From: Pandoraea communis
GTDB taxonomy: Bacteria; Pseudomonadota; Gammaproteobacteria; Burkholderiales; Burkholderiaceae
Assembly: GCF_902459745.1 (NCBI RefSeq)
Contig: NZ_CABPSJ010000006.1
Coordinates: forward strand, 1 to 64,000
Reading direction: 5' to 3'
Length of the DNA stretch: 64,000 bases
Shown here: positions 1 through 64,000 of the stretch, piece after piece
How the letters are laid out: each line of letters begins with the position of its first letter
How positions within the stretch are numbered: position 1 is the stretch's first letter
Notes under the pieces: generated by a model
The model's input: the letters and a program-made list of their open reading frames with translations, nothing else
The model's database searches: none
What the model was told of the DNA's origin: nothing
Position numbers and translations under genes: made by a program

Positions 1-82
1 TCGCCGTCGTTGCGAGAGACGAGATATTAGTGAAAACCCCGAACCCTGGCAAGCCTTTTGTGAAAATAATTTGAAAACCTAT

Positions 83-120
83 AAAAAAGCGCCCCGAGAG
101 GCTCCCGTTATGACGGGGCT
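83..120 (-). terminator. Rho-independent terminator of the amino-acid binding protein gene
   Basis: Read on the minus strand, a GCCCCG/CGGGGC stem (arms at 91-96 and 114-119) is followed by GC and a run of six T. It lies about 60 bases past the stop of the binding-protein gene, so it probably ends that transcript. Confidence 0.8.
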
Positions 121-181
121 TCTTTATCAAGCATCGGCACCTGCGGATGCCAATGCCCTATATCCAACGAGCAAGAGCATG

Positions 182-985
182 TCAGGACTTCTTGCCGAAA
201 TAGCGCTCGAAGATGGCGTCGTACGTGCCATCCGCCTTGATCGCATCAATGCCCTTATTGATCTTGGCCAATAGCTCGACATCGCCCTTGCGTACCGCAA
301 TGCCGTAATACTCCTTCGGGAAGTTGCTATCGGCGACCGTACGCAACTTGGCATTCGGATTATTCGCAATGAAGTTCACCACGACGCCATTGTCGGCCAC
401 CACCGCATCGACACCGCCCGCCTCAAGCTCTTTCATCGCGAGCGGCGTGCCTTCGAAGCGTTTGACCGCCGGATTGTTCTTGCCCATGAGCTTTTGCACG
501 ACTTCATCGCCCGTGGTCGCCGTCTGCACGCCCACCTTCATGGCCTTCAGATCTTCAAACTTCTGCACAGTCGAGTTGGCCGGGACGGCAATCAACTGCG
601 ACGCCTCGAAGTAAGGCGTCGAGAAGTTCATCTGCTTGCGACGCTCGTTCGTAATCGTGATCGCCGAAATCAGAATGTCCCGATCCCCCTGCACCAGCGA
701 ATTGAAGATGCCCTCGAACGGCGTATTGATAAACCGGATGGAGATGCCCGCCTTGTCGGCGACGGCCTTCATCACATCGATATCGAAGCCGGCGACCTGC
801 CGGGTATCGGTCTCATACTCGAACGGTGCATAGGCGGCATCCGAACCGACGACGTACACAGGTTGCGAGCCATCCGGCCCGACCGACCGGCCCGCGGCCG
901 ATTCTTCCTTCTTCCCGCAGGCGCTCAACAACAGCCCGGAGGCCGCAACCAAAGCCAGCGCAAATGCACGTCGTTTCATCGCCAT
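182..985 (-). CDS. Polar amino-acid ABC transporter substrate-binding lipoprotein (SBP family 3)
   Basis: This is a periplasmic or lipid-anchored solute-binding protein of the GlnH/ArtJ/HisJ type, predicted to capture a polar or basic amino acid for an ABC importer. The chosen ATG gives a 267-residue protein beginning MAMKRRAF, with a hydrophobic segment and the lipobox LLSAC (acylated Cys at residue 23). An AAGGGA ribosome site lies 7 bases upstream of this start; a longer reading frame to 1039 lacks a signal peptide at its N-terminus. The family pattern is seen in the stretch YAPFEYETDTRQVAGFDID and in the later EGTPLAMKELEAGGVDAVV. No permease or ATPase gene is adjacent, so it is an orphan component here. 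Substrate cannot be told from sequence alone. Confidence 0.85.
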   Translation of the reverse strand: MAMKRRAFALALVAASGLLLSACGKKEESAAGRSVGPDGSQPVYVVGSDAAYAPFEYETDTRQVAGFDIDVMKAVADKAGISIRFINTPFEGIFNSLVQGDRDILISAITITNERRKQMNFSTPYFEASQLIAVPANSTVQKFEDLKAMKVGVQTATTGDEVVQKLMGKNNPAVKRFEGTPLAMKELEAGGVDAVVADNGVVVNFIANNPNAKLRTVADSNFPKEYYGIAVRKGDVELLAKINKGIDAIKADGTYDAIFERYFGKKS

Positions 986-1070
986 CGATTCGTCCCTTGC
1001 TGAAAAAATCGGCAGCCTATCATAGGACGCCCCCCGCATCCGGAGGTCATCCCGGTTTTCTGCAACAGGC

Positions 1071-1847
1071 TCAGCGATGCTTGAAAACCGGCTTTCGCTT
1101 CTCGACGAACGCCGCCATGCCTTCCTTCTGATCCTCGAGCGCGAACAGCGAATGGAATATGCGGCGCTCGAACTGCACCCCTTCGTCGAGCGTCGACTCG
1201 AATGCGCGATTGACGGCTTCCTTGGCAGCCATCACAACCGGCAGCGAATATTCGCAGATGGTGTTGGCGGCACCAATGGCCTCGTCGAGCAGCTTGTCGG
1301 CAGGCACCACGCGCGACACGAGACCCGCCCGCTCCGCTTCCGTCGCATCCATGAAACGTGCCGTCAGACACATGTCCATCGCCTTGGCCTTCGACACCGC
1401 GCGCGTGAGACGCTGCGTGCCGCCCGCGCCCGGAATCACGCCGAGCTTGATTTCCGGCTGGCCGAACTTTGCGGTGTCGGCCGCGATGATGAAGTCGCAC
1501 ATCATCGCCAGTTCACACCCGCCACCGAGGGCGAAACCCGACACGGCCGCGATCACCGGTTTTCGGATTCGACGCACGGTTTCCCAGTTGCGCGTGATGT
1601 AGTCGCCCTTGAATACGTCGGCAAAGGTGTACTTCGACATCATGCCGATGTCCGCCCCTGCCGCAAACGCCTTCTCGCTGCCGGTAATTACCATGCAACC
1701 GATGGCCTCGTCAGCGTCGAAGGCGGTCAGCGCGGCGCCCAGTTCGTCCATCAGCGCATCGTTCAGCGCGTTGAGCGCCTTGGGACGATTCAGCGTGATC
1801 AGACCGACGCGGCCACGCGTCTCCACCAGAATGTTCTCGTACGTCAT
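1071..1847 (-). CDS. paaF: Enoyl-CoA hydratase (PaaF-like)
   Basis: This 258-residue crotonase-fold enzyme hydrates a trans-2-enoyl-CoA to a 3-hydroxyacyl-CoA. Both catalytic glutamates of the hydratase family are visible, in GGGCEL and in [15 protein letters not shown], and the oxyanion-hole loops are intact ([14 protein letters not shown]). A GGAGGAAGAAGAGG ribosome site precedes the ATG. It is divergent from the paaN operon, and the same neighbourhood is known in Burkholderia phenylacetate clusters. The likely job is therefore hydration of 2,3-dehydroadipyl-CoA in phenylacetate beta-oxidation. A general fatty-acid enoyl-CoA hydratase is the alternative: the family call is firm, the PaaF role is inferred from context. 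Confidence 0.85.
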
Positions 1848-2364
1848 CCTCTTCTTCCTCCAGTCAAAGTCGTCTTGTGGTTCGGGGGCAGCGCGGCTAA
1901 GGCGTCACACCTTCGTCGTCGCCGGAAACAGGCATAAGGCGATGGACACGCCGTTGATTTGCAGCGGCGCTGCGGCGCACGCGGCAAACCGAGGTAAAAA
2001 GGGCTTGCCGGGCGTCGACTGCAGTGGTTAGGCATGATGCCATCGATCTCCCGGCCACGCACCTCTCGTTGCGCCAAGCAAACGTCCAACCGTCCGCGCC
2101 GCGCCGGCCGCAGCGCGAGGCATGCCGCCGCGCATACCCGGATGCCGCGCAATCCGTCGGGGAAAACCCGGCGTCATCGCGTGCCACGCCCGGAAGATTT
2201 GATGCTATATTAACAAACCAACCGGTCGGTCAATTAATGTTCATGAGACATGCCGACCACGACCCGGTGCCGTTTCCTGCGTCTTGCCGCGCGCCTGCAC
2301 AAACGTGCCCGCCGGCAGACAGCGAATCCGCCAGCCGCATCCCGACACGGACAAACCCACAACC
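1848..2364. other. Divergent paaF/paaN intergenic regulatory region
   Basis: This 517-base stretch holds no convincing gene; the short open frames have no ribosome site or family pattern. It must contain the promoters of paaF (leftward) and paaN (rightward). The one clear element is the TetR-type operator at 2217-2230, just downstream of a TATATT hexamer at 2206-2211 that could be the paaN -10 box. Confidence 0.6.
2217..2230. promoter_or_regulatory. Candidate PaaR (TetR-family) operator
   Basis: The 14-base sequence ACCAACCGGTCGGT is palindromic apart from one mismatched pair. It closely resembles the ACCGACCGGTCGGT-like sites attributed to TetR-family PaaR repressors of phenylacetate genes in beta-proteobacteria. 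It sits 6-19 bases after a TATATT -10-like hexamer and 135 bases before the paaN start, so a bound repressor would block transcription until phenylacetyl-CoA accumulates. No paaR gene is in the window. Confidence 0.6.
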
Positions 2365-4059
2365 ATGACTCATCCCCTCTTCGCCAAACACCAAGAGACT
2401 CTCGAGCGCGCCCTTCAGGCCATCGCCACGCGTGGTTACTGGAGCCCGTTCACGGAAATGCCGAGCCCGCGTGCGTATGGCGAGACGGCCGCAGCAGACG
2501 GCGAAGCCGCTTTCAAGCAGTACCTGAACGCGGCTTTCCCGCTGGAACAGCGCGGCAGCACGGGCAGCGTGGGCCAGGAGGCTTCGCCCTTCGGCTTCGC
2601 GCTCGGCACGACCTATCCCGGTTTCGAGATCGACGCCCTGCTCGCCCGCGTGAGCGACGCCCACAAGTCGTGGCGCGCCGCCACCCCGGACGCCTGGGTC
2701 GGTGTGTCGCTGGAAATCCTCAAGCGCCTGAACGCGCGCAGCTTCGAAATGGCCAACGCGGTGATGCACACGACGGGCCAGGCGTTCATGATGGCCTTCC
2801 AGGCCGGTGGCCCGCACGCACAGGATCGCGGCCTCGAAGCCGTGGCGTACGCCTGGGACGAACTGCGCCGCATCCCGGCGGATGCTTACTGGGAAAAGCC
2901 GCAAGGCAAGAACCCGCCGCTGGCGATGGAAAAGCGTTACACCGTCGTGCCGCGCGGCGTGGCTCTGGTGCTCGGTTGCTGCACGTTCCCGACGTGGAAC
3001 GGCTACCCGGGCCTGTTCGCCAGCCTCGCCACGGGCAACGCCGTGATCGTCAAGCCGCACCCGGGCGCGATCCTTCCGCTCGCCATCACGGTCAAGATTG
3101 CTCGCGACGTTCTCAAGGAAGCCGGCTTCGATCCGGATGTCGTCACGCTCGCGGCCACCAACCCGAACGACGGCGCCATCGTCCAGCAACTGGCCAAGCG
3201 CAATGAAGTGCGCGTGATCGACTTCACCGGCAGCACCGCCAACGGCGACTGGCTGGAGACCCATGCCCGCCAGGCACAGGTCTACACCGAGAAGGCCGGC
3301 GTGAACCAGATCGTGATCGATTCGACGGACGACCTGAAGGGCATGGCCCGCAACATCGGCTTCTCGCTGGCGCTGTACTCGGGACAGATGTGCACTGCGC
3401 CGCAGAACATCTACATTCCGCGCGACGGCATCCAGACGCCGGACGGCAAAGTGTCGTTCGATGAAGTGGTCGCCGCCATCGCCGGCAGCGTCCAGAAGAC
3501 GTGCAGCGACCCGGCCAAGGCTGTCGAACTGCTCGGTGCGATTCAGAACGAAGGCGTGCTCGCCCGTATCGACGAAGCCCGCAAGGTCGGCCGCGTTGTG
3601 CTCGACAGCCAGACGCTCCAGCACCCGGCCTTCGCCAATGCCCGCGTGCGCACGCCGCTGATCGTCGCCCTCGACGTCGCCGACGAAGCGGCCTACACCC
3701 GCGAGTGGTTCGGCCCGATCGCCTTCGTGATTGCCGTCGACAACAGCGCGCAAGCTTTCGCACTGGCCGGCCGCACCGCAGCCGAACATGGCGCGCTCAC
3801 GCTGTCGGCCTACACGACGACGGCCGAAGGTGAAGCCCAGGCGCTCGACGCCGCCATCGAAGGTCGCGTCGCGTTGTCGCTCAACCTGACCGGTGGCGTT
3901 TTCGTGAACCAGTCCGCCGCCTTCTCGGATTACCACGGCACGGGCGGCAATCCTGCCGCGAACGCGAGCCTCGCCGACGCCGCCTTCGTCGCGAATCGTT
4001 TCCGCGTCGTACAGCGCCGCCACCACGTGCCGGCCAAGTCCGACACCGGCGCCGCCTGA
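2365..4059 (+). CDS. paaN: Phenylacetic acid degradation protein PaaN (aldehyde dehydrogenase family)
   Basis: This 564-residue member of the aldehyde dehydrogenase superfamily matches the short PaaN type of beta-proteobacteria. It is expected to oxidise the ring-opened semialdehyde CoA intermediate of phenylacetate breakdown. Visible elements are the cofactor-binding segment DFTGSTANGDWLE and the putative catalytic cysteine in SGQMCTAPQNIYIP. It has no C-terminal MaoC hydratase domain, unlike the ~680-residue E. coli PaaZ. If it does the PaaZ step, the hydrolase activity must come from another protein. The start was placed at MTHPLFAKHQ because upstream codons look non-coding; the ribosome site is weak. 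It heads the paaN-pcaF-paaG-paaI-paaK operon. Confidence 0.9.
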   Translation: MTHPLFAKHQETLERALQAIATRGYWSPFTEMPSPRAYGETAAADGEAAFKQYLNAAFPLEQRGSTGSVGQEASPFGFALGTTYPGFEIDALLARVSDAHKSWRAATPDAWVGVSLEILKRLNARSFEMANAVMHTTGQAFMMAFQAGGPHAQDRGLEAVAYAWDELRRIPADAYWEKPQGKNPPLAMEKRYTVVPRGVALVLGCCTFPTWNGYPGLFASLATGNAVIVKPHPGAILPLAITVKIARDVLKEAGFDPDVVTLAATNPNDGAIVQQLAKRNEVRVIDFTGSTANGDWLETHARQAQVYTEKAGVNQIVIDSTDDLKGMARNIGFSLALYSGQMCTAPQNIYIPRDGIQTPDGKVSFDEVVAAIAGSVQKTCSDPAKAVELLGAIQNEGVLARIDEARKVGRVVLDSQTLQHPAFANARVRTPLIVALDVADEAAYTREWFGPIAFVIAVDNSAQAFALAGRTAAEHGALTLSAYTTTAEGEAQALDAAIEGRVALSLNLTGGVFVNQSAAFSDYHGTGGNPAANASLADAAFVANRFRVVQRRHHVPAKSDTGAA

Positions 4060-4202
4060 GCACCACGACCCATTTATATAGAGAGAGGGCGGCAAACACC
4101 TTACGGCATGTCAGCGCGACGCTCGGCCACTCCCCCTGGCACTCACCGTCGCGCGGCCGCCGCCGTGCCCCCCGCCCCACGAAAAGACAGGAACGAGACA
4201 TC

Positions 4203-5405
4203 ATGACCGAAGCTTTCATCTGCGACGCGATCCGTACGCCCATCGGCCGCTACGGCGGCGCCCTGAAGGACGTTCGCGCCGACAACCTCGGCGCGATCCC
4301 CCTCAAGGCGCTCATGGCGCGTAACCCGAACGTCGACTGGACGCTGATCGACGACGTCATCTACGGTTGCGCCAACCAGGCCGGCGAAGATAACCGTAAC
4401 GTGGCCCGCATGGCCGCACTGCTCGCCGAACTGCCGATCGAAGTGCCGGGCGCCACACTCAACCGCCTGTGCGGCTCGGGCATGGACGCCATCGGCAGCG
4501 CCGCGCGCGCCATCAAGGCAGGCGAAGCCGGACTGATGATCGCCGGCGGCGTCGAGTCGATGACCCGCGCACCGTTCGTCATGGGCAAGGCCGACAGCGC
4601 GTTCGCCCGTCAGGCCGCGATTTTCGACACGACCATCGGCTGGCGCTTCATCAACCCGCTGATGAAGGCGCAATACGGCGTGGACTCGATGCCGGAGACG
4701 GCCGAGAACGTAGCCGACGACTTCAAGATCAACCGCGAAGATCAGGACCGCTTCGCCCTGCGCAGCCAGGAGAAAGCCGCACGCGCGCAAGCCGACGGCA
4801 CACTCGCCCAGGAGATCACGCCGGTATCGATCGCGCAGAAGAAGGGCGATCCGGTCGTCGTCGAGCGCGACGAGCACCCCCGCGCGACGAGCCTCGAATC
4901 GCTGGCCAAGCTCAAGGGCGTGGTGCGCCCGGACGGCACCGTCACCGCAGGCAACGCTTCGGGTGTGAACGACGGCGCCTGCGCCCTGCTGCTCGCGAGC
5001 GAAAGCGCCGCCAAGCTGCACGGTCTCACCCCGCGTGCGCGCGTGCTCGGCATGGCCACCGCCGGCGTCGCCCCGCGCATCATGGGCATCGGCCCGGCCC
5101 CGGCCACGGTCAAGCTGCTCAAGCAATTGAACATGACGCTGGATCAGTTCGACGTGATCGAGCTGAACGAAGCCTTCGCGAGCCAGGGTCTGGCGGTGTT
5201 GCGTCAACTCGGCGTTGCCGACGACGACGCCCGCGTGAACCCGAACGGCGGCGCCATTGCGCTGGGCCACCCGCTGGGCGCGTCGGGCGCGCGTCTGGTG
5301 ACCACCGCGATGTACCAATTGCACCGGACCGGTGGACGCTTCGCGCTGTGCACGATGTGCATCGGCGTGGGCCAGGGCATTGCGATCGCCATCGAGCGCG
5401 TCTGA
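4203..5405 (+). CDS. pcaF: 3-oxoadipyl-CoA thiolase
   Basis: This 400-residue thiolase cleaves 3-oxoadipyl-CoA into succinyl-CoA and acetyl-CoA. That is the last step of phenylacetate degradation, and also of the beta-ketoadipate pathway. The nucleophilic cysteine lies in [11 protein letters not shown] near residue 90, and the catalytic histidine in [16 protein letters not shown]. The second cysteine lies in [10 protein letters not shown] near the C-terminus. Length and the conserved NEAFASQ segment fit PcaF/PaaJ rather than fatty-acid thiolases. An AGGAACGAG ribosome site precedes the ATG. It lies 143 bases after paaN and 48 before paaG in the same operon. Confidence 0.93.
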
Positions 5406-5453
5406 GCGCCCGGCACCGCCACGACATCACAAGACACCCGGAGGAAGACACCG

Positions 5454-6236
5454 ATGACCGCCACGGTTCAACTGACACTGAACGCCAACGTTGCAACGAT
5501 CACGCTCAACCGTCCCGAGAAGCTGAACAGCTTCACGCGGCAGATGCATGCGGCGCTGCGCGACGCCCTCGATAGCGCGCAGGCGCAAGGGGCGCGAGCC
5601 ATTGTGCTGACCGGTGCCGGACGCGGCTTTTGCGCCGGTCAGGATCTGGCGGATCTCGACTTCACCCCGGGCGCCTCGACCGATCTCGGGGCACTGATCG
5701 ACGAGAACTTCAACCCGCTCGTGCGCAAGCTGCGCGCAATGCCGTTGCCGGTGATCGCTGCGGTGAACGGCATCGCCGCAGGCGCGGGGGCCAATCTGGC
5801 CCTCGCCTGCGACATCGTGCTTGCCGGTGCGTCGGCCAACTTCGTGCAGGCGTTCGTCAAGATCGGCCTGGTGCCCGACACGGGCGGCACGTGGTTCCTG
5901 CCGCAACGCGTCGGCATGGCCCGCGCGATGGGGCTTGCGATGCTCGGCGACAAGTTGTCGGCCGAACAAGCCGAGCATTGGGGACTGATCTGGCGCTGCG
6001 TCAACGACGACGTCTTGCTTGGCGAAGCGCAGAAGCTCGCCGTACAACTGGCGACGCAGCCGACCAAGGCCATCGCGAACATCAAGGAAGCGCTGTACGC
6101 CTCGGCGACCAACACGCTCGACCAGCAGCTCGATGTCGAGCGCGACGCACAGCGCGCACTGGGCGCGTCGTATGACTATGCCGAAGGCGTGAACGCGTTC
6201 CTCGAGAAACGCGCGCCGAAGTTCGAAGGCCGCTGA
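5454..6236 (+). CDS. paaG: 1,2-epoxyphenylacetyl-CoA isomerase (oxepin-CoA forming)
   Basis: This 260-residue crotonase-fold isomerase converts ring-1,2-epoxyphenylacetyl-CoA to oxepin-CoA and can also shift the double bond of a later unsaturated intermediate. The segment VKIGLVPDTGGTWFLPQR carries the aspartate that replaces the hydratase glutamate, as expected in PaaG; GLAMLGDKLSAEQAEHWGL is likewise characteristic. A GGAGGAAG ribosome site sits 7-9 bases before the ATG. Position between thiolase and thioesterase genes supports the pathway assignment. Confidence 0.93.
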   Translation: MTATVQLTLNANVATITLNRPEKLNSFTRQMHAALRDALDSAQAQGARAIVLTGAGRGFCAGQDLADLDFTPGASTDLGALIDENFNPLVRKLRAMPLPVIAAVNGIAAGAGANLALACDIVLAGASANFVQAFVKIGLVPDTGGTWFLPQRVGMARAMGLAMLGDKLSAEQAEHWGLIWRCVNDDVLLGEAQKLAVQLATQPTKAIANIKEALYASATNTLDQQLDVERDAQRALGASYDYAEGVNAFLEKRAPKFEGR

Positions 6237-6354
6237 GCGCAGACGCTGCGCGGGCCAGGGAAAAGCCGAGACAAGCACAGTAACGACGCACGAAGCACGC
6301 CAAAACCACGCGCGCCGCACGAGAGACCGACACCATAACAAGACGAGAGACACG

Positions 6355-6813
6355 ATGAGCCTGACCTCCCCCGCCGCCAAGGCAACCAGTGAGATGACCC
6401 CGGAAGAACTCGCCCGCGCCACGGGCGAGGCCATGTACCGCAGCGACCGTGCGAGCCAGTGGCTGGGCATGGAGTTGCAGGATGTGCGTCCGGGCTACGC
6501 GCGCATGACGATGCGCATTCGCGATGAATTCCTCAACGGTCACGCCATCTGCCACGGCGGCCTGATGTTCACGCTTGCCGACTCGACTTTTGCTTTCGCG
6601 TGCAACAGCTACAACATCAATACGGTCGCAGCCGGATGCAGCATCGAATTCCTGAAGCCGGTCTCGGGGGGCGACACGCTCACGGCCGAGGCACAGGAGC
6701 AGGTGCTCTCGGGGCGTCATGGCATTTACGACATTCGCCTGACGAATTCAGCGGGCGAAGTCGTCGCGATGTTCCGCGGCAAGTCCGCACAGATCAAGGG
6801 CAATGTCGTCTGA
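6355..6813 (+). CDS. paaI: Phenylacetate-pathway hotdog thioesterase PaaI
   Basis: This 152-residue hotdog-fold acyl-CoA thioesterase probably rescues CoA from dead-end ring-hydroxylated phenylacetyl-CoA derivatives. The family signature NGHAICHGGLMFTLADSTFAFACN carries the active-site Asp in LADS and the preceding HGG loop. Length is typical of PaaI. A GAGAGA-type ribosome site precedes the ATG, and the gene lies between paaG and paaK in the same direction, 85 bases before paaK. Confidence 0.92.
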   Translation: MSLTSPAAKATSEMTPEELARATGEAMYRSDRASQWLGMELQDVRPGYARMTMRIRDEFLNGHAICHGGLMFTLADSTFAFACNSYNINTVAAGCSIEFLKPVSGGDTLTAEAQEQVLSGRHGIYDIRLTNSAGEVVAMFRGKSAQIKGNVV

Positions 6814-6898
6814 CACGCCCGGCAACACGCGAGTCCGGGCACGGGTTCGCGAGACACATGCGTAACAGTGAGAAGTAGCAAGTCCCAAGGAGACAGTC

Positions 6899-8194
6899 AT
6901 GACCACCGCCCTGCCGCTCGAGCCGATCGAGAAAGCGAGCCTCGACGAACTGCGCAGCCTTCAGCTCGACCGTCTGAAGACGACGTTGCGGCATGCTTAT
7001 GAAAATTCGCCGGTGTATCGCCGGAAGTTCGACGAGGCCGGCGTCCATCCGGACGATCTGACCTCGCTGGCCGATCTGGCCAAGTTCCCATTCACAACGA
7101 AGCAGGATCTGCGCGACAGCTATCCGTTCGGCATGTTCGCCGTGCCGATGGAACAGGTCTCGCGCGTGCATGCGTCTTCGGGCACGACGGGCAAGCCGAC
7201 GGTCGTGGGCTACACCGCCAACGACATCAGCACGTGGGCCGATCTGGTCGCACGCTCGATCCGTGCTTCGGGTGCGCGTCGCGGCGACAAGGTGCACATC
7301 AGCTACGGTTACGGCCTGTTCACGGGCGGCCTGGGTGCGCACTACGGCGCCGAGCGAGCCGGCCTGACGGTGATCCCGTTCGGCGGCGGGCAGACCGAGA
7401 AGCAGGTACAACTGATTCGGGACTTCAAGCCCGACATCATCATGGTCACGCCGAGCTACATGCTCGCGATTGCCGACGAACTCGAGCGCCAGGGCGTGGT
7501 GGCGGCCGACGCCTCGCTGCGTATCGGTATCTTCGGCGCGGAGCCGTGGACGAACGACATGCGCTCGGCCATCGAGAAGCGCATGGGCATCGATGCGGTC
7601 GACATCTACGGTCTGTCGGAAGTGATGGGCCCCGGTGTAGCTTGCGAATGTGCCGAGACGAAAGACGGCCCGACGATCTGGGAAGATCACTTCTTCCCCG
7701 AAATCATCGATCCGGAGACGGGCGAAGTGCTGCCCGACGGCGAGTTCGGCGAACTGGTGTTCACGTCGCTCACCAAGGAAGCGCTGCCGATCATCCGCTA
7801 TCGCACGCGCGACCTCACGCGTCTGCTGCCGGGCACGGCGCGCACCATGCGCCGCATGGAGAAGATCACCGGCCGCTCGGACGACATGATGATCATTCGC
7901 GGGGTGAACGTTTTCCCGTCGCAAATCGAGGAACTGCTGCTGCGTCAGCCGGTGCTCTCGCCGCACTATCAGATCATTCTGGACAAGGAAGGTCCGATGG
8001 ACACGATGGCGGTGGAAGTCGAAGCGGCCGTCGGCTGCGACGACGCCGCCGCGCTGCAATCGGCGGGCGGCGAACTCAAGCGCGACATCAAGACCCTCAT
8101 CGGCGTGTCGTGCGCCGTGCGCGTGAAGCCGGTCGGCGCCATCGAGCGTTCGGTGGGCAAAGCGCGACGGGTTTTGGACAAGCGTCCGCGCTAA
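6899..8194 (+). CDS. paaK: Phenylacetate-CoA ligase
   Basis: This 431-residue AMP-forming ligase activates phenylacetate to phenylacetyl-CoA, the entry step and the step that makes the inducer. The adenylate-forming P-loop is HASSGTTGKPTVVGYT, and DIYGLSEVMGPGVACEC and the C-terminal KITGRSDDMMIIRG motif are as expected for PaaK. AAGGAGACAG serves as ribosome site. It is the last gene of the operon and is followed by a strong terminator. Genes for the ring epoxidase (paaABCDE) are not in the window and must lie elsewhere. Confidence 0.95.
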   Translation: MTTALPLEPIEKASLDELRSLQLDRLKTTLRHAYENSPVYRRKFDEAGVHPDDLTSLADLAKFPFTTKQDLRDSYPFGMFAVPMEQVSRVHASSGTTGKPTVVGYTANDISTWADLVARSIRASGARRGDKVHISYGYGLFTGGLGAHYGAERAGLTVIPFGGGQTEKQVQLIRDFKPDIIMVTPSYMLAIADELERQGVVAADASLRIGIFGAEPWTNDMRSAIEKRMGIDAVDIYGLSEVMGPGVACECAETKDGPTIWEDHFFPEIIDPETGEVLPDGEFGELVFTSLTKEALPIIRYRTRDLTRLLPGTARTMRRMEKITGRSDDMMIIRGVNVFPSQIEELLLRQPVLSPHYQIILDKEGPMDTMAVEVEAAVGCDDAAALQSAGGELKRDIKTLIGVSCAVRVKPVGAIERSVGKARRVLDKRPR

Positions 8195-8251
8195 TGCCAC
8201 GCTAATGCCGCATTAATTCCGCATTCAGCGCTGCCAGCGTCCGTCGCCATG

Positions 8252-8281
8252 AAAAAAGCCCGCGAATTTCGCGGGCTTTTT
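8252..8281. terminator. Bidirectional terminator between paaK and mltA
   Basis: A GCCCGCGAA/TTCGCGGGC stem (8258-8266 and 8268-8276) is flanked by six A on the left and five T on the right. It therefore works as a rho-independent terminator in both directions. It lies between convergent paaK and mltA. Confidence 0.9.
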
Positions 8282-8296
8282 CGTTGGCGCCAGACC

Positions 8297-9421
8297 TCAC
8301 TGATTGGGCAGGAACACCCACATCCGGCCGCTCTGACGCATGCGTCCGGCCAGATCGCCGGCATCGTCGCCCAGGCCCCAGAAGAAGTCGGCACGCACAC
8401 CGCCCTTGATCGCGCTGCCCGTGTCCTGCGCGAACATCAGCCGGTTGATCGGCGCGTTCGCCTGCGCGCCGAAGGGCGGGCGCGTCGTCGAGAGGAACAC
8501 CGGGCTGCCCAGCGGGATCGACGCCGGATCGACGGCAATCGAGCGTTCGGCCGTGAGCGGCACGCCCAGCGCGCCAATCGGCCCCTCGATACCGCCCACG
8601 CCGTGGTTCGGCATTTCGCGGAAGAAGACGAAGCGCGGGTTCACGTCGAGCAAGGCGTCGACACGCGACGGATTGGCGCGCGCCCAGGCGCGAATGCCCT
8701 GCATCGTCGCCTGGGCGGCCGTAATTTCGCCACGATCGATCAGCCAGCGTCCGATCGACTTGTAAGGCTGGTCGTTGTTACCACCATAGCCCACACGCAT
8801 GATCGAGCCGTCGTCGAGCAGCACCTGGCCGGAGCCCTGCACTTGCAGGAAGAACGCCTCGATGGGGTCGTCCACGTATACCAGTTCATAACCGCGCAGC
8901 ATGCCGCTGCGCATGAGTTCGGCGCGCGCGGGCAGCGATCCGGCCTTACGGCCGGCGGGCCACTTGTAGAGCGGCGTCTGATAAACACCCCCGCGCACAC
9001 GCGAGCCGTGCAGCAGCGGCTCGTAGTAACCGGTGATCAGGCCCGACTGCGTACCGTCGGAGTTCGCGATACGAAACGGCGTAAAGTACTGTTCGAAGAA
9101 CAGCCTCACCGATGCCGGGTCCAGATCGTCGAGATGCTCGGCCGCGCGGCAGGCAGGCTGCCAGTTGTTCTGGCGGCCCAGCTTCATACAGCTCTGGGCA
9201 AGCGCTAGACGCGCGCCGATGAGTGAGTCGTCCTGCCAGCCGTCGACCTGCGACCACGACACGGGCTGCATGCGGCCCGCACCGGAAGGCGGTGTTGCGA
9301 CGGTGGACGGCGGCGTGCCTGGACGATAGGTGCCGGAAGGAGGCACACTCGAACAACCGTAGAGCAATGCGGCAAACGCGGCGAGCGCCAGGCCCCGGCC
9401 GGCGCGCCACCGCCCGAACAT
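8297..9421 (-). CDS. mltA: Membrane-bound lytic murein transglycosylase A
   Basis: This outer-membrane lipoprotein cleaves peptidoglycan glycan strands with formation of 1,6-anhydro-muramic ends. The chosen ATG gives 374 residues with a signal peptide ending in LLYGC (acylated Cys 23). The MltA catalytic region is clear near the C-terminus: AQDTGSAIKGGVRADFFWG, with the catalytic aspartate in that run, followed by GDDAGDLAGRM. The double-psi-barrel segment PLTAERSIAVDPASIPLGSPVF is also typical. No good ribosome site is visible for either candidate start (9421 or 9439), and the frame stays open much further upstream. The start is thus chosen by signal-peptide length. Confidence 0.92.
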   Translation of the reverse strand: MFGRWRAGRGLALAAFAALLYGCSSVPPSGTYRPGTPPSTVATPPSGAGRMQPVSWSQVDGWQDDSLIGARLALAQSCMKLGRQNNWQPACRAAEHLDDLDPASVRLFFEQYFTPFRIANSDGTQSGLITGYYEPLLHGSRVRGGVYQTPLYKWPAGRKAGSLPARAELMRSGMLRGYELVYVDDPIEAFFLQVQGSGQVLLDDGSIMRVGYGGNNDQPYKSIGRWLIDRGEITAAQATMQGIRAWARANPSRVDALLDVNPRFVFFREMPNHGVGGIEGPIGALGVPLTAERSIAVDPASIPLGSPVFLSTTRPPFGAQANAPINRLMFAQDTGSAIKGGVRADFFWGLGDDAGDLAGRMRQSGRMWVFLPNQ

Positions 9422-9437
9422 AGTCAGGAAGAGCGTC

Positions 9438-9689
9438 ATGGGTAATCTGTTCGATGAATATCCGGCCTTGCTGGTCTTGCCGGAAGTGTTGCTGGCGATC
9501 GTGATCGTCGCCGCTATTGTAGTGATGCGACGCAAGCCGTCGCCCAAACGCAGGGTTCGCCAGACGCGCGCGATCCGGCCGATGCCGAGCGATACCGTAG
9601 ACCCGATCGATCCTTCGAGCCCGGACCCGGCCGCTCGCGCAGCCGACGATCCGCTCAAGCGGGAAGACTGGTCCGACGATCGTCGCTGA
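9438..9689 (+). CDS. Putative small single-pass membrane protein
   Basis: This 83-residue frame has a good ribosome site (AGGAAGAG, 4 bases before ATG). It encodes one hydrophobic helix (about residues 10-30, LLVLPEVLLAIVIVAAIVV), followed by a basic stretch and an acidic, proline-rich tail. It is divergent from mltA, and its ATG overlaps an alternative mltA ATG inside the four bases CATG. No family is recognised. The RBS and helix favour a real gene, but short frames like this also arise by chance in GC-rich DNA. Confidence 0.45.
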   Translation: MGNLFDEYPALLVLPEVLLAIVIVAAIVVMRRKPSPKRRVRQTRAIRPMPSDTVDPIDPSSPDPAARAADDPLKREDWSDDRR

Positions 9690-9716
9690 GGTTCGAACAC
9701 CGCGCGCCTCCTCGGC

Positions 9717-10091
9717 TCAGTGCAGGGTACGCGGCATGGTGAGCGCGAACTCGGCGATGGGCGCTTCGAAGCGCGTGCCGTCTTCGGCGACGCAGAAGTA
9801 CTCGCCGCGCATGGTGCCGACCGGCGTGGCGACCATCGCCCAGCTCGTGTACTCGAACTGCTCACCGGGTTGCAGGAACGGCTGATGGCCGATCACGCCC
9901 AGACCGTTGACTTCCTGCACATGGTTGTCGCCGTCGGTGATCACCCAGTGACGCGAGATCAGTTGGGCCGGCACTTCCCCGCTGTTGCGAATCGTGATCG
10001 TGTAGGCAAAGGCGAATTGCCGACGGTCCGGTTCCGATTGCTCCGGGAGATATTGCGGGCGCACCGTGACGGTAAATTCATACTGGCTCAT
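9717..10091 (-). CDS. apaG: ApaG/CorD family protein
   Basis: This 124-residue protein is the stand-alone ApaG domain, a small immunoglobulin-like beta fold of uncertain biochemical role (linked to Co/Mg resistance and diadenosine polyphosphate metabolism in enterobacteria). The family segments AFAYTITIRNSGEVPAQL, HWVITDGDN and GVIGHQPFLQPGEQFEYTS are plain. The MSQYEFTV start was taken over the longer frame because it gives the usual length and has AGGA upstream. Confidence 0.93.
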   Translation of the reverse strand: MSQYEFTVTVRPQYLPEQSEPDRRQFAFAYTITIRNSGEVPAQLISRHWVITDGDNHVQEVNGLGVIGHQPFLQPGEQFEYTSWAMVATPVGTMRGEYFCVAEDGTRFEAPIAEFALTMPRTLH

Positions 10092-10163
10092 CGGGTGTTC
10101 CTGTTGCGCATGGTGCTCTCTGATGACGTTCTGGTCTGACAGCTCAGCGCTGCCTAAGGTGTA

Positions 10164-10186
10164 ACGATGCCCGCTACCGGCATCGT
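10164..10186. other. Perfect 8-bp hairpin in the apaG-rpe intergenic region
   Basis: ACGATGCC and GGCATCGT face each other across a 7-base loop. It lies in the 288-base divergent gap between apaG and rpe and has no T-run, so its role is unknown. A TAAAAT hexamer at 10344-10349 may be the rpe -10 box, but no good -35 is seen. Confidence 0.4.
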
Positions 10187-10379
10187 GACGGACGTGCGGC
10201 ACAGGCGCCATCCCGTTTCGCAAGGCATTCTGCGGCAAGTCGTCGCAGGTCGCAACCGGCAAACACGCTGGGAAGGTGCCCGCTCAGGGCGCATTCACAC
10301 CCGCACCTTCGGTTCACTACGGGCAGGGGTCATGCGAAAGCTTTAAAATATCGCTTTTGACGCCATTCCCGGTCCCGCC

Positions 10380-11060
10380 ATGACGCAATTCTGTATCGCC
10401 CCCAGCATCCTGTCCGCCGACTTTGCCCGGCTGGGCGAAGAAGTCCGTAACGTTGTGGCGGCTGGCGCCGACTGGATTCACTTCGACGTGATGGACAACC
10501 ATTATGTTCCCAACCTGACCATCGGCCCGATGGTGTGCGAGGCGATCCGCCCGCACGTCGACGTGCCCATCGACGTACATCTGATGGTACGCCCGGTCGA
10601 CCGCATCGTGCCCGACTTCGCCAAAGCCGGCGCCAACCTGATCACTTTCCACCCGGAAGCCTCGGAACACGTCGATCGCACGCTGAGCCTGATTCGTGAC
10701 AACGGCTGCAAGGCTGGCCTTGTGTTCAACCCCGGTACGCCGCTGCACTATCTCGATCACGTGATGGATCGTCTCGACATGGTGCTCATCATGTCGGTGA
10801 ACCCCGGCTTCGGCGGTCAGTCGTTCATTCCCGAGGCGCTCAACAAGCTGCGCGCCGTGCGCGCACGCATCGACGCCTACACGGCCGAGACCGGCCGCGA
10901 GATCCGTCTGGAAATCGATGGCGGCGTCAAGGTCGACAACATCGCCGAAATCGCCGCCGCCGGCGCCGACACGTTCGTCGCCGGTTCGGCGATCTTCGGC
11001 AAACCCGACTACAAGGCGGTGATCGACCAGATGCGCGCCCAACTGGCGAGCGTGGCATGA
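10380..11060 (+). CDS. rpe: Ribulose-phosphate 3-epimerase
   Basis: This 226-residue TIM-barrel enzyme interconverts ribulose-5-phosphate and xylulose-5-phosphate in the pentose-phosphate pathway. Conserved segments seen are [34 protein letters not shown] (metal-binding His and Asp), [20 protein letters not shown] and the late [10 protein letters not shown]. Its stop overlaps the start of gph (ATGA), so the two are translationally coupled. Confidence 0.97.
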
Positions 11061-11773
11061 CCCATACCGCCCCACTCCAACTGGACGGCATCCGCGCAGT
11101 GCTGATCGACCTCGACGGGACGCTCGTCGACACGGCAGGCGACTTCGGCGTGGCGCTCAACGCCATGCTGGCCGATCTGGGCGCAGCGCCCGTGCCGACA
11201 GCGCGTCTGATGACGTTTGTCGGCAAAGGCACGGCCAATCTGGTGCACAAAACCCTCGCCGAGCGCTTCGCCGAGGCCGAAATCGACAGCCTGTTCGAGC
11301 GTGCGCAAGACAAGTACGAAGCCGTCTACACGTCGGTCAACGGCAAGCACACGGCGCTCTACCCGGAAGTGCGCGAAGGACTGGCGGCCTTGCGCGACGC
11401 CGGGCTGCCCGTGGCGTGCATCACCAACAAGCAGCACCGCTTCGCCGTGACGCTGCTTGAGCACTACGACCTGTCCGACCAGTTCGACCTCGTGTACGGC
11501 GGCGATTCGTGGCCCAAGCGCAAGCCCGACCCGATGCCGCTCGTCAAAGCCTGCGAAGCGTTCGGCGTGTTGCCGGCGCAAGCCGTGCTGGTCGGCGACT
11601 CGGGCAACGACGCGCTAGCCGCCCGCGCAGCGGGTTGCCGGTCGCTCACGGTGCCGTATGGCTACAACCATGGCGAATCTGTACAAACGATCGACACGGA
11701 TGGTATAGTCGCCTCAATTCTGGGCGCCGCCCGGGCCATTCTGCCCAAGGCAACGCCCGCGCTGGCGAGCTGA
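11057..11773 (+). CDS. gph: Phosphoglycolate phosphatase
   Basis: This 238-residue HAD-family hydrolase removes phosphate from 2-phosphoglycolate. HAD motif I is [15 protein letters not shown], motif II is in CITNKQ, motif III is the lysine in KRKPDP and motif IV is [15 protein letters not shown]. It overlaps rpe by four bases and lies directly before the trpE leader, an order common in beta- and gamma-proteobacteria. A TATAGT hexamer at 11704-11709 inside its 3' end might belong to a trpE promoter. Confidence 0.95.
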
Positions 11774-11834
11774 ATTCGCCGTCTTCCACACTGCATTCAA
11801 GCGCATGTTCCTGAACAAGAAACGGAGTCTTAGC

Positions 11835-11879
11835 GTGATCGACCGGGGGGCCTGGCCCTGGCGACGCTGGTCCTGCTGA
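11835..11879 (+). CDS. trpL: trpE leader peptide with three Trp codons
   Basis: A GTG-initiated 14-codon frame reads (M)IDRGAWPWRRWSC then TGA, with Trp codons at 11853-11855, 11859-11861 and 11868-11870. ACGGAG lies 7 bases before the GTG. An in-frame ATG at 11805 would give a 24-residue version but has no ribosome site. Three Trp in 14 residues, directly upstream of trpE and followed by competing hairpins, is the design of a trp attenuator: ribosome stalling at Trp codons in Trp starvation would favour read-through. Confidence 0.75.
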   Translation: MIDRGAWPWRRWSC

Positions 11880-11897
11880 ACCCTTCCAAGGGGTGGC

Positions 11898-11936
11898 CGG
11901 GACCGCTGAAGTTCGTCTTCAGTAACCCGTTTCTTG
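11898..11936 (+). terminator. Candidate trpE attenuator hairpin
   Basis: CTGAAG/CTTCAG (11906-11911, 11917-11922) forms the upper stem and CGGG/CCCG (11898-11901, 11926-11929) the lower stem, followed by TTTCTTG. A competing pairing joins GGTCC at 11869-11873, overlapping the last Trp codon, to GGACC at 11900-11904, which would open the lower stem. The T-run is short, so termination strength is uncertain. Confidence 0.5.
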
Positions 11937-12159
11937 CATCGTTGTTGTTCCCAAGAAGTTACACATCGGCACGCCATGTCGCACGGCGCGCGGATTCGCC
12001 GAGACGCGGTAATCGCCGTCGCATCGTAAGTGCGCGCGCGTTCGCCGTGATCCGGTGTGGGTCAGCACATCCACCCCGACACGACTCAGGTATTCTCAAC
12101 GCCAATCCACGCCGATTCTGCGGGACTACCCGCCGGCAAACTTGCAGGCAGAGTGCAAC

Positions 12160-13665
12160 ATGACCGAACTCGAATTCAAATCGCTGGCCAATCAAGGCTT
12201 CAATCGCATTCCGCTGATCGCCGAGGCTTTCGCCGATCTCGACACCCCACTCTCGCTGTATCTCAAGCTGGCGCTGGGCGACCGGCGTGGCGCGAACACC
12301 TTCCTGCTCGAATCGGTCGTCGGCGGCGAGCGCTTCGGCCGCTACTCGTTCATCGGCCTGTCCGCCCGCACGTTGCTGCGCAGCTTCGGTCCGAAGACCG
12401 AGGTCGTGCGCGACGGTGCCGTCGTCGAGACGCACCACGGCGATCCACTCGAATTCATCACCCAGTTCCAGGCGCGCTTCAAAGTGGCATTGCGCCCCGG
12501 CATGCCGCGTTTTTGCGGTGGCCTGGCCGGCTACTTCGGCTACGACGCCGTGCGCTACATCGAGAAGAAGCTCGCGCACACCACCCCGCGCGACGATCTG
12601 AATCTGCCCGACATTCAGTTGCTGCTCACGGAAGAACTCGCCGTGATCGACAACCTGACCGGCAAGCTCTACCTCATCATTTACGCGGACCCCACGCAGC
12701 CGGAAGCGTATTCGAAGGCACGCCTGCGTCTGCGCGAGTTGCGCGCTCGTCTGAAGGCGCCGGTCGATGCCCCCGTCACGTCCGGCAGCGTGCGCACCGA
12801 CACCTTCCGCGAGTTCGCCAAGCCGGATTACCTCGCGGCCGTCGCGAAGGCCAAGGAAGCCATCGAAGCCGGCGAACTGATGCAAGTGCAAGTCGGCCAA
12901 CGCCTCATCAAGCCGTATCGCGACGCCCCACTGTCGCTCTATCGCGCGTTGCGCTCGCTCAACCCGTCGCCGTACATGTATTTCTACAACTTCGGCGATT
13001 TTCAGGTCGTCGGCGCGTCGCCCGAAATCCTCGTGCGTCAGGAGCGTCGCCAGACACCGGACGGCGAGCACGAAATCGTCACGATTCGCCCGCTTGCCGG
13101 CACGCGCCCGCGTGGCGCCACGCCCGAGCGCGATGCGGAACTGGCCACCGAATTGCTTTGCGATCCAAAAGAAGTTGCCGAGCACGTCATGCTCATCGAT
13201 CTGGCACGTAACGACGTGGGCCGCATTGCACAGACGGGCACCGTCGAAGTCACCGACAAGATGGTCATCGAGAAGTACTCGCATGTGCAGCACATCGTGA
13301 GTTCGGTGGAAGGCCGTCTGCAACCGGGGCTGTCCAACATCGACGTGCTGCGCGCCACGTTCCCGGCCGGCACGCTCACCGGCGCGCCGAAAGTTCGCGC
13401 CATGGAACTGATCGACGAACTCGAGCCGGTCAAGCGCGGCCTGTATGGCGGCGCCGTAGGCTATCTGTCGTTCGGCGGCGAAATGGATGTCGCCATCGCG
13501 ATTCGCACCGGCGTCATCAAGGACGGCAATCTGTATGTGCAAGCCGCTGCCGGTATCGTGGCCGACTCGGTGCCCGAATCCGAATGGCAAGAGACGGAAA
13601 ACAAGGCCCGCGCCGTGCTGCGTGCGGCCGAACAGGTGCAGGACGGTCTGGACGCCGAGTTCTGA
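12160..13665 (+). CDS. trpE: Anthranilate synthase component I
   Basis: This 501-residue enzyme makes anthranilate from chorismate with ammonia delivered by TrpG, the first committed step of tryptophan synthesis. The N-terminal Trp-feedback motif LLES occurs in FLLESVVGGERFGRYSFIG. The chorismate-binding domain shows ELMQVQVGQRL, SPEILVR, IRPLAGTRPRG, EHVMLIDLARNDVGR, GTLTGAPKVRAMELID and GGAVGYLSF. The MTELEFKS start was chosen over an upstream frame that would run into the leader. A strong hairpin follows the gene, so trpE is separated from trpGDC both by distance and by termination. Confidence 0.97.
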   Translation: MTELEFKSLANQGFNRIPLIAEAFADLDTPLSLYLKLALGDRRGANTFLLESVVGGERFGRYSFIGLSARTLLRSFGPKTEVVRDGAVVETHHGDPLEFITQFQARFKVALRPGMPRFCGGLAGYFGYDAVRYIEKKLAHTTPRDDLNLPDIQLLLTEELAVIDNLTGKLYLIIYADPTQPEAYSKARLRLRELRARLKAPVDAPVTSGSVRTDTFREFAKPDYLAAVAKAKEAIEAGELMQVQVGQRLIKPYRDAPLSLYRALRSLNPSPYMYFYNFGDFQVVGASPEILVRQERRQTPDGEHEIVTIRPLAGTRPRGATPERDAELATELLCDPKEVAEHVMLIDLARNDVGRIAQTGTVEVTDKMVIEKYSHVQHIVSSVEGRLQPGLSNIDVLRATFPAGTLTGAPKVRAMELIDELEPVKRGLYGGAVGYLSFGGEMDVAIAIRTGVIKDGNLYVQAAAGIVADSVPESEWQETENKARAVLRAAEQVQDGLDAEF

Positions 13666-13777
13666 TCCGCACGGCGGCGCCATCCACGTCTCGCGCCGCC
13701 GCACCAATATGACGCACGCCGCGGTTTGAAACGCTCACGCGTTCCCTATATGGCATTGGCGTGACATCGATATTCGC

Positions 13778-13824
13778 AGGGCCCTGAATCGATCCTCTAC
13801 TCGATTCGGGGCCCTTGTTGATTT
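13778..13824 (+). terminator. Strong hairpin terminator after trpE
   Basis: AGGGCCCTGAATCGA (13778-13792) pairs along all 15 positions, one a G-T wobble, with 13801-13815 across an 8-base loop. TTGTTGATTT follows. It most likely ends the rpe-gph-trpE transcript. Confidence 0.75.
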
Positions 13825-13917
13825 AGCACAACCGTTCGCTTTTTTTAGCGCCTCCGGTATACGCCGATTGACGTCACCACGCTATAGTTAGGCGTCCGTC
13901 GGGAGGTCGAAGCTTTT

Positions 13918-15495
13918 ATGGCGAAATCATGCATTTCACCTATGCGTTCCGGCGTCGCAAACTCCTTTGCGATTGCCACGATAGCCGCACTTGTTACTAC
14001 CCTGCTTAGTGGTTGTCTTTCGATGGCGCCGACTTATGAGCGCCCTGCGGCCCCGGTGGCCGATGTGTGGACACCCGATGTCAGTACATCCCCCGCCACT
14101 GCGGCGGCGCAGCCTGCGTCCATGCTCGATTGGCGAGAATATTTCGCCGATCCGCAGTTGCGCACGCTCATCGAAACCGCGTTGGCCAACAATCGCGATC
14201 TGCGCGTCGCACTTGCTCGTGTCGAACAGGCGCGGGCGGCCTATGGCATTCAACGCGCCGATCTGTTTCCGTCGCTGGGTGCCGGCGCGAGCGAGACACG
14301 TCAGCGGGTACCCGGCGATCTGAGCCTCACCGGCAAGCCCTATATCAGCAGCCAATATCAGGTCGGCCTCGGCCTGTCGACGTGGGAACTGGACTTCTGG
14401 GGCCGCATCCGCAACCTGAAGGACGCCGCGCTAGACGAATATTTGGCCTCCGATGCATCTCGCCGCGCCCTCGAGCTGAGCCTGATCTCGCAAGTCGCAC
14501 AGACGTGGCTGAGCCTGCGCGAGTTGGACGAACGCATTGCCCTGGCGCAGCAAACGGTCGATAGCCGTGCCGAGTCGCTGCGCATCTTCACGCGTCGCGA
14601 GCAGGTCGGCTCGACGTCGAAGCTCGATCTCACCGAAGTCACCACCCTCTGGCAGCAAGCGCGTGCGCTCGTCACACAACTCCAGCAACAACGCGCCACG
14701 CAGGCCCACACGTTGCAAGTGCTGGTGGGCACACCGATCGACACCTCGCCGCTGGCGCTCGACCACACGGCCGACGACGCCCGCCTGATGCGCGATCTCC
14801 AACCCGGCCTGCCGTCGTCGTTGCTCGAAGACCGGCCGGACATCATGGCTGCCGAGTATCAATTGCGCGCCGCCCACGCGAACATCGGCGCAGCCCGCGC
14901 GGCCTTCTTCCCGCAGATCACGCTTACCGGCTCGGTCGGCACGGCGAGCAGCGCACTTGACGGCTTGTTCACCGCCGGCAGCGCCGCATGGACGTTCACG
15001 CCGAGCATCAATATCCCGATCTTCCAGGGCGGACGCCTCGTGAACAACCTCGATCTCGCCGAAGCCCGTCGCGTCGAGTCCGTCGCGAACTACGAGAAGA
15101 CGATTCAGGAGGCATTCCGCGATGTCGCCGACGCCCTGAGCGCGCGCCGCTGGCTGGCCGATCAGGTCACGATCCTGCAAGCCACGCAGGATGCCCAGGC
15201 CGAGCGCGCGCGGCTCGCGAAGCTGCGTTACGACCACGGCGCGGCCGCGTTCCTCGAAGTGCTCGACGCCCAGCGCGATCTCCTCGCCATCGAACAACAA
15301 ACGGTGCAGACGCGCCGCGCACTGCTGTCCGCGCGCGTGGCGCTCTACACGGCGCTCGGGGGCGGCAGCCGCCTCATGCCCGCCGCCGACGCCCCCGGTG
15401 GACCGTTCGCCCGCACGCCTCGCGTCGTCGAGCCATCGCCGCCCGGCGCGGTTGGCGCAGCGAGTCCGGCGAACGCCGTACCGGCCGTCCAATAA
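13918..15495 (+). CDS. Outer-membrane efflux lipoprotein (NodT/OprM family)
   Basis: This 525-residue TolC-like outer-membrane factor is the exit duct of a tripartite efflux system. It has a signal peptide with lipobox LLSGC (Cys 33) followed by the family opening MAPTYERPAAPV. Two repeats of outer-membrane efflux helices follow (about 75-260 and 285-470), with LGLSTWELDFWGRIRNLKDAA and EDRPDIMAAEYQLRAAHANIG as hallmarks. GGGAGG lies 11 bases before the ATG, a little far; the ATG at codon 9 is an alternative start. The periplasmic adaptor begins 17 bases downstream, so the duct probably works with the ABC exporter encoded next. Confidence 0.93.
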   Translation: MAKSCISPMRSGVANSFAIATIAALVTTLLSGCLSMAPTYERPAAPVADVWTPDVSTSPATAAAQPASMLDWREYFADPQLRTLIETALANNRDLRVALARVEQARAAYGIQRADLFPSLGAGASETRQRVPGDLSLTGKPYISSQYQVGLGLSTWELDFWGRIRNLKDAALDEYLASDASRRALELSLISQVAQTWLSLRELDERIALAQQTVDSRAESLRIFTRREQVGSTSKLDLTEVTTLWQQARALVTQLQQQRATQAHTLQVLVGTPIDTSPLALDHTADDARLMRDLQPGLPSSLLEDRPDIMAAEYQLRAAHANIGAARAAFFPQITLTGSVGTASSALDGLFTAGSAAWTFTPSINIPIFQGGRLVNNLDLAEARRVESVANYEKTIQEAFRDVADALSARRWLADQVTILQATQDAQAERARLAKLRYDHGAAAFLEVLDAQRDLLAIEQQTVQTRRALLSARVALYTALGGGSRLMPAADAPGGPFARTPRVVEPSPPGAVGAASPANAVPAVQ

Positions 15496-15512
15496 AGTCA
15501 AAAAGGCTAAAT

Positions 15513-16586
15513 ATGACGCTTCCCAATGCCAAGAAGCTGGTTCCCGCACTGATCGTGCTAGCGGTCGTCGGGCTGGGTTGGTACGGATGGAAAACCTATA
15601 GCCACTCGGGCCCCGGCGCCGGTTTCGCAAGCGGCAACGGCCGCATCGAAGCCACTGAGGTCGACGTGGCCACCAAGCTCGCCGGACGTGTCGAAGCCAT
15701 CTACGTCCGGGAGGGCGATTTCGTGAAGGCGGGTCAGGTACTCGCCAAGATGCAGATCGACACGCTCAACGCCCAGCGCGATGAAGCCCGCGCGCAGTAC
15801 CAGCAGGCCGTGACCAACGTCGCGGCGATTCAGGCGCAGGCGGCAGCAAGGTTGTCCGACAAGGCGACGGCCGAAGCCAATGTCGCCGCACGCGAGGCCG
15901 AACTCGACGCGGCCCAGCGCCGACTGTCGCGCTCGGAGACGCTATCGAAGGAAGGCGCCTCGTCGGTGCAAGAGTTGGACGACGACCGAGCGCGGGTTCG
16001 CAGCACACGTGCCGCCGTCACTGCCGCGCGCGCGCAGGTGGCTGCCGCGCAGTCTGCGGTCGAGGCCGCCAACGCGCAGGTCACGGGCGCGAAGTCGACG
16101 GTGCAGGCCGTGCAGGCCACCGTCACTCGCATCGAAGCCGATATCGCGGACAGCGACCTCAAGGCGCCGCGCGACGGCCGGGTGCAATACCGCGTGGCCC
16201 AACCGGGTGAGGTGCTCGCGGCCGGCGGCAAGGTTCTCAATCTCGTCGACCTGTCGGATGTATACATGACGTTTTTCCTGCCCGAAACGGTGGCAGGGCG
16301 TCTGGCCATCGGCGCCGAAGCGCACATCATTCTCGACGCGGCGCCGCAGTATGTGATTCCCGCGAGCATCTCGTTCGTCTCCAGCACGGCGCAGTTCACG
16401 CCCAAGACGGTGGAGACCGAGAGCGAGCGCCAGAAGCTGATGTTCCGCGTGCGCGCTCAGATCGCGCCGGCGTTGCTGCAACAGCATTTGTCGCTCGTGA
16501 AGACGGGCCTGCCCGGTGTGACGTGGGTGAAGACCGATAGTCAGGCAGCCTGGCCCGCCCAGTTGCAGACCAAGCTGCCGCAGTGA
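15513..16586 (+). CDS. HlyD-family periplasmic adaptor (YhiI-like)
   Basis: This 357-residue membrane-fusion protein bridges an inner-membrane ABC exporter to the outer-membrane duct. It has one N-terminal membrane helix (about residues 8-27). The first biotinyl-lipoyl half follows ([27 protein letters not shown]). Residues ~80-195 form a long alanine- and glutamine-rich coiled coil, then comes the second lipoyl half ([20 protein letters not shown]) and a beta-barrel domain. Length and operon order match E. coli yhiI, which precedes rbbA and yhhJ. It ends 10 bases before the ABC gene. Confidence 0.93.
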
Positions 16587-16596
16587 GCCTCGCAAC

Positions 16597-19374
16597 ATGA
16601 CGGCGCCCCCCTCGCTTTCGTCCCCGCCGGGCCACGACGTGCCGCCGGTCGTACACATGGCCGGCGTGACGCTGCGTTACGGCCGCAAGACCGTTGCTCT
16701 GAACGACGTCAGCATCGACATTCCGGCCAACGGCATGGTCGGCCTGATCGGGCCGGACGGTGTGGGCAAGTCCACGCTACTCTCGCTCATTGCTGGCGCG
16801 CGCGCGGTGCAGACGGGCACGGTCGAAGCGCTCGGCGGCAATATGGCGAGCAAGGCGCACCGCGATCTCGTGTGCCCGCGCATCGCTTACATGCCGCAAG
16901 GACTCGGCAGGAATCTCTACCCGACGCTCTCTGTCGAAGAGAACCTGCAGTTCTTCGCACGCCTGTTCGGCCACGACGCCGCCGAGCGTCGCCGCCGCAT
17001 CGACGACCTTACGCGCAGCACCGGCCTGTATCCATTTCTCGATCGGCCGGCGGGCAAGCTCTCGGGCGGCATGAAGCAAAAGCTCGGCCTGTGCTGCGCG
17101 TTGATTCACGACCCGGATCTGTTGATTCTCGACGAGCCGACGACGGGCGTCGATCCGCTCGCCCGCGCGCAGTTCTGGGATCTGATCGCACGCATTCGCC
17201 GGGAGCGACCGGCCATGAGCGTGATCGTCGCCACCGCCTACATGGACGAAGCGCAGCGTTTCGACTGGCTCGTGGCGATGGATGCGGGCCATGTGCTCGC
17301 GACCGGCACGCCGGCCGAGTTGCTGGCGCGCACGCACTGCGCCACCCTCGAAGCCGCTTTTATCGCGCTGTTGCCGGACGAAGAGAAGACCGGCTATGAA
17401 CCGGTCTCGATTCCGCCACTGCAGGTCGACGAGCACACGGAGATCGCCATCGAGGCCAAGCGTCTGACGATGCGTTTCGGCGATTTCGTGGCGGTGGATC
17501 ACGTGGATTTTCGTATCCGTCGCGGCGAGATCTTCGGCTTTCTCGGCTCGAACGGCTGCGGCAAGTCGACCACGATGAAGATGCTCACCGGCTTGCTGCA
17601 AGCAAGCGAGGGGCAGGCGTGGCTGTTCGGCAACGAAGTCGATCCGAAGGACATCGGCACCCGTCGCCGCGTGGGTTACATGTCGCAAGCGTTCTCGCTC
17701 TATACCGAGCTGACGGTGCATCAGAACCTCGTGCTGCACGCGCGGCTGTTCCACGTGCCCGAGGCAGACGTCGACGCCCGCGTGGCGGAGATGGTGCAAC
17801 GCTTCGGCCTCGCCGATGAGCTTGACGCCCTGCCCGACAGCATTCCGCTGGGCATGCGCCAGCGTCTGTCGCTCGCCGTGGCAATGGTGCACCGACCCGA
17901 ATTGCTGATTCTCGACGAGCCGACGTCGGGCGTCGATCCGGTGGCACGCGACAACTTCTGGCGGCTGCTGGTGGAGTTGTCGCGCCGGGACCGCGTGACG
18001 ATCTTCATTTCCACTCACTTCATGAACGAGGCCGAGCGCTGCGACCGCATTTCGCTGATGCACGCGGGCAAGGTACTTGTGTCCGATCCGCCTGCGAAGA
18101 TCACGCAAGATAAGGGCGCGGCCACGCTCGAGCAGGCTTTCATCGAATACCTTGTCGAAGCGGGCGGCGGCAAGACTGAAACGCCCGAGACGCCCACGCC
18201 GGCAGTGCCCGGACCCGTGCCCGCCGAAGCGACGCAAGCGCAGCACAAGGCGTTCTCGCTCAACCGCATGATCAGCTATCTCTGGCGCGAAACGCTGGAG
18301 CTGCAACGCGATCCGGTACGCGCCACACTCGCGCTGGTTGGCTCGCTCGTGTTGATGCTCGTGATGGGCTACGGCATCAGTCTGGATGTGGAAGACTTGC
18401 GCTACGCCGTGCTCGACCGCGATCAGACCACGCTGAGTCAGAACTACGCGCTCAATATCTCGGGGTCGCGCTACTTCATCGAACAACCTCCGATCACCGA
18501 CTACGAGGACATGGACAAGCGGCTGCGCAGCGGCGAACTGTCGCTGGCTATCGAGATTCCGCCGGGGTTCGCCCGTGACGTGTCGCACGGCAAGACCGTA
18601 CAGATCGGCGCGTGGATCGACGGCGCGATGCCGTTGCGCGCGGAGACGGTGCAGGGCTACGTGCAGGGCATGCACCAGAACTGGCTGGCCGATGAGGCCC
18701 TGCGCCGGCTCGGTGTGCGCCTGACGGCATCGCTCGATATCGTGACGCGCTATCGTTACAACCCCGACGTGAAGAGTCTGCCGGCGATGGTGCCTGCGGT
18801 GATTCCGCTGCTCTTGCTAATGCTGCCCGCGATGCTCACGGCGTTGTCCGTGGTGCGGGAGAAGGAACTCGGCTCGATTCTGAATCTGTACGTGACCCCG
18901 GTAACGCGAACGGAATTCCTGATCGGCAAGCAGATCCCGTATGTCGCGCTGGCGATGTTGAATTTCCTGCTCATGGCATTGATCGCCGTGACGCTGTTCG
19001 GCGTGCCGATCAAGGGCAGCTTCCTCACGCTGACGACCGCCATCTTTATTTTCAACGTCGTCGCCACCGGCATTGGCCTGCTCGCGTCGACGTTTACCCG
19101 CAGTCAGATCGCGGCTTTGTTCTTCACGATGATCGGCACGATGATTCCGGCGATCCAGTTCTGTGGAATGCTCACGCCAGTGCCGTCGATGGAGGGCTCA
19201 GGCCGGCTTATCGGCGAGATCTATCCGGCGACTTACATGCTCATCATCAGCCGCGGCGTCTTCAACAAGGCGCTCGGGTTTGCCGATCTCGGCAGCGCCT
19301 TCTGGCCGATGCTCGTCGCCGTACCGGTCATTCTGGGCGTCACGATCCTGATGCTCAAGAAACAGGACAAGTGA
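16597..19374 (+). CDS. rbbA: Fused ABC-2 exporter: two ATPase domains plus permease (RbbA-like)
   Basis: This 925-residue protein joins two ABC ATPases and an ABC-2 membrane domain. The first ATPase has Walker [10 protein letters not shown] near residue 53, signature [10 protein letters not shown] and Walker [14 protein letters not shown]. The second has Walker [10 protein letters not shown] near residue 315 and Walker [14 protein letters not shown], but its signature is degenerate (PLGMRQRLS). From about residue 557 come an N-terminal membrane helix, a large periplasmic loop and five or six C-terminal helices typical of ABC-2 permeases. Size and order match RbbA (911 residues in E. coli). 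Substrate is unknown; E. coli RbbA has also been reported as ribosome-associated, which sequence cannot test here. Confidence 0.93.
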
Positions 19375-20588
19375 TGACGAGCCCGAGCGCACCACAAGCC
19401 TCTCCCCCGCCGGCGCCACCGGCAAAGGCCAGCGTCGCGACGCCGCGCCGCGCGCATCTGTGGCGGCGGCATCTGGCAAACATCTACCGGCTCGGGGTGA
19501 AGGAGCTTTGGAGCCTGGTGCGCGACCCGATGATGCTGGTGCTCATCGTCTACACGTTCACGGCGTCGGTGTATTCGGCGGCCACGGCCCAGCCCGATAC
19601 GTTGCACGTCGCGCCGATTGCCATCGTGGACGAAGACGTGTCGCCGCTCTCGCAGCGTATCGTCTCGGCCTTCTATCCGCCGCAGTTCACGCTGCCGCGC
19701 ATGATTACGGCGAACGCCGTCGACCAGGGGATGGACGAGGGGGCATACACGTTCGCGTTGAACATTCCGCCAAATTTCCAGCGCGACATTCTGGCGGGAC
19801 GCACGGCGGAGGTGCAGCTCAATGTCGACGCGACTCGCATGAGTCAGGCGTTCTCGGGCAGTGGTTATGTGCAACAGATCGTGTCGGCGGAGGTGAGCGA
19901 ATTCCTTCAGCGATACCGGTCGACGCCGGAATTGCCGGTGGATCTGGCGTTGCGGGTGCGCTTTAACCCGACGCTGGAACGCGCGTGGTTCGGTGCGTTG
20001 ATGCAGATCATCAACAACATCACGATGCTCTCGATCATTCTCACGGGTGCCGCGCTCATTCGCGAGCGTGAGCACGGCACGATCGAGCATTTGCTCGTCA
20101 TGCCGGTGACACCGGCCGAGATCATGCTGGCGAAGGTCTGGTCGATGGGGCTGGTGGTGCTGATCGCGGCAGGCATGTCGCTCTGGTTGATCGTGAGCGG
20201 CGCGCTGCATGTGCCGATTGGCGGTTCGGTGGCGCTGTTCATGCTGGGCGCGACGCTGCATCTGTTCGCCACCACGTCGATGGGCATCTATCTGGCGACG
20301 CTCGCCCGCTCGATGCCGCAGTTCGGTATGTTGATGATTCTTGTACTGCTGCCGCTGCAAATGCTCTCCGGCGGAATCACCCCGCGCGAGAGCATGCCGA
20401 AGGCGGTGCAAGACGTCATGCTCGCCGCACCCACGACGCATTTCGTGGAGTTGGGTCAGGCGATTCTGTTCCGTGGCGCCGGCATCGGCGTCGTGTGGGT
20501 GCAGTTCGTGGCGCTGACCGTCATCGGCGCCGTGTTCTTTGCTTTCTCGCTGCGACGTTTTCGCCGCACGCTCAGTTCGATGGCGTAG
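19374..20588 (+). CDS. yhhJ: ABC-2 type permease (YhhJ-like)
   Basis: This 404-residue inner-membrane permease pairs with the membrane half of the preceding RbbA-like protein. It has an N-terminal helix (MMLVLIVYTFTASVYSAAT), a long periplasmic domain (about 70-210) and a C-terminal bundle with the ABC-2 segments LIREREHGTIEHLLVMPVTP and LLPLQMLSGGITPRESMP. The ATG at 19374 overlaps the preceding TGA, giving tight coupling; a GTG three bases earlier is an alternative. It completes an OM factor-adaptor-ATPase-permease exporter operon. Confidence 0.92.
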   Translation: MTSPSAPQASPPPAPPAKASVATPRRAHLWRRHLANIYRLGVKELWSLVRDPMMLVLIVYTFTASVYSAATAQPDTLHVAPIAIVDEDVSPLSQRIVSAFYPPQFTLPRMITANAVDQGMDEGAYTFALNIPPNFQRDILAGRTAEVQLNVDATRMSQAFSGSGYVQQIVSAEVSEFLQRYRSTPELPVDLALRVRFNPTLERAWFGALMQIINNITMLSIILTGAALIREREHGTIEHLLVMPVTPAEIMLAKVWSMGLVVLIAAGMSLWLIVSGALHVPIGGSVALFMLGATLHLFATTSMGIYLATLARSMPQFGMLMILVLLPLQMLSGGITPRESMPKAVQDVMLAAPTTHFVELGQAILFRGAGIGVVWVQFVALTVIGAVFFAFSLRRFRRTLSSMA

Positions 20589-20647
20589 TGCCTGCGCCTG
20601 CGCGCCGTTCGCCAACCCTGTCATGCCGGATTCGTGAGGTCGTTGCC

Positions 20648-23062
20648 ATGCCTGCCAAGTCGTCTGCCGCACTCGAACGTCGGTCTTCCCGCGCCACGGC
20701 GTCTGCTGGTGCAGCCAAAGCTGCCGATGCCCCGTGGCTTGCCGCCAACCCGTGGCTGGCCAACGTGCCGTGGATGGCCGCCGCCGCCGAGTATGCCGTC
20801 GATGCTTGGCAACGCAGCGTGCTGTACGCCGACGTCATGCGTCAGCGCGGCAACCAGTATCAGGCGCACCTCGCCGAATCGGCGCCGAACGTGCTCGACT
20901 TCGCCGCGGAGGTGGTGCTCGATGCGCACGACTTGCCGCGTCCGTGCAACTACGCGCTGGTGCGCATTCTGCCGCCGGACGATACGCCGACGCGGCCGAA
21001 TGCTCGCCCGTTTGTCGTGGTCGATCCACGCGCAGGTCACGGCCCGGGCATCGGCGGCTTTAAGCCGGACAGCGAGATCGGTGCCGCCCTGCGAGCGGGG
21101 CATCCGTGCTATTTCGTGGGCTTTCTGCCCGATCCTGTTCCCGGCCAGACGGTTGAAGATGTGATGCACGCGGAGGCCGCGTTTCTGGAGAAGGTGATTT
21201 CTCTGCATCCCGAGAGTGCGGGCAAACCGGCGGTCATCGGTAATTGTCAGGCGGGCTGGCAGGTGTTGATGACGGCGGCGATGCGTCCGGAACTGTTCGG
21301 GCCGATCATCGTGGCCGGGGCACCGCTGTCCTATTGGGCGGGGTGGCGCGGGCGCAATCCGATGCGATATTCGGGAGGACTGCTCGGTGGCAGTTGGCTG
21401 ACGGCGCTCACGAGCGATCTGGGCGACGGGCGCTTCGACGGCGCCTGGCTGGTGCAGAACTTCGAGAATCTCGACCCGGCCAATACGCTGTGGCACAAGA
21501 AGTATCACCTTTACGCCAACGTGGACACGGAAGCGCCGCGCTATCTCGGTTTTGAGAAGTACTGGGGCGGGCATGTGTTTCTGAACGCGCAGGAGATGCA
21601 GTACATCGTCGACAATCTGTTTGTCGGCAACCGGCTGACGAGCGCGGAGTTGATCACGAGCGACGGCATCCGGATCGATCTGCGAAATATCCGCTCGCCT
21701 ATCGTGGTGTTTTGCTCGTACGGCGACAACATTACGCCGCCGCCACAGGCGTTGGGCTTCGTGACGGATATGTATCGCGACGACTCGGAAGTGCTCAGTC
21801 ACGATCAGACGATTGTGTACGCCACGCATGACAGCATCGGCCACCTCGGCATTTTCGTGTCGGGCAGCACCGGGCGTAAGGAGCACCGCGAGTTCGTCAA
21901 CAATATCGATCTGATTGACGTGCTGCCTGCCGGGATCTATCAAGCACAGATCGCCGACAAGACGGAAGATACGCCGCATCGGGAGTTGATCGACGGCGAT
22001 TACGTGATGTCGATTCAGCAACGCAGCGTCGAGGATGTGCGCGCCATTGTCCAACCGGACGCCGAGAGCGATCGGCGTTTTGCAGCGGTGGCACATCTCT
22101 CTGACATCAATCTCGGGTTGTATCGCAGTCTCGTGCAGCCGTGGGTGCGCGCGATGGTCACGCCGAATTCGGCATACTGGATGCGCGTGCTGCATCCGCT
22201 GCGCGTGAGTTACGAGCTTTGGTCGGATCGCAATCCATTTGCCGTGCCGTTCGCCGCGAAAGCGGCGCGCGTGCGCGAGACGCGCCATCCGGTGCCGTCG
22301 GACAATCCATTCCTTGCGCTGGAATCGGCGGTGTCGAGCGCCATCGAGCAATCGCTCAATTTCTATCGCGATACACGCGACGATGGCTTTGAGAAGGCCT
22401 TCGAACTGATTTACGGACAGCAATGGGTGCAAGCGCTCGCCGGGTTGCGCGGCAGCGACGGTGCGGCGGTTCGGGTGCATCCCGGCACATCGCCGGAGCA
22501 CATCGCGTTCGTCAAGGACACGCTGACGCATCGCCGTCACGAACTACACCAGGGCGGATTGCTCGAAGCCGGCATTCGCGCACTGCTCTGGGTGCATCGT
22601 CTGCACGGTGAAGCCGACGAACGGCAATTCAACCTCGCTCGCTCGCTGGTACGCGGCGAGAGCGATATTTCGATCGAGCGCTTCCGCGAAGTGATCCGCC
22701 GTCAGGCCGGGTTGCTGCGCATGGCACCCGACGCAGCGATGGCCGCGATTCCCGGCATGCTCTCCCATTCGACACCGGCGAACATCCGGCGCGTGGCGAA
22801 GGCCGTGAAGGATCTCAGCCTCGCCGTTCCGCTCGATGGCGGCGAGCAAAACGATCTGCAACAAGTGCTGGCGGTCTTTGAAAACGCCGCTTTGCAGCAG
22901 AAGGCCTCCACGGAGCACGCTCCCGCGCCAAGGAAAACCGGCGCACGCGCCGCAACGCCCAACGCCGCACCACGCAAGCGCTCCCCAGCCGCAAAGACTA
23001 GCACCACCGCCGCGAAAACCATTCGCTCAGCGAGTGCCCCAAAAACCAGGAAGGCCCGCTGA
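20648..23062 (+). CDS. DUF3141 alpha/beta-hydrolase related to PHA synthases
   Basis: This 804-residue protein is recognised as a DUF3141 family member, distantly related to class III poly-hydroxyalkanoate synthases. The nucleophile elbow is GNCQAGW near residue 200, a Cys-containing GxCxG box as in PHA synthases. The later segments IVVFCSYGDNITPPPQAL and ATHDSIGHLGIFVSG are where the acid and histidine of a catalytic triad would be expected. A Lys/Ala/Pro-rich, basic C-terminal tail of about 60 residues resembles nucleoid- or granule-binding tails. It starts 60 bases after yhhJ and may be cotranscribed. Whether it polymerises or hydrolyses a thioester or polymer is not known. Confidence 0.8.
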   Translation: MPAKSSAALERRSSRATASAGAAKAADAPWLAANPWLANVPWMAAAAEYAVDAWQRSVLYADVMRQRGNQYQAHLAESAPNVLDFAAEVVLDAHDLPRPCNYALVRILPPDDTPTRPNARPFVVVDPRAGHGPGIGGFKPDSEIGAALRAGHPCYFVGFLPDPVPGQTVEDVMHAEAAFLEKVISLHPESAGKPAVIGNCQAGWQVLMTAAMRPELFGPIIVAGAPLSYWAGWRGRNPMRYSGGLLGGSWLTALTSDLGDGRFDGAWLVQNFENLDPANTLWHKKYHLYANVDTEAPRYLGFEKYWGGHVFLNAQEMQYIVDNLFVGNRLTSAELITSDGIRIDLRNIRSPIVVFCSYGDNITPPPQALGFVTDMYRDDSEVLSHDQTIVYATHDSIGHLGIFVSGSTGRKEHREFVNNIDLIDVLPAGIYQAQIADKTEDTPHRELIDGDYVMSIQQRSVEDVRAIVQPDAESDRRFAAVAHLSDINLGLYRSLVQPWVRAMVTPNSAYWMRVLHPLRVSYELWSDRNPFAVPFAAKAARVRETRHPVPSDNPFLALESAVSSAIEQSLNFYRDTRDDGFEKAFELIYGQQWVQALAGLRGSDGAAVRVHPGTSPEHIAFVKDTLTHRRHELHQGGLLEAGIRALLWVHRLHGEADERQFNLARSLVRGESDISIERFREVIRRQAGLLRMAPDAAMAAIPGMLSHSTPANIRRVAKAVKDLSLAVPLDGGEQNDLQQVLAVFENAALQQKASTEHAPAPRKTGARAATPNAAPRKRSPAAKTSTTAAKTIRSASAPKTRKAR

Positions 23063-23098
23063 ACTCTCACCACGGGCGATGCACCGGTCAACCCCCAG

Positions 23099-24511
23099 TC
23101 ATCGCCCAATCGGCACATAGAGCCTTGCCATCAAACCACCACCCTCGCGTGCCGCAAACTCCACAGTAGCGCCGAAGCGCGACGCTATCGCCCTCACTAT
23201 CGATATCCCCAATCCCGCCCCCTCTCCCCCCCGCCAGCCCCGATCCCCTCGCCAGAATCGCTGCCCCATTTGCTCCGCCTGCTCAGGCGTAAGACCCGGC
23301 CCCCAATCCCCCACCTCTATGCAATACCGCCGCCGATGCTCGTCCATCTCCACCGTCACATCCACACGACTCCCCTCAGGCGAGTAACGCATCGCGTTGT
23401 CCACAAGGTTTCTCACCGCCGTGCCCAGCATCGAATGTGGCACCACCGTGCCACGGTCTTCACACGCCATGCTAAAAACCACCCGTGGCCCCCCACGACG
23501 GACCGGAGCCCCATTCCTCCACTCAGACATAGACCCAACTCGCGGCGGAACGGGGCCCCGATCCGTCTCCTCCCATTCGATCAATACCTCCTCTATCACC
23601 TCGCGCACCGACCCGCACATGTCCTGCTCATGTGCCGGCGCCTCAGCACGCGCCAACGTCATCATCTGATCCAGCGTATGCCGTAATCGTCGTACACCTA
23701 CGCCCGCCATATATATCGCCCTTCTGGCCGGCTCTCCCCCCGTTATCTCCGCTACCTGCAAGTGGGTGTCCACCGCCGTCAGCGGCGTGCGCAGTTCATG
23801 CGCCGCCGCATCCGTGAACGCCCTCTGGTACGCCAATGCCTGCGTCAAACGATCCAATAATCCATTTAATGCCGACACTACCGGACGTAACTCCGTCGGG
23901 GCACGCCCCAAATCAATCGGCGCCGTGTCGTCCGCACGCTTGTCGCGCAACGTCGCACGTAATGTCTCCAACGGCGATAAACCCCGGCCTATGCCTATCC
24001 ACAACGCAATCAATCCACCCACGACAGCAATCAGAAACGGTACGCCCGCCGCTCTCAACAATGCATGGCTCAGGCCCGCTCGCTTCTCCAACCAATCCGC
24101 CGTCATGACCTGATACCCCCGGTCATCCTGCAACACATATATTCGCCAACGCTTTCCATCAATCTCCATCGTGCTGAAACCCATCGGGAACGCCTTTTCT
24201 TCCGCCTGCGGCCCACCATCGGTCCGCGCCAACACCACGCCCTGCACCGAACGTATTTCACACGCTATGCCGTCGTCGGTGCCCACGCGTATCACCTCTC
24301 CCCAATCCGACTGCCCCGCACTCGGCCCCAACGGCGATAACGCTACCCGCGCCAACAAACCCGATACCATCCGGGCCGACATCGCCAAACGTTGATCCAG
24401 TGCCCTGTCGAGATTGGCCTCCACCCCTCGCATCATCCATCCCGCCGCCACCACCCAAAGCACTATCAACGCAATACCGGCAATCAATACCGCTCTCAGT
24501 CGAAGGCTCAT
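23099..24511 (-). CDS. Two-component sensor histidine kinase (QseC/PmrB type)
   Basis: This 470-residue inner-membrane kinase has two transmembrane helices (about 7-27 and 153-176) flanking a periplasmic domain. After these come a HAMP-like linker and the phospho-acceptor motif AAAHELRTPLTAV near residue 237. The ATP-binding domain has an N box LVDNAMRYSPEGS, a G1 box GDWGPGLTPEQ and a G2 box GAGLGISIV. Its ATG overlaps the regulator stop (ATGA). Compared with its neighbours the coding strand is unusually rich in G-, T- and A-ending codons and poor in C-ending ones, suggesting a different origin. The signal is unknown. Confidence 0.93.
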   Translation of the reverse strand: MSLRLRAVLIAGIALIVLWVVAAGWMMRGVEANLDRALDQRLAMSARMVSGLLARVALSPLGPSAGQSDWGEVIRVGTDDGIACEIRSVQGVVLARTDGGPQAEEKAFPMGFSTMEIDGKRWRIYVLQDDRGYQVMTADWLEKRAGLSHALLRAAGVPFLIAVVGGLIALWIGIGRGLSPLETLRATLRDKRADDTAPIDLGRAPTELRPVVSALNGLLDRLTQALAYQRAFTDAAAHELRTPLTAVDTHLQVAEITGGEPARRAIYMAGVGVRRLRHTLDQMMTLARAEAPAHEQDMCGSVREVIEEVLIEWEETDRGPVPPRVGSMSEWRNGAPVRRGGPRVVFSMACEDRGTVVPHSMLGTAVRNLVDNAMRYSPEGSRVDVTVEMDEHRRRYCIEVGDWGPGLTPEQAEQMGQRFWRGDRGWRGGEGAGLGISIVRAIASRFGATVEFAAREGGGLMARLYVPIGR

Positions 24512-25173
24512 GACAACTTCCACCCCAATCGATATCCCAAACCACGCGCCGTTTGAATGACCTCACACCCCAATTTGCGACGCACGTTGTGGATGTGAAC
24601 GTTCAACGCATTACTGTTGACCCGCTCCGACAAACCATACATCCGCTCGTGCAACATGTCCGGCGTCAACCATCGCCCCCGTGTACTCGCCAAATGCGTC
24701 AGCAAGTCAACCTCCTTGCGCGACAATTCGACCGGCTCACCATCAAGCCACGCCAAACCACTCGCCGGCTCCAATCGCAACGGGCCAGCGTCTATGACCT
24801 GCGAAGCCCGCCCCTGCACGCGACGCATCAACGCATGCAATCGCGCCCCCAACTCGCGCAAATCGAACGGCTTGACCATGTAGTCATCCGCCCCGCCATT
24901 CAATCCCGCAATCCGATGTTCGATGGCATCGCGCGCAGTCAGGATGAGGACAGGTACATCAGGCTCCACCGCCCGGATCTTTGCCAAAACCCCGAGACCG
25001 TCACCGTCTGGCAAACCCAGATCAAGCACCAACGCATCGAACGTGTTTTCCGCATGCGCAGACACCGCCGCCAACCCGCTCGCCGCATGCTCAACAGCAA
25101 TGCCCAACGCCTCCAACCCCGCGACAGTGCCGCTCGCAATCAACGCATCATCCTCAACCAGCAACACTCGCAT
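24508..25173 (-). CDS. OmpR-family response regulator (QseB/PmrA type)
   Basis: This 221-residue regulator has an N-terminal receiver domain with acidic pocket VEDDAL, phospho-acceptor Asp in ALVLDLGLPDGDG (about residue 51) and switch lysine in YMVKPFDL. Its C-terminal winged helix has SRKEVDLLTHLAS, then NALNVHIHNVRRKLG, then a final RGLGYRLG. It is cotranscribed with the overlapping kinase gene and divergent from dsbD. The direct repeat at 25288-25304 resembles a PmrA/QseB-type box, so it could control itself and the dsbD operon. Confidence 0.94.
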   Translation of the reverse strand: MRVLLVEDDALIASGTVAGLEALGIAVEHAASGLAAVSAHAENTFDALVLDLGLPDGDGLGVLAKIRAVEPDVPVLILTARDAIEHRIAGLNGGADDYMVKPFDLRELGARLHALMRRVQGRASQVIDAGPLRLEPASGLAWLDGEPVELSRKEVDLLTHLASTRGRWLTPDMLHERMYGLSERVNSNALNVHIHNVRRKLGCEVIQTARGLGYRLGWKLS

Positions 25174-25204
25174 GAATCCGTACCTCCCTTGAATACCGCT
25201 TCAT

Positions 25205-25223
25205 GTTACGTAATTTGCGTAAC
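25205..25223. repeat. Imperfect 19-bp palindrome upstream of the response regulator
   Basis: GTTACGTAA-T-TTGCGTAAC pairs at eight of nine positions. It starts 32 bases upstream of the response-regulator start, in the divergent promoter region, and is a candidate protein-binding site of unknown owner. Confidence 0.45.
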
Positions 25224-25287
25224 TCACCGAGCATCATTCCGCGCGGTGAACGCGTGGCTCGGCGCATAACCAACAGACACCGCGGGC

Positions 25288-25304
25288 GTTAACTCTCGGT
25301 TAAT
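25288..25304. promoter_or_regulatory. PmrA/QseB-box-like direct repeat upstream of dsbD
   Basis: GTTAAC-TCTCG-GTTAAT is two hexamers in the same direction with 11-base spacing. This fits the TTAA-N7-TTAA layout of boxes bound by PmrA/QseB-type regulators. It lies 52 bases before the dsbD TTG start and 115 bases before the regulator gene. Confidence 0.5.
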
Positions 25305-25355
25305 CGGCGCAGGGCACGCTCTAGCCTGCTTTGGAACGCCTTCAGGAGAAGAGAT

Positions 25356-27170
25356 TTGCTACGCCGATTTTTCTACATCTTTGTGATTTTTCTCGGCACG
25401 CTCGGCGGGATGCGCGCCGCCGATGCGTTTCCCTGGCAAAGCGAGTCGAAGTTCCTCGACGCGTCTCAGGTACTCACACTCTCCCCTGTCACCGAGGTGG
25501 ACGGTCATATCGAAATCGTTGGCAACATTGCTAAGGATTACTACGTTTACCGGCATTCGCTACGCGCGGAAGATGTCTCCGGCCAGCCGCTCGATCTGAC
25601 GCTCTCCGACGGAGCGAAGCATACGGACGAGTTCTTCGGCGACACCGAGATCTATACCCGTGACGCCCTGCGCATTCGTCTGCCCTTGGCAACGTCAGGC
25701 CCCGTGACGCTGCACTGGCAAGGCTGCTCAGAAGCAGGCATCTGCTATCCACCCCAGACGATGCAAGTCGCGTTGCCTGCCGGCTCGACATCAGTTATCA
25801 ATGCCCCCGCAGTCTCCGTGGCGCCCCCCGCCGCCTCCATCGATGCCGTCGATGCCCCGCTCGCTGAAGATCAGGCCGCAGCGCAGCGGCTCGCCACGGT
25901 CGGCCCCGTCGCTGCCACGCTGCTGTTTTTCGGCTTCGGCTTGCTGCTGGCCTTCACGCCATGCACGTTGCCGATGATCCCCATCGTCTCGACGATGGTC
26001 GTGGGCAATCGTCCCGCGCCGTTGCGAGCGCTGGCACTCTCGCTGTCATACGTGCTGGCGATGGCACTCACTTATGCCTCGGTCGGCGTCGCGGCCGGCC
26101 TGGCCGGCGCCAATTTACAGGCCGCGCTGCAATCTCCATGGCTGCTCGGCGCCTTCGCGGGCCTCTTTCTCGTGCTGGCAGCCTCGCTGTTCGGTCTGTT
26201 CGAACTGCGCCTGCCCGCGTTCGTGACGAATCGACTCGACGCCGCCGGACAACAACGTACCGGTGGCAGTCTCGTCGGCGCCGCCGCACTCGGTTTTCTC
26301 TCCGCACTGCTCGTCGGCCCGTGCATGACCGCCCCGCTGGCCGGCGCTCTGCTCTATATCGGCCAGACAGGCAACGCGTGGATAGGCGGCATCGCGCTGT
26401 TCGCGCTGGGACTCGGCATGGGACTGCCGCTACTCGTCATCGCCATGTTCGGCTCGCGGGTTCTGCCCCGTCCGGGCCCGTGGATGGTACGCGTGCGCAT
26501 TGCATTCGCCTACGTGATGACGGGTATGGCCGTTCTGATGTTGAGCCGCTTCCTGCCCGGCAACGTCAGCCTCCTGCTCTGGGGTACCCTCGGCCTCGGA
26601 CTGGCCGTCGGATTCGCCGCATGGGCATGGACGCTGCGCGGGAAACCGTCCGGCTGGACACTGATGTTCGCGTCGGCGTTCGCCGGTGTCTGGTCGGTGT
26701 TCATGCTCGTGGGGGCAGCGTCCGGCAACGATTCCGCACTGCGTCCGCTGGAACGCGCGGCCCCCGCAATCATGAACAGCGCAAATGCGCACAGCGCGAA
26801 GGCGTTCGAGTATGTGAGCGTCAAATCGGCGGAGGATGTGGACGCACGCATCGCGCAAGCTGCCGCGAAAGGGCAATGGACGTTGATCGATTTCTACGCT
26901 GACTGGTGCGTAAGTTGCCATGTCATCGAACGCAATGTGTTCGGCGATCCGACTGTCGCCGCGCGGCTCGCACGTATGCAGGTGCTGCGCCCGGACGTGA
27001 CGAAGAACGACAAGATCGATCAGGCCCTGATGAAACGCTGGGGTGTGCTCGGCCCGCCCACGCTCATTCTCATCGACGCAAATGGCGAGGAGGTGCGCGC
27101 GCAGCGCTCGGTCGGCGAACTCGATGCGCGTAGCTTCCTGCGCCGCCTCGACACCGCGGGGATGGTATGA
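25356..27170 (+). CDS. dsbD: Thiol:disulfide interchange protein DsbD
   Basis: This 604-residue inner-membrane reductase carries electrons from cytoplasmic thioredoxin to periplasmic isomerases. All three modules are present. The first is a signal peptide and periplasmic alpha domain with the pair in GCSEAGICYPPQ (about 128-134). The second is an eight-helix core with cysteines in LAFTPCTLPMIPI (~202) and LVGPCMTAPLAG (~322). The third is a C-terminal thioredoxin domain with DWCVSCHVIE (~517). Initiation is at TTG, supported by AGGAG 7-8 bases upstream and no better ATG. It overlaps tlpA by four bases; a PmrA-like box lies upstream. Confidence 0.96.
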   Translation: MLRRFFYIFVIFLGTLGGMRAADAFPWQSESKFLDASQVLTLSPVTEVDGHIEIVGNIAKDYYVYRHSLRAEDVSGQPLDLTLSDGAKHTDEFFGDTEIYTRDALRIRLPLATSGPVTLHWQGCSEAGICYPPQTMQVALPAGSTSVINAPAVSVAPPAASIDAVDAPLAEDQAAAQRLATVGPVAATLLFFGFGLLLAFTPCTLPMIPIVSTMVVGNRPAPLRALALSLSYVLAMALTYASVGVAAGLAGANLQAALQSPWLLGAFAGLFLVLAASLFGLFELRLPAFVTNRLDAAGQQRTGGSLVGAAALGFLSALLVGPCMTAPLAGALLYIGQTGNAWIGGIALFALGLGMGLPLLVIAMFGSRVLPRPGPWMVRVRIAFAYVMTGMAVLMLSRFLPGNVSLLLWGTLGLGLAVGFAAWAWTLRGKPSGWTLMFASAFAGVWSVFMLVGAASGNDSALRPLERAAPAIMNSANAHSAKAFEYVSVKSAEDVDARIAQAAAKGQWTLIDFYADWCVSCHVIERNVFGDPTVAARLARMQVLRPDVTKNDKIDQALMKRWGVLGPPTLILIDANGEEVRAQRSVGELDARSFLRRLDTAGMV

Positions 27171-27997
27171 CCGGTCTCGGCCCCTTCTCGATACAGACGG
27201 TCGCCGTGGCGGCAGCGATGGGGGTGGCGTGGCTCGTCGCGCGCTATCTCCTGCGCAGCACTGACACCACGTCGCGCCGCACCGCCGCCAGCACGCTCCT
27301 CGACGCGCTCTTCATCGGCCTGCTCGCCGCGCGCATCGCCTACGTGCTGCGCTGGTGGCCGGAATACTTCGCGACCCCGCTGTCCATCATCGCGATTGGC
27401 GACGGCGGATTCAATGTCTGGGCCGGCCTGCCCGCCGCCCTCGGCTGGGCGTTGTGGCGCATGAAACGTCAGCCCTCCGGGCGCCGCCCGATGCTGTACG
27501 GCTTCGCCGCAGGCGTAGCGATCTGGGCCGCCGCACAGGCAGGCTTGAGCGTCCTGCAACGCACCGCGCCGCCGCTGCCGTCATTGACACTCTCCACAAC
27601 GGATGGCCGCACCGTCTCACTCGACACCTATCGCGGCAGTCCCGTCGTGATGAATCTGTGGGCAAGCTGGTGCCCGCCGTGCCGACGCGAAATGCCGGTG
27701 CTGGAAAAAGCGCAGGCCGACTACCCCGACGTGCGGTTCCTGTTGATCAATCAGGGCGAGTCCGCGCATACGGTTGAAGCGTTCATTCAGTCGCAGGGCC
27801 TTCAGTTCGACGATCTGCTGCTCGATCCTGCGTCGCAAGGCATGCAGGCGGCCGGTGCACGCGGGCTGCCCACCACGTTGTTCTTCGATGCCCACGGCCG
27901 TCTGGTTGACACTCATCTGGGCGAACTCACAGCGGCGCGTCTGCGCGCCACGCTGCAAGGCCGTCTTCACCAATCCCCGGCACCTCGTACGCCATAG
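27167..27997 (+). CDS. Membrane-anchored TlpA-family thiol reductase with Lgt-like N-terminus
   Basis: This 276-residue protein has an N-terminal multi-helix part (about 1-125) resembling the start of prolipoprotein diacylglyceryl transferase, seen in GLLAARIAYVLRWWPEYF and GGFNVWAGLPAALGWALW. A periplasmic thioredoxin-like domain follows, with active site WASWCPPCRREMP near residues 165-172 and cis-Pro region ARGLPTTLFFD. The Lgt-like part is too short and lacks enough of the fold to be a working transferase, so it is read as a membrane anchor. It overlaps dsbD by ATGA and precedes dsbG by 9 bases, so it probably receives electrons from DsbD. Confidence 0.9.
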   Translation: MTGLGPFSIQTVAVAAAMGVAWLVARYLLRSTDTTSRRTAASTLLDALFIGLLAARIAYVLRWWPEYFATPLSIIAIGDGGFNVWAGLPAALGWALWRMKRQPSGRRPMLYGFAAGVAIWAAAQAGLSVLQRTAPPLPSLTLSTTDGRTVSLDTYRGSPVVMNLWASWCPPCRREMPVLEKAQADYPDVRFLLINQGESAHTVEAFIQSQGLQFDDLLLDPASQGMQAAGARGLPTTLFFDAHGRLVDTHLGELTAARLRATLQGRLHQSPAPRTP

Positions 27998-28006
27998 GAG
28001 TCATCG

Positions 28007-28813
28007 ATGTCTGTTCGTAAGTTTCTTATTTCCGCTCTGATCGCCGTGCCGGCGCTCGCCGCCGCGGCCTATGCGATTGTCTCCGGCAACGCCGGTACCT
28101 CGGGCAAGGCGGCGGCCGACCAGGACACCCCAGCCGTTGTTCAGGCGCTGGTACGCGAAGGTTTGGCGGATTTACGTCCGTTCGACACCGGTACGGAGCT
28201 TCGCGGCTTCGCCGGGACGGCGGAACAACATCCCGTCGCCCTCTACGTGCTGCGCGACGGCACAGCCATCGTCGGCACCCGCATCGACGCCGACGGCAAG
28301 CCGATGGATATGGAGCGCATCAGTCACCTCATCGCCGAGCCGACCAGCGAAGCCGTCTGGTCGAAACTCGCCGCCTCGACCTGGGTGCAGGACGGCAAAG
28401 CGGACGCCCCGCGCGTGGTGTACACGTTCAGCGACCCGAATTGCCCCTACTGCAATCGCTTCTGGGAAGCGGCACGCCCTTGGGTCGATTCGGGCAAGGT
28501 GCAGTTGCGCCACATCATGGTCGGTGTCATCAAGGCCGACAGCAGCGCGAAGGCAGCCGCCATTCTCGGCGCTCCCGATCCCGCCGCCGCGTTGTTGCAA
28601 AACGAACGGCAGCTCGCCAGCGGCGGCATCGCGCCAGCGCCGAGCGTGTCACCCGATATCGCCCGCACGCTCGACGCTCATCAACAACTGATGACGGAGC
28701 TTGGGTTTCGCGGTACGCCCGGCATCGTCTATCGCGACGACGAGGGCCTGATTCAACGCGTGAATGGCATGCCGCGCCCCGCAGCGTTGGCATCGGTACT
28801 CGGCCCTCGCTGA
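28007..28813 (+). CDS. dsbG: Periplasmic disulfide isomerase/sulfenic-acid reductase DsbG
   Basis: This 268-residue exported protein has a signal peptide (about 1-24), an N-terminal dimerisation domain and a thioredoxin fold with active site FSDPNCPYCNRFW near residue 145. The spacing and the RGTPGIVYRDDEG cis-Pro segment fit DsbG rather than DsbC. DsbG-type proteins protect single cysteines from over-oxidation and correct disulfides, kept reduced by DsbD, the first gene of this operon. AGGAG lies 7 bases before the start. Confidence 0.92.
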   Translation: MSVRKFLISALIAVPALAAAAYAIVSGNAGTSGKAAADQDTPAVVQALVREGLADLRPFDTGTELRGFAGTAEQHPVALYVLRDGTAIVGTRIDADGKPMDMERISHLIAEPTSEAVWSKLAASTWVQDGKADAPRVVYTFSDPNCPYCNRFWEAARPWVDSGKVQLRHIMVGVIKADSSAKAAAILGAPDPAAALLQNERQLASGGIAPAPSVSPDIARTLDAHQQLMTELGFRGTPGIVYRDDEGLIQRVNGMPRPAALASVLGPR

Positions 28814-28824
28814 AGCGCCCCGGC

Positions 28825-28852
28825 GGGCGGCCCCCAATAGACGGGGCCGTCC
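28825..28852 (+). terminator. GC-rich hairpin after dsbG
   Basis: GGGCGGCCCC (28825-28834) pairs with GGGGCCGTCC (28843-28852) with one G-T wobble. There is no T-run, so it may act with other factors to end the dsbD-tlpA-dsbG transcript. Confidence 0.5.
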
Positions 28853-29005
28853 ATGCCACCGTTGCAGAATCGTCGAAGGACGGCCACTGTGGCGCACACA
28901 TTCTTGCAAGAAACGCCTCGTTCGCGCGCGAAACCCGACGATTACCTCCTTTTTGCGACGCTCCGCCCACGGCACCCGGCAGATGCTGCTACAATCGGCA
29001 TCACC
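28853..29005 (+). promoter_or_regulatory. Promoter region of the trpGDC leader
   Basis: No gene is seen in this part of the 394-base dsbG-trpG gap. A TACAAT hexamer at 28990-28995 is a good -10 candidate, but no -35 is found at the usual spacing. If used, transcription would begin only a few bases before the leader ATG at 29006. Confidence 0.4.
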
Positions 29006-29074
29006 ATGAAGTCGCATCAGTCTTCCTCCCTCCTCTGGTCGCCCCTGACCGCCGCCCTGCGCTGGTGGCGGTAA
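29006..29074 (+). CDS. trpGDC leader peptide with three Trp codons
   Basis: A 22-codon ATG frame ends in LRWWR and TAA, with Trp codons at 29036-29038 and in tandem at 29063-29068. It lies 133 bases upstream of trpG. The tandem Trp codons sit inside a perfect hairpin (29065-29082), as expected for segments 1 and 2 of a transcription attenuator. No Shine-Dalgarno sequence is evident before the ATG. It differs completely from the trpE leader peptide. Confidence 0.7.
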
Positions 29075-29150
29075 CCCGCCACGTCTATCTCATCCCCATA
29101 GCGCCCTCCCCCGCGGATCGCGAACTCAATGTGGGGGCACGCTCAGGGGG
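29065..29150 (+). promoter_or_regulatory. Candidate attenuator structures upstream of trpG
   Basis: GTGGCGG (29065-29071) pairs perfectly with CCGCCAC (29076-29082) and includes part of the tandem Trp codons. Downstream, a CCCTCCCCC run (29104-29112) can pair with either of two G5 runs (29133-29137 or 29146-29150), offering alternative folds. No T-run follows, so control could be of transcription by another mechanism or of trpG translation. Confidence 0.45.
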
Positions 29151-29207
29151 AATTCGCAAATCTCATGCGTTCGACAATCCTTTGTCACCAGACGAACAGG
29201 GACCATC

Positions 29208-29795
29208 ATGCTGCTGATGATCGACAACTACGACTCGTTTACCTACAACATCGTCCAGTACTTCGGTGAATTGGGCGAAGACGTGCGGGTCTTTCGTAAC
29301 GACGAAATCACTCTCGACGCCATCGCGGCACTCGCCCCCGACCGTATCTGCCTCTCGCCCGGCCCAAGCTGCCCGGCCAACGCAGGTATCACGCTCGACG
29401 TGCTCAAGCGCTTCTCCGGCGAAATTCCGATTCTCGGTGTCTGCCTCGGCCATCAGGCCATCGGCGAAGCCTTCGGCGGCAAGGTCGTCCGCGCCCAGCA
29501 AATCATGCACGGCAAGGTGAGCGAGATCGAAACCACGCAACAAGGCGTGTTCGCGAATCTGCCCAGACGCTTTACCGTCACGCGCTATCACTCACTGGCG
29601 ATCGAGCGCGCTTCGCTGCCCGACTGCCTCGAAGTCACCGCGTGGACGGACGACGGCGAGATCATGGGCGTGCGCCACAAGACGCTAGACGTCGAAGGCG
29701 TGCAGTTCCACCCCGAGTCGATTCTGTCGGAACACGGCCACGACGTGCTGCGCAACTTCCTGCAAGCCGCCCCGCGCGTGGCCCAAGCGGCCTGA
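29208..29795 (+). CDS. trpG: Anthranilate synthase component II (glutamine amidotransferase)
   Basis: This 195-residue class-I amidotransferase supplies ammonia from glutamine to TrpE. The catalytic triad is visible: Cys in [10 protein letters not shown] (~79), and His and Glu in [13 protein letters not shown] (~170). The opening [15 protein letters not shown] is classic, and the protein may also serve p-aminobenzoate synthesis. AGGGACC precedes the ATG. It is the first gene of trpGDC, 15.5 kb from trpE. Confidence 0.97.
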
Positions 29796-29836
29796 GCCCC
29801 CCGCCTTAGAAGAAACGACAGAAGAGAGAAACCGCA

Positions 29837-30865
29837 ATGATTACCCCGCAAGAAGCCCTGCAGCGCACGATCGAACACCGTGAAATCTTCCACGACGAGA
29901 TGCTGCACCTGATGCGCCTCATCATGAAGGGTGAGCTTTCCCCGGTCATGTCCGCCGCCATCATCACCGGCCTGCGCGTGAAGAAGGAAACCATCGGCGA
30001 AATCGCCGCCGCCGCCCAGGTCATGCGCGAGTTCGCAAATCACGTCGAGGCACCGGCCGATGAACATTTCGTCGATATCGTGGGCACCGGCGGCGACGTG
30101 TCGCATACGTTCAACATTTCCACCGCTTCGATGTTCGTCGCCGCAGGCGCCGGCGCAAAGGTCGCCAAGCACGGCAACCGCGGCGTGAGTTCGAAGTCGG
30201 GCAGCGCCGACGTGCTCGAAGCGCTCGGCGTCAACATCATGCTCTCGCCCGAACAGGTGGCCGAGTGCTTGCGCGACATCGGCATCGGCTTCATGTTCGC
30301 ACCGAACCATCATCCGGCCATGAAGAACGTTGCCGCCATCCGTAAGGAAATGGGCGTGCGCACGATCTTCAATATCCTCGGACCGCTCACGAATCCGGCG
30401 GGAGCCCCCAACCAGTTGATGGGTGTGTTCCACCCCGATCTGGTCGGCATTCAGGTTCGCGTGATGGAGCGTCTGGGCGCCGAACACGTTTTGGTGGTCT
30501 ACGGCAAGGACGGCATGGACGAAGTGTCGCTTGGTGCCGCCACGCTGGTCGGTGAACTCAAGGACGGCAAGGTCACCGAATACGAAATTCATCCGGAAGA
30601 CTTCGGCCTGCAAATGATGAGCAACCGTAGCCTGAAGGTCGGCAGCGCCGAGGAATCGAAGACGATGCTGATTGAGGCGCTCGGGAACAAGGCAGGCACG
30701 GCACGCGAGATCGTGGCGCTCAACGCCGGTACCGCCCTGTATGCCGCCAACCGCGCGGCATCGATCGGCGACGGCATCGCGATGGCACGCGAATCGATCG
30801 CCAGCGGCGCGGCACGCGCGAAGCTCGATGCATTCGTCACGTTCACGCAGCGATACAAGGCCTGA
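29837..30865 (+). CDS. trpD: Anthranilate phosphoribosyltransferase
   Basis: This 342-residue enzyme joins anthranilate to phosphoribosyl pyrophosphate. Family motifs are [17 protein letters not shown] (PRPP-binding GTGGD), [22 protein letters not shown] and [24 protein letters not shown] ribosome site precedes the ATG. It starts 41 bases after trpG and lies in the usual trpGDC order. Confidence 0.97.
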
Positions 30866-30935
30866 AGTTCGACACGACCACGGCGGGCCCCGATCACGCC
30901 CGCCCCCTTCCGTAGCCCCCGATTCATCCATCGAT

Positions 30936-31748
30936 ATGTCTACCGTTCTCGACAAGATCCTGGCCGTGAAGGCCGAAGAAGTCGCAGTTGCCAAGCGTGT
31001 GCGCGACCTCGCCAGTCTGCGCCGCGATGCCGAAGCCACTGTCGGCGACAGCGCACTGCGCACGCGTGATTTCGTGGGCGCGTTGCGCACGAAGATCGAC
31101 GGCAGTCTGCCCGGCGTAATCGCCGAGATCAAGAAGGCCAGCCCATCCAAGGGCGTGATTCGCGAGCACTTCGTCCCGCCCCAGATCGCCGAGTCGTATC
31201 AGCAAGGCGGCGCCGCCTGTCTGTCGGTACTGACCGACAGACAGTTCTTTCAGGGCGCGCCCGAGTATCTGAAGGCGGCGCGCGCCGCCTGCGATCTGCC
31301 CGTGCTGCGCAAGGACTTCATGATCGACGCCTATCAGGTCTACGAAGCGCGCGACATGGGGGCCGACTGCATTCTGCTCATCGCCGCTGCGCTGGAACTG
31401 GCCCATATGCGCGACCTTGAAGCGCAAGCCCACGAACTGGGCATGGCGGTGCTCGTCGAAGTGCACAACGGCCGTGAACTGGACGCAGGGCTCGAGTTAA
31501 GCACGCCGCTGCTGGGCATCAACAATCGCAACCTGCACAACTTCGAAGTGTCGCTCGACACGACGCTCGGCCTGCTCAAACACATTCCGCATGATCGTCT
31601 GGTCGTCACGGAGTCGGGTATCCTGTCGCGTGACGACGTGACGCGCATGCGCGCGGCCAACGTCAATGCCTTTCTCGTCGGCGAAGCCTTCATGCGTGCG
31701 CCCGAGCCGGGCGATGCACTCGCCACGCTGTTCGACATGCCCCGCTGA
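30936..31748 (+). CDS. trpC: Indole-3-glycerol phosphate synthase
   Basis: This 270-residue TIM-barrel enzyme converts CdRP to indole-3-glycerol phosphate. The start at [12 protein letters not shown] was preferred because the longer frame gives no homology to the family N-terminus. Catalytic elements are the lysine and glutamates of [41 protein letters not shown] and VTESGI. The last synthase steps (trpF, trpBA) are not in this window. Confidence 0.97.
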
Positions 31749-31783
31749 CGCGCTATCCCTCGTCACACAGGCGATCGATGGCA

Positions 31784-31805
31784 CGGTGTCCCGCACGGGA
31801 CACCG
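31784..31805 (+). terminator. Perfect 9-bp hairpin after trpC
   Basis: CGGTGTCCC and GGGACACCG pair across a GCAC loop, 36 bases after the trpC stop. No T-run follows; it probably marks the end of trpGDC or stabilises its 3' end. Confidence 0.5.
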
Positions 31806-31889
31806 CCCAAGCACCGGCAAGGCACATCGCTCCTGCCCGGTGTTGCGGCGCACGGCGCGTCCGGCGTCCCCCCTCAAAGGAGCTGCCCG

Positions 31890-32585
31890 ATGGCCATCGA
31901 ACGCGAACTCAAACTTGCTCTTCCGGGCGACTTGCCCGCCGCACGCGCCGACGCGCTGATCTCCCACCTCGACCGCCTGCCCGGTGCCGAAGCCCGTGGC
32001 GAGCGTCGTCTCGTCAATCGCTACTTCGACACGCCATCGCTCGCCCTCGCCAGCGCCAAGGCCGCGCTGCGGCTGCGTTTCGTGGCACGCGACGGGCACG
32101 CCGGGCAATGGTTGCAAACGCTCAAGTCGGTCGGTGAAGCGCGCGACGGACTGCACGTTCGCCATGAATGGGAGCAGGCGGTGCAAGGCGAAGCGCTCGA
32201 ACTCCCGAAACTGATCGCCGCTTGCGACGTGCCCGCCACCGCCGACCTGTTGCGCGCCGAAGGCGCGAATGTCGTCGCGCAGTTCGAGACGAATTTCGTG
32301 CGACGCCTGTGGCGCTATATCGCCGGTGACGGCACGACCGTGGAGATTGCTTTCGATCGGGGCGAGGTGGCCGTCGAGGCCGATGGCAAGCGTCATACGG
32401 CGCCGCTCATCGAAGTCGAACTGGAATTGCTCGACGCGCCGGACGACGACCGCGAAGACCAGGGCGAACACATTCTCCACGCCCTTGCACTGAATTTGCG
32501 CGACGTGTTGCCCGAGTTGCAAAGCGACAACATGAGCAAGGCGCAACGTGGCTATCGTCTGCGGCAAACGGTACTCGGCCGCTGA
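31890..32585 (+). CDS. CYTH-domain protein (triphosphate tunnel metalloenzyme)
   Basis: This 231-residue protein is a CYTH/TTM family enzyme, expected to hydrolyse inorganic triphosphate or a related triphosphorylated substrate with metal inside an eight-strand tunnel. The ExExK signature is at the N-terminus (IERELKL). Later tunnel strands show RRLVNRYFDTPSLALA, ALRLRF, VEIAFDRGEV and IEVELELL. Unlike E. coli YgiF there is no C-terminal CHAD domain. AAAGGAGC precedes the start. No operon partner suggests a specific substrate. Confidence 0.85.
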   Translation: MAIERELKLALPGDLPAARADALISHLDRLPGAEARGERRLVNRYFDTPSLALASAKAALRLRFVARDGHAGQWLQTLKSVGEARDGLHVRHEWEQAVQGEALELPKLIAACDVPATADLLRAEGANVVAQFETNFVRRLWRYIAGDGTTVEIAFDRGEVAVEADGKRHTAPLIEVELELLDAPDDDREDQGEHILHALALNLRDVLPELQSDNMSKAQRGYRLRQTVLGR

Positions 32586-32660
32586 TCGCTGCGCGTCGCT
32601 GCCAGACATCTCAGTCCCTTTCATCGCGCGCCCTTTCGGCTCATTCGACTGACCTATTGC

Positions 32661-33611
32661 ATGACATCACGCTCACGCGCCGCGTCCCCGGCGAAACACG
32701 ATGAACGGCAAGGCTCGCTGTTCGACGAACCTGCCTCGGCAGCCAGCGCAGCCGAGGCGGCATTGCCCGCGCAAACACCGCCCGCAACGTCCGACGCACC
32801 GCCACGCCGCCGCGGACGTCCGCCGAAGCCGGCATCGACGCCGGCCGCCGCCACCGCCAAGCCCGGCGCAGACAACGCCAACGCCGCAGGCCCGCTCAAA
32901 GGACGCGTCGAAGATCAGTTCGACGCATTGCCCAACGACTGGAAAACGCTGGTGTCGCCGTTTGTCCAGAGCGAGGCGTACGCGCCGCTATGTCATTTCG
33001 TGGACGCCGAAGTCGCCGCCGGCAAGACCGTCTACCCGGCAGACATCTTCCATGCGCTTCGCATGACGTCGCCCAAGGACGTCAAGGTCGTCATCCTCGG
33101 GCAAGATCCCTATCACGGCGACGATCACGGCATCGCGCAAGCGCATGGCATGGCATTCTCGGTGCAACGCGGCGTGCGCGTGCCGCCTTCGCTGCGCAAC
33201 ATCTACAAAGAAATCGAGCGCGACCTCGGCATTCCCGCCCCGTCGCACGGCAATCTCGACGCCTGGGCGAAACAGGGCGTGCTGCTGCTCAACACCACAC
33301 TGACGGTGGAAGCCGCCAACGCGGCAAGTCATGCGAAGCCGTTCAAGACCGGCGGATGGCAAGCCTGTACGGACACCTTGCTCTCGGGTCTCGCCGCGCG
33401 GCAAGGTCCGCTGGTCTTTCTTCTGTGGGGAAGCCATGCGCAGGCAAAAGCGCCGTTGCTCGCCGGTCACGGCCATCTGCTGCTCGAAGCCCCGCACCCC
33501 TCCCCCCTCTCGGCGCATCGCGGCTTTCTCGGCTGCGGCCACTTCAGCGCCGCCAACACCTTCCTCGTGCAACACGGCAAGACGCCCATCGACTGGCGAG
33601 TGCCGGATTGA
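32661..33611 (+). CDS. ung: Family-1 uracil-DNA glycosylase with long N-terminal extension
   Basis: This enzyme removes uracil from DNA at the start of base excision repair. Residues ~90-316 are a complete UNG: water-activating motif ILGQDPYHGDDHG, LLLNTTLTVE, VFLLWGSHAQ and the DNA-intercalating motif APHPSPLSAHRG. The total of 316 residues exceeds the usual ~225-230. The additional ~88 N-terminal residues are low complexity and basic, with an AT-hook-like RRRGRPPKP and a possible clamp-binding QGSLFDEP segment. There is no strong ribosome site, so initiation could be internal, but the extension has normal codon use. Confidence 0.95.
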   Translation: MTSRSRAASPAKHDERQGSLFDEPASAASAAEAALPAQTPPATSDAPPRRRGRPPKPASTPAAATAKPGADNANAAGPLKGRVEDQFDALPNDWKTLVSPFVQSEAYAPLCHFVDAEVAAGKTVYPADIFHALRMTSPKDVKVVILGQDPYHGDDHGIAQAHGMAFSVQRGVRVPPSLRNIYKEIERDLGIPAPSHGNLDAWAKQGVLLLNTTLTVEAANAASHAKPFKTGGWQACTDTLLSGLAARQGPLVFLLWGSHAQAKAPLLAGHGHLLLEAPHPSPLSAHRGFLGCGHFSAANTFLVQHGKTPIDWRVPD

Positions 33612-33682
33612 GCCGGCGCGGGACTCCCCGCGTTTTCTGTCGTCCCCCAATCCCCCATTCGCCCGCCTGACGCCCTGATGCG

Positions 33683-33714
33683 GCGACCGTGATCGTTGAG
33701 GCGATCACGGTCGC
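33683..33714. terminator. Perfect 13-bp hairpin downstream of ung
   Basis: GCGACCGTGATCG and CGATCACGGTCGC face each other across a 6-base loop. There is no T-run. It probably ends or insulates the ung transcript from the TonB-receptor promoter. Confidence 0.55.
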
Positions 33715-33763
33715 ACGCGTGCCGATGCTTCGCCGCCGAGCCAATCAGGGCCTGTGCGCGTCG

Positions 33764-33786
33764 TCACAGTAAATTTCACACTGTGA
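33764..33786. repeat. Inverted repeat upstream of the TonB receptor
   Basis: TCACAGT and ACTGTGA are separated by 9 AT-rich bases. It is the most distal of three palindromic elements stacked in front of the receptor gene. Confidence 0.45.
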
Positions 33787-33824
33787 GATACGCGGCGGCA
33801 CGCACACGGTCAAGCATTTACAGA

Positions 33825-33840
33825 AATGTTCCGGAACATT
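33825..33840. repeat. Perfect 16-bp palindrome upstream of the TonB receptor
   Basis: AATGTTCCGGAACATT is exactly self-complementary. It sits 15 bases upstream of the Fur box, so a regulator other than Fur may also act here. Confidence 0.5.
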
Positions 33841-33855
33841 ACACTTCCGTTCCGT

Positions 33856-33874
33856 AATGAGAATCCATCTCATT
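33856..33874. promoter_or_regulatory. Fur box of the TonB siderophore receptor gene
   Basis: AATGAGAATCCATCTCATT is a 19-base inverted repeat with perfect 7-base arms, matching the layout and core (TGAGAATNNATTCTCA-like) of Fur sites. It lies 72 bases before the receptor start, implying repression when iron is plentiful. Confidence 0.75.
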
Positions 33875-33946
33875 ATCAAAAACGATAACCGTGCGTTACC
33901 CGGCCTGCGAAGTGTCCGACGGTGACGCCACTGCCGGAACACACGT

Positions 33947-36220
33947 ATGTCCACCGCTTTCCAGACGCGCCAGCGCCTGCTTGCCTCCGCCTGCGCCCTT
34001 GTGGCTGCCGGCAGCTTCACCAGCCTGAACGCTCACGCACAAACGTCCGTGTCGCCCCCGGCCGCATCGTCGGATTCGTCGGCCAATGGGCAGACGTCCG
34101 CAGCCCCGGCGGTCACGCTACCGACCACGCAGGTCAACGACAACGCGGTGGCGTCGCCCATGCAGACGAAGACGCTGCCGTCGTACAAGTTCGTCGCCCC
34201 GCTGCGCGACACGCCCCGTTCGATTACGGTCATTCCGGAAGAGCTGATCAAGCAGACAAACGCCACGACGTTTGCCGACGCGCTAAAGACCGTGCCGGGC
34301 ATCACGTTCATCGGTGGCGACGCCGCGGCGAACCCGTCGGCAGACCGCCCCGTCATTCGCGGCTTCGAATCGCGCAACTCGATCTTCGTCGACGGCATGC
34401 GCGACTCGGGCGTGCAGAATCGCGAGACGTTCGCCATCGAGAACATCAGCGTCATCAAGGGACCGGATTCGGTCTACGCCGGTCGCGGCGCCGTTGGTGG
34501 CAGCATCGACATCACCACCAAGACGCCGCGTCTGGAAGACTTCACCAACGCGAGCCTCGGCCTCGGCACCAACAGCTTCAAGCGTCTGACCATGGACGTA
34601 AACCGTCAGATCAACGATCAGACAGCCGTGCGCCTGAACGTGATGGGTCACGACGCCGATCAGGCCGGCCGCAACAACGTCTACAGCAAGCGCTGGGGCG
34701 TAGCGCCCTCGGTGGCGTTCGGTTTGAATAGCCCGACCACCGTCACGGTCAGCTATTACCACCTGAATTCGTATGACATGCCGGACTTCAGCGCACCGTT
34801 CCGCTCGGCAGGCGGCACGCCGGACGGCGGCTTCCAGCGCAATCAGTTCTACGGCCTGAACAACCGCGACTATCGCCGTGGCCAGACCGACACCGGCGAA
34901 ATCAAGGTCGAGCACCGCATCAACGACACATGGAAGATCAAGAACACGACCATGGTCGGCCGCGCCACACTCGATTACATCGCCACAAACCCGCAGTTCG
35001 TCAACGCAAACTCGAACGTCATCGCGTTGCAGGCGAAGAGCGGCAAATACGCCACCAACAGCATCGCCAACCAAACCGAACTCACGGGCAAGGCCACGCT
35101 TTTCGGCTTCGAGCACACGCTCACCGGCGGTGTCGAATTCAGCAACGAGCAAAGCCGCTACGAGGGCTACCTCGTCACGGACAGTGCGGGCAACAACATC
35201 CGTTCGACGAACTCGCTCCCACTGTGCGCCGTACCCTACAACTGCACGACCCTCGGCAACTGGAATCCGGACAACCCCTGGACCGGCAGCCTCGCGCTGA
35301 ACGGCGACAAGGGCTTCCCCGGCGCAGCGACCAACACGCGTACTAACGTGGCATCGGCCTACCTGTTCGACAGCGTGAAGCTCTCGGATCGCTGGCTCGT
35401 CAACGCCGGTGCGCGCATCGATCACTTCGATGTGCACGCCGTGCAAGCCGGTGCGCCCGATCTGAAGAATATCTCGAACCTGTTCAGCTTCCAGTTGGGT
35501 GTGATCTACAAGGTCCTGCCGTCGCTGAGCCTGTATGCGTCGTATGGCACGTCGGCCAACCCGCCGGGCGCAAACAGCGGCCTGGGCGGCGGTACCGACC
35601 AACTCACGACGACGAACAACAACCTCGCGCCGGAGCGAAGCCGCAACATCGAAGTCGGGGCGAAGTGGGACGTGATCGATCAGCGTCTGTCGCTGACCGC
35701 CGCCCTGTTCCAGACGGACAAGACGAATGCGCGCGTATCGGATGGCCTCGGCGGCACGATCAACGCGGGCAGCCAACGCGTGCGCGGCGCCGAACTCGGC
35801 TGGGCCGGCAGTCTGACGAACCATTGGCGCGTATTCGGCGGTTACTCGTACCTCAATGCCATCACGACGGACGCAGGGCCGGCAGCCGCCCCGGGCTCGA
35901 ATGGCCTGCCGATGGTGATGGTGCCGAAGCACAACCTGACGCTGTGGACTGACTACGAAGTCATGCCGAAATTCACCGTCGGCGCCGGCATGACGCTCTC
36001 TAGCCTCACTTACGCGTCGGTGTCGTCAACCACCCGCAAGTGGACGCCGGGTTACGCACGCTTCGACGCCATGGCAACATACCGCGTGTCGCGCGCCGTC
36101 GATCTGCAACTGAACGTGCAGAACATCTTCGACAAGAAGTACTACGCAAGCGCCTATCCGATCTACGCCACATGGGCCCCCGGTCGCACCGCCATGCTGA
36201 CGCTGAACTTCCATCAGTGA
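33947..36220 (+). CDS. TonB-dependent siderophore receptor
   Basis: This 757-residue outer-membrane receptor imports a ferric siderophore with energy from TonB. It has a signal peptide ending NAHA (about residue 29), a spacer rich in Ser and Ala, then a plug domain. The plug opens with RDTPRSITVIPEELI and includes ADRPVIRGFESRNSIFVDGMRD and IKGPDSVYAGRGAVGGSID. A 22-strand barrel follows, ending VQNIFDKKYYASAYPIYATWAPGRT. The plug and barrel look most like Fiu/catecholate-type receptors, but the ligand is not proven. A Fur box is upstream and no siderophore synthesis genes are adjacent. Confidence 0.93.
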   Translation: MSTAFQTRQRLLASACALVAAGSFTSLNAHAQTSVSPPAASSDSSANGQTSAAPAVTLPTTQVNDNAVASPMQTKTLPSYKFVAPLRDTPRSITVIPEELIKQTNATTFADALKTVPGITFIGGDAAANPSADRPVIRGFESRNSIFVDGMRDSGVQNRETFAIENISVIKGPDSVYAGRGAVGGSIDITTKTPRLEDFTNASLGLGTNSFKRLTMDVNRQINDQTAVRLNVMGHDADQAGRNNVYSKRWGVAPSVAFGLNSPTTVTVSYYHLNSYDMPDFSAPFRSAGGTPDGGFQRNQFYGLNNRDYRRGQTDTGEIKVEHRINDTWKIKNTTMVGRATLDYIATNPQFVNANSNVIALQAKSGKYATNSIANQTELTGKATLFGFEHTLTGGVEFSNEQSRYEGYLVTDSAGNNIRSTNSLPLCAVPYNCTTLGNWNPDNPWTGSLALNGDKGFPGAATNTRTNVASAYLFDSVKLSDRWLVNAGARIDHFDVHAVQAGAPDLKNISNLFSFQLGVIYKVLPSLSLYASYGTSANPPGANSGLGGGTDQLTTTNNNLAPERSRNIEVGAKWDVIDQRLSLTAALFQTDKTNARVSDGLGGTINAGSQRVRGAELGWAGSLTNHWRVFGGYSYLNAITTDAGPAAAPGSNGLPMVMVPKHNLTLWTDYEVMPKFTVGAGMTLSSLTYASVSSTTRKWTPGYARFDAMATYRVSRAVDLQLNVQNIFDKKYYASAYPIYATWAPGRTAMLTLNFHQ

Positions 36221-36244
36221 TCGCTTTCGACAAACCCTGAAGAC

Positions 36245-36280
36245 GGGGAGGCCGGCGATTGTGCCGCCTCCCCAATTTGA
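36245..36280 (+). terminator. Terminator-like hairpin after the TonB receptor
   Basis: GGGGAGGC (36245-36252) pairs with GCCTCCCC (36266-36273) and is followed by AATTTGACTT. It lies 24 bases after the receptor stop. Confidence 0.65.
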
Positions 36281-36539
36281 CTTCCGCCCGCCGCACCTGC
36301 CTCCTTCCGTCCGCCGCGCGCTCATGCCGGGTTGCGCCCCGATGGGTCATAAAGCGAGACCTGATTTCAAACAACCGCTTCATTTAGGTATCCTTCCTTG
36401 CGTGCCCATGATGCCCGTGCCATGATGGCGCCGCGATGCCGGTCAAGCGCCGTTCGAGCGCGCCGCCTCCCGGCGATCGGCAATCAAGAAAATAACGTTT
36501 TCTTCACGCAGCTTTGCCTTTTTCGTACGGGGGTTCGAG
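36281..36539. other. Upstream region of the lipoprotein/protease pair
   Basis: No gene is supported between the receptor terminator and the lipoprotein ATG at 36540. The last 60 bases are relatively AT-rich (AAGAAAATAACG, TTTGCCTTTTTCG) and probably hold the promoter, but no clear -35/-10 pair was found. Confidence 0.4.
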
Positions 36540-37679
36540 ATGGCAAATCGGGGAGTCGTTGTGACCGCGGGTGTTACCGCCGCACGGTCGTTCATCGTGG
36601 TTGCCGTCATCGCCGCACTCGCGGGATGCTCTACCGTCCAGCTCCGTAGCAAAGACTCGCTGCAGGGTGCCGCCGACGGCTTCGATGCCGCGGTCAAGGC
36701 GTCTCAAGGCGCGCTGGATACCGAACTCAACTCGCGCGCGCGGGTGCGGCGCGCCGAGGCCGTCGAGTACTATGTGCAAACCCGCCGGGTCAAACCGGGC
36801 GAGGTCCGTATCCTCGACATCGACGCTGACGACGAACTGGGCTCCTTCGCCCGCTTTGTGTGCGCGGGCACCGACGACTTCGTGAGTCAACGCGCCGCCA
36901 TGACCTTCGCCACCGCCTATTCCGGTGGCCTCAAACAGGTGCTCGCCGAAGGCGACGACTCGATTGGCGGGCAGTGGTCGAGATTTCAGGCGCAGCGCAA
37001 ACCCATAGAAGTCCCCGGCCTGCCGGACGACACCGTGCCGAAAAACGCGGTTCGCGCGTGCGCCAACGACCTGAAAAAGCGCCTGACGGAATGGAAAGTC
37101 CGCCCTTCCACGGAAGTCAGCGCCGAGAGTATTACCGCAGTCGTGCCCGCCGCCATTGCCGCTTACAAGGCAATTGCCGCGCTTTTTCAGACCGGGCTGA
37201 CGGCATACAACGATCTGGCCGCCAAGGAGCGATTCGCGAAGTACGTTCACGAATTCCATCCGAAATTCGAGACGGTGATGAACAACGACTTCAAGGCGGC
37301 GACCCTCGCAAGCGCGTGGAACCGCCGTCAGATCGTGTCGTTGCAACGCCCGTTGGCGACGTTCCGCAAACTGTTGATCACCCCGGCTAACATCACGCCT
37401 GCCGATGACGACATCCGCATCCGCGAACTCGGCATGCTGGCGAACGAACAACTCGCCGAATACGACGCCCTGCACGCCAGCCCGTCGCCGGCAGCGTTGC
37501 GCGATAAGCTCGTTGCCGCGGAACAGCAACTCGTCACGCTCGTGGACGACAAGCACGTGTCGATTTCCGATCTGGTCGCCTTCTTCAAGGAATTGAAGGA
37601 TGACTTCGACAAAGCGAAGTCGCAATACGCGGCCGTCGACGCCGCAGCGCGCAACGTTCCGGAGGCATGGAAGCAATGA
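36540..37679 (+). CDS. Putative lipoprotein of unknown function
   Basis: This 379-residue protein has a signal peptide with lipobox ALAGC (Cys 30) and is otherwise predicted to be helical, soluble and periplasmic. It contains a conserved-looking stretch RILDIDADDELGSFARFVCAG and a hydrophobic alanine-rich helix (VVPAAIAAYKAIAALFQ) near the middle. The C-terminal half is helical and charged (LRDKLVAAEQQLVTLVDD, FFKELKDDFDKAK). No family is recognised. It overlaps the following protease gene by four bases, so the two are made together. Confidence 0.75.
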   Translation: MANRGVVVTAGVTAARSFIVVAVIAALAGCSTVQLRSKDSLQGAADGFDAAVKASQGALDTELNSRARVRRAEAVEYYVQTRRVKPGEVRILDIDADDELGSFARFVCAGTDDFVSQRAAMTFATAYSGGLKQVLAEGDDSIGGQWSRFQAQRKPIEVPGLPDDTVPKNAVRACANDLKKRLTEWKVRPSTEVSAESITAVVPAAIAAYKAIAALFQTGLTAYNDLAAKERFAKYVHEFHPKFETVMNNDFKAATLASAWNRRQIVSLQRPLATFRKLLITPANITPADDDIRIRELGMLANEQLAEYDALHASPSPAALRDKLVAAEQQLVTLVDDKHVSISDLVAFFKELKDDFDKAKSQYAAVDAAARNVPEAWKQ

Positions 37680-38896
37680 TTCGCGTACCTCATCTGATCG
37701 CGGTGAGCCTGCTGATCTCGGGCGCCACGGGTCGCGGCATCGCGCAAACGCAAGCACCGAGCGTGGCCACGCCCGCGACGTCGCAAGCGTTGCATGAAGC
37801 GGAATCCGTCAACGTCAAGGCGCTGCTGCAAAAGCAGGATCAGGCGTTGAAAAAGGAGCAGGCGGTGCTGCTCAAAGCCTCTCAGACCTCGCTGGTCGCC
37901 GCACGCGTGCAGGACATCGGGCAAGCGCGCGAGAACATCGCTGCCGCCGCACGCATGCTCGACGGCGAGCCGCCGCGATCGCTCAAAGATATGAAAGAGA
38001 AAACGGAGACGATCCGGGTCGTCACGCGCCCGGTCTACGGCCTATGCTCCGGCGCGCCGTGGGCGAATGAACAAATGACGGCATGGAATAGCTGGCGCGA
38101 CTACATCAACGCCGTGTCGACCCCGCTGGCGGCCGTCGCCCGCAGTGTGGGCGTGATCTTCCAGTACTACCAGGCGGATGCCGGCAGCAAGCCGCGGTAT
38201 ATGAGCCTCGGCGCGACGGCGTTCGTCGTGGGCAAATCGCACGTCATCACCAATCGGCACGTGCTGCAGAACTACGCATATCTCGACAACACAGGGGCGT
38301 GGCGACTCTATGACAAGCAGGTGCTCATCGTGTCGTTTCCGTGGGAATACTCGAGTTGCTCCGTACGCACGACGCCGCGAGAGGTTCGCATCGTTGCCAT
38401 CGAAGCCGTGGGGAGCGATGACGAGAACGACGACTACGCCATTCTGCGCACGCAAGACAATGCCCTGCCGCCCGCCGCCCCGATGGCAGCGAGATTCGAT
38501 CTGACGGAGGGATCGCGCGTTGCGGTGATCGGCTATCCGTCGCGTCCGGTCAGTTGCACGGGCGCGGCGGGCGCAAACGACGACTGCACCTACCTGTCAG
38601 AACAGCAGATCGATACGATGTTCAAGCTCCCGGACAGCCAGATTCCCTTCCCGGCCGAGCGTCTCGCACCGGGCATGCTGCTGGTCAACCCCAGCCTCGA
38701 TCCTCAACAGTTCTCGTACGATTCGTCGACATGGGGCGGCAACTCCGGCTCGCCCGTCGTGCGTCTGTCGGACGGCATGATCGTCGGACTGCATTACGGT
38801 GGCTACGGGGGAGACAGCGAAAGAGCGACCTACAACAACGCGATCAAGGTCGACCGCATTCGCAAGGCGCTGACGGACGCGGGCGTCACTCAGTGA
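37676..38896 (+). CDS. Secreted trypsin-like serine protease
   Basis: This 406-residue exported protein has a signal peptide (about 1-23), a helical, Gln/Lys/Ala-rich segment (about 35-100) that may be a coiled coil, and a C-terminal chymotrypsin-fold domain. The triad is visible: His in VITNRHVL (~195), Asp in NDDYAILR (~253) and Ser in WGGNSGSPVV (~356). Extra cysteines in the protease domain may form disulfides. The ATG overlaps the stop of the upstream lipoprotein gene, which suggests that protein is a partner, anchor or substrate. It has no PDZ domain, so it is not a DegP type. Confidence 0.85.
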   Translation: MIRVPHLIAVSLLISGATGRGIAQTQAPSVATPATSQALHEAESVNVKALLQKQDQALKKEQAVLLKASQTSLVAARVQDIGQARENIAAAARMLDGEPPRSLKDMKEKTETIRVVTRPVYGLCSGAPWANEQMTAWNSWRDYINAVSTPLAAVARSVGVIFQYYQADAGSKPRYMSLGATAFVVGKSHVITNRHVLQNYAYLDNTGAWRLYDKQVLIVSFPWEYSSCSVRTTPREVRIVAIEAVGSDDENDDYAILRTQDNALPPAAPMAARFDLTEGSRVAVIGYPSRPVSCTGAAGANDDCTYLSEQQIDTMFKLPDSQIPFPAERLAPGMLLVNPSLDPQQFSYDSSTWGGNSGSPVVRLSDGMIVGLHYGGYGGDSERATYNNAIKVDRIRKALTDAGVTQ

Positions 38897-39785
38897 TGGG
38901 CGCCAGTGTGCCCATCGCGCCCTGCTGATAGCGCCGCGTGAGTGCGACAAGATCGCTCTCGTCGCGCGCCGCGAAGTTGCCGCGATAGACCACGGGCTCC
39001 GCGAGTGGCTCGCCACCGGCAAGCATCAAACGGGCACCGGCGCGTCCGGCCAGTTGCCACGCACCGGGGGGCAGCAAGATCGCTTCCGCCCCGCCACCTT
39101 CCGCACGTAAGGCGTGACCGGCAAGCGCCGCCTCGCCCTGTGCAATCAATGCCATCCAACGACGGCCATCGCACGGAATGGTCAGCGTACACACATCGTC
39201 GTCGCGCCAGTCGAGCTGCAACAACGTAGTGCGCTCACCTTCCGCACGCGCCACCTGATGCTCGTTCCACTGCCCGCAGACCAATGTCAGATCGACTGCC
39301 CCTTCGCACCAGCGTGGCATGGCGTCGGCGCGGACTACCGTTTGCGCGGGCGCCCCATGGGCGTGACGGCCCGCACGGTTGACGATCATCCGCACGCCAC
39401 GCGCTGTGGCACGTGCGTGATCAGGAAGCTCCTCGTGCACCGTGCCGCAGTTCGCCTCCAGCCAGAGCAGATCGCCCGGGCGCAGAACGTCGTCGCCACC
39501 GTGGGCATGACGGCAGCGCAACGAGGTCGTGGATTCGGGAAACAGATAGGTCGCCACGACACATCCCGCATGGGGGTGCGGAGGTATGCACGCGCCGTGA
39601 CGGCGGAAGATATCGACCGACAGAAACGGGTCCGTCTCGTCAACCTGATCGAAAACGCCTGCCCCCACGGCTGCGGCACAACGGCCGAGCCGGGAAACAG
39701 GAAGCACGCGCGGCATGGCGCTCGCGTCGGCATGAGCTGCCGAACGCTTCGTCTGACGCGGATGCAAGGGCGTCGGATTGACCAT
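38886..39785 (-). CDS. Pirin-family cupin protein
   Basis: This 299-residue bicupin protein is a pirin homologue; bacterial pirins include quercetin dioxygenases and regulators of metabolic enzymes. The metal site is in the N-terminal cupin: His residues in HPHAG and RCRHAHGG, with a further His/Glu in TVHEE. The first ~25 residues are not pirin-like, and MPRVLPVSRLG is an alternative start. It converges on the protease gene, overlapping its 3' end by 11 bases. Confidence 0.85.
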   Translation of the reverse strand: MVNPTPLHPRQTKRSAAHADASAMPRVLPVSRLGRCAAAVGAGVFDQVDETDPFLSVDIFRRHGACIPPHPHAGCVVATYLFPESTTSLRCRHAHGGDDVLRPGDLLWLEANCGTVHEELPDHARATARGVRMIVNRAGRHAHGAPAQTVVRADAMPRWCEGAVDLTLVCGQWNEHQVARAEGERTTLLQLDWRDDDVCTLTIPCDGRRWMALIAQGEAALAGHALRAEGGGAEAILLPPGAWQLAGRAGARLMLAGGEPLAEPVVYRGNFAARDESDLVALTRRYQQGAMGTLAPITE

Positions 39786-39826
39786 GGAGAGCCTGCGCGT
39801 GCGGTGAAACAGCGTTACCCGAGCGC

Positions 39827-40426
39827 TTACAGCGCAGCGATGGCTTCGCGAGCGTTCGCGAAACCAGCCGCTGCCGATTCCGGACCCCGTGCCAGACCTT
39901 CGGCATAGATGAACGTCACATCCGTCATGCCGAGGAAGCCGAGAATCGTCTTGACGTACGGGGTCTGGCTGTCAGCCGGGGTGTCCTTGTAGTTGCCGCC
40001 GCGTGCAAACGCCACGATCACCTTCTTGCCTTGAATCAGGCCTTCCACGCTGCCGTCTTCGCGGTAACGGAAGGTCACACGGGCACGGGTGATCCAGTCG
40101 AAGTACGCCTTGAGTTGCGTCGGCACCTGGAAGTTGTACAGCGGCACACCGAACACGACATAGTCGGCGGCCTGAATTTCGGCGATCAGTTCGTCGCTGC
40201 GCGCGATGATGGCCTTTTGCTCGGCCGAGCGCTGGTCTTCCGGCGTGAAGAACGCACCGATCACGGCTTCGTCGAGATGCGGCACGCCATCGGCCAGCAG
40301 ATCACGCAGGACAACCTTGGCACCGGGGTTCTTCGAGACCAGTTGCGCCACCGTTTCGTTGGCGAGCGTGGTCGAGTTGGCGCCTTGCGAGCGGGCGGCG
40401 GAATTGATTTGCAGAATCGTGGTCAT
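39827..40426 (-). CDS. azoR: FMN-dependent NADH:quinone reductase/azoreductase
   Basis: This 199-residue flavodoxin-fold enzyme reduces quinones and azo bonds with NADH. FMN-binding segments are seen at [12 protein letters not shown] (phosphate loop), [23 protein letters not shown] and [16 protein letters not shown] lies 7 bases before the ATG. It is divergent from a LysR-type regulator that probably controls it. Confidence 0.94.
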
Positions 40427-40564
40427 TTCAGTGGCTCCTGAGCCTGGGGGTTCGATATTCCGTGCGCACCGGCCCCCATCTCAGGAGTGCCGTGAATTGT
40501 GCGTTGGCTTGAGATGCATTCTAGTTACCCCCAAAAATGAAACAAGCCGGTAAAATCGAATTGT

Positions 40565-40584
40565 TTGTTCCCATTTTGGAACAA
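40565..40584. promoter_or_regulatory. Inverted repeat in the azoR-lysR intergenic region
   Basis: TTGTTCC and GGAACAA are separated by 6 bases, 57 bases before the LysR start. A site of this kind between a LysR gene and its divergent target may bind the regulator, though it is not a classic T-N11-A site. A TAAAAT hexamer lies just upstream at 40551. Confidence 0.45.
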
Positions 40585-40641
40585 TGCCTGACCGGCCCGC
40601 TGTTCTTGCCGGACGACCCGCGTCACCGAGGAGCGCACGCG

Positions 40642-41580
40642 ATGATTGACGATCTGAATGACATGCTGATCTTCGCGGAGGTTGTGCGCACGGGCAGTAT
40701 CACGCGTGCCGGCGAGCGGCTCGATCTGCCCAAGGCAACGGTGAGCCGGCGACTGTCGCGACTGGAGATGCGTCTCGGCACGAAGCTGCTGCACAAGACA
40801 ACGCGCCGCCTAGAGCTGACCGAAGTGGGCGAGGCGTACTACGAGCGTTGCCTGCCGATTCTCGAAGAAGTGGAAGAGACGCGGGACTTCGCCTCGCAAT
40901 TGTCGAGCAAGCCGCGCGGACGTCTGCGGATCACCGCGCCCGGCGACTTCGCGGCACAGTGGCTGGCAGTCCCCCTCGCCACCTTCTGCGCCGCCTATCC
41001 CGAGATCACGGTGGACGTCGATCTGAGCTCACGGCATGTCGATTTGATTGCCGAGCGCGTCGATGTCGCCATCCGTGCCGGGCAACTCTCCGACTCCACG
41101 CTCGTCGCGCGGCCGCTGCTCAAGCTCACACGCAGCCTGTACGCGAGCCCGCTGTACCTGAGCGCGACGGGCTTGCCTGCCTCGCCCGACGAACTGGCGG
41201 GACATCGTTTCGTGATCCTCCAGGGCGCGCGGCGACTGTTCAACTCGGACACCCTGCACAAGGGCCGCCAGCGCATGGACATCACCATGCACGGGGCAAT
41301 TCAGGTCAACAGCATGGGAATGGTCAAGGAGATGGCGCTGGCGGGCAGCGGCATCGCCGCGCTCACGGACATTCTGGCCGAAGACGCCCTGCGAACGGGC
41401 CGTCTCGTGAAGGTGCTGCCGGAGTGGTCGTTGCCGGAAAGCCCGGTGCATCTGGTTACGCCGTCGCGACGCTTCCTCCCTCGCAAAACGCAGGCCTTCA
41501 TCGAGCATATGCTCGCGGTCGCGAGGTCGTGTCCTGACGAGAACCGGGACCCGACGGTGCCGGGTCCGGCAGCAGCCTAA
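40642..41580 (+). CDS. LysR-family transcriptional regulator
   Basis: This 312-residue regulator has an N-terminal winged HTH (MLIFAEVVRTGSITRAGERLDLPKATVSRRLSRLE) and a C-terminal periplasmic-binding-like effector domain beginning near residue 90. GAGGAG lies 8 bases before the chosen ATG; the longer frame has no homology. It belongs to the CrgA/DsdC-like subgroup often found beside a quinone reductase, and is divergent from azoR. A quinone or electrophile is the likely effector. Confidence 0.93.
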   Translation: MIDDLNDMLIFAEVVRTGSITRAGERLDLPKATVSRRLSRLEMRLGTKLLHKTTRRLELTEVGEAYYERCLPILEEVEETRDFASQLSSKPRGRLRITAPGDFAAQWLAVPLATFCAAYPEITVDVDLSSRHVDLIAERVDVAIRAGQLSDSTLVARPLLKLTRSLYASPLYLSATGLPASPDELAGHRFVILQGARRLFNSDTLHKGRQRMDITMHGAIQVNSMGMVKEMALAGSGIAALTDILAEDALRTGRLVKVLPEWSLPESPVHLVTPSRRFLPRKTQAFIEHMLAVARSCPDENRDPTVPGPAAA

Positions 41581-41620
41581 ACCTCGCGCACGCAGCCCGC
41601 ACGCGAGGCAATATGACGCG

Positions 41621-43435
41621 TCAGGCCGACAGCCACTTCTCGCGGCGCTGTGCGGCGGCGCGATCGCGCGTCTCGGCGATGCGGTACTGCGATATCTCCG
41701 GCGTGTCGAGCGTGAGGGTGGCCTCGCGCAGTTCGTCACGGCGAAACGCGTGAACCGTCACCCGGTCGCCCGGACGATAACGGTCGAGCAGCTTGTCGAT
41801 GTTGGCCGACGTCACGCGCAGACCGTCGATGGCGACGAGTGCATCGCCCGCCGACAGGCCTGCGGCTTGTGCCGCGCCACCGTCGAGCACCTGGGCAAGC
41901 GTGAGATCGTCACCGCGCTTGGCCGTCTTCGCGCCAAGCGCCGGACGGCCATTCTCCGGCGTCACCGGTGCCAGCGTGAGGCCAACACGTTCGAGCAGCG
42001 CCGCGAGCGGCAGATCGCGCGTGCCGTTGATCGCCGTGGCGAAAAATTCCGACAGATCGAGCCCCGAAACCTCCTCGAAGAGCGGCTGCACGGCGTCTTC
42101 GTCGATGCCCACGGGCGAGCCGCGATAGAAGTCGCGGCCATAGCGTTGCCACAGTGCACGCATGATGTCGTCGAGCGACTTCTGGCCGCGTGTGCGTGAC
42201 CGGATGGTCAGATCGAGCGCGAGCGCGACCAGCGAGCCCTTCGTGTAGTAGCTGACGAGCGCGTTCGGCGCATTTTCATCCTGACGGTAGTACTTCGTCC
42301 ACGCATCGAACGAACTCTCGGCCACGGTTTGCTTGAGACGGCCGCTGCCGCGCAGCACGCTTGCCACCGTCTTCGCAACGAGGTCGTAATACGCCGCCGG
42401 ATCGATCACGCCACTGCGCACGAGCATCAAATCGTCGTAATACGACGTGAAGCCTTCGAACAACCACAACAGCCGCGTGTAACTCTCCCGATCGAGCGTG
42501 TACGGCGCGAACACCGCCGGCTTGATACGCTTGACGTTCCACGTATGGAAGTATTCGTGGCTCACCAGGCCGAGAAAGCCGCGATAGGTGTCGCTCATGC
42601 TTGCCTGCCCCTGCACCGGCAGATCGTTGCGGCTGGCGAGCAAAGCCGTGGAAGCCCGGTGCTCCAGACCACCGTAGCCGTCGCCCACCGTCATCAGCAG
42701 GAAGACGTAGCGCGACATCGGCACGCGCGAACGCGAACTGGCGCCGGGTTCGAACAACCGGATCTGCGACTCGCAGATCTTCTTCATGTCGCGCAGCAGA
42801 CGGTCCAGATCGAGATTCGGCACCGGGCCGGTGATCGCGACTTCGTGCGTCACGCCGCAGGCCTTGAATGTGCCGTGCACAAATGTGCCCATCTCGACCG
42901 GCGAGTCGATCAGTTCATCGTAATCGACCGCCAGATAGCGGCCGAAGTCGAGCGCTGCCGTTCCCTGCGCCGGTTCGAGCGCGGTGGCAACACGCCACGC
43001 CTTGTACGCGGCGCCGCGCGGACGCAGCACGTCGACCTCGCACGGCGCCTGTGCCTGACCTTCCACGCGCAGGAACACACTCGTGCCGTTGAAGAAGCCG
43101 TGCGTGTCGTCGAGATGCGCGGCACGCACCGATAGATCCCATGCGTACACCTCATAGGTCACGATCAGGGTGCCCTTGCAGGGTGCAGCCTGCCAGGTGT
43201 GTTTGTCGAGCTTGTCGAGCGCGACCTTTCGGCCACGGCACGTCGCGCCGATCGTCACGATATTGCGGGCGAACTCACGCACCATGTAGCTGCCCGGAAT
43301 CCACGCAGGCAAGGTGAGGCGCTGCCCTTCTGGCGCAGGACTCGAGACCGTGACCGTGACTTCGAACAGGTGGGCGGCGGGCGACTTCGGAACGATCGCG
43401 TACCGAATGGCGGGCAAGACAGACGTGGCTTTCAT
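41621..43435 (-). CDS. M61-family metallopeptidase with C-terminal PDZ domain
   Basis: This 604-residue protein is an M61 (glycyl aminopeptidase-like) enzyme. The N-terminal beta domain opens with IRYAIVPKSPAAHLFEVTV and LPAWIPGSYMVREFARN. The gluzincin zinc site is SHEYFHTWNVKRIKP near residue 292, with the third ligand Glu in WLFEGFTSYYDDL. A PDZ domain lies near the C-terminus (GGAAQAAGLSAGDALVAIDGLRV). No signal peptide is evident. The ATG at 43435 was chosen; 43465 is an alternative. It follows dsbC on the same strand by 48 bases. Confidence 0.92.
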   Translation of the reverse strand: MKATSVLPAIRYAIVPKSPAAHLFEVTVTVSSPAPEGQRLTLPAWIPGSYMVREFARNIVTIGATCRGRKVALDKLDKHTWQAAPCKGTLIVTYEVYAWDLSVRAAHLDDTHGFFNGTSVFLRVEGQAQAPCEVDVLRPRGAAYKAWRVATALEPAQGTAALDFGRYLAVDYDELIDSPVEMGTFVHGTFKACGVTHEVAITGPVPNLDLDRLLRDMKKICESQIRLFEPGASSRSRVPMSRYVFLLMTVGDGYGGLEHRASTALLASRNDLPVQGQASMSDTYRGFLGLVSHEYFHTWNVKRIKPAVFAPYTLDRESYTRLLWLFEGFTSYYDDLMLVRSGVIDPAAYYDLVAKTVASVLRGSGRLKQTVAESSFDAWTKYYRQDENAPNALVSYYTKGSLVALALDLTIRSRTRGQKSLDDIMRALWQRYGRDFYRGSPVGIDEDAVQPLFEEVSGLDLSEFFATAINGTRDLPLAALLERVGLTLAPVTPENGRPALGAKTAKRGDDLTLAQVLDGGAAQAAGLSAGDALVAIDGLRVTSANIDKLLDRYRPGDRVTVHAFRRDELREATLTLDTPEISQYRIAETRDRAAAQRREKWLSA

Positions 43436-43483
43436 GACGTGGCGACTTCTTGTTATCGGAAACATCCGGCGTTGACCGGACGG

Positions 43484-44248
43484 TTACTTGATCGTGCTGA
43501 GTTCCTTCTCCAGTTGCTCGGCGGGAACGGCACCCGGCAAGCGGCGGCCGTCCGACAGGATGATGGTCGGCGTGCCCGTCACGTTGTATTCATGACCGAG
43601 CGCCACGTTCTGCTTGACCGCGTTGTCGTCGCACTTGGCCGAAGAAGTCGGCGGCGCCTTCTTGTCGAGCATCCAGTCATGCCACGCCTTGAGCGGGTCG
43701 GAGGCACACCAGATCGCCTTCGACTTGGCGTCCGAGTCCGGGCCGAGTACCGGGTACAGGAAGGTGTAGACGGTGATGTTGTCGAGCTTCGAGTTCTTGA
43801 GCGAGTCTTCGAAGCGTTTGCAGTACGGGCAGTTCGGGTCGGAGAAGACAGCGATCTTGCGGCTGCCGTTGCCCTTCACGTACTTGATGGCGCGATCCAA
43901 CGGCAACTTGGCGAAGTCGACCTTGTTCAGCACCGATTGGCGCGCTTCGGTCAGATTCTGACGCGTCTTCGTATCGATGATGTTGCCGCCGAGAATCACG
44001 TATTGCCCCTTCTCGTCGGTATACATGATCTCGCCCCCGATAGACACTTCGTAGAGCCCCGGAATCGGCGTGCGCGCCACCGACTTGATCGGGGCATCTG
44101 CGCCGAGCGTTTTCTGCACGGCAGCCTTCACGCGGTCGAGCAACGCATCGGGCTTGTTTTGCGCGACAGCGGATGTCGTGAAAATGGCGGCGCAGACGGC
44201 CGCCGAACCTAGCGTTGCGAGCGCCGTAGCGCGATAACGTTGCAACAT
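43484..44248 (-). CDS. dsbC: Periplasmic protein disulfide isomerase DsbC
   Basis: This 254-residue exported protein has a signal peptide ending SAVA, an N-terminal dimerisation domain (PGLYEVSIGGEIMYTDEKGQ) and a thioredoxin domain with VFSDPNCPYCKRFE near residue 139. A second cysteine pair (WCASDP and AKCDD) and the cis-Pro segment GTPTIILSDGR are as in DsbC. GGAGAAA precedes the ATG. It depends on DsbD for reduction; dsbD is 16 kb away in this window. It sits between ubiH-like and M61 genes, probably in one transcript. Confidence 0.94.
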   Translation of the reverse strand: MLQRYRATALATLGSAAVCAAIFTTSAVAQNKPDALLDRVKAAVQKTLGADAPIKSVARTPIPGLYEVSIGGEIMYTDEKGQYVILGGNIIDTKTRQNLTEARQSVLNKVDFAKLPLDRAIKYVKGNGSRKIAVFSDPNCPYCKRFEDSLKNSKLDNITVYTFLYPVLGPDSDAKSKAIWCASDPLKAWHDWMLDKKAPPTSSAKCDDNAVKQNVALGHEYNVTGTPTIILSDGRRLPGAVPAEQLEKELSTIK

Positions 44249-44335
44249 CGAATTTCTCCAGAAGTGTGTCGAGCGAGAGGCCCGGCCGGCAGGTCCGATG
44301 TCGGACAGCATGGCCGGCGCATACGTCCAATGGGG

Positions 44336-45535
44336 TCAGCCCAGGGCGCGGCCAATCAGGAATTTCTTCACGAGGGGCAGCATGTTCACGCTGTCGAGCC
44401 CCGCGTTGCGAACGAACTTCGCGAGCGGGCTGCTCGTCGAAAACAGCTTGTGCAGGCCGTCCGTCGTCAGCGCCATGCTGCCGATATCCTCCTTGCGGGC
44501 TCGCTCGTAGCGACGCAATACCGCCGCATCGCCACAGTCGCGGAACGATTCGCGTGCGGCGAGCGCATCGCCGAGCGCTGCCACGTCGCGCAGACCGAGG
44601 TTCATGCCTTGCCCCGCGAGCGGATGCACCACGTGCGCCGCGTCGCCGACCAGCGCCACGCGCGGTGCGATCAGGCGCTTGGCCTGTGCCAGCACCAGCG
44701 GGAAACCCTGAGCCCGCGCTGAGACCGGTGTGAGACGGCCAAGTTCACCGCTTGAGAACGTGCCGATGCGATCGGCCAGCGCTTGAGGGTCGAGCGCGAG
44801 CAGATGTCTGGCGTGATCCTCTGCGGCCGACCAGACCAGCGACACATGCTGATCGGGCAGCGGCAGCAGCGCGATGATCTCGCCATCGTGGAACCACTGG
44901 AAGGCGGTATCGCGGTGCGCACGCTCTGCCCGGAAGTTGCACACCACGCCGAGTTGTTTGTACGGACGTACGGTGCCGTCGAGGCCCGCGGTACTGCGCA
45001 CCCACGAGTGCGCACCGTCGGCACCGACCACGAGCGAGGCGCGCAGGGTCTTGCCGTCAGACAGACGCACCGAAGCGGCGGCGGCGTCGACTTCGAGCGC
45101 ATCGGCGCGGGCGTCGAGCCATTGCACTTGCGGAGAGAACCGAAGCGCCGCATCGAGCGCACGTTCGAGATTCGACGATTCGGCGATCCAGGCGAGTTGC
45201 GGTACGGCGGCCTGATACGCGGAGAAGTGGAGACTGCCTCGGTCGTCGCCGAAAACTTCCATGTCGTAGACAGGATTCAGGCGCGCGGGGTCGACTGCCT
45301 GCCATACGCGCATGCGCTCGAAGAGCGCCTGCGAGCTGGCGCAGAGCGAGTAGATGCGGGCGTCCCATCGATCGCTGTCCGTGCCGCCCGTGCCGGATGC
45401 AGCAGCGGCCGGCTGGGCGAGCAGTGCGACGGACAGGCGAGCCTGCGAGAGCAGCAGGGCGGCAGCCTTGCCGACGAGACCGCCACCGACGACTACAACG
45501 TCGTGCGTTTGGCTGGAGGTTTGCGTTTGAGACAT
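44336..45535 (-). CDS. UbiH/UbiF-family FAD-dependent monooxygenase
   Basis: This 399-residue flavoprotein is predicted to hydroxylate a ring carbon of the ubiquinone precursor. FAD-binding motifs are VVVVGGGLVGKAAALLLSQ at the N-terminus, DGAHSWVRSTAG and ALVGDAAHVVHPLAGQGMNLGLRD near residue 290. Sequence alone does not settle whether it performs the UbiH, UbiF or UbiI reaction. It lacks a clear ribosome site, and is divergent from the metalloprotease gene. Confidence 0.88.
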   Translation of the reverse strand: MSQTQTSSQTHDVVVVGGGLVGKAAALLLSQARLSVALLAQPAAAASGTGGTDSDRWDARIYSLCASSQALFERMRVWQAVDPARLNPVYDMEVFGDDRGSLHFSAYQAAVPQLAWIAESSNLERALDAALRFSPQVQWLDARADALEVDAAAASVRLSDGKTLRASLVVGADGAHSWVRSTAGLDGTVRPYKQLGVVCNFRAERAHRDTAFQWFHDGEIIALLPLPDQHVSLVWSAAEDHARHLLALDPQALADRIGTFSSGELGRLTPVSARAQGFPLVLAQAKRLIAPRVALVGDAAHVVHPLAGQGMNLGLRDVAALGDALAARESFRDCGDAAVLRRYERARKEDIGSMALTTDGLHKLFSTSSPLAKFVRNAGLDSVNMLPLVKKFLIGRALG

Positions 45536-45722
45536 GCGGCGAATGCAGCGCCAGCGCCTGAATCGCGCGAGCCGGCTGGTTCAGAAAACGAGATGACGTA
45601 TTGTCGCACGCCTGCCGCGCCTGCGACGTCCGGCCACCGGTGCGCTGCTGCGACGCAGCGTCGCGTGTCATGGCCCGGCGCTATACTTTCGCGAATATCG
45701 ATTACCCACACGGAGCCCCCCT

Positions 45723-46592
45723 ATGCGCCTCGACAATGAATCCGAAAGCCAGAACGTCGAAGATCGGCGGGGCGGCGGTTTCGGTGGGCGCACCACGATC
45801 GGTATCGGCACGATTGTGGTCGCACTGGCCGCTTCGTACTTCTTCGGGATCGACCCGCGCGTCATCATTCAGGGTTCGCAGATGATTCAGGGGCAAACGC
45901 AGTCGCAGCCCCAGTCCGCCCCGAACGCCACACCGGCCAACGATCCGAAGACGGTTTTCACCCGCAAGGTGCTGGGCAATATCGAGCGCACCTGGGAAAC
46001 CGTGTTCCCGCAGCAACTGAATCGTCAGTACGTGCCGCCGAAACTGGTGCTGTTCTCGGGCGAAACGCCCACGGCCTGCGGTACAGGACAAACCGCGATG
46101 GGGCCGTTCTACTGCCCCGGCGATAGCAAGGTCTACATCGATCTCGCGTTCTACGACGAGTTACGGCAGCGCTTCGGTGCGGGCGGCGACTTCGCACAGG
46201 CGTATGTGATTGCACACGAAGTGGGTCATCACATCCAGAATCTGCTGGGCATTTCAGAGAAGTTCGACGAAATTCGCCGCCGCACCAGTGAGGCGCAGGC
46301 CAACGCGCTGTCGGTGCGTCTGGAGTTGCAGGCCGATTGCTTCGCCGGGGTCTGGGCGAACAATGCGGCCAAGGCGAATCAGCAGTTGTTGGAGCCGGGC
46401 GACATCGAACAGGGCCTGAAGACAGCGGCGGCCATTGGCGACGACCGCTTGCAGCAGCAGTCGCAGGGCCGCGTGGTGCCCGAGTCGTTCACGCACGGCA
46501 CGAGTGCCCAGCGGGTGTACTGGCTGCGTCAGGGGCTGCAAAACGGCGACGTGCGCAAGTGCGACACGTTCTCGGCGAAGCAACTGAGTTGA
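45723..46592 (+). CDS. ypfJ: YpfJ-family neutral zinc metallopeptidase
   Basis: This 289-residue protein has a short cytoplasmic head (RLDNESESQNVEDRRG), a single membrane helix (about 23-42) and an extracytoplasmic zinc-protease domain with AHEVGHHIQNLLG near residue 165. The downstream SVRLELQADCFAGVWANNA carries the probable third ligand. The family (DUF344/zinc_peptidase, YpfJ) is widely conserved but poorly characterised. GGAG lies 6-8 bases before the ATG, and TATACT at 45682-45687 may be the -10 box. Confidence 0.9.
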   Translation: MRLDNESESQNVEDRRGGGFGGRTTIGIGTIVVALAASYFFGIDPRVIIQGSQMIQGQTQSQPQSAPNATPANDPKTVFTRKVLGNIERTWETVFPQQLNRQYVPPKLVLFSGETPTACGTGQTAMGPFYCPGDSKVYIDLAFYDELRQRFGAGGDFAQAYVIAHEVGHHIQNLLGISEKFDEIRRRTSEAQANALSVRLELQADCFAGVWANNAAKANQQLLEPGDIEQGLKTAAAIGDDRLQQQSQGRVVPESFTHGTSAQRVYWLRQGLQNGDVRKCDTFSAKQLS

Positions 46593-46753
46593 GTGCGGCG
46601 CCGGGGCCGGGGCCGCGCCCAAGGTGGATGGGGTGGGGCCAAGGGCGTTGTTGGAAGCAGAACGAGTACAATAGCGGACTTTCCGCGACGCAATCACCGA
46701 CGCAACGACCGGCGAATGCAACGGCGCATATATCGGATTAGACAGGATTTAGC

Positions 46754-47851
<1,098 letters not shown>

Positions 47852-47854
47852 AGC

Positions 47855-47897
47855 GGTATAGACATCCCCCCCAGAATATCGGGAGGTATGGACATCC
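47855..47897 (+). repeat. 13-bp direct repeat at the core/island junction
   Basis: GGTATAGACATCC (47855-47867) and GGTATGGACATCC (47885-47897) differ at one base and are 30 bases apart, just after the ychF stop. They could be remnants of an integration or IS end, or regulator sites; no inverted partner was found. Confidence 0.45.
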
Positions 47898-48300
47898 GAC
47901 ACGGATAATGAAGCCTCCCCTGTCCTGTCATGCCGCGCTGCGCTTTGATAGGCCCTCGTGTTGGTTGGGTTTATCCAAATTGCATACCTTCCGCGACCAG
48001 ATTCAACGCCACATTGCCCGGCACGAGGCTCTACCGCGTAAAACTAAAAAACGAATAACGCGGCAACACTGACGCATCCAACCCGAGTGCGCGCAAATTC
48101 GGAACCGCAGACGGACGAAGGCCGATTTCCTGACACTAAGGGCACTGAAATCGGTCGCATAACCAAGGGCAACGCAGGTCAACGGGGTTAGCCCTCTAGC
48201 ATAACGGGCAAGAAAATGCCTATGACCGGACTAAGAGCCTTTTATGCAGCAGATTTCTGCCTGTAGTTGCTGCTGGATTTTTGAGCGTCACAGGTCACTA
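47898..48300. other. Gene-free junction between core and island
   Basis: This stretch has no supported gene on either strand and is less GC-rich than the preceding core. It links ychF to the recombinase fragment and is read as degraded mobile DNA. No tRNA or clear attachment site was found. Confidence 0.5.
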
Positions 48301-48420
48301 TTGCGTCGATTAGGGCACCAGTCGATTGCAATGACTGAGCGATGTTTGAATTATCGCTCCCGGATGACAATGGTCCGCGCTGCCCAAGACGGCTTGGAGT
48401 CAGCGCTTCGAGATGTCGCG
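48301..48420 (+). pseudogene. Fragment resembling the C-terminus of a tyrosine recombinase
   Basis: The plus-strand frame starting at 48244 contains RRLGHQSIAMTERCLNYRS. This matches the LGH-xS-I-xxTexY pattern that carries the last catalytic His and the Tyr of phage/plasmid integrases. The catalytic Tyr would be the Tyr of LNY, or is replaced by Cys in ERC. The rest of the gene is missing and the upstream residues are not recombinase-like, so this is a relic. Its position next to ychF marks the probable left edge of a genomic island. Confidence 0.5.
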
Positions 48421-48480
48421 TTGCAGGCGTGCACTCACACATGCGCGGGCATGGATAGTCACCCGTCATAACCCGCCGAG

Positions 48481-50928
48481 TCAGTTCTGCCGCAGCATCG
48501 TGTTTCCGGTGCCTGTTGTCTTGGGCTTGGCGTAAAACTTCACGAGAAATGCCGCGGGGATAGGTGCGATGTTCTGGGCTTGCCCGAATGTGAGCAAGTG
48601 TCGCCAAATCGCGGCCCTATGAAATCCACCTAATGGAAATGAGGCCTGTATTCGTGCCACCACATCGCCTGGCATGGCAGCTAACTGTGCGTTTGTTGTC
48701 TCTCTCGCACGGTCTAACCGCCCTGCTAGTTCCAGCACGCTAACGGAAGCAAAATTCTCACGCGTGGCCGAAATGATGTCTCGCATAACGGCTCGCAACG
48801 ACTCGGACTTACCGGTCTCCCTAGCCTCAAAAATCAGTTCTGCGTTCACGTCCACGGGGAGTTCGATGGCCTGGCATGCTTGTATGATTTGGCGAAGGTC
48901 AGTAGCGGTCTGCCCTAAATGCTCCGTTGCGTGTCTATGAGCGTGCTGCCAGAGCGAGTGGTAGTCCGTGAACAGTACCGAGCCCGTTAGCGCCGCGAAG
49001 AACATCCCCGATTCAAGCGCAAATCCCTTTTGTACAAGGAAGCTTCCACGCTTGTTATCCGCGCAGGGCACCAGCACGGCGTATGGGTCGTTTGCAATCA
49101 TTTCCTTCGCAGCAGTGACCAGTGCTTCGATTTCTTCTCGGGAAGCTCCGCGCCGCTCGGTTCTGAAATGAGCCGCCAATGCTCCTTCGGGCATTCGATT
49201 TAATGCGACCAAGGTCTTGTATTTCATCGACCACATTCGGCGGAGGTCTTCTCGGGCAACGACCTCATCAGGTCCCTTAGTCCGCTCCTCCGCAGCTTTC
49301 ATCGAGGCCCGTGCGAATTCCACGTCGTAGTCACCAATGTCCGGGACCACATGGACGATGCCGTGAGCGATAAAGGGCCAAAGCGCGAGCATTAGCAGAA
49401 CATTCTCAACCGTATTGACTTTGTGTAAGCCCGGCGATTTGGTCGGACTGAATTCGGGTTGAAGAATTGCAGGATTCGGGAATGGATTCGCTATAACAAT
49501 CTCGTCGAAGAAGCCCAGCATGCCTACGACCGTACTATTCGCCGACCGCGCTTCGAGTACCCCCATGTAGACGGCCCGAAATGTGTCCGCACGAGGCCGG
49601 GGCAACAATTCTGACAAATTGGTATCAATCGGCCATAAGTCGGCTACGACCTGGTGGATTTCTTGGACCTGCTCGTCGCTAATGGTCGCTCGCACGTCGT
49701 CCCACGTCTTGTCAGCATCGAGTTCCAAGATGTGTTCCATTGCCCGGCAGAACATCAAATTCCGCTCACGTATCCCGAACACCTCCCAGGAGGGGCGTTG
49801 CTCCGCGGGGATGTCCTGACAACACTGTGCGAAAACTCTACCGCTGCCGCAACCGCACGGGTCTTCGGGCGCTAGGTCTGTCCGTATTTCCTTTCGATGT
49901 AAGTATTCGTGGGCTCCGGAGGTGCGACCATATGCGTCTTGATAATGGACGTGCCCATCATTGAACTTGATGAACATCTCGCCACCAAATTCCCAAAGGT
50001 GGTCTTTCGGGAGAAGTATGTTCTTGATTGAATCCCAAGGCCCAGCAAACACCTGTTCGGGATACAGCCAACCCTTCTCCGCAGCGGCAAGATATCGTTT
50101 TGCTCCTTCCTTGAGCACCACGTTTATGGCCGCCACCTCCTCTCGTGCTAGAGCTCGTGTTCGTATGTGTGCGTAAGAGTGCACGTAACCATTGCCGCGG
50201 AAACGCGCGTTTGTTCGTTTCGCAATCGGGTTTGTTGCGTCCGGATTCTTTGCGTACTCAACGTGCGTCAATATCAAGCAGGTGTTTGCGTTAAGTGGGA
50301 ATATGGTTTGCGTCCCGGCGAGTTCGACGCGTGCTGAGTTTGGATACGCACATGCCGGCGAACCAGAACCTAATGCGGGGTTGTATGTTGTGACGGGGTT
50401 GTCTGTAAGAAGAAACTTAATATCTGACTCATCGGCGGTGACAATCTCGCGAACCGACTCTGCCCACATCTGGCAATACATCGTTCGTAGGCTCTGCATT
50501 TCCCTCATTAGCTCGACATGGCTTAGCTTGGGATACGACGCCTTTATCCAGTCGAGCCCCTTGGGCGTTCTCAACTTTTGAGCGTCCATGTAGGCAAAGA
50601 AATCTTGGAACGCCTCATGCATTTCCGCAGGGTCCCCACGCGCAAATGCACTCACAGCGTCGGCACCTTTGGCATCGATTGGGCCGAACAGAAGTCGTTC
50701 AATCTCGTCGTTGATGTCCTCACCAAAGATAGTTGTGTACAAATCAGTCTCGTGAAAACAGCGCTTTGGCCCCCAACTCTGAATCGACGATTGGGTATTT
50801 ACGACACGCCCGTCGGGCAACGTTCTCGTTTCCGGATGCTTGTCCAAAACTACAAACCTTGATGCACCCGGCGCAAGAAATCCGCCTTGATACCATTGAG
50901 GGACATAATGATTGACTCTAGTTTTCAT
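48481..50928 (-). CDS. DUF4238 and SEC-C motif protein
   Basis: This 815-residue protein begins with a DUF4238-like domain (NHYVPQWYQGGF at the start, later LLTDNPVTTYNP and a Phe-Pro-Leu segment, ending about residue 280). A SEC-C zinc motif follows, EDPCGCGSGRVFAQCCQ (Cys 358, 360, 369, 370). The C-terminal ~440 residues are unassigned, mostly helical and contain no recognised motif. DUF4238 proteins are common in islands and defence contexts but lack a known activity; SEC-C is a small zinc-binding module. The start has GGAG upstream. Codon use is less GC-rich than in the core. Confidence 0.8.
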   Translation of the reverse strand: MKTRVNHYVPQWYQGGFLAPGASRFVVLDKHPETRTLPDGRVVNTQSSIQSWGPKRCFHETDLYTTIFGEDINDEIERLLFGPIDAKGADAVSAFARGDPAEMHEAFQDFFAYMDAQKLRTPKGLDWIKASYPKLSHVELMREMQSLRTMYCQMWAESVREIVTADESDIKFLLTDNPVTTYNPALGSGSPACAYPNSARVELAGTQTIFPLNANTCLILTHVEYAKNPDATNPIAKRTNARFRGNGYVHSYAHIRTRALAREEVAAINVVLKEGAKRYLAAAEKGWLYPEQVFAGPWDSIKNILLPKDHLWEFGGEMFIKFNDGHVHYQDAYGRTSGAHEYLHRKEIRTDLAPEDPCGCGSGRVFAQCCQDIPAEQRPSWEVFGIRERNLMFCRAMEHILELDADKTWDDVRATISDEQVQEIHQVVADLWPIDTNLSELLPRPRADTFRAVYMGVLEARSANSTVVGMLGFFDEIVIANPFPNPAILQPEFSPTKSPGLHKVNTVENVLLMLALWPFIAHGIVHVVPDIGDYDVEFARASMKAAEERTKGPDEVVAREDLRRMWSMKYKTLVALNRMPEGALAAHFRTERRGASREEIEALVTAAKEMIANDPYAVLVPCADNKRGSFLVQKGFALESGMFFAALTGSVLFTDYHSLWQHAHRHATEHLGQTATDLRQIIQACQAIELPVDVNAELIFEARETGKSESLRAVMRDIISATRENFASVSVLELAGRLDRARETTNAQLAAMPGDVVARIQASFPLGGFHRAAIWRHLLTFGQAQNIAPIPAAFLVKFYAKPKTTGTGNTMLRQN

Positions 50929-51216
50929 TCATCTGGCTCCGCGTGGCCCATGTTGGTATGCCGCCATGTAGGCAATGTACCCCACTCGCCCACCGGGGCT
51001 TGAGCATTCCCTTGCAGTCCTAGGTGAATAGTGGGTAGGAAGTGTGGACTGAGCTTGTCGTTGCCGCCACACGGACGCACGAGGTTGCGTAACACTGGAG
51101 ATGGAAGGTTCTCGACAACTTCCGCTGAGTTTGAGCACCCAGGTTGAGCTATCCAACTTCCGTTTTTGAATTCACTGCAGAGTCACAAGAGGCGCGTTGC
51201 ACACCTCCGGCATTCG
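50929..51216. other. Intergenic stretch between the SEC-C protein and the HTH regulator
   Basis: In 288 bases only short frames without ribosome sites are found. It should contain the promoter of the leftward DUF4238/SEC-C gene, but no clear -35/-10 pair is visible. Confidence 0.4.
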
Positions 51217-51681
51217 TCAAATCGTCTGATGTACGAGAAGTTCGCTCGGCGGCACATCAAGGGCCTCGGCTAGCTTGAATAGGCTCGAAACATCAATATT
51301 CTGGTTGCTTACCTCAAGCAGCGCCACGTAGTTTCTCGACAGTCCGGCTCGAGCAGAAAGCTTTTCTTGAGAATACGCGCGTTCATTTCGCAGGCGCCGA
51401 ATGTTCTGGACAACCCGCTCCTTGATTTGTGCTGTTGGTTCTTCCCGGCGCGCGATTCGCTTGTCACTTACAAGCGATGCCGCGTCCACTCCTGCTGCAA
51501 TGGCAAGGCGTTCCAGTGTCTCAATAGAGATGTTTCGGTTCCCGGACTCGACCTTTGCGACCAAGCTGCGATGTACTCCCGCGAACGCTGCAAACGTATC
51601 CTGAGATACGCCGGCTTCGTTACGGAGCTCCCGTGTCCGACGGGCAACCTGTTCCAGGAAGTTCTGACTATTGATAACCAT
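51217..51681 (-). CDS. Tandem HTH (XRE/Cro-C1 type) transcriptional regulator
   Basis: From the ATG at 51681 this is a 154-residue protein of two Cro/C1-type HTH domains. The first is at about residues 12-66 (RTRELRNEAGVSQDTFAAFAGVHRSLVAKVESG), the second at 88-145 (NIRRLRNERAYSQEKLSARAGLSRNYVALLE). The frame stays open to 51810, but the additional residues are hydrophobic and unlike the family. Two DNA-binding domains in one chain could bridge adjacent sites. The direct repeat of GACACCATAA just upstream has the spacing such a protein might read, suggesting autoregulation and control of the divergent three-gene operon. Confidence 0.85.
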   Translation of the reverse strand: MVINSQNFLEQVARRTRELRNEAGVSQDTFAAFAGVHRSLVAKVESGNRNISIETLERLAIAAGVDAASLVSDKRIARREEPTAQIKERVVQNIRRLRNERAYSQEKLSARAGLSRNYVALLEVSNQNIDVSSLFKLAEALDVPPSELLVHQTI

Positions 51682-51730
51682 GGCGCTGGCAAGCTTGCGG
51701 AAAACGAACAGCGCCCTCAACCCAAAATAC

Positions 51731-51755
51731 GACACCATAATGTTTGACACCATAA
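51731..51755. promoter_or_regulatory. Direct-repeat operator in the divergent HTH promoter
   Basis: GACACCATAA occurs at 51731-51740 and again at 51746-51755 (15-base period, 5-base spacer); TACAAT lies at 51764-51769. On the minus strand the repeats read TTATGGTGTC. They lie between the regulator and the rightward operon, where a tandem-HTH repressor would act. Confidence 0.6.
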
Positions 51756-51870
51756 AATAAAGGTACAATTTGGATGCCAGCGAAAGTAACGTCGTGTCTT
51801 GCCAAATCAAATAATCGGTATACGGCCTTCCACGAAGTTGGGGGTGGACCGATTCGACCCGAGGATTGCC

Positions 51871-52203
51871 ATGGGACGCCTAGGAGACGCGGTAACGATT
51901 CTTATGAATCCGCATCCGTGCACGTGTGACCTCGCGCAGCCTGACCAGGAGGTGATTAAGGACGTTCTGGACGAGTTGCCCCTCCTGGAGTTGATACGTC
52001 AGCTTTCGGTGACAGGGCTGGAGCCGGCCATCATGGCGCGAGCCAAAGCTCTAGGTGCTTCGCTATTTGTGCGTGATGGGATTGCCATATGTCGGATAGG
52101 GAGCATTTGTGCCTCCGGCTCAACCTATGAGGATGCGGCACTGCGCGCGATGCTGAGAGTGCATCTGAGGACGACTGCAAGCGTTGATGGAGGTGTGGAA
52201 TGA
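51871..52203 (+). CDS. Hypothetical protein, first gene of a three-gene island operon
   Basis: From ATG 51871 (GAGGA upstream) this is a 110-residue protein with no recognised family. It has a CTC motif near the N-terminus (MNPHPCTCDLAQPD), a helical middle and a C-terminal half with two cysteines (IAICRIGSICASG). A TTG at 51799 would add 24 residues. Its stop overlaps the next start by four bases. It is divergent from the tandem-HTH gene. Confidence 0.6.
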   Translation: MGRLGDAVTILMNPHPCTCDLAQPDQEVIKDVLDELPLLELIRQLSVTGLEPAIMARAKALGASLFVRDGIAICRIGSICASGSTYEDAALRAMLRVHLRTTASVDGGVE

Positions 52204-52556
52204 GTAATGAAGCGATTCCGGAAGACTTCCCTCGCGATTCAACGATTTCCACCATGCCCGGCTATCAACCCAAGATTGGCGTCCGCCGCGTTGAGGGCAA
52301 GTACATCGCGGGGTATACAGAGGACGAACTCCGCGAGCGATACGATGAGTGCGTGCGCCTCTCTGGGCAATTGGCGTCCTACTGCAGAAGGAAGATGGCC
52401 GAGAAAAAATGGGGGCTCGACGAGGCTATCAATCGCGTCGAGTCTTCGGTGCGAGCGAAAGTGAGCACGGGGGAGTGGAAGTTGAGCAACCAGGAGTGCG
52501 AGTGGATGCTTGAGAAAATGCGTAAGCGGCTCGCTGACGAATCCGCGGCTGAATAA
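52200..52556 (+). CDS. Hypothetical protein, second gene of a three-gene island operon
   Basis: This 118-residue protein is soluble, highly charged and helical. It has the segment GYTEDELRERYDECVRLSGQLASYCRRK followed by helices rich in Glu, Arg and Lys. No family is recognised. It overlaps the upstream gene by ATGA and is followed 27 bases later by the phosphatase-like gene. Confidence 0.65.
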   Translation: MSNEAIPEDFPRDSTISTMPGYQPKIGVRRVEGKYIAGYTEDELRERYDECVRLSGQLASYCRRKMAEKKWGLDEAINRVESSVRAKVSTGEWKLSNQECEWMLEKMRKRLADESAAE

Positions 52557-52583
52557 GGCTGGGCCTCGCGTAAGGAGGTATGT

Positions 52584-53069
52584 ATGCCTCGTTCGAGTCA
52601 TCGCTCGAAGAACCTTGTTACACTTCTCTACAAACCGCAGCCTGGGCCGCGACGGGTACTTGCGATGTCGAGAGCCGATGCAGAGCGGTTACCCGCCATC
52701 CCAACTGTTGCGGTAATCTCCATTACGGCGCCAGAGCGCCCGCCAGCAAAGCTCAGCGACTTCAGGAACGTCTTGCGATTGAGTTTTTCCGATGTGGACC
52801 ACCTCAACCCAGCCATATCAACCCGAGCACGAGAGAAGCTGGCGAACGCGTTCACGCTTCGGCAGGCCGATGAGATACGTGCCTTTGTGGAAGGTCTTCC
52901 GACTTCGATTGAGTCAATTGTCGTGCATTGCGAGGGAGGTTATTCCCGCTCCTGTGCAGTAGCTCTTGGACTGCATCGCCTATATGGCTACCAAGTCGAC
53001 ATTGAAGCGATGACGCATGCGAATCCGTCGGTCGTGCAGCTCATAACAACGCTACATATCGGCATGTGA
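52584..53069 (+). CDS. Tyrosine/dual-specificity phosphatase-like protein
   Basis: This 161-residue protein carries the cysteine-phosphatase loop VHCEGGYSRS (Cys 116, Arg 122; C-x5-R-S), so it should form a phosphocysteine intermediate. A general-acid Asp could be the one in SDVDHLNP, about 45 residues earlier, as in compact dual-specificity phosphatases. GGAGGTATGT lies directly before the ATG. It is the last gene of the three-gene operon beside the HTH regulator. Its substrate could be phosphotyrosine, a nucleotide or RNA 5' phosphates; sequence does not tell. Confidence 0.75.
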   Translation: MPRSSHRSKNLVTLLYKPQPGPRRVLAMSRADAERLPAIPTVAVISITAPERPPAKLSDFRNVLRLSFSDVDHLNPAISTRAREKLANAFTLRQADEIRAFVEGLPTSIESIVVHCEGGYSRSCAVALGLHRLYGYQVDIEAMTHANPSVVQLITTLHIGM

Positions 53070-53784
53070 CATTCCCCCGGGCGGCCGGTAGTTCGGGTGC
53101 CCCTCTGTCCCCTCTCCCCTAGCCGCCGCCCAGAAGAAACGAGCGTGATTTCCGTACACCTCGGAGGCTTGGTTGGCAATATCGAAGGCGGTGGCCAGCA
53201 CCAGCGAGGCAGGTGCGTGACAATCGCGAGGGTGTCTTGATATAGCTCTTCGACTTGCTCGTCGGTGGCCTGCTTATGCTCAACTCTGGCTGGCTCGACC
53301 TGCCTGTGCGCGAGACGTTCGTGTCTGATAGACCTGAGGTCCGCCAGTACTGAGGCGCACTCGCCGTTCTGCATGTACTTTCGTGTAAGCGCCAGTACCT
53401 TGTCCCGTTTGGGCGACAGCGCGTCGCGCATCAAGCCCTCGGGGTCAGGACCAACTCGAACGCGTTCGGCGCGTTCACGCACGAGAGCGTCGAAGCATCG
53501 CTCGTCGCGCAGAATCTCCGAAATTGCGGTCAATCTCACAGCCTGCTTGTTAGCATCCCAAACACGTGAGACCGCTAGCAGGAGCTCACGCCTTAGCGCC
53601 ATGCGCACGATTTGGAACGTATGAGTCGCGCACGAGGTTCCCATTCGTGCCTGAAGGTCGATGTCGTGGCCGTCGGTTTCCAACTCTCGTGAAGCATGAC
53701 AGCGAGAACCGCCTCGTCTTCTGCTGCTCGCACGAGCGCCTTCAATCTTTCAATGGCCGACGCCACATTCTCGTCTGTCATCAT
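53052..53784 (-). pseudogene. AbiU2-like abortive-infection gene with two frameshifts
   Basis: Three reading frames read in order give one AbiU2-like protein. Frame one (ATG 53784, GAGGA upstream) runs to HESWKPTA. Frame two resumes at HDIDLQARMGTSCATHTF and continues through LLAVSRVWDANKQAVRLTAI and RHERLAHRQ to DTLAIVT. Frame three continues PASLVLATAFDIANQ and EVYGNHARFFWAAARGE. One base appears lost near 53668-53672 and one gained (or two lost) near 53205-53225. The RHERLAH segment fits the Rx4-6H motif of HEPN RNases, and AbiU2 is HEPN-related. The family call is from memory. Its 3' end overlaps the convergent phosphatase gene. Confidence 0.65.
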
Positions 53785-54053
53785 CAAGCATCCTCAGAGT
53801 ATGAAGCATCCCTAGCCGTCTCCGATGCAAATGATGTGAAAGCAGTAAGTCTGTGACTGCAAGTACCAAATTGTCCAAGATTACTTTCAGCTCGGTCCTT
53901 GAATTTCGATAGCACGCCAAGGGTCACAAAGGCATTACTCACCGATACACGTTAACGTGACAACCGCCACTGCAGTTGCCGTCTAGCGGTGGATATGACA
54001 TCAATGAACGTTGCGACGGTCACATCCGGCTCCAAGTTCGTCGTAGGGAAAAT
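53785..54053. other. Gap between the drmB-like gene and the AbiU2-like pseudogene
   Basis: No gene, and in particular no drmC-like nuclease, is found in these 269 bases. The only structure is a perfect 12-base palindrome CACGTTAACGTG at 53948-53959. No T-rich terminator is obvious after the drmB-like gene. Confidence 0.5.
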
Positions 54054-56249
54054 CTACGGTCGGACCATATCGAGATAACCGCGAATCGGCAGACCTCGTT
54101 TGTCGAAGCGAGGACTTCCGCCGATAGACCGCAGCACTGACCTCGATAGTAGCTTGTTGCCTGCTATACAAGACGTCTCCGGCATCATCACGCAATCGGG
54201 ACATGCACCGCCGCGCTCCGTGCAAAGCGAACCCGTACCGCACTGGGTTGCCTTGGAGGCCAGCAACGCGGTCAGCATCGCAGTACCGGCGTTGCGCCAA
54301 AGTGCGGACAGATTGCCCAAGTCCATCGTCGTGCCGTTTCGGTACACCACGAACGCCAAGTCTGCCGGGAAAATGTACTCGCCCAGTGAACCAAGGTCTA
54401 AGCCCGAATATTCGGACACGTGCTTCATCAGCAGATGCGAGTAGCTGTGCAACAGCGTATATAGGTAGAAGTAGACTGGCGGCGACGAGGTTTCAGGTAG
54501 GTTGTCCAGGAAGGGGCTCATCGACCGCGCTGCAGCTAGCAGGCCAGCGCCAGTCTTCTCGCCCGTATTTAATGTGAACATGTCCGGGCACTTGAGGGTA
54601 TGGAGCCATTCAAGAACGAGTTCTTCTTTGAGGCGCACGTACAGCGCTTCGTTGCCCTGCGGCACAACATAGACGGGATACCGCATCGTGTCATTCTGCT
54701 TGACTGGCGGAAACAAGTTCAAGCGAACGGGCATGTCCGCGCCGCGTTTGTCTCGAAGGACGGGCGTTGACTCCATTCGCGAATAGCCGAAGCTAAAGCG
54801 GCAAAGGTCAAACTCACGGATGAGGCCCATATCCTCTAAGCCCAGCTTGTCCAGCAGGACTCGCGTGGCCGCCTGCATCTGGTCCGTTTTGCCCTTATCC
54901 TCCGGTGCCAAGTTCTCGTCAAGCCTCGTGAATGATACATAGGGCTTCTTCCCGTTCGTCCTCGTTTCGACGTCGAGGCGTACACTCTTCAATGTGGCAT
55001 GTTCGATGGCGAGGCGGAATGGGTCGAACTTCGACGCGAACATCGACTGCCTGTTCTGGATGTTCGACAAGACCGCGGTGGGAAGGTCTGACTTGGGTAA
55101 CAAAATCTGGCGCCGCCGCAGGTCATCTAGAACCCGTTGCTTGTGACTATACGCAAGGTCGATAGAACCCTTCAGCGTTGCACGCATGGCCTCTGGAAAT
55201 CCCTCGAGGGTGCGAATCTGCTCTACGGCCGCCAGATAGTCAGCGAGGTCTTTGGCACACTCCGGCTTGTCCTGGCAGGCGCTCTGAACGTCCTTGTCGG
55301 TGAGGGAATGAACGGCGAAGCCGTACTGCTTGGCGACGAAATCCCTCAGTTCTGCCTCGTGCCCAGGTCGCAATCGCGTCAGCAACTGCTGGCTCCCGTC
55401 CTTGAAGTCGATGAAGAGGTCCGATTTGACATAGTAGGCGCTGGACGCACGGTAAGGTGCTGCCTGCATACGCACCTCAGTGAGCCGGTCTGGCCCCATC
55501 GCCGGTCCAAGGATGCGCAGGGTGTCGCGGTCATTCTGCAGCCACTTGGGCGACAGCGGCTTATCGCATGCGGCGCACTCGAAGAACCAATCACCGATGC
55601 CAGCCGAGCGCCGGTTCAGCTTGAACTGGAAGCTGCCGCAAACGCAGCTGTCATAGCGCTTGACGACTTTGGCGTCACGGTCGCTCCAGTGCCACTGCCC
55701 CGGGAAGGCCGCCTCCCAGTGACCAGACCAGTGCACGAATATGACGTCCAACTGCTCCCAGTCGCAAGGTCCTTTCCTTTTCGGGTTAGGGCAGTGCTCA
55801 GGGGTTAGCCTTTCCAGATTCCTGTCCAGTTCCGCGAGTGTCTCGTAGCCTTGGAACATCCCACACGTCCTGCACACGAACGTCAGGGGTGCCGGCGAAT
55901 ACTCCATGTGAGACGGGCGACAGAGGTAGAAGCGGTCTTGACCCGGCAGTTGAAATTCCGTCCTGCTCGAGTCCAGCATAGCGTGGTCAACGCACTGGGC
56001 AGGCAGGATGTGCGGTTTAGTTGAGTCACCATCTCGCGCGGACGACGCAGCACGGAACCACGCACGCCCAAGTTCGTTCATCCGCTCGAATACCAAGTCC
56101 ATGGTCGACTCGGACAGCTGAATTGGCTCACCTGCCGACGAACGAGCGATGCATGCCCCCATACCTCCTTCAAACGTAAAGAAGCTTTCTGGTGCGTAGG
56201 CCGTCGCAAGCTGGTTGCGAGAGCGGTTCATTGTCTTAGCTTTGGCCAT
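54054..56249 (-). CDS. drmB: DrmB-like DUF1998 protein of a DISARM-like system
   Basis: This 731-residue protein has the DUF1998 domain at its C-terminus (about 590-700). Segments seen are LLHSYSHLLMKHVSEYSGLDLG, GEYIFPADLAFVVYR and a cysteine cluster CGTGSLCTERGGACPDC followed by PETSCIAGN. The N-terminal half carries zinc-type pairs (FVCRTCG near 126, CVCG, CAACDKPL). In DISARM, DrmB is the helicase partner. The gene begins 14 bases after the helicase stop with AGAGAGG upstream, so they are cotranscribed. DUF1998 is also fused to helicases in Druantia and YprA-like proteins; the split arrangement favours DISARM. Confidence 0.85.
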   Translation of the reverse strand: MAKAKTMNRSRNQLATAYAPESFFTFEGGMGACIARSSAGEPIQLSESTMDLVFERMNELGRAWFRAASSARDGDSTKPHILPAQCVDHAMLDSSRTEFQLPGQDRFYLCRPSHMEYSPAPLTFVCRTCGMFQGYETLAELDRNLERLTPEHCPNPKRKGPCDWEQLDVIFVHWSGHWEAAFPGQWHWSDRDAKVVKRYDSCVCGSFQFKLNRRSAGIGDWFFECAACDKPLSPKWLQNDRDTLRILGPAMGPDRLTEVRMQAAPYRASSAYYVKSDLFIDFKDGSQQLLTRLRPGHEAELRDFVAKQYGFAVHSLTDKDVQSACQDKPECAKDLADYLAAVEQIRTLEGFPEAMRATLKGSIDLAYSHKQRVLDDLRRRQILLPKSDLPTAVLSNIQNRQSMFASKFDPFRLAIEHATLKSVRLDVETRTNGKKPYVSFTRLDENLAPEDKGKTDQMQAATRVLLDKLGLEDMGLIREFDLCRFSFGYSRMESTPVLRDKRGADMPVRLNLFPPVKQNDTMRYPVYVVPQGNEALYVRLKEELVLEWLHTLKCPDMFTLNTGEKTGAGLLAAARSMSPFLDNLPETSSPPVYFYLYTLLHSYSHLLMKHVSEYSGLDLGSLGEYIFPADLAFVVYRNGTTMDLGNLSALWRNAGTAMLTALLASKATQCGTGSLCTERGGACPDCVMMPETSCIAGNKLLSRSVLRSIGGSPRFDKRGLPIRGYLDMVRP

Positions 56250-56263
56250 CTCTTTTACCTCTC

Positions 56264-59200
56264 TCAGCCGCGTGCTTCCGTTGCACTGTCTGTCGAATCG
56301 ATGTCTGCTCCGGAACCTCGCCGGATAAAGGTCATCGCTCGCGCGGTCATACCCTCCTTCACCGTCCTAAACGAGGCATCGATGCCTGACTCGCGAATTA
56401 GCCCAGGCTGATCCACGTCCCGCAGCGACGTCATCGGCCTCAGCAAGCTGTTTCGCATGGCGAAGAATTTAACTAAGCGCGTTGTGTTTACCAATCGGTC
56501 GACGCCGAGGTCCTGCTGGTAGTGCGTGAGTTGCTGCTTAAGTAGCGAGCGGCAATAGCTCTTACTTTCCGCCGACGGGGAGAAGGACAATCCAAGCGCC
56601 TTCTCCATGAAGTTCTCGGTGGCCTTCATGTTGACCGGAGCCACCAGAAAGTCCCGCACATCCGGTGCCATTGCGAACGTGGGACTGTTGCCTTTCTTGC
56701 CGTCGTCGGCAGCACAAAGACGCTCGATGGCGTTCATGCCACAGACGTACTCCTGGAAAAAACTGGGCATTACCCTCACGAGTGCCTTCTCCGCCCATCG
56801 GTCGACAGCAGCCGGCAAAATCATCCGCTCGAGGAAGCGGTGAAAGATGTCATGAATTTCAAGCACGAACCGGTCTCGATAGCGTTGTGGCACAGGCACC
56901 AGCAGCGAAAAACCAACGTGCGTTCGACCGACCCGCGACGAGGCCTGGATGTACTCAGCAATGTCCGACGGGATACCAGCGAAAAACATTGCGTTGAACT
57001 CCTCCACGTCAACGCCGTGAGAGATTGCGGAGGTCGCGATGACCGAACGGAGGGTACTGTTGAGCTCCGGGAAAGGTGCGTTGACACCGACGCGAGTCTC
57101 GGCTCTTCGGACAATGTCTTGAATATCTGCGGCTGAAACGGCGCCAGAAATGAGCTCGGAGTTCAAAACGTGGCGGGCAAATCCGTCAGCCTGGTGGAGC
57201 TTCTCGAATTGCACCTTCTCGGTGTCGATAACTTGGTCACCGCCCTTCTTGTTTGTGACGTAGGTCAGCGCGATGCGGTGCAGGTCCACCAGCGTTAGCA
57301 GCGTCGCCGCATCGGCACCCTGGAGGAGCCGAACGAACTGAGCCTGGAGGGGGCCGGGCGAAGTCCACCGAATCAACTCGGCGCGTGCGGCATCCTCCTT
57401 AGCTGAATCTTCACTACGCAAGCCCTCATACAGCCCGGTGAGCATGAGATGGTAGTGGCCAAGTACCGAAGCCATTGCTACGGTGTGGCGGTGTCCGTTG
57501 GTCAGGACGGAAGCATAAACGCGCGTCCAATGGCTGCGCAGCTCGATTTCATCCTCGGGAAGGGCCGCCCGTTCAGTATCATTCGACGTAGAGTCTGGTT
57601 GGAGGGGCGTTGAATAGAACGAGTCGTAGAGTGTCGGCCCGGGGTAAGGGAACTGAACAGTGGAATCGCGCTGGTAGAGGTTGAGCATCTGCCGTTGCGG
57701 TTCGCTTACCGTCGCCGATGCGGCGATTACCTTAATTTTTCGCCTGACTAACGAGTCTGGCTCGTACGACAAATGGCCCTTCAGCAGTGGCGCGAGTTGG
57801 TCAAACCCGGCTTCGAGCGCAGACTCGAATAGTCCGGAGAAAGTGCCTAGAGACTCGTCCAAAAGGTGCGCCTCGTCTTGGATAAGCAAAGCCGGGAACG
57901 GGTCAAAGAATCTTTTCTCGCCCGACGCGAAGGATGGGAATAGCGCGCGCGTGCCTGCGCCAGGGTGCCCATCCCAATCCTTAACCTTCATAGGCACGTA
58001 TAAGCGCTCGCTGCTGGTTTCGACCAAAGGTGCAAAACCGAACATGCCAAAGAATTTGCGGATAGTTCCCTGCGACTGACCGATGGCGGCCAGCTTGTCG
58101 ACCGTACCCAGTAGAACGGACGGTGCTAGGCCATAGATGTCCTCGTCTACGATATAGAAAGGCAGTGGGGTCGGCTTGTCGAAGCGCGCGTTCCAGGAAC
58201 ACTTCTCCTTCGGCGCCGTGCAGTAATGCCCCATTGCATTAGCACCTGCGCCGGAACGGCGGCGGAGCGCCAGCAGACTGCCGTCTTTGTTGCCGCAGAA
58301 CGGACACGACGCGAGCTTCAGCCAGCGCTCCCTAGCGCTCTTATAGGGCTGAACATCCCTTTGCTTCCACTCGACGTCGGGGGGAACCTCGTTATCGCTG
58401 GGGACCTCGTCATATCCCTCTTCGGAATGCCAGTTGGGAGTGTTGCTGCCGCCAACCCAAAATCCGAGCGAGAATGGGTCGCCGGAGTGTCCTCGCAAAT
58501 GCCGAACCTCTTCGGCCGCGCCCATAATTGCGAAAGTCCGGCGCGCCTGCTGCAGCGTGAGTAAGCGCAGAGGGTAACGCATCAACGCGGAAACGCCCCG
58601 GTGCTTTCCCCGTAGCCGGTCGAGAAAGAGCACGAACACAAGTAGGCCGAGAAAGGCCTCAGACTTACCACCGCCGGTTGCGAAGTACAGCAACGTAACG
58701 GCGTTGGCGTGCTCAGCAACCTCGGGCGTGTAGAAGCTGTGAAACTCGGGAATGCGCGTCGCGAATGCCGGGATGGACGTCAAGATGAAAGCGAGCTGGA
58801 ACAGGCGCCATTCATAATAGCCCTTCGATTTGGCCACCTTGGCCATGGCAGTGTTCATCGAGACCCATGCCTCGAACGGGATTCCAAGTGGCGACTTCTG
58901 TACTCCTGGCCCGCTCCAGTGAGTGCGAGACTTCTCAAGAATTTCTAGGCCGCATCGAATAGTGCTCAACTCGCGATGCCATGCCGAAAGGTCCAGGTGT
59001 AACTTCTCGCGCTCCGCAGCACGCTGCTCGGCGGCGCTCGGCCCCTCGAGCCCGTGTTCCACCGGATAATTCTTAACGTTGTTTAGCCACTTCTCATAGG
59101 TGCTAACAAGAGGTTTAAGGCCAGTAAGGCAGTCAGGTTGGGCCAGTTTCCCGATGTTGAGTTCGACGCCTGCGTCGTTTGGAATGATTCGCGGCAAGAC

Positions 59201-60466
59201 GTAGCGTGGTGACCAAGTTGTCGCGAGTCGGTGCAGTGTGCCGTCGGTGGTGAGGGTGATGCCGCCGTTAAACCCCAACGCTGGGTACTTGAGGTACTGG
59301 TTGTACCGATAGGACGGCTTGACTCGGTCCAAGTGGAGAAAGTGATGGTCCGCAGCAGGAATTGTCACGGAAACCGAAACCTGAAAGAGCGCGGGCTCCA
59401 GCTCCTTGAAATTGGTCTTCGTGAGTGGAGCAGTCCAGTTCTCCAAGGCCACATGAACAGTTGTGCGGGTTGCGTCAACAGGGTCAGCCACTGCCTGAAC
59501 CACCCAACGCATGTCGATTTTCGGTATAAGCACCGCAAGACTCGCGCCGCGAACCGCCTCCAAGTAGCGTTTCCAGTCGCGCACGTCGGAGGGACGAACT
59601 CTCGCTCGACGGTAGCCCCACAACTTCCCGCCCATCTCGGGGTCCGTATTGACCGCCCAATCCGCTAGCTGCGTAGCGATGGCCTCGTTAAGGGCTTCGG
59701 TTGCCTTCTGGGCATCGACCTCCGCTGTTGCCGGCGAAAACTCGAACGAGGGCAGAACAAGCTCGAGCCGGAGCCATTTCGGCGGCGGAAGAATATCGTC
59801 CACCAAACTATCAGACATGGCGATGCCGGCAGTAACCTCCTGAGTTGGGCGTGATTCGCCTTGCTCGCTGTTCTCGCCAGTCTCGTCTTCGGCGCCCTCG
59901 GCTTCTCCTCCGACGTCCGTAGACGTGCGGTCCAACGTGTTGTCGAAGGGCAAGCCCATCGATTCATACACGCCTTTGCGTGCCTCATAGCTCTTCACGG
60001 CCCAGTCCGGATTCGTCTTGCCGCCAGGCAGCGCCGTGATGAGCTTGGTCAACGCGTCCTTGACCTTGCCGCGAATATCGGTGCGCGCCTCTCTAGTCAG
60101 CGGAAACGTGGCTTCCAGCCGCCCTCCAGGCCTCACCTCCTCCTCGGTCGGCAGGATTCGGACGTATACGGCGCCAGTCAGCGATACGCATAGAGTTGTG
60201 CTCATCGCAGATGAGCGGATTTGAAAGTCCATGCCATGCGCGCTGATGCGAATGGGATCCGCTTCCTCGTCACCGCCTCGCTCCTCAGCGGGCATCGGCA
60301 CGATGAATTCCGACATCAGCGCCACGCTGGGTTTTGTGCCGTAAATGACCTTGTAGAATTCACCCCGGCCGGCAAGGCGCGCCGACAGCCCATTGAGTAA
60401 GCTGTCTACAACGGCCTCTTTATAGGCCGGGTGAATGTTGCGTGGATTCTCACTAAGGATGGGCAC
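56264..60466 (-). CDS. drmA: DrmA-like SF2 helicase of a DISARM-like system
   Basis: This 1400-residue helicase starts at GTG with AGGGGA 5 bases upstream, overlapping the previous stop by 14 bases. Residues 1-590 form a long N-terminal region. The helicase core has Walker A YFATGGGKSEAF (~595), DEAH box LIQDEAHLLD (~865), motif III ASATVSEP (~918) and motif VI ASSRVGRTHVG (~1175). A zinc insert CPFCGNKDGS with CTAPKEKC lies near 725-750. Size, insert and the adjacent DUF1998 gene fit DrmA of DISARM, which acts with DrmB on incoming unmethylated phage DNA. All core motifs are intact. Confidence 0.88.
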   Translation of the reverse strand: MPILSENPRNIHPAYKEAVVDSLLNGLSARLAGRGEFYKVIYGTKPSVALMSEFIVPMPAEERGGDEEADPIRISAHGMDFQIRSSAMSTTLCVSLTGAVYVRILPTEEEVRPGGRLEATFPLTREARTDIRGKVKDALTKLITALPGGKTNPDWAVKSYEARKGVYESMGLPFDNTLDRTSTDVGGEAEGAEDETGENSEQGESRPTQEVTAGIAMSDSLVDDILPPPKWLRLELVLPSFEFSPATAEVDAQKATEALNEAIATQLADWAVNTDPEMGGKLWGYRRARVRPSDVRDWKRYLEAVRGASLAVLIPKIDMRWVVQAVADPVDATRTTVHVALENWTAPLTKTNFKELEPALFQVSVSVTIPAADHHFLHLDRVKPSYRYNQYLKYPALGFNGGITLTTDGTLHRLATTWSPRYVLPRIIPNDAGVELNIGKLAQPDCLTGLKPLVSTYEKWLNNVKNYPVEHGLEGPSAAEQRAAEREKLHLDLSAWHRELSTIRCGLEILEKSRTHWSGPGVQKSPLGIPFEAWVSMNTAMAKVAKSKGYYEWRLFQLAFILTSIPAFATRIPEFHSFYTPEVAEHANAVTLLYFATGGGKSEAFLGLLVFVLFLDRLRGKHRGVSALMRYPLRLLTLQQARRTFAIMGAAEEVRHLRGHSGDPFSLGFWVGGSNTPNWHSEEGYDEVPSDNEVPPDVEWKQRDVQPYKSARERWLKLASCPFCGNKDGSLLALRRRSGAGANAMGHYCTAPKEKCSWNARFDKPTPLPFYIVDEDIYGLAPSVLLGTVDKLAAIGQSQGTIRKFFGMFGFAPLVETSSERLYVPMKVKDWDGHPGAGTRALFPSFASGEKRFFDPFPALLIQDEAHLLDESLGTFSGLFESALEAGFDQLAPLLKGHLSYEPDSLVRRKIKVIAASATVSEPQRQMLNLYQRDSTVQFPYPGPTLYDSFYSTPLQPDSTSNDTERAALPEDEIELRSHWTRVYASVLTNGHRHTVAMASVLGHYHLMLTGLYEGLRSEDSAKEDAARAELIRWTSPGPLQAQFVRLLQGADAATLLTLVDLHRIALTYVTNKKGGDQVIDTEKVQFEKLHQADGFARHVLNSELISGAVSAADIQDIVRRAETRVGVNAPFPELNSTLRSVIATSAISHGVDVEEFNAMFFAGIPSDIAEYIQASSRVGRTHVGFSLLVPVPQRYRDRFVLEIHDIFHRFLERMILPAAVDRWAEKALVRVMPSFFQEYVCGMNAIERLCAADDGKKGNSPTFAMAPDVRDFLVAPVNMKATENFMEKALGLSFSPSAESKSYCRSLLKQQLTHYQQDLGVDRLVNTTRLVKFFAMRNSLLRPMTSLRDVDQPGLIRESGIDASFRTVKEGMTARAMTFIRRGSGADIDSTDSATEARG

Positions 60467-63218
60467 TTGTTTCCCCTTTCTTGCGTGTAGTCGCACGAAC
60501 CGGAGGCGGCACAACGCGTTCAACTAGATACGCACAGTGCAGCGCCTCCTGCTGGAGGTCCCTGATGATGGTCGCAGGTACCTTGCGGTACACCGCAGCA
60601 CTATCAGGCTGGAATAGTATTTCGGCATACCGGGCGGCCAGTTCTCGCCCAAGATGTTGGTTCAAACGTCGCGCGTTTCGGACAAAGACCCAGTGCTGTT
60701 CGGCGGCTTCGTCGCTGATTCCCAAGGCCCTGCAGAAGATTTTGAAGTACTTGGTATCCTGGGGCGCGTGAGCCCGCGTGTCGTCTGCTGCCTGCGGCGC
60801 CAACCAGTAGTACACGCGACTCGGTTTGCACTCTGTGGCCTTAGGGTCAAGCTCGACCATCTTGGCGTGAATCTCACGCGCCAGCGCCGACCGATTCGCG
60901 GACTTGAAAAGCAACTTGCAGCGCCTTTGCACATCCTCATGGTAAAGCCTGAGCAGCATCCGCACTGGGTCCACCACAGAATTCACACCATCGCCATTTA
61001 ATTGGAGCGACGACTCCAGCTTGGCACGTAGTTCGTCGCTCATGTCGAAGATGAAGTCACCGGGCTCAATTTGGCTTGCCGCCATGCGCCGGAATGGTGG
61101 GTCTTCGTCAGGCGCGTAACGGTAGACCCAACCCGAGCCATACGCCGTGCCACCGCCTTCGAGCTCGAACTTGAAATACGCCTGTTCAGTGCCTTGGGTG
61201 TTCTGGCCGTTTTCGTCAAATTTGAACGTCAGCGACATTTCGCGAAGTTTGCCGATGACGAGAGGGTTCGGAACCTCAGCCAAGCGCCGCTCGAGTTCCG
61301 CGGCCAGTAAACCAATACGCCCTCGGTAAGCCTTGAACGCATCTATCGCTTTCATGCTGGTTAGCGTCTTTAGAGTGGCTTCAGCTTGTCGATAGGCGAC
61401 CAAAACTGCAGTGCCATGCGGCACTTCCGGACGTGTCATGAGGATGCGAAGTACATCGGGGCTGATACCGACGAACACGAAGTGCTTCCCTTTGCGGTCG
61501 CCAGCGAGTGTCTTGCTGACCGCGGAGAGTGTGTGCCATTCAATGCGAGCTTCGGCAGCAACCCAGTCGCTGCCCAGCTTCCGCACGAGAAAGCGATGCG
61601 CGAGCAGCACATACTTGTTGCTTGGCAACACCAGCGAAATACCCTGCCGACCGACGACAGCGTGTTTCCGAACGTCAGCCAGCATGCGCGACGCCATGGG
61701 CGTAGCATCGTTCCAGTCATCGATGAGCTGCTCGGCACGCGCAATCGCCCGTTCAACGGATTCGCGAATCTGGTTCAACGCGCCGGAGGCAAGCGCTGCC
61801 ACAAGGCCTTCCTTCACGGGCGTCCACGCATTCTGCTGGCTGCCATAGTCGCTCTCACCGGCCTCTGCCGACATTGCGGTCAGGTCGGCGTACCCCGCCG
61901 GCATGTTCGACAGTCGCAAGATATACATGCACGCTTTGAGCAGCGCTTGGTGGGCGGGGCTTTCGTCGTTGTCCGCGGACGCTGCCAAACGTTGAAACGC
62001 CAGTGCAAGCTGGGATGCATCGCGGTCGACAATACGGACGCTAAAATTTGAATTGCTGCGCTGAGCCGGACGCCAGCTAGGAGCAACCGGATGCGCAGAG
62101 AGCAGTGCTTCCTCAGCTTCCGCCGACCACGCTTTCGTTGAGAAGGTGACATTGGATTCACCGAGTTGCGCTCGCAGAATGAAGAAAGTCTTCGGGTCAT
62201 CTGTCACGATGACGGCCCCGACATCGGCGAATCCACTTTCCCGCGCAACCGATAAGAAGTCGGGAATTCGTTTGACCGCGGCAAAATTCGTGCGCATCGC
62301 GGCCTCTGTCGCGTCAAGCAGCAAGACCTCTGGGCGCCCAAGGCCCTTCAATGCCGGGGTGGTCAATGCCGCACGCCAGGCACCCTTCTTCACAGTGTGG
62401 TGCACAACCATAAGGGCACCCGGTGCCTTGTCAGGAGCATCCCACTCAAGGCTGACCTTCTCGCGCAGGTCGCGCCGATACGCCAGGCGCTCGACTTTCG
62501 CGAGGGTGCGTTCGAGCGGATTGGAGACTGTCGTGGTCCAGGCGCGTTTGGTGGGGTCAAAAATGAACGTTGGAATGAGTTCGGCGAGCGATGGGTCTGG
62601 AGAGTCGGGTGTGTGCTGACTGAGGTCGTTTAGAGCCCAAAGTGCGGCCAGCATCGCTGGCGATGCCGTGCAGGACTTCACTTCGGTCGTGCCATTGTGC
62701 TGCACCCACAGACTGCGATAGAAAGCACTCAGTATCTCGCGGTCGGCAACGACGCCATGGAGCGGCGCGCGACAGGCATGGGTACCGGGATAGAGCAATG
62801 TCCGCATGCCACGCAAGTCTTTGACAAAGACCCTTTCGATGTCTGCTAGGGCATGCAACAGCGGCAAGAACGTCAGCTTGGCAGGCCAAACCAAGCAAAG
62901 CGATACCCCGCCTTCGTCAGCAGCAGCGAGAACCGTGCTTACGAGCTCCTTTGCCCAAGGTTGCGGAGCGATAGGCTCGCCGGCTGCACGAGAAAGATAG
63001 GTCAGAGGCGCAATTCCGGCACGAATCTTTGCCCATGTCCGCTCTGGACGCGTTGATGCTAGCTTTGCCGGGGGGGCGTCGAGGACCACTTTGGCTTTGG
63101 TCGGTTGCCGCTTCCGCCCAACTGGCTGGGCCGTGAGCTTGCGAGCGAGTTCGACACGCCTTTCGCGTGCTTTTTCTTGGTCGGCTTTGCGTTCTGCCAG
63201 TGATTTCAATCGAGACAT
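60453..63218 (-). CDS. Large uncharacterised component of the DISARM-like operon
   Basis: I do not recognise this 921-residue protein with confidence. It begins with a Lys/Arg-rich helix (about 1-45). Residues ~115-150 (LCLVWPAKLTFLPLLHALADIE, LRGMRTLLYPG) and LLLDATEAA (~310) vaguely recall degenerate helicase motifs, but no Walker A or DExx box is present. A central helical region contains RSSNFSV-like and GISLVLPSNKY segments. The C-terminal third has a compact domain around SQIEPGDFIFDMSDELRAKLE followed by a helical tail. It overlaps both the methyltransferase and helicase genes. By position it could be a DrmE-like or new DISARM component. Confidence 0.75.
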   Translation of the reverse strand: MSRLKSLAERKADQEKARERRVELARKLTAQPVGRKRQPTKAKVVLDAPPAKLASTRPERTWAKIRAGIAPLTYLSRAAGEPIAPQPWAKELVSTVLAAADEGGVSLCLVWPAKLTFLPLLHALADIERVFVKDLRGMRTLLYPGTHACRAPLHGVVADREILSAFYRSLWVQHNGTTEVKSCTASPAMLAALWALNDLSQHTPDSPDPSLAELIPTFIFDPTKRAWTTTVSNPLERTLAKVERLAYRRDLREKVSLEWDAPDKAPGALMVVHHTVKKGAWRAALTTPALKGLGRPEVLLLDATEAAMRTNFAAVKRIPDFLSVARESGFADVGAVIVTDDPKTFFILRAQLGESNVTFSTKAWSAEAEEALLSAHPVAPSWRPAQRSNSNFSVRIVDRDASQLALAFQRLAASADNDESPAHQALLKACMYILRLSNMPAGYADLTAMSAEAGESDYGSQQNAWTPVKEGLVAALASGALNQIRESVERAIARAEQLIDDWNDATPMASRMLADVRKHAVVGRQGISLVLPSNKYVLLAHRFLVRKLGSDWVAAEARIEWHTLSAVSKTLAGDRKGKHFVFVGISPDVLRILMTRPEVPHGTAVLVAYRQAEATLKTLTSMKAIDAFKAYRGRIGLLAAELERRLAEVPNPLVIGKLREMSLTFKFDENGQNTQGTEQAYFKFELEGGGTAYGSGWVYRYAPDEDPPFRRMAASQIEPGDFIFDMSDELRAKLESSLQLNGDGVNSVVDPVRMLLRLYHEDVQRRCKLLFKSANRSALAREIHAKMVELDPKATECKPSRVYYWLAPQAADDTRAHAPQDTKYFKIFCRALGISDEAAEQHWVFVRNARRLNQHLGRELAARYAEILFQPDSAAVYRKVPATIIRDLQQEALHCAYLVERVVPPPVRATTRKKGETSAHP

Positions 63219-64000
63219 TGCGACATCCGAGCTATTTGTTGCTCTGTCGAGTCACTTCTTGGAACTAGGCCGAAAGCTATATTTACCGTTTCGTCCATCG
63301 ACCTACGACAGGCCGCGGCCTCGATGAGCGCCTGTGGGTCGGGCAGTGCGAGTTGCTTGAGTTCAAACGCCGACACGTTTGTGGCGCCGGAGATGCATCG
63401 GAAATATCGGTCGACCGCCCGTGCGCTCAGCAGCTTGGCAAGCTTCGTGGGAGGCAGCACCGGTTTTTCGCTCACCGCCTCTATGATGACAATATGGTTC
63501 TCACCGATAAATCCGCCATGGGCTTCGAAGACCCCCGGCGATACCGCTGCCGCCACCAACCGACGAGGCTGGTCATTTGACGTCACACGTTGCATGACCA
63601 CGCAGGGCGAGGTAACTACCGATTTATGTCTCTTGTTGCCCAAATCCACGAAGCGATGCTCACCGTCGTAGGAAGGCTTATCTTCCAGCCGAACGATTCC
63701 GCCACGAACAATATCCCGTGACCACATCAACGGCATAGCCGTATGCGCCTTAGCTCGGCGAGCATCATTGAGTGACTCGAACTTGGGGCGCTTGTCGCGG
63801 TTCCATACGTATGCGCCGATGCGCACGCGATAACCGTAGTCTGACAAACGGAACCGCGAGAGAGCCGCCTTTTTGAGAAGGACCACATCGTCGACCGAAC
63901 GGGGAATGGGCCACACGGCGCCGGCGTTGGGAAGCACACATTCACCGACATTCGTGTACCGACCAGCAACTGACACTACCGACACGTTGGCTTTCAGGTA
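63206..64000 (-). CDS. Adenine-specific DNA methyltransferase, C-terminal part (cut by window edge)
   Basis: The frame is open to the last base, so the N-terminus with the SAM-binding and NPPY-type motifs lies outside the window. The 265 visible residues resemble the C-terminal specificity domain of Eco57I-class N6-adenine methyltransferases: SPCVVMQRVTSNDQPRRLVAA, GFIGENHIVII and LSARAVDRYFRCISGATNVSAFELKQLALP. In DISARM the methyltransferase marks self DNA. Its stop overlaps the next gene by 13 bases, so it is translated with the operon. The exact class (DrmMI-like) is inferred from context. Confidence 0.75.
   Translation of the reverse strand, partial: YLKANVSVVSVAGRYTNVGECVLPNAGAVWPIPRSVDDVVLLKKAALSRFRLSDYGYRVRIGAYVWNRDKRPKFESLNDARRAKAHTAMPLMWSRDIVRGGIVRLEDKPSYDGEHRFVDLGNKRHKSVVTSPCVVMQRVTSNDQPRRLVAAAVSPGVFEAHGGFIGENHIVIIEAVSEKPVLPPTKLAKLLSARAVDRYFRCISGATNVSAFELKQLALPDPQALIEAAACRRSMDETVNIAFGLVPRSDSTEQQIARMSQCLD

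Follow-up and report, generated by a model that had tools for sequence, protein, structure and literature searches.

A DISARM-like operon of Pandoraea communis with an adenine-type methylase and a probable, strongly diverged relative of DrmE

Does the four-gene operon at the end of the first 64,000 nucleotides of a Pandoraea communis contig (NZ_CABPSJ010000006.1, contig 6 of NCBI RefSeq assembly GCF_902459745.1; this whole stretch is called the window below) belong to a known class of DISARM, and what is the large protein encoded between its methylase and its helicase? A sequence-only reading of the window had described four minus-strand genes coupled by overlaps or a 14-base gap and had proposed a DISARM-like defence operon, possibly of a distinct subtype. 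The frames and overlaps were confirmed (Table 1), with a 13-base overlap between the methylase gene (M) and the gene of the 921-residue protein (X) and a 14-base gap between the helicase gene (A) and the last gene (B). The window holds just the 3' part of M, whose full length lies on the contig. For A, the longest frame opens with a TTG at 60523 (56264-60523, 1419 aa), but the better start is probably the GTG at 60466, preceded by 'aaaggggaaacaa', since conservation with relatives starts there; from this GTG, A overlaps X by 14 bases. The four-gene operon is real, with all frames open and under purifying selection. Chance can be set aside because the genes recur together in other genomes and dN/dS lies at 0.03-0.13. 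By gene, four pairwise comparisons gave 0.08-0.13 for M, 0.08-0.11 for X, 0.06-0.07 for A and 0.03-0.05 for B, values that are rough because dS is above 1; M and X were the faster-diverging pair in the same comparisons.

Table 1. Genes of the operon and neighbouring features (window positions unless another stretch is named; L001 and L002 are two 20-kb stretches)
Feature	Position	Strand	Basis or place
M, N6-adenine DNA methylase, 597 aa	63206-64000 in the window; full gene contig 6 63206-64999 = L001:13206-14999	minus	
X, probable remote DrmE, 921 aa	60453-63218	minus	profile-profile match; adjoins drmA
A, DrmA-type YprA-family helicase, 1400 aa from GTG 60466	56264-60466	minus	PADLOC, NCBIfam, PDB 7s9v
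B, DrmB-type protein, 731 aa	54054-56249	minus	PADLOC, NCBIfam, PDB 7s9v; C-terminal cysteine cluster
Lamassu-type genes LmuB, LmuC, LmuA	contig 6 65162-68698 = L001:15162-18698	minus, same strand as the DISARM genes	just upstream of M
Three consecutive tyrosine-recombinase-like genes	L001:19510-20000 and L002:2-4522	plus	beyond the Lamassu genes
HEPN AbiU2-like protein	52988-53683	minus	3.6e-15
DUF4238 protein with sub-threshold SEC-C motif	48481-50928	minus	beside the operon

The helicase had been called DrmA-like, and our searches agree. A matches the PADLOC DrmA model (1.8e-87), the DrmA of the solved DISARM DrmAB complex (PDB 7s9v, 5.7e-48) and NCBIfam DISARM_DrmAS (4.5e-104, under the curated cut-off at 349.4 of 950 bits), and it contains TGGGKSE, DEAH and RVGR. 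B is matched by PADLOC DrmB (6.9e-14), by NCBIfam DrmB_fam under its cut-off (3.2e-11) and by the DrmB of 7s9v (3.9e-4), and carries a C-terminal cysteine cluster of the form CGTGSLC...CPDC...C. With both proteins matching the solved complex, the DISARM-like assignment stands. The earlier description of B as a DrmB-like DUF1998 protein holds for DrmB, while Pfam does not bear out the DUF1998 label: B has no Pfam match, and Pfam MZB (PF09369), in our reading the earlier DUF1998, matches nothing in the genome. The first gene had been read as an N6-adenine methyltransferase, in keeping with its matches to Pfam N6_Mtase (3.1e-13) and Eco57I (2.2e-13) and with its NPPY motif of the adenine type; for full-length M the best PADLOC model was MTase_II PDLC03338 (1.8e-177), a non-DISARM model.

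X is matched by no model of Pfam, NCBIfam or PADLOC, so that it is indeed unrecognised by these models, but its DrmE-like C-terminal half means that it is probably not foreign to DISARM. A first comparison with DrmE by single sequences was weak. Alignment of a profile of 16 X sequences to a profile of seven DrmE proteins gave an E value of 6e-13 (score 118.8, 416 columns) over the C-terminal half of X, about residues 430-890. For X residues 60-430 the E value against DrmE was 0.19, and by these alignments the similarity is confined to the C-terminal half, with residues 1-430 outside it. Control profiles of DrmD, DrmA, DrmB, M, DrmC, LmuA and LmuB scored 16.5-22.5 against X (the DrmD profile included one other helicase of locus L028 and missed the DrmD of L027), reversed X scored 28.0, and 20 column-shuffled versions of X scored at most 16.6. 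X also shares the place of DrmE, directly upstream of drmA. The alignment over the C-terminal half, together with the flat controls, suggests that this "extra" protein is probably a remote and strongly diverged relative of DrmE, by which the large component left open by the sequence-only reading is probably, for the most part, resolved.

The strength of the match varies with the DrmE proteins in the profile, four of whose seven members (L024, L035, L056, L060) were admitted by operon place, their similarity being weak or partial. When the profile holds just the three firmest DrmE proteins, the match drops to E 0.0034, or to 3.6e-4 if the X set is enlarged, and a HMMER search from these three finds no X at E<=10. 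Five DrmE proteins gave a profile match of 2.7e-8, and with them HMMER found three X loci (E 0.0074, 0.0092 and 0.51). A DrmE HMM built without X matched X members at best at 1.1e-5 and the window X at 0.013; the seven-protein HMM reached 10 of the 21 X loci at E<=10, with values below 0.01 for four. Searched against 2502 ORFs, the HMM built without X listed 26 rows for 20 distinct genes at E<=10, each directly upstream of a drmA-type gene, and the best E value in the reversed-ORF control was 11. Identity between X members and the DrmE of locus L036 is 13-16% in the joint alignment. Pfam DrmE_C matched none of 13 X members and had nothing in 398 genomes of the phylum; among 12 plasmid records, seven of which carry X, no X reached its cut-off (one of the seven gave E 0.03). 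No relative of X turned up in the viral contigs and phages scanned, nor did the L036 DrmE as query find anything in the viral contigs. An AlphaFold model of X made from alignment A1 (10 close sequences) was unusable, with a mean pLDDT of 42 and a pTM of 0.28. Across 15 X sequences the invariant positions are W111, P112, T506, P507, R634, Y759, W805, F828 and G857.

Part of the region shared by X and DrmE resembles inteins. The joint profile of DrmE and X matches intein structures there (4o1s at 2.5e-4, the RadA intein at 0.0047 and the PolC intein at 0.011). An intein ranks first, weakly, for DrmE alone (0.067) and for the set of 15 X sequences alone (0.16), and none came up at E<=10 with an earlier X profile. 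The matching regions are about 676-733 in the X profile and about 620-720 in DrmE. In strand pattern, the aligned part is similar to Hint domains around their motif 'A..dL.pGD.v', and the intein 'TPSHPV' is lost from the profile. These matches weakly suggest that DrmE and X share a degenerate Hint-like fold that would not be a splicing element.

Whether the 921-residue family accompanies drmAB elsewhere was surveyed, and the two were found together throughout: all 21 loci that encode X have drmA and drmB beside it. Each of the 20 loci with room for one also has an adenine methylase gene (L010, whose contig begins inside X, is outside this count); this gene lies directly upstream of X in 18 and downstream in L014 and L017, on the opposite strand in L014. 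The methylases of L014 (311 bits) and L021 (373 bits) do not outscore the class 1 methylases of L026, L027, L028, L030 and L031 (332-464 bits) and are therefore candidate members of the M family. In a motif survey of 20 loci, L011 not among them, TGGGK[ST]E and DE[AM]H were found in 20 of 20 A proteins, NPP[YF] in 19 of 19 M and the cysteine cluster in 19 of 19 B; the pattern used for methylase motif I was too strict and matched only L014. The PLD nuclease DrmC is encoded in 14 of the 21 loci, with a short copy lacking the HKD pattern in L008. It is absent from six (the window, L003, L005, L006, L011 and L012, of which L005 and L011 look like one lineage) and was not found in L019, a disrupted locus. 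No DrmC or remnant of it lies downstream of B in the window, and the PLD matches elsewhere in the genome (7 rows, the best at 57.8 of 133 bits) are below the DrmC cut-off. The available part of PMC9142583 describes DrmC as apparently non-essential. Possibly decaying copies were seen in Paraburkholderia (L003:12753-16955), where drmA is split over two frames, and in Sinorhizobium (L019:16241-22048), where IS66 elements interrupt drmB. Occurrence is patchy, with 5 of 399 genomes of the order positive, and the loci are also carried on plasmids.

The loci with M and X group together in trees of both helicase-complex proteins. In an unrooted DrmA tree of 29 rows (without two outliers, L025 and the near repeats L005, L008, L009 and L010; L003, L011 and L056-L060 not included) they form one clade with 100/100 support on a stem of 2.19 changes per column. 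This clade lies on the same side as L023, L024, L035 and L036; the class 1 loci with DrmD lie across a 100/100 split, together with the Bacteroidota DrmE locus L037. A quick 35-row DrmA tree agrees, support for that neighbourhood being lower (89). The DrmB tree (26 rows, without L056 and L057) also recovers the clade at 100/100, has L058, L035, L036 and L023 on its side and groups the Bacteroidota DrmE loci L037 and L060 with class 1. The clade thus falls on the side of three of four DrmE-bearing loci for DrmA and three of five for DrmB. The clade as such is firm in these sequence trees, and its neighbours can be read only tentatively because of the long branches of several rows.

According to the available part of PMC9252829, PADLOC needs DrmA, B, C, D and MI for DISARM type I and DrmA, B, C, E and MII for type II. 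The operon shares DrmA, DrmB and an adenine methylase with class 1, but M, at about 600 aa, is Type II-like, unlike the very large enzyme beside drmD in L026, L027 and L028, and the helicase falls in another part of the tree. The sequence-only reading had advised a look for drmD beyond position 64,000; the SNF2-like helicase DrmD was not found among the neighbouring proteins scanned (8 plus 4 more). On these grounds, DrmD not found among the neighbours and the tree position, class 1 was rejected. With class 2 the operon shares DrmA, DrmB, a DrmE-like protein directly upstream of drmA and, in 14 of the 21 related loci, a PLD DrmC. It differs in that an adenine (NPPY) methylase replaces the cytosine methylase DrmMII (no cytosine methylase was found among the neighbouring proteins scanned), that X is too diverged for the searched DrmE models and that the window copy has no DrmC.

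ARMADA also combines a YprA-family helicase with a methylase. As described by Bell et al. (2025; available text of PMC12458937), it has a BrxHII-like helicase and a YprA protein whose gene also encodes the OB-CON-DUF1998 part; in the DISARM branch, the helicase and the OB-CON-DUF1998 part are consistently encoded by two genes. Here A and B are separate, as in DISARM, and no BrxHII-like protein was found among the proteins scanned, and ARMADA was rejected on this gene content. No Dpd-type gene was found among the proteins scanned either, bar weak DpdF matches of helicase A. The same portion of Bell et al. (2025) places many uncharacterised DISARM-like classes in the DISARM-like clade, and ShdA homologues are said in part of PMC10270631 to occur in DISARM-like operons. 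The available portions of PMC12904381 and PMC9716671 contain nothing on the M-X-A-B gene set, and the open literature, covered mainly by title, had no title on an adenine-methylase DISARM with DrmE. In a haloarchaeal DISARM-like locus (L023:7994-10723), the DrmE place is taken by a 910-aa protein with a weak match to a GHKL-type ATPase (0.004, below cut-off) and none to X; this protein is possibly a different component.

The operon therefore fits neither defined class, with no DrmD found, an adenine methylase rather than DrmMII and no DrmC in the window copy. The model searches did not assign it to a known class with all components accounted for, since X escapes them and neither DrmC nor DrmMII is present. 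The earlier claim of a layout outside class 1 and class 2 is correct in that neither class is complete, but the layout resembles that of class 2 and is not an entirely new set of genes, because the C-terminal half of X matches DrmE and X sits in the DrmE place. The distinct subtype proposed by the sequence-only reading is supported by the separate DrmA and DrmB clade, the adenine methylase, the absence of DrmD among the neighbours scanned and that of DrmC in the window. By sequence comparison, we would call the operon a new and so far unannotated DISARM variant that resembles class 2 and would use an adenine mark, with a predicted anti-phage role.

We consider it likely that the operon is an anti-phage system of the DISARM type, from a distinct lineage in which X is a diverged DrmE. 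The alternative closest in content, an ordinary class 2 DISARM without DrmC whose methylase was swapped for an adenine enzyme and which forms no distinct subtype, overlaps with that explanation and differs from it in rank only. The DrmE homology of X speaks for it, methylase type does vary in DrmE-like loci (in the Rubrobacter locus L024 an adenine-type MTase adjoins the DrmE-like gene), and DrmC is absent in only 6 of 21 loci plus the disrupted one; yet the constant adenine methylase, the long and fully supported stem of the clade and the failure of the searched models to reach X argue against it, and we regard it as possible though rather unlikely. That X is unrelated to DrmE and merely occupies its place, the likeness of the C-terminal parts reflecting a shared Hint-like beta-fold, would make this a new class with a new component. 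Such a reading could draw on the N-terminal half without DrmE match, the silence of DrmE_C, the low identity to the L036 DrmE, the dependence of the match on the number of DrmE-like proteins in the profile and the contact of the shared part with a Hint-like fold, possibly common to unrelated proteins. It is less probable still, given that the alignment, about 400 columns long and with flat controls, extends in order to either side of the Hint-like part, and that X and DrmE occupy the same operon place. Some YprA-family helicases act in repair (available part of PMC12458937), but a helicase pair serving DNA repair or other housekeeping is very hard to reconcile with best matches to DISARM DrmA and DrmB, with B as a separate gene as in DISARM, and with patchy occurrence, plasmid carriage and Lamassu neighbours.

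These neighbours suit a defence island. Beside the window M, LmuB (1.1e-88), LmuC (2.7e-4) and LmuA (6.4e-45) were recognised, the Cap4 nuclease domain of LmuA matching at 1.5e-4, below its cut-off. In L006, Lamassu genes lie 13 bases downstream of drmB, and in L005/L011 divergent ones (LmuB 21%, LmuA 27% over 110 aa) lie upstream of M. The loci with adjoining Lamassu genes (the window, L006 and L005/L011) are all without DrmC; in the near clade, Lamassu stands beside three of five lineages without DrmC and none of five with it, numbers too small to claim an association with DrmC loss. The recombinase-like genes match Pfam Phage_integrase at 2.7e-9, 0.0044 and 0.25, the last two below cut-off, which suggests a mobile island. 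No tRNA was found in L001 and L002. An empty-site search with two flanking genes, in 100 genomes each, did not yield the boundaries of the island; in G816, of the same genus and with the best right-flank match, the flanks are on different contigs. The AbiU2-like and DUF4238 proteins are possibly further defence cargo.

How such an operon might work can be outlined. The gene set, homologies, clade, conservation and selection rest on the present analysis; the biochemical steps and the role of X are what we infer. M would methylate adenines in a host motif and so mark self DNA. DrmA and DrmB would form a helicase complex that loads on unmarked invading DNA, the loading substrate in the studied class 1 complex appearing to be 5'-overhang single-stranded DNA; unmodified 5'-overhang DNA is proposed as the DISARM activator in the available text of PMC9142583. 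DrmAB would then translocate and either block the invading DNA or pass it to a nuclease, which in most relatives would be the PLD protein DrmC. Since DrmC is missing from the window copy, DrmAB may here act alone or use another nuclease of the cell. X would most likely be an adaptor that couples DrmAB to recognition of the target or the mark. We know of no described function of DrmE. In the available part of PMC9142583, DrmD and DrmE are among the components left for future study. A bolder version, which we hold to be improbable, would see a third DISARM class of the DrmE type with an adenine mark, a dead Hint domain as binding module and DrmC-less copies that borrow the Cap4-type nuclease of Lamassu.

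By the PADLOC rule quoted in PMC9252829 (available part), DISARM-like operons such as this one would not be counted as complete. If X is a diverged DrmE, as we think probable, its family would widen DrmE to proteins that the searched models do not reach, and the invariant positions of X provide residues that can be tested.
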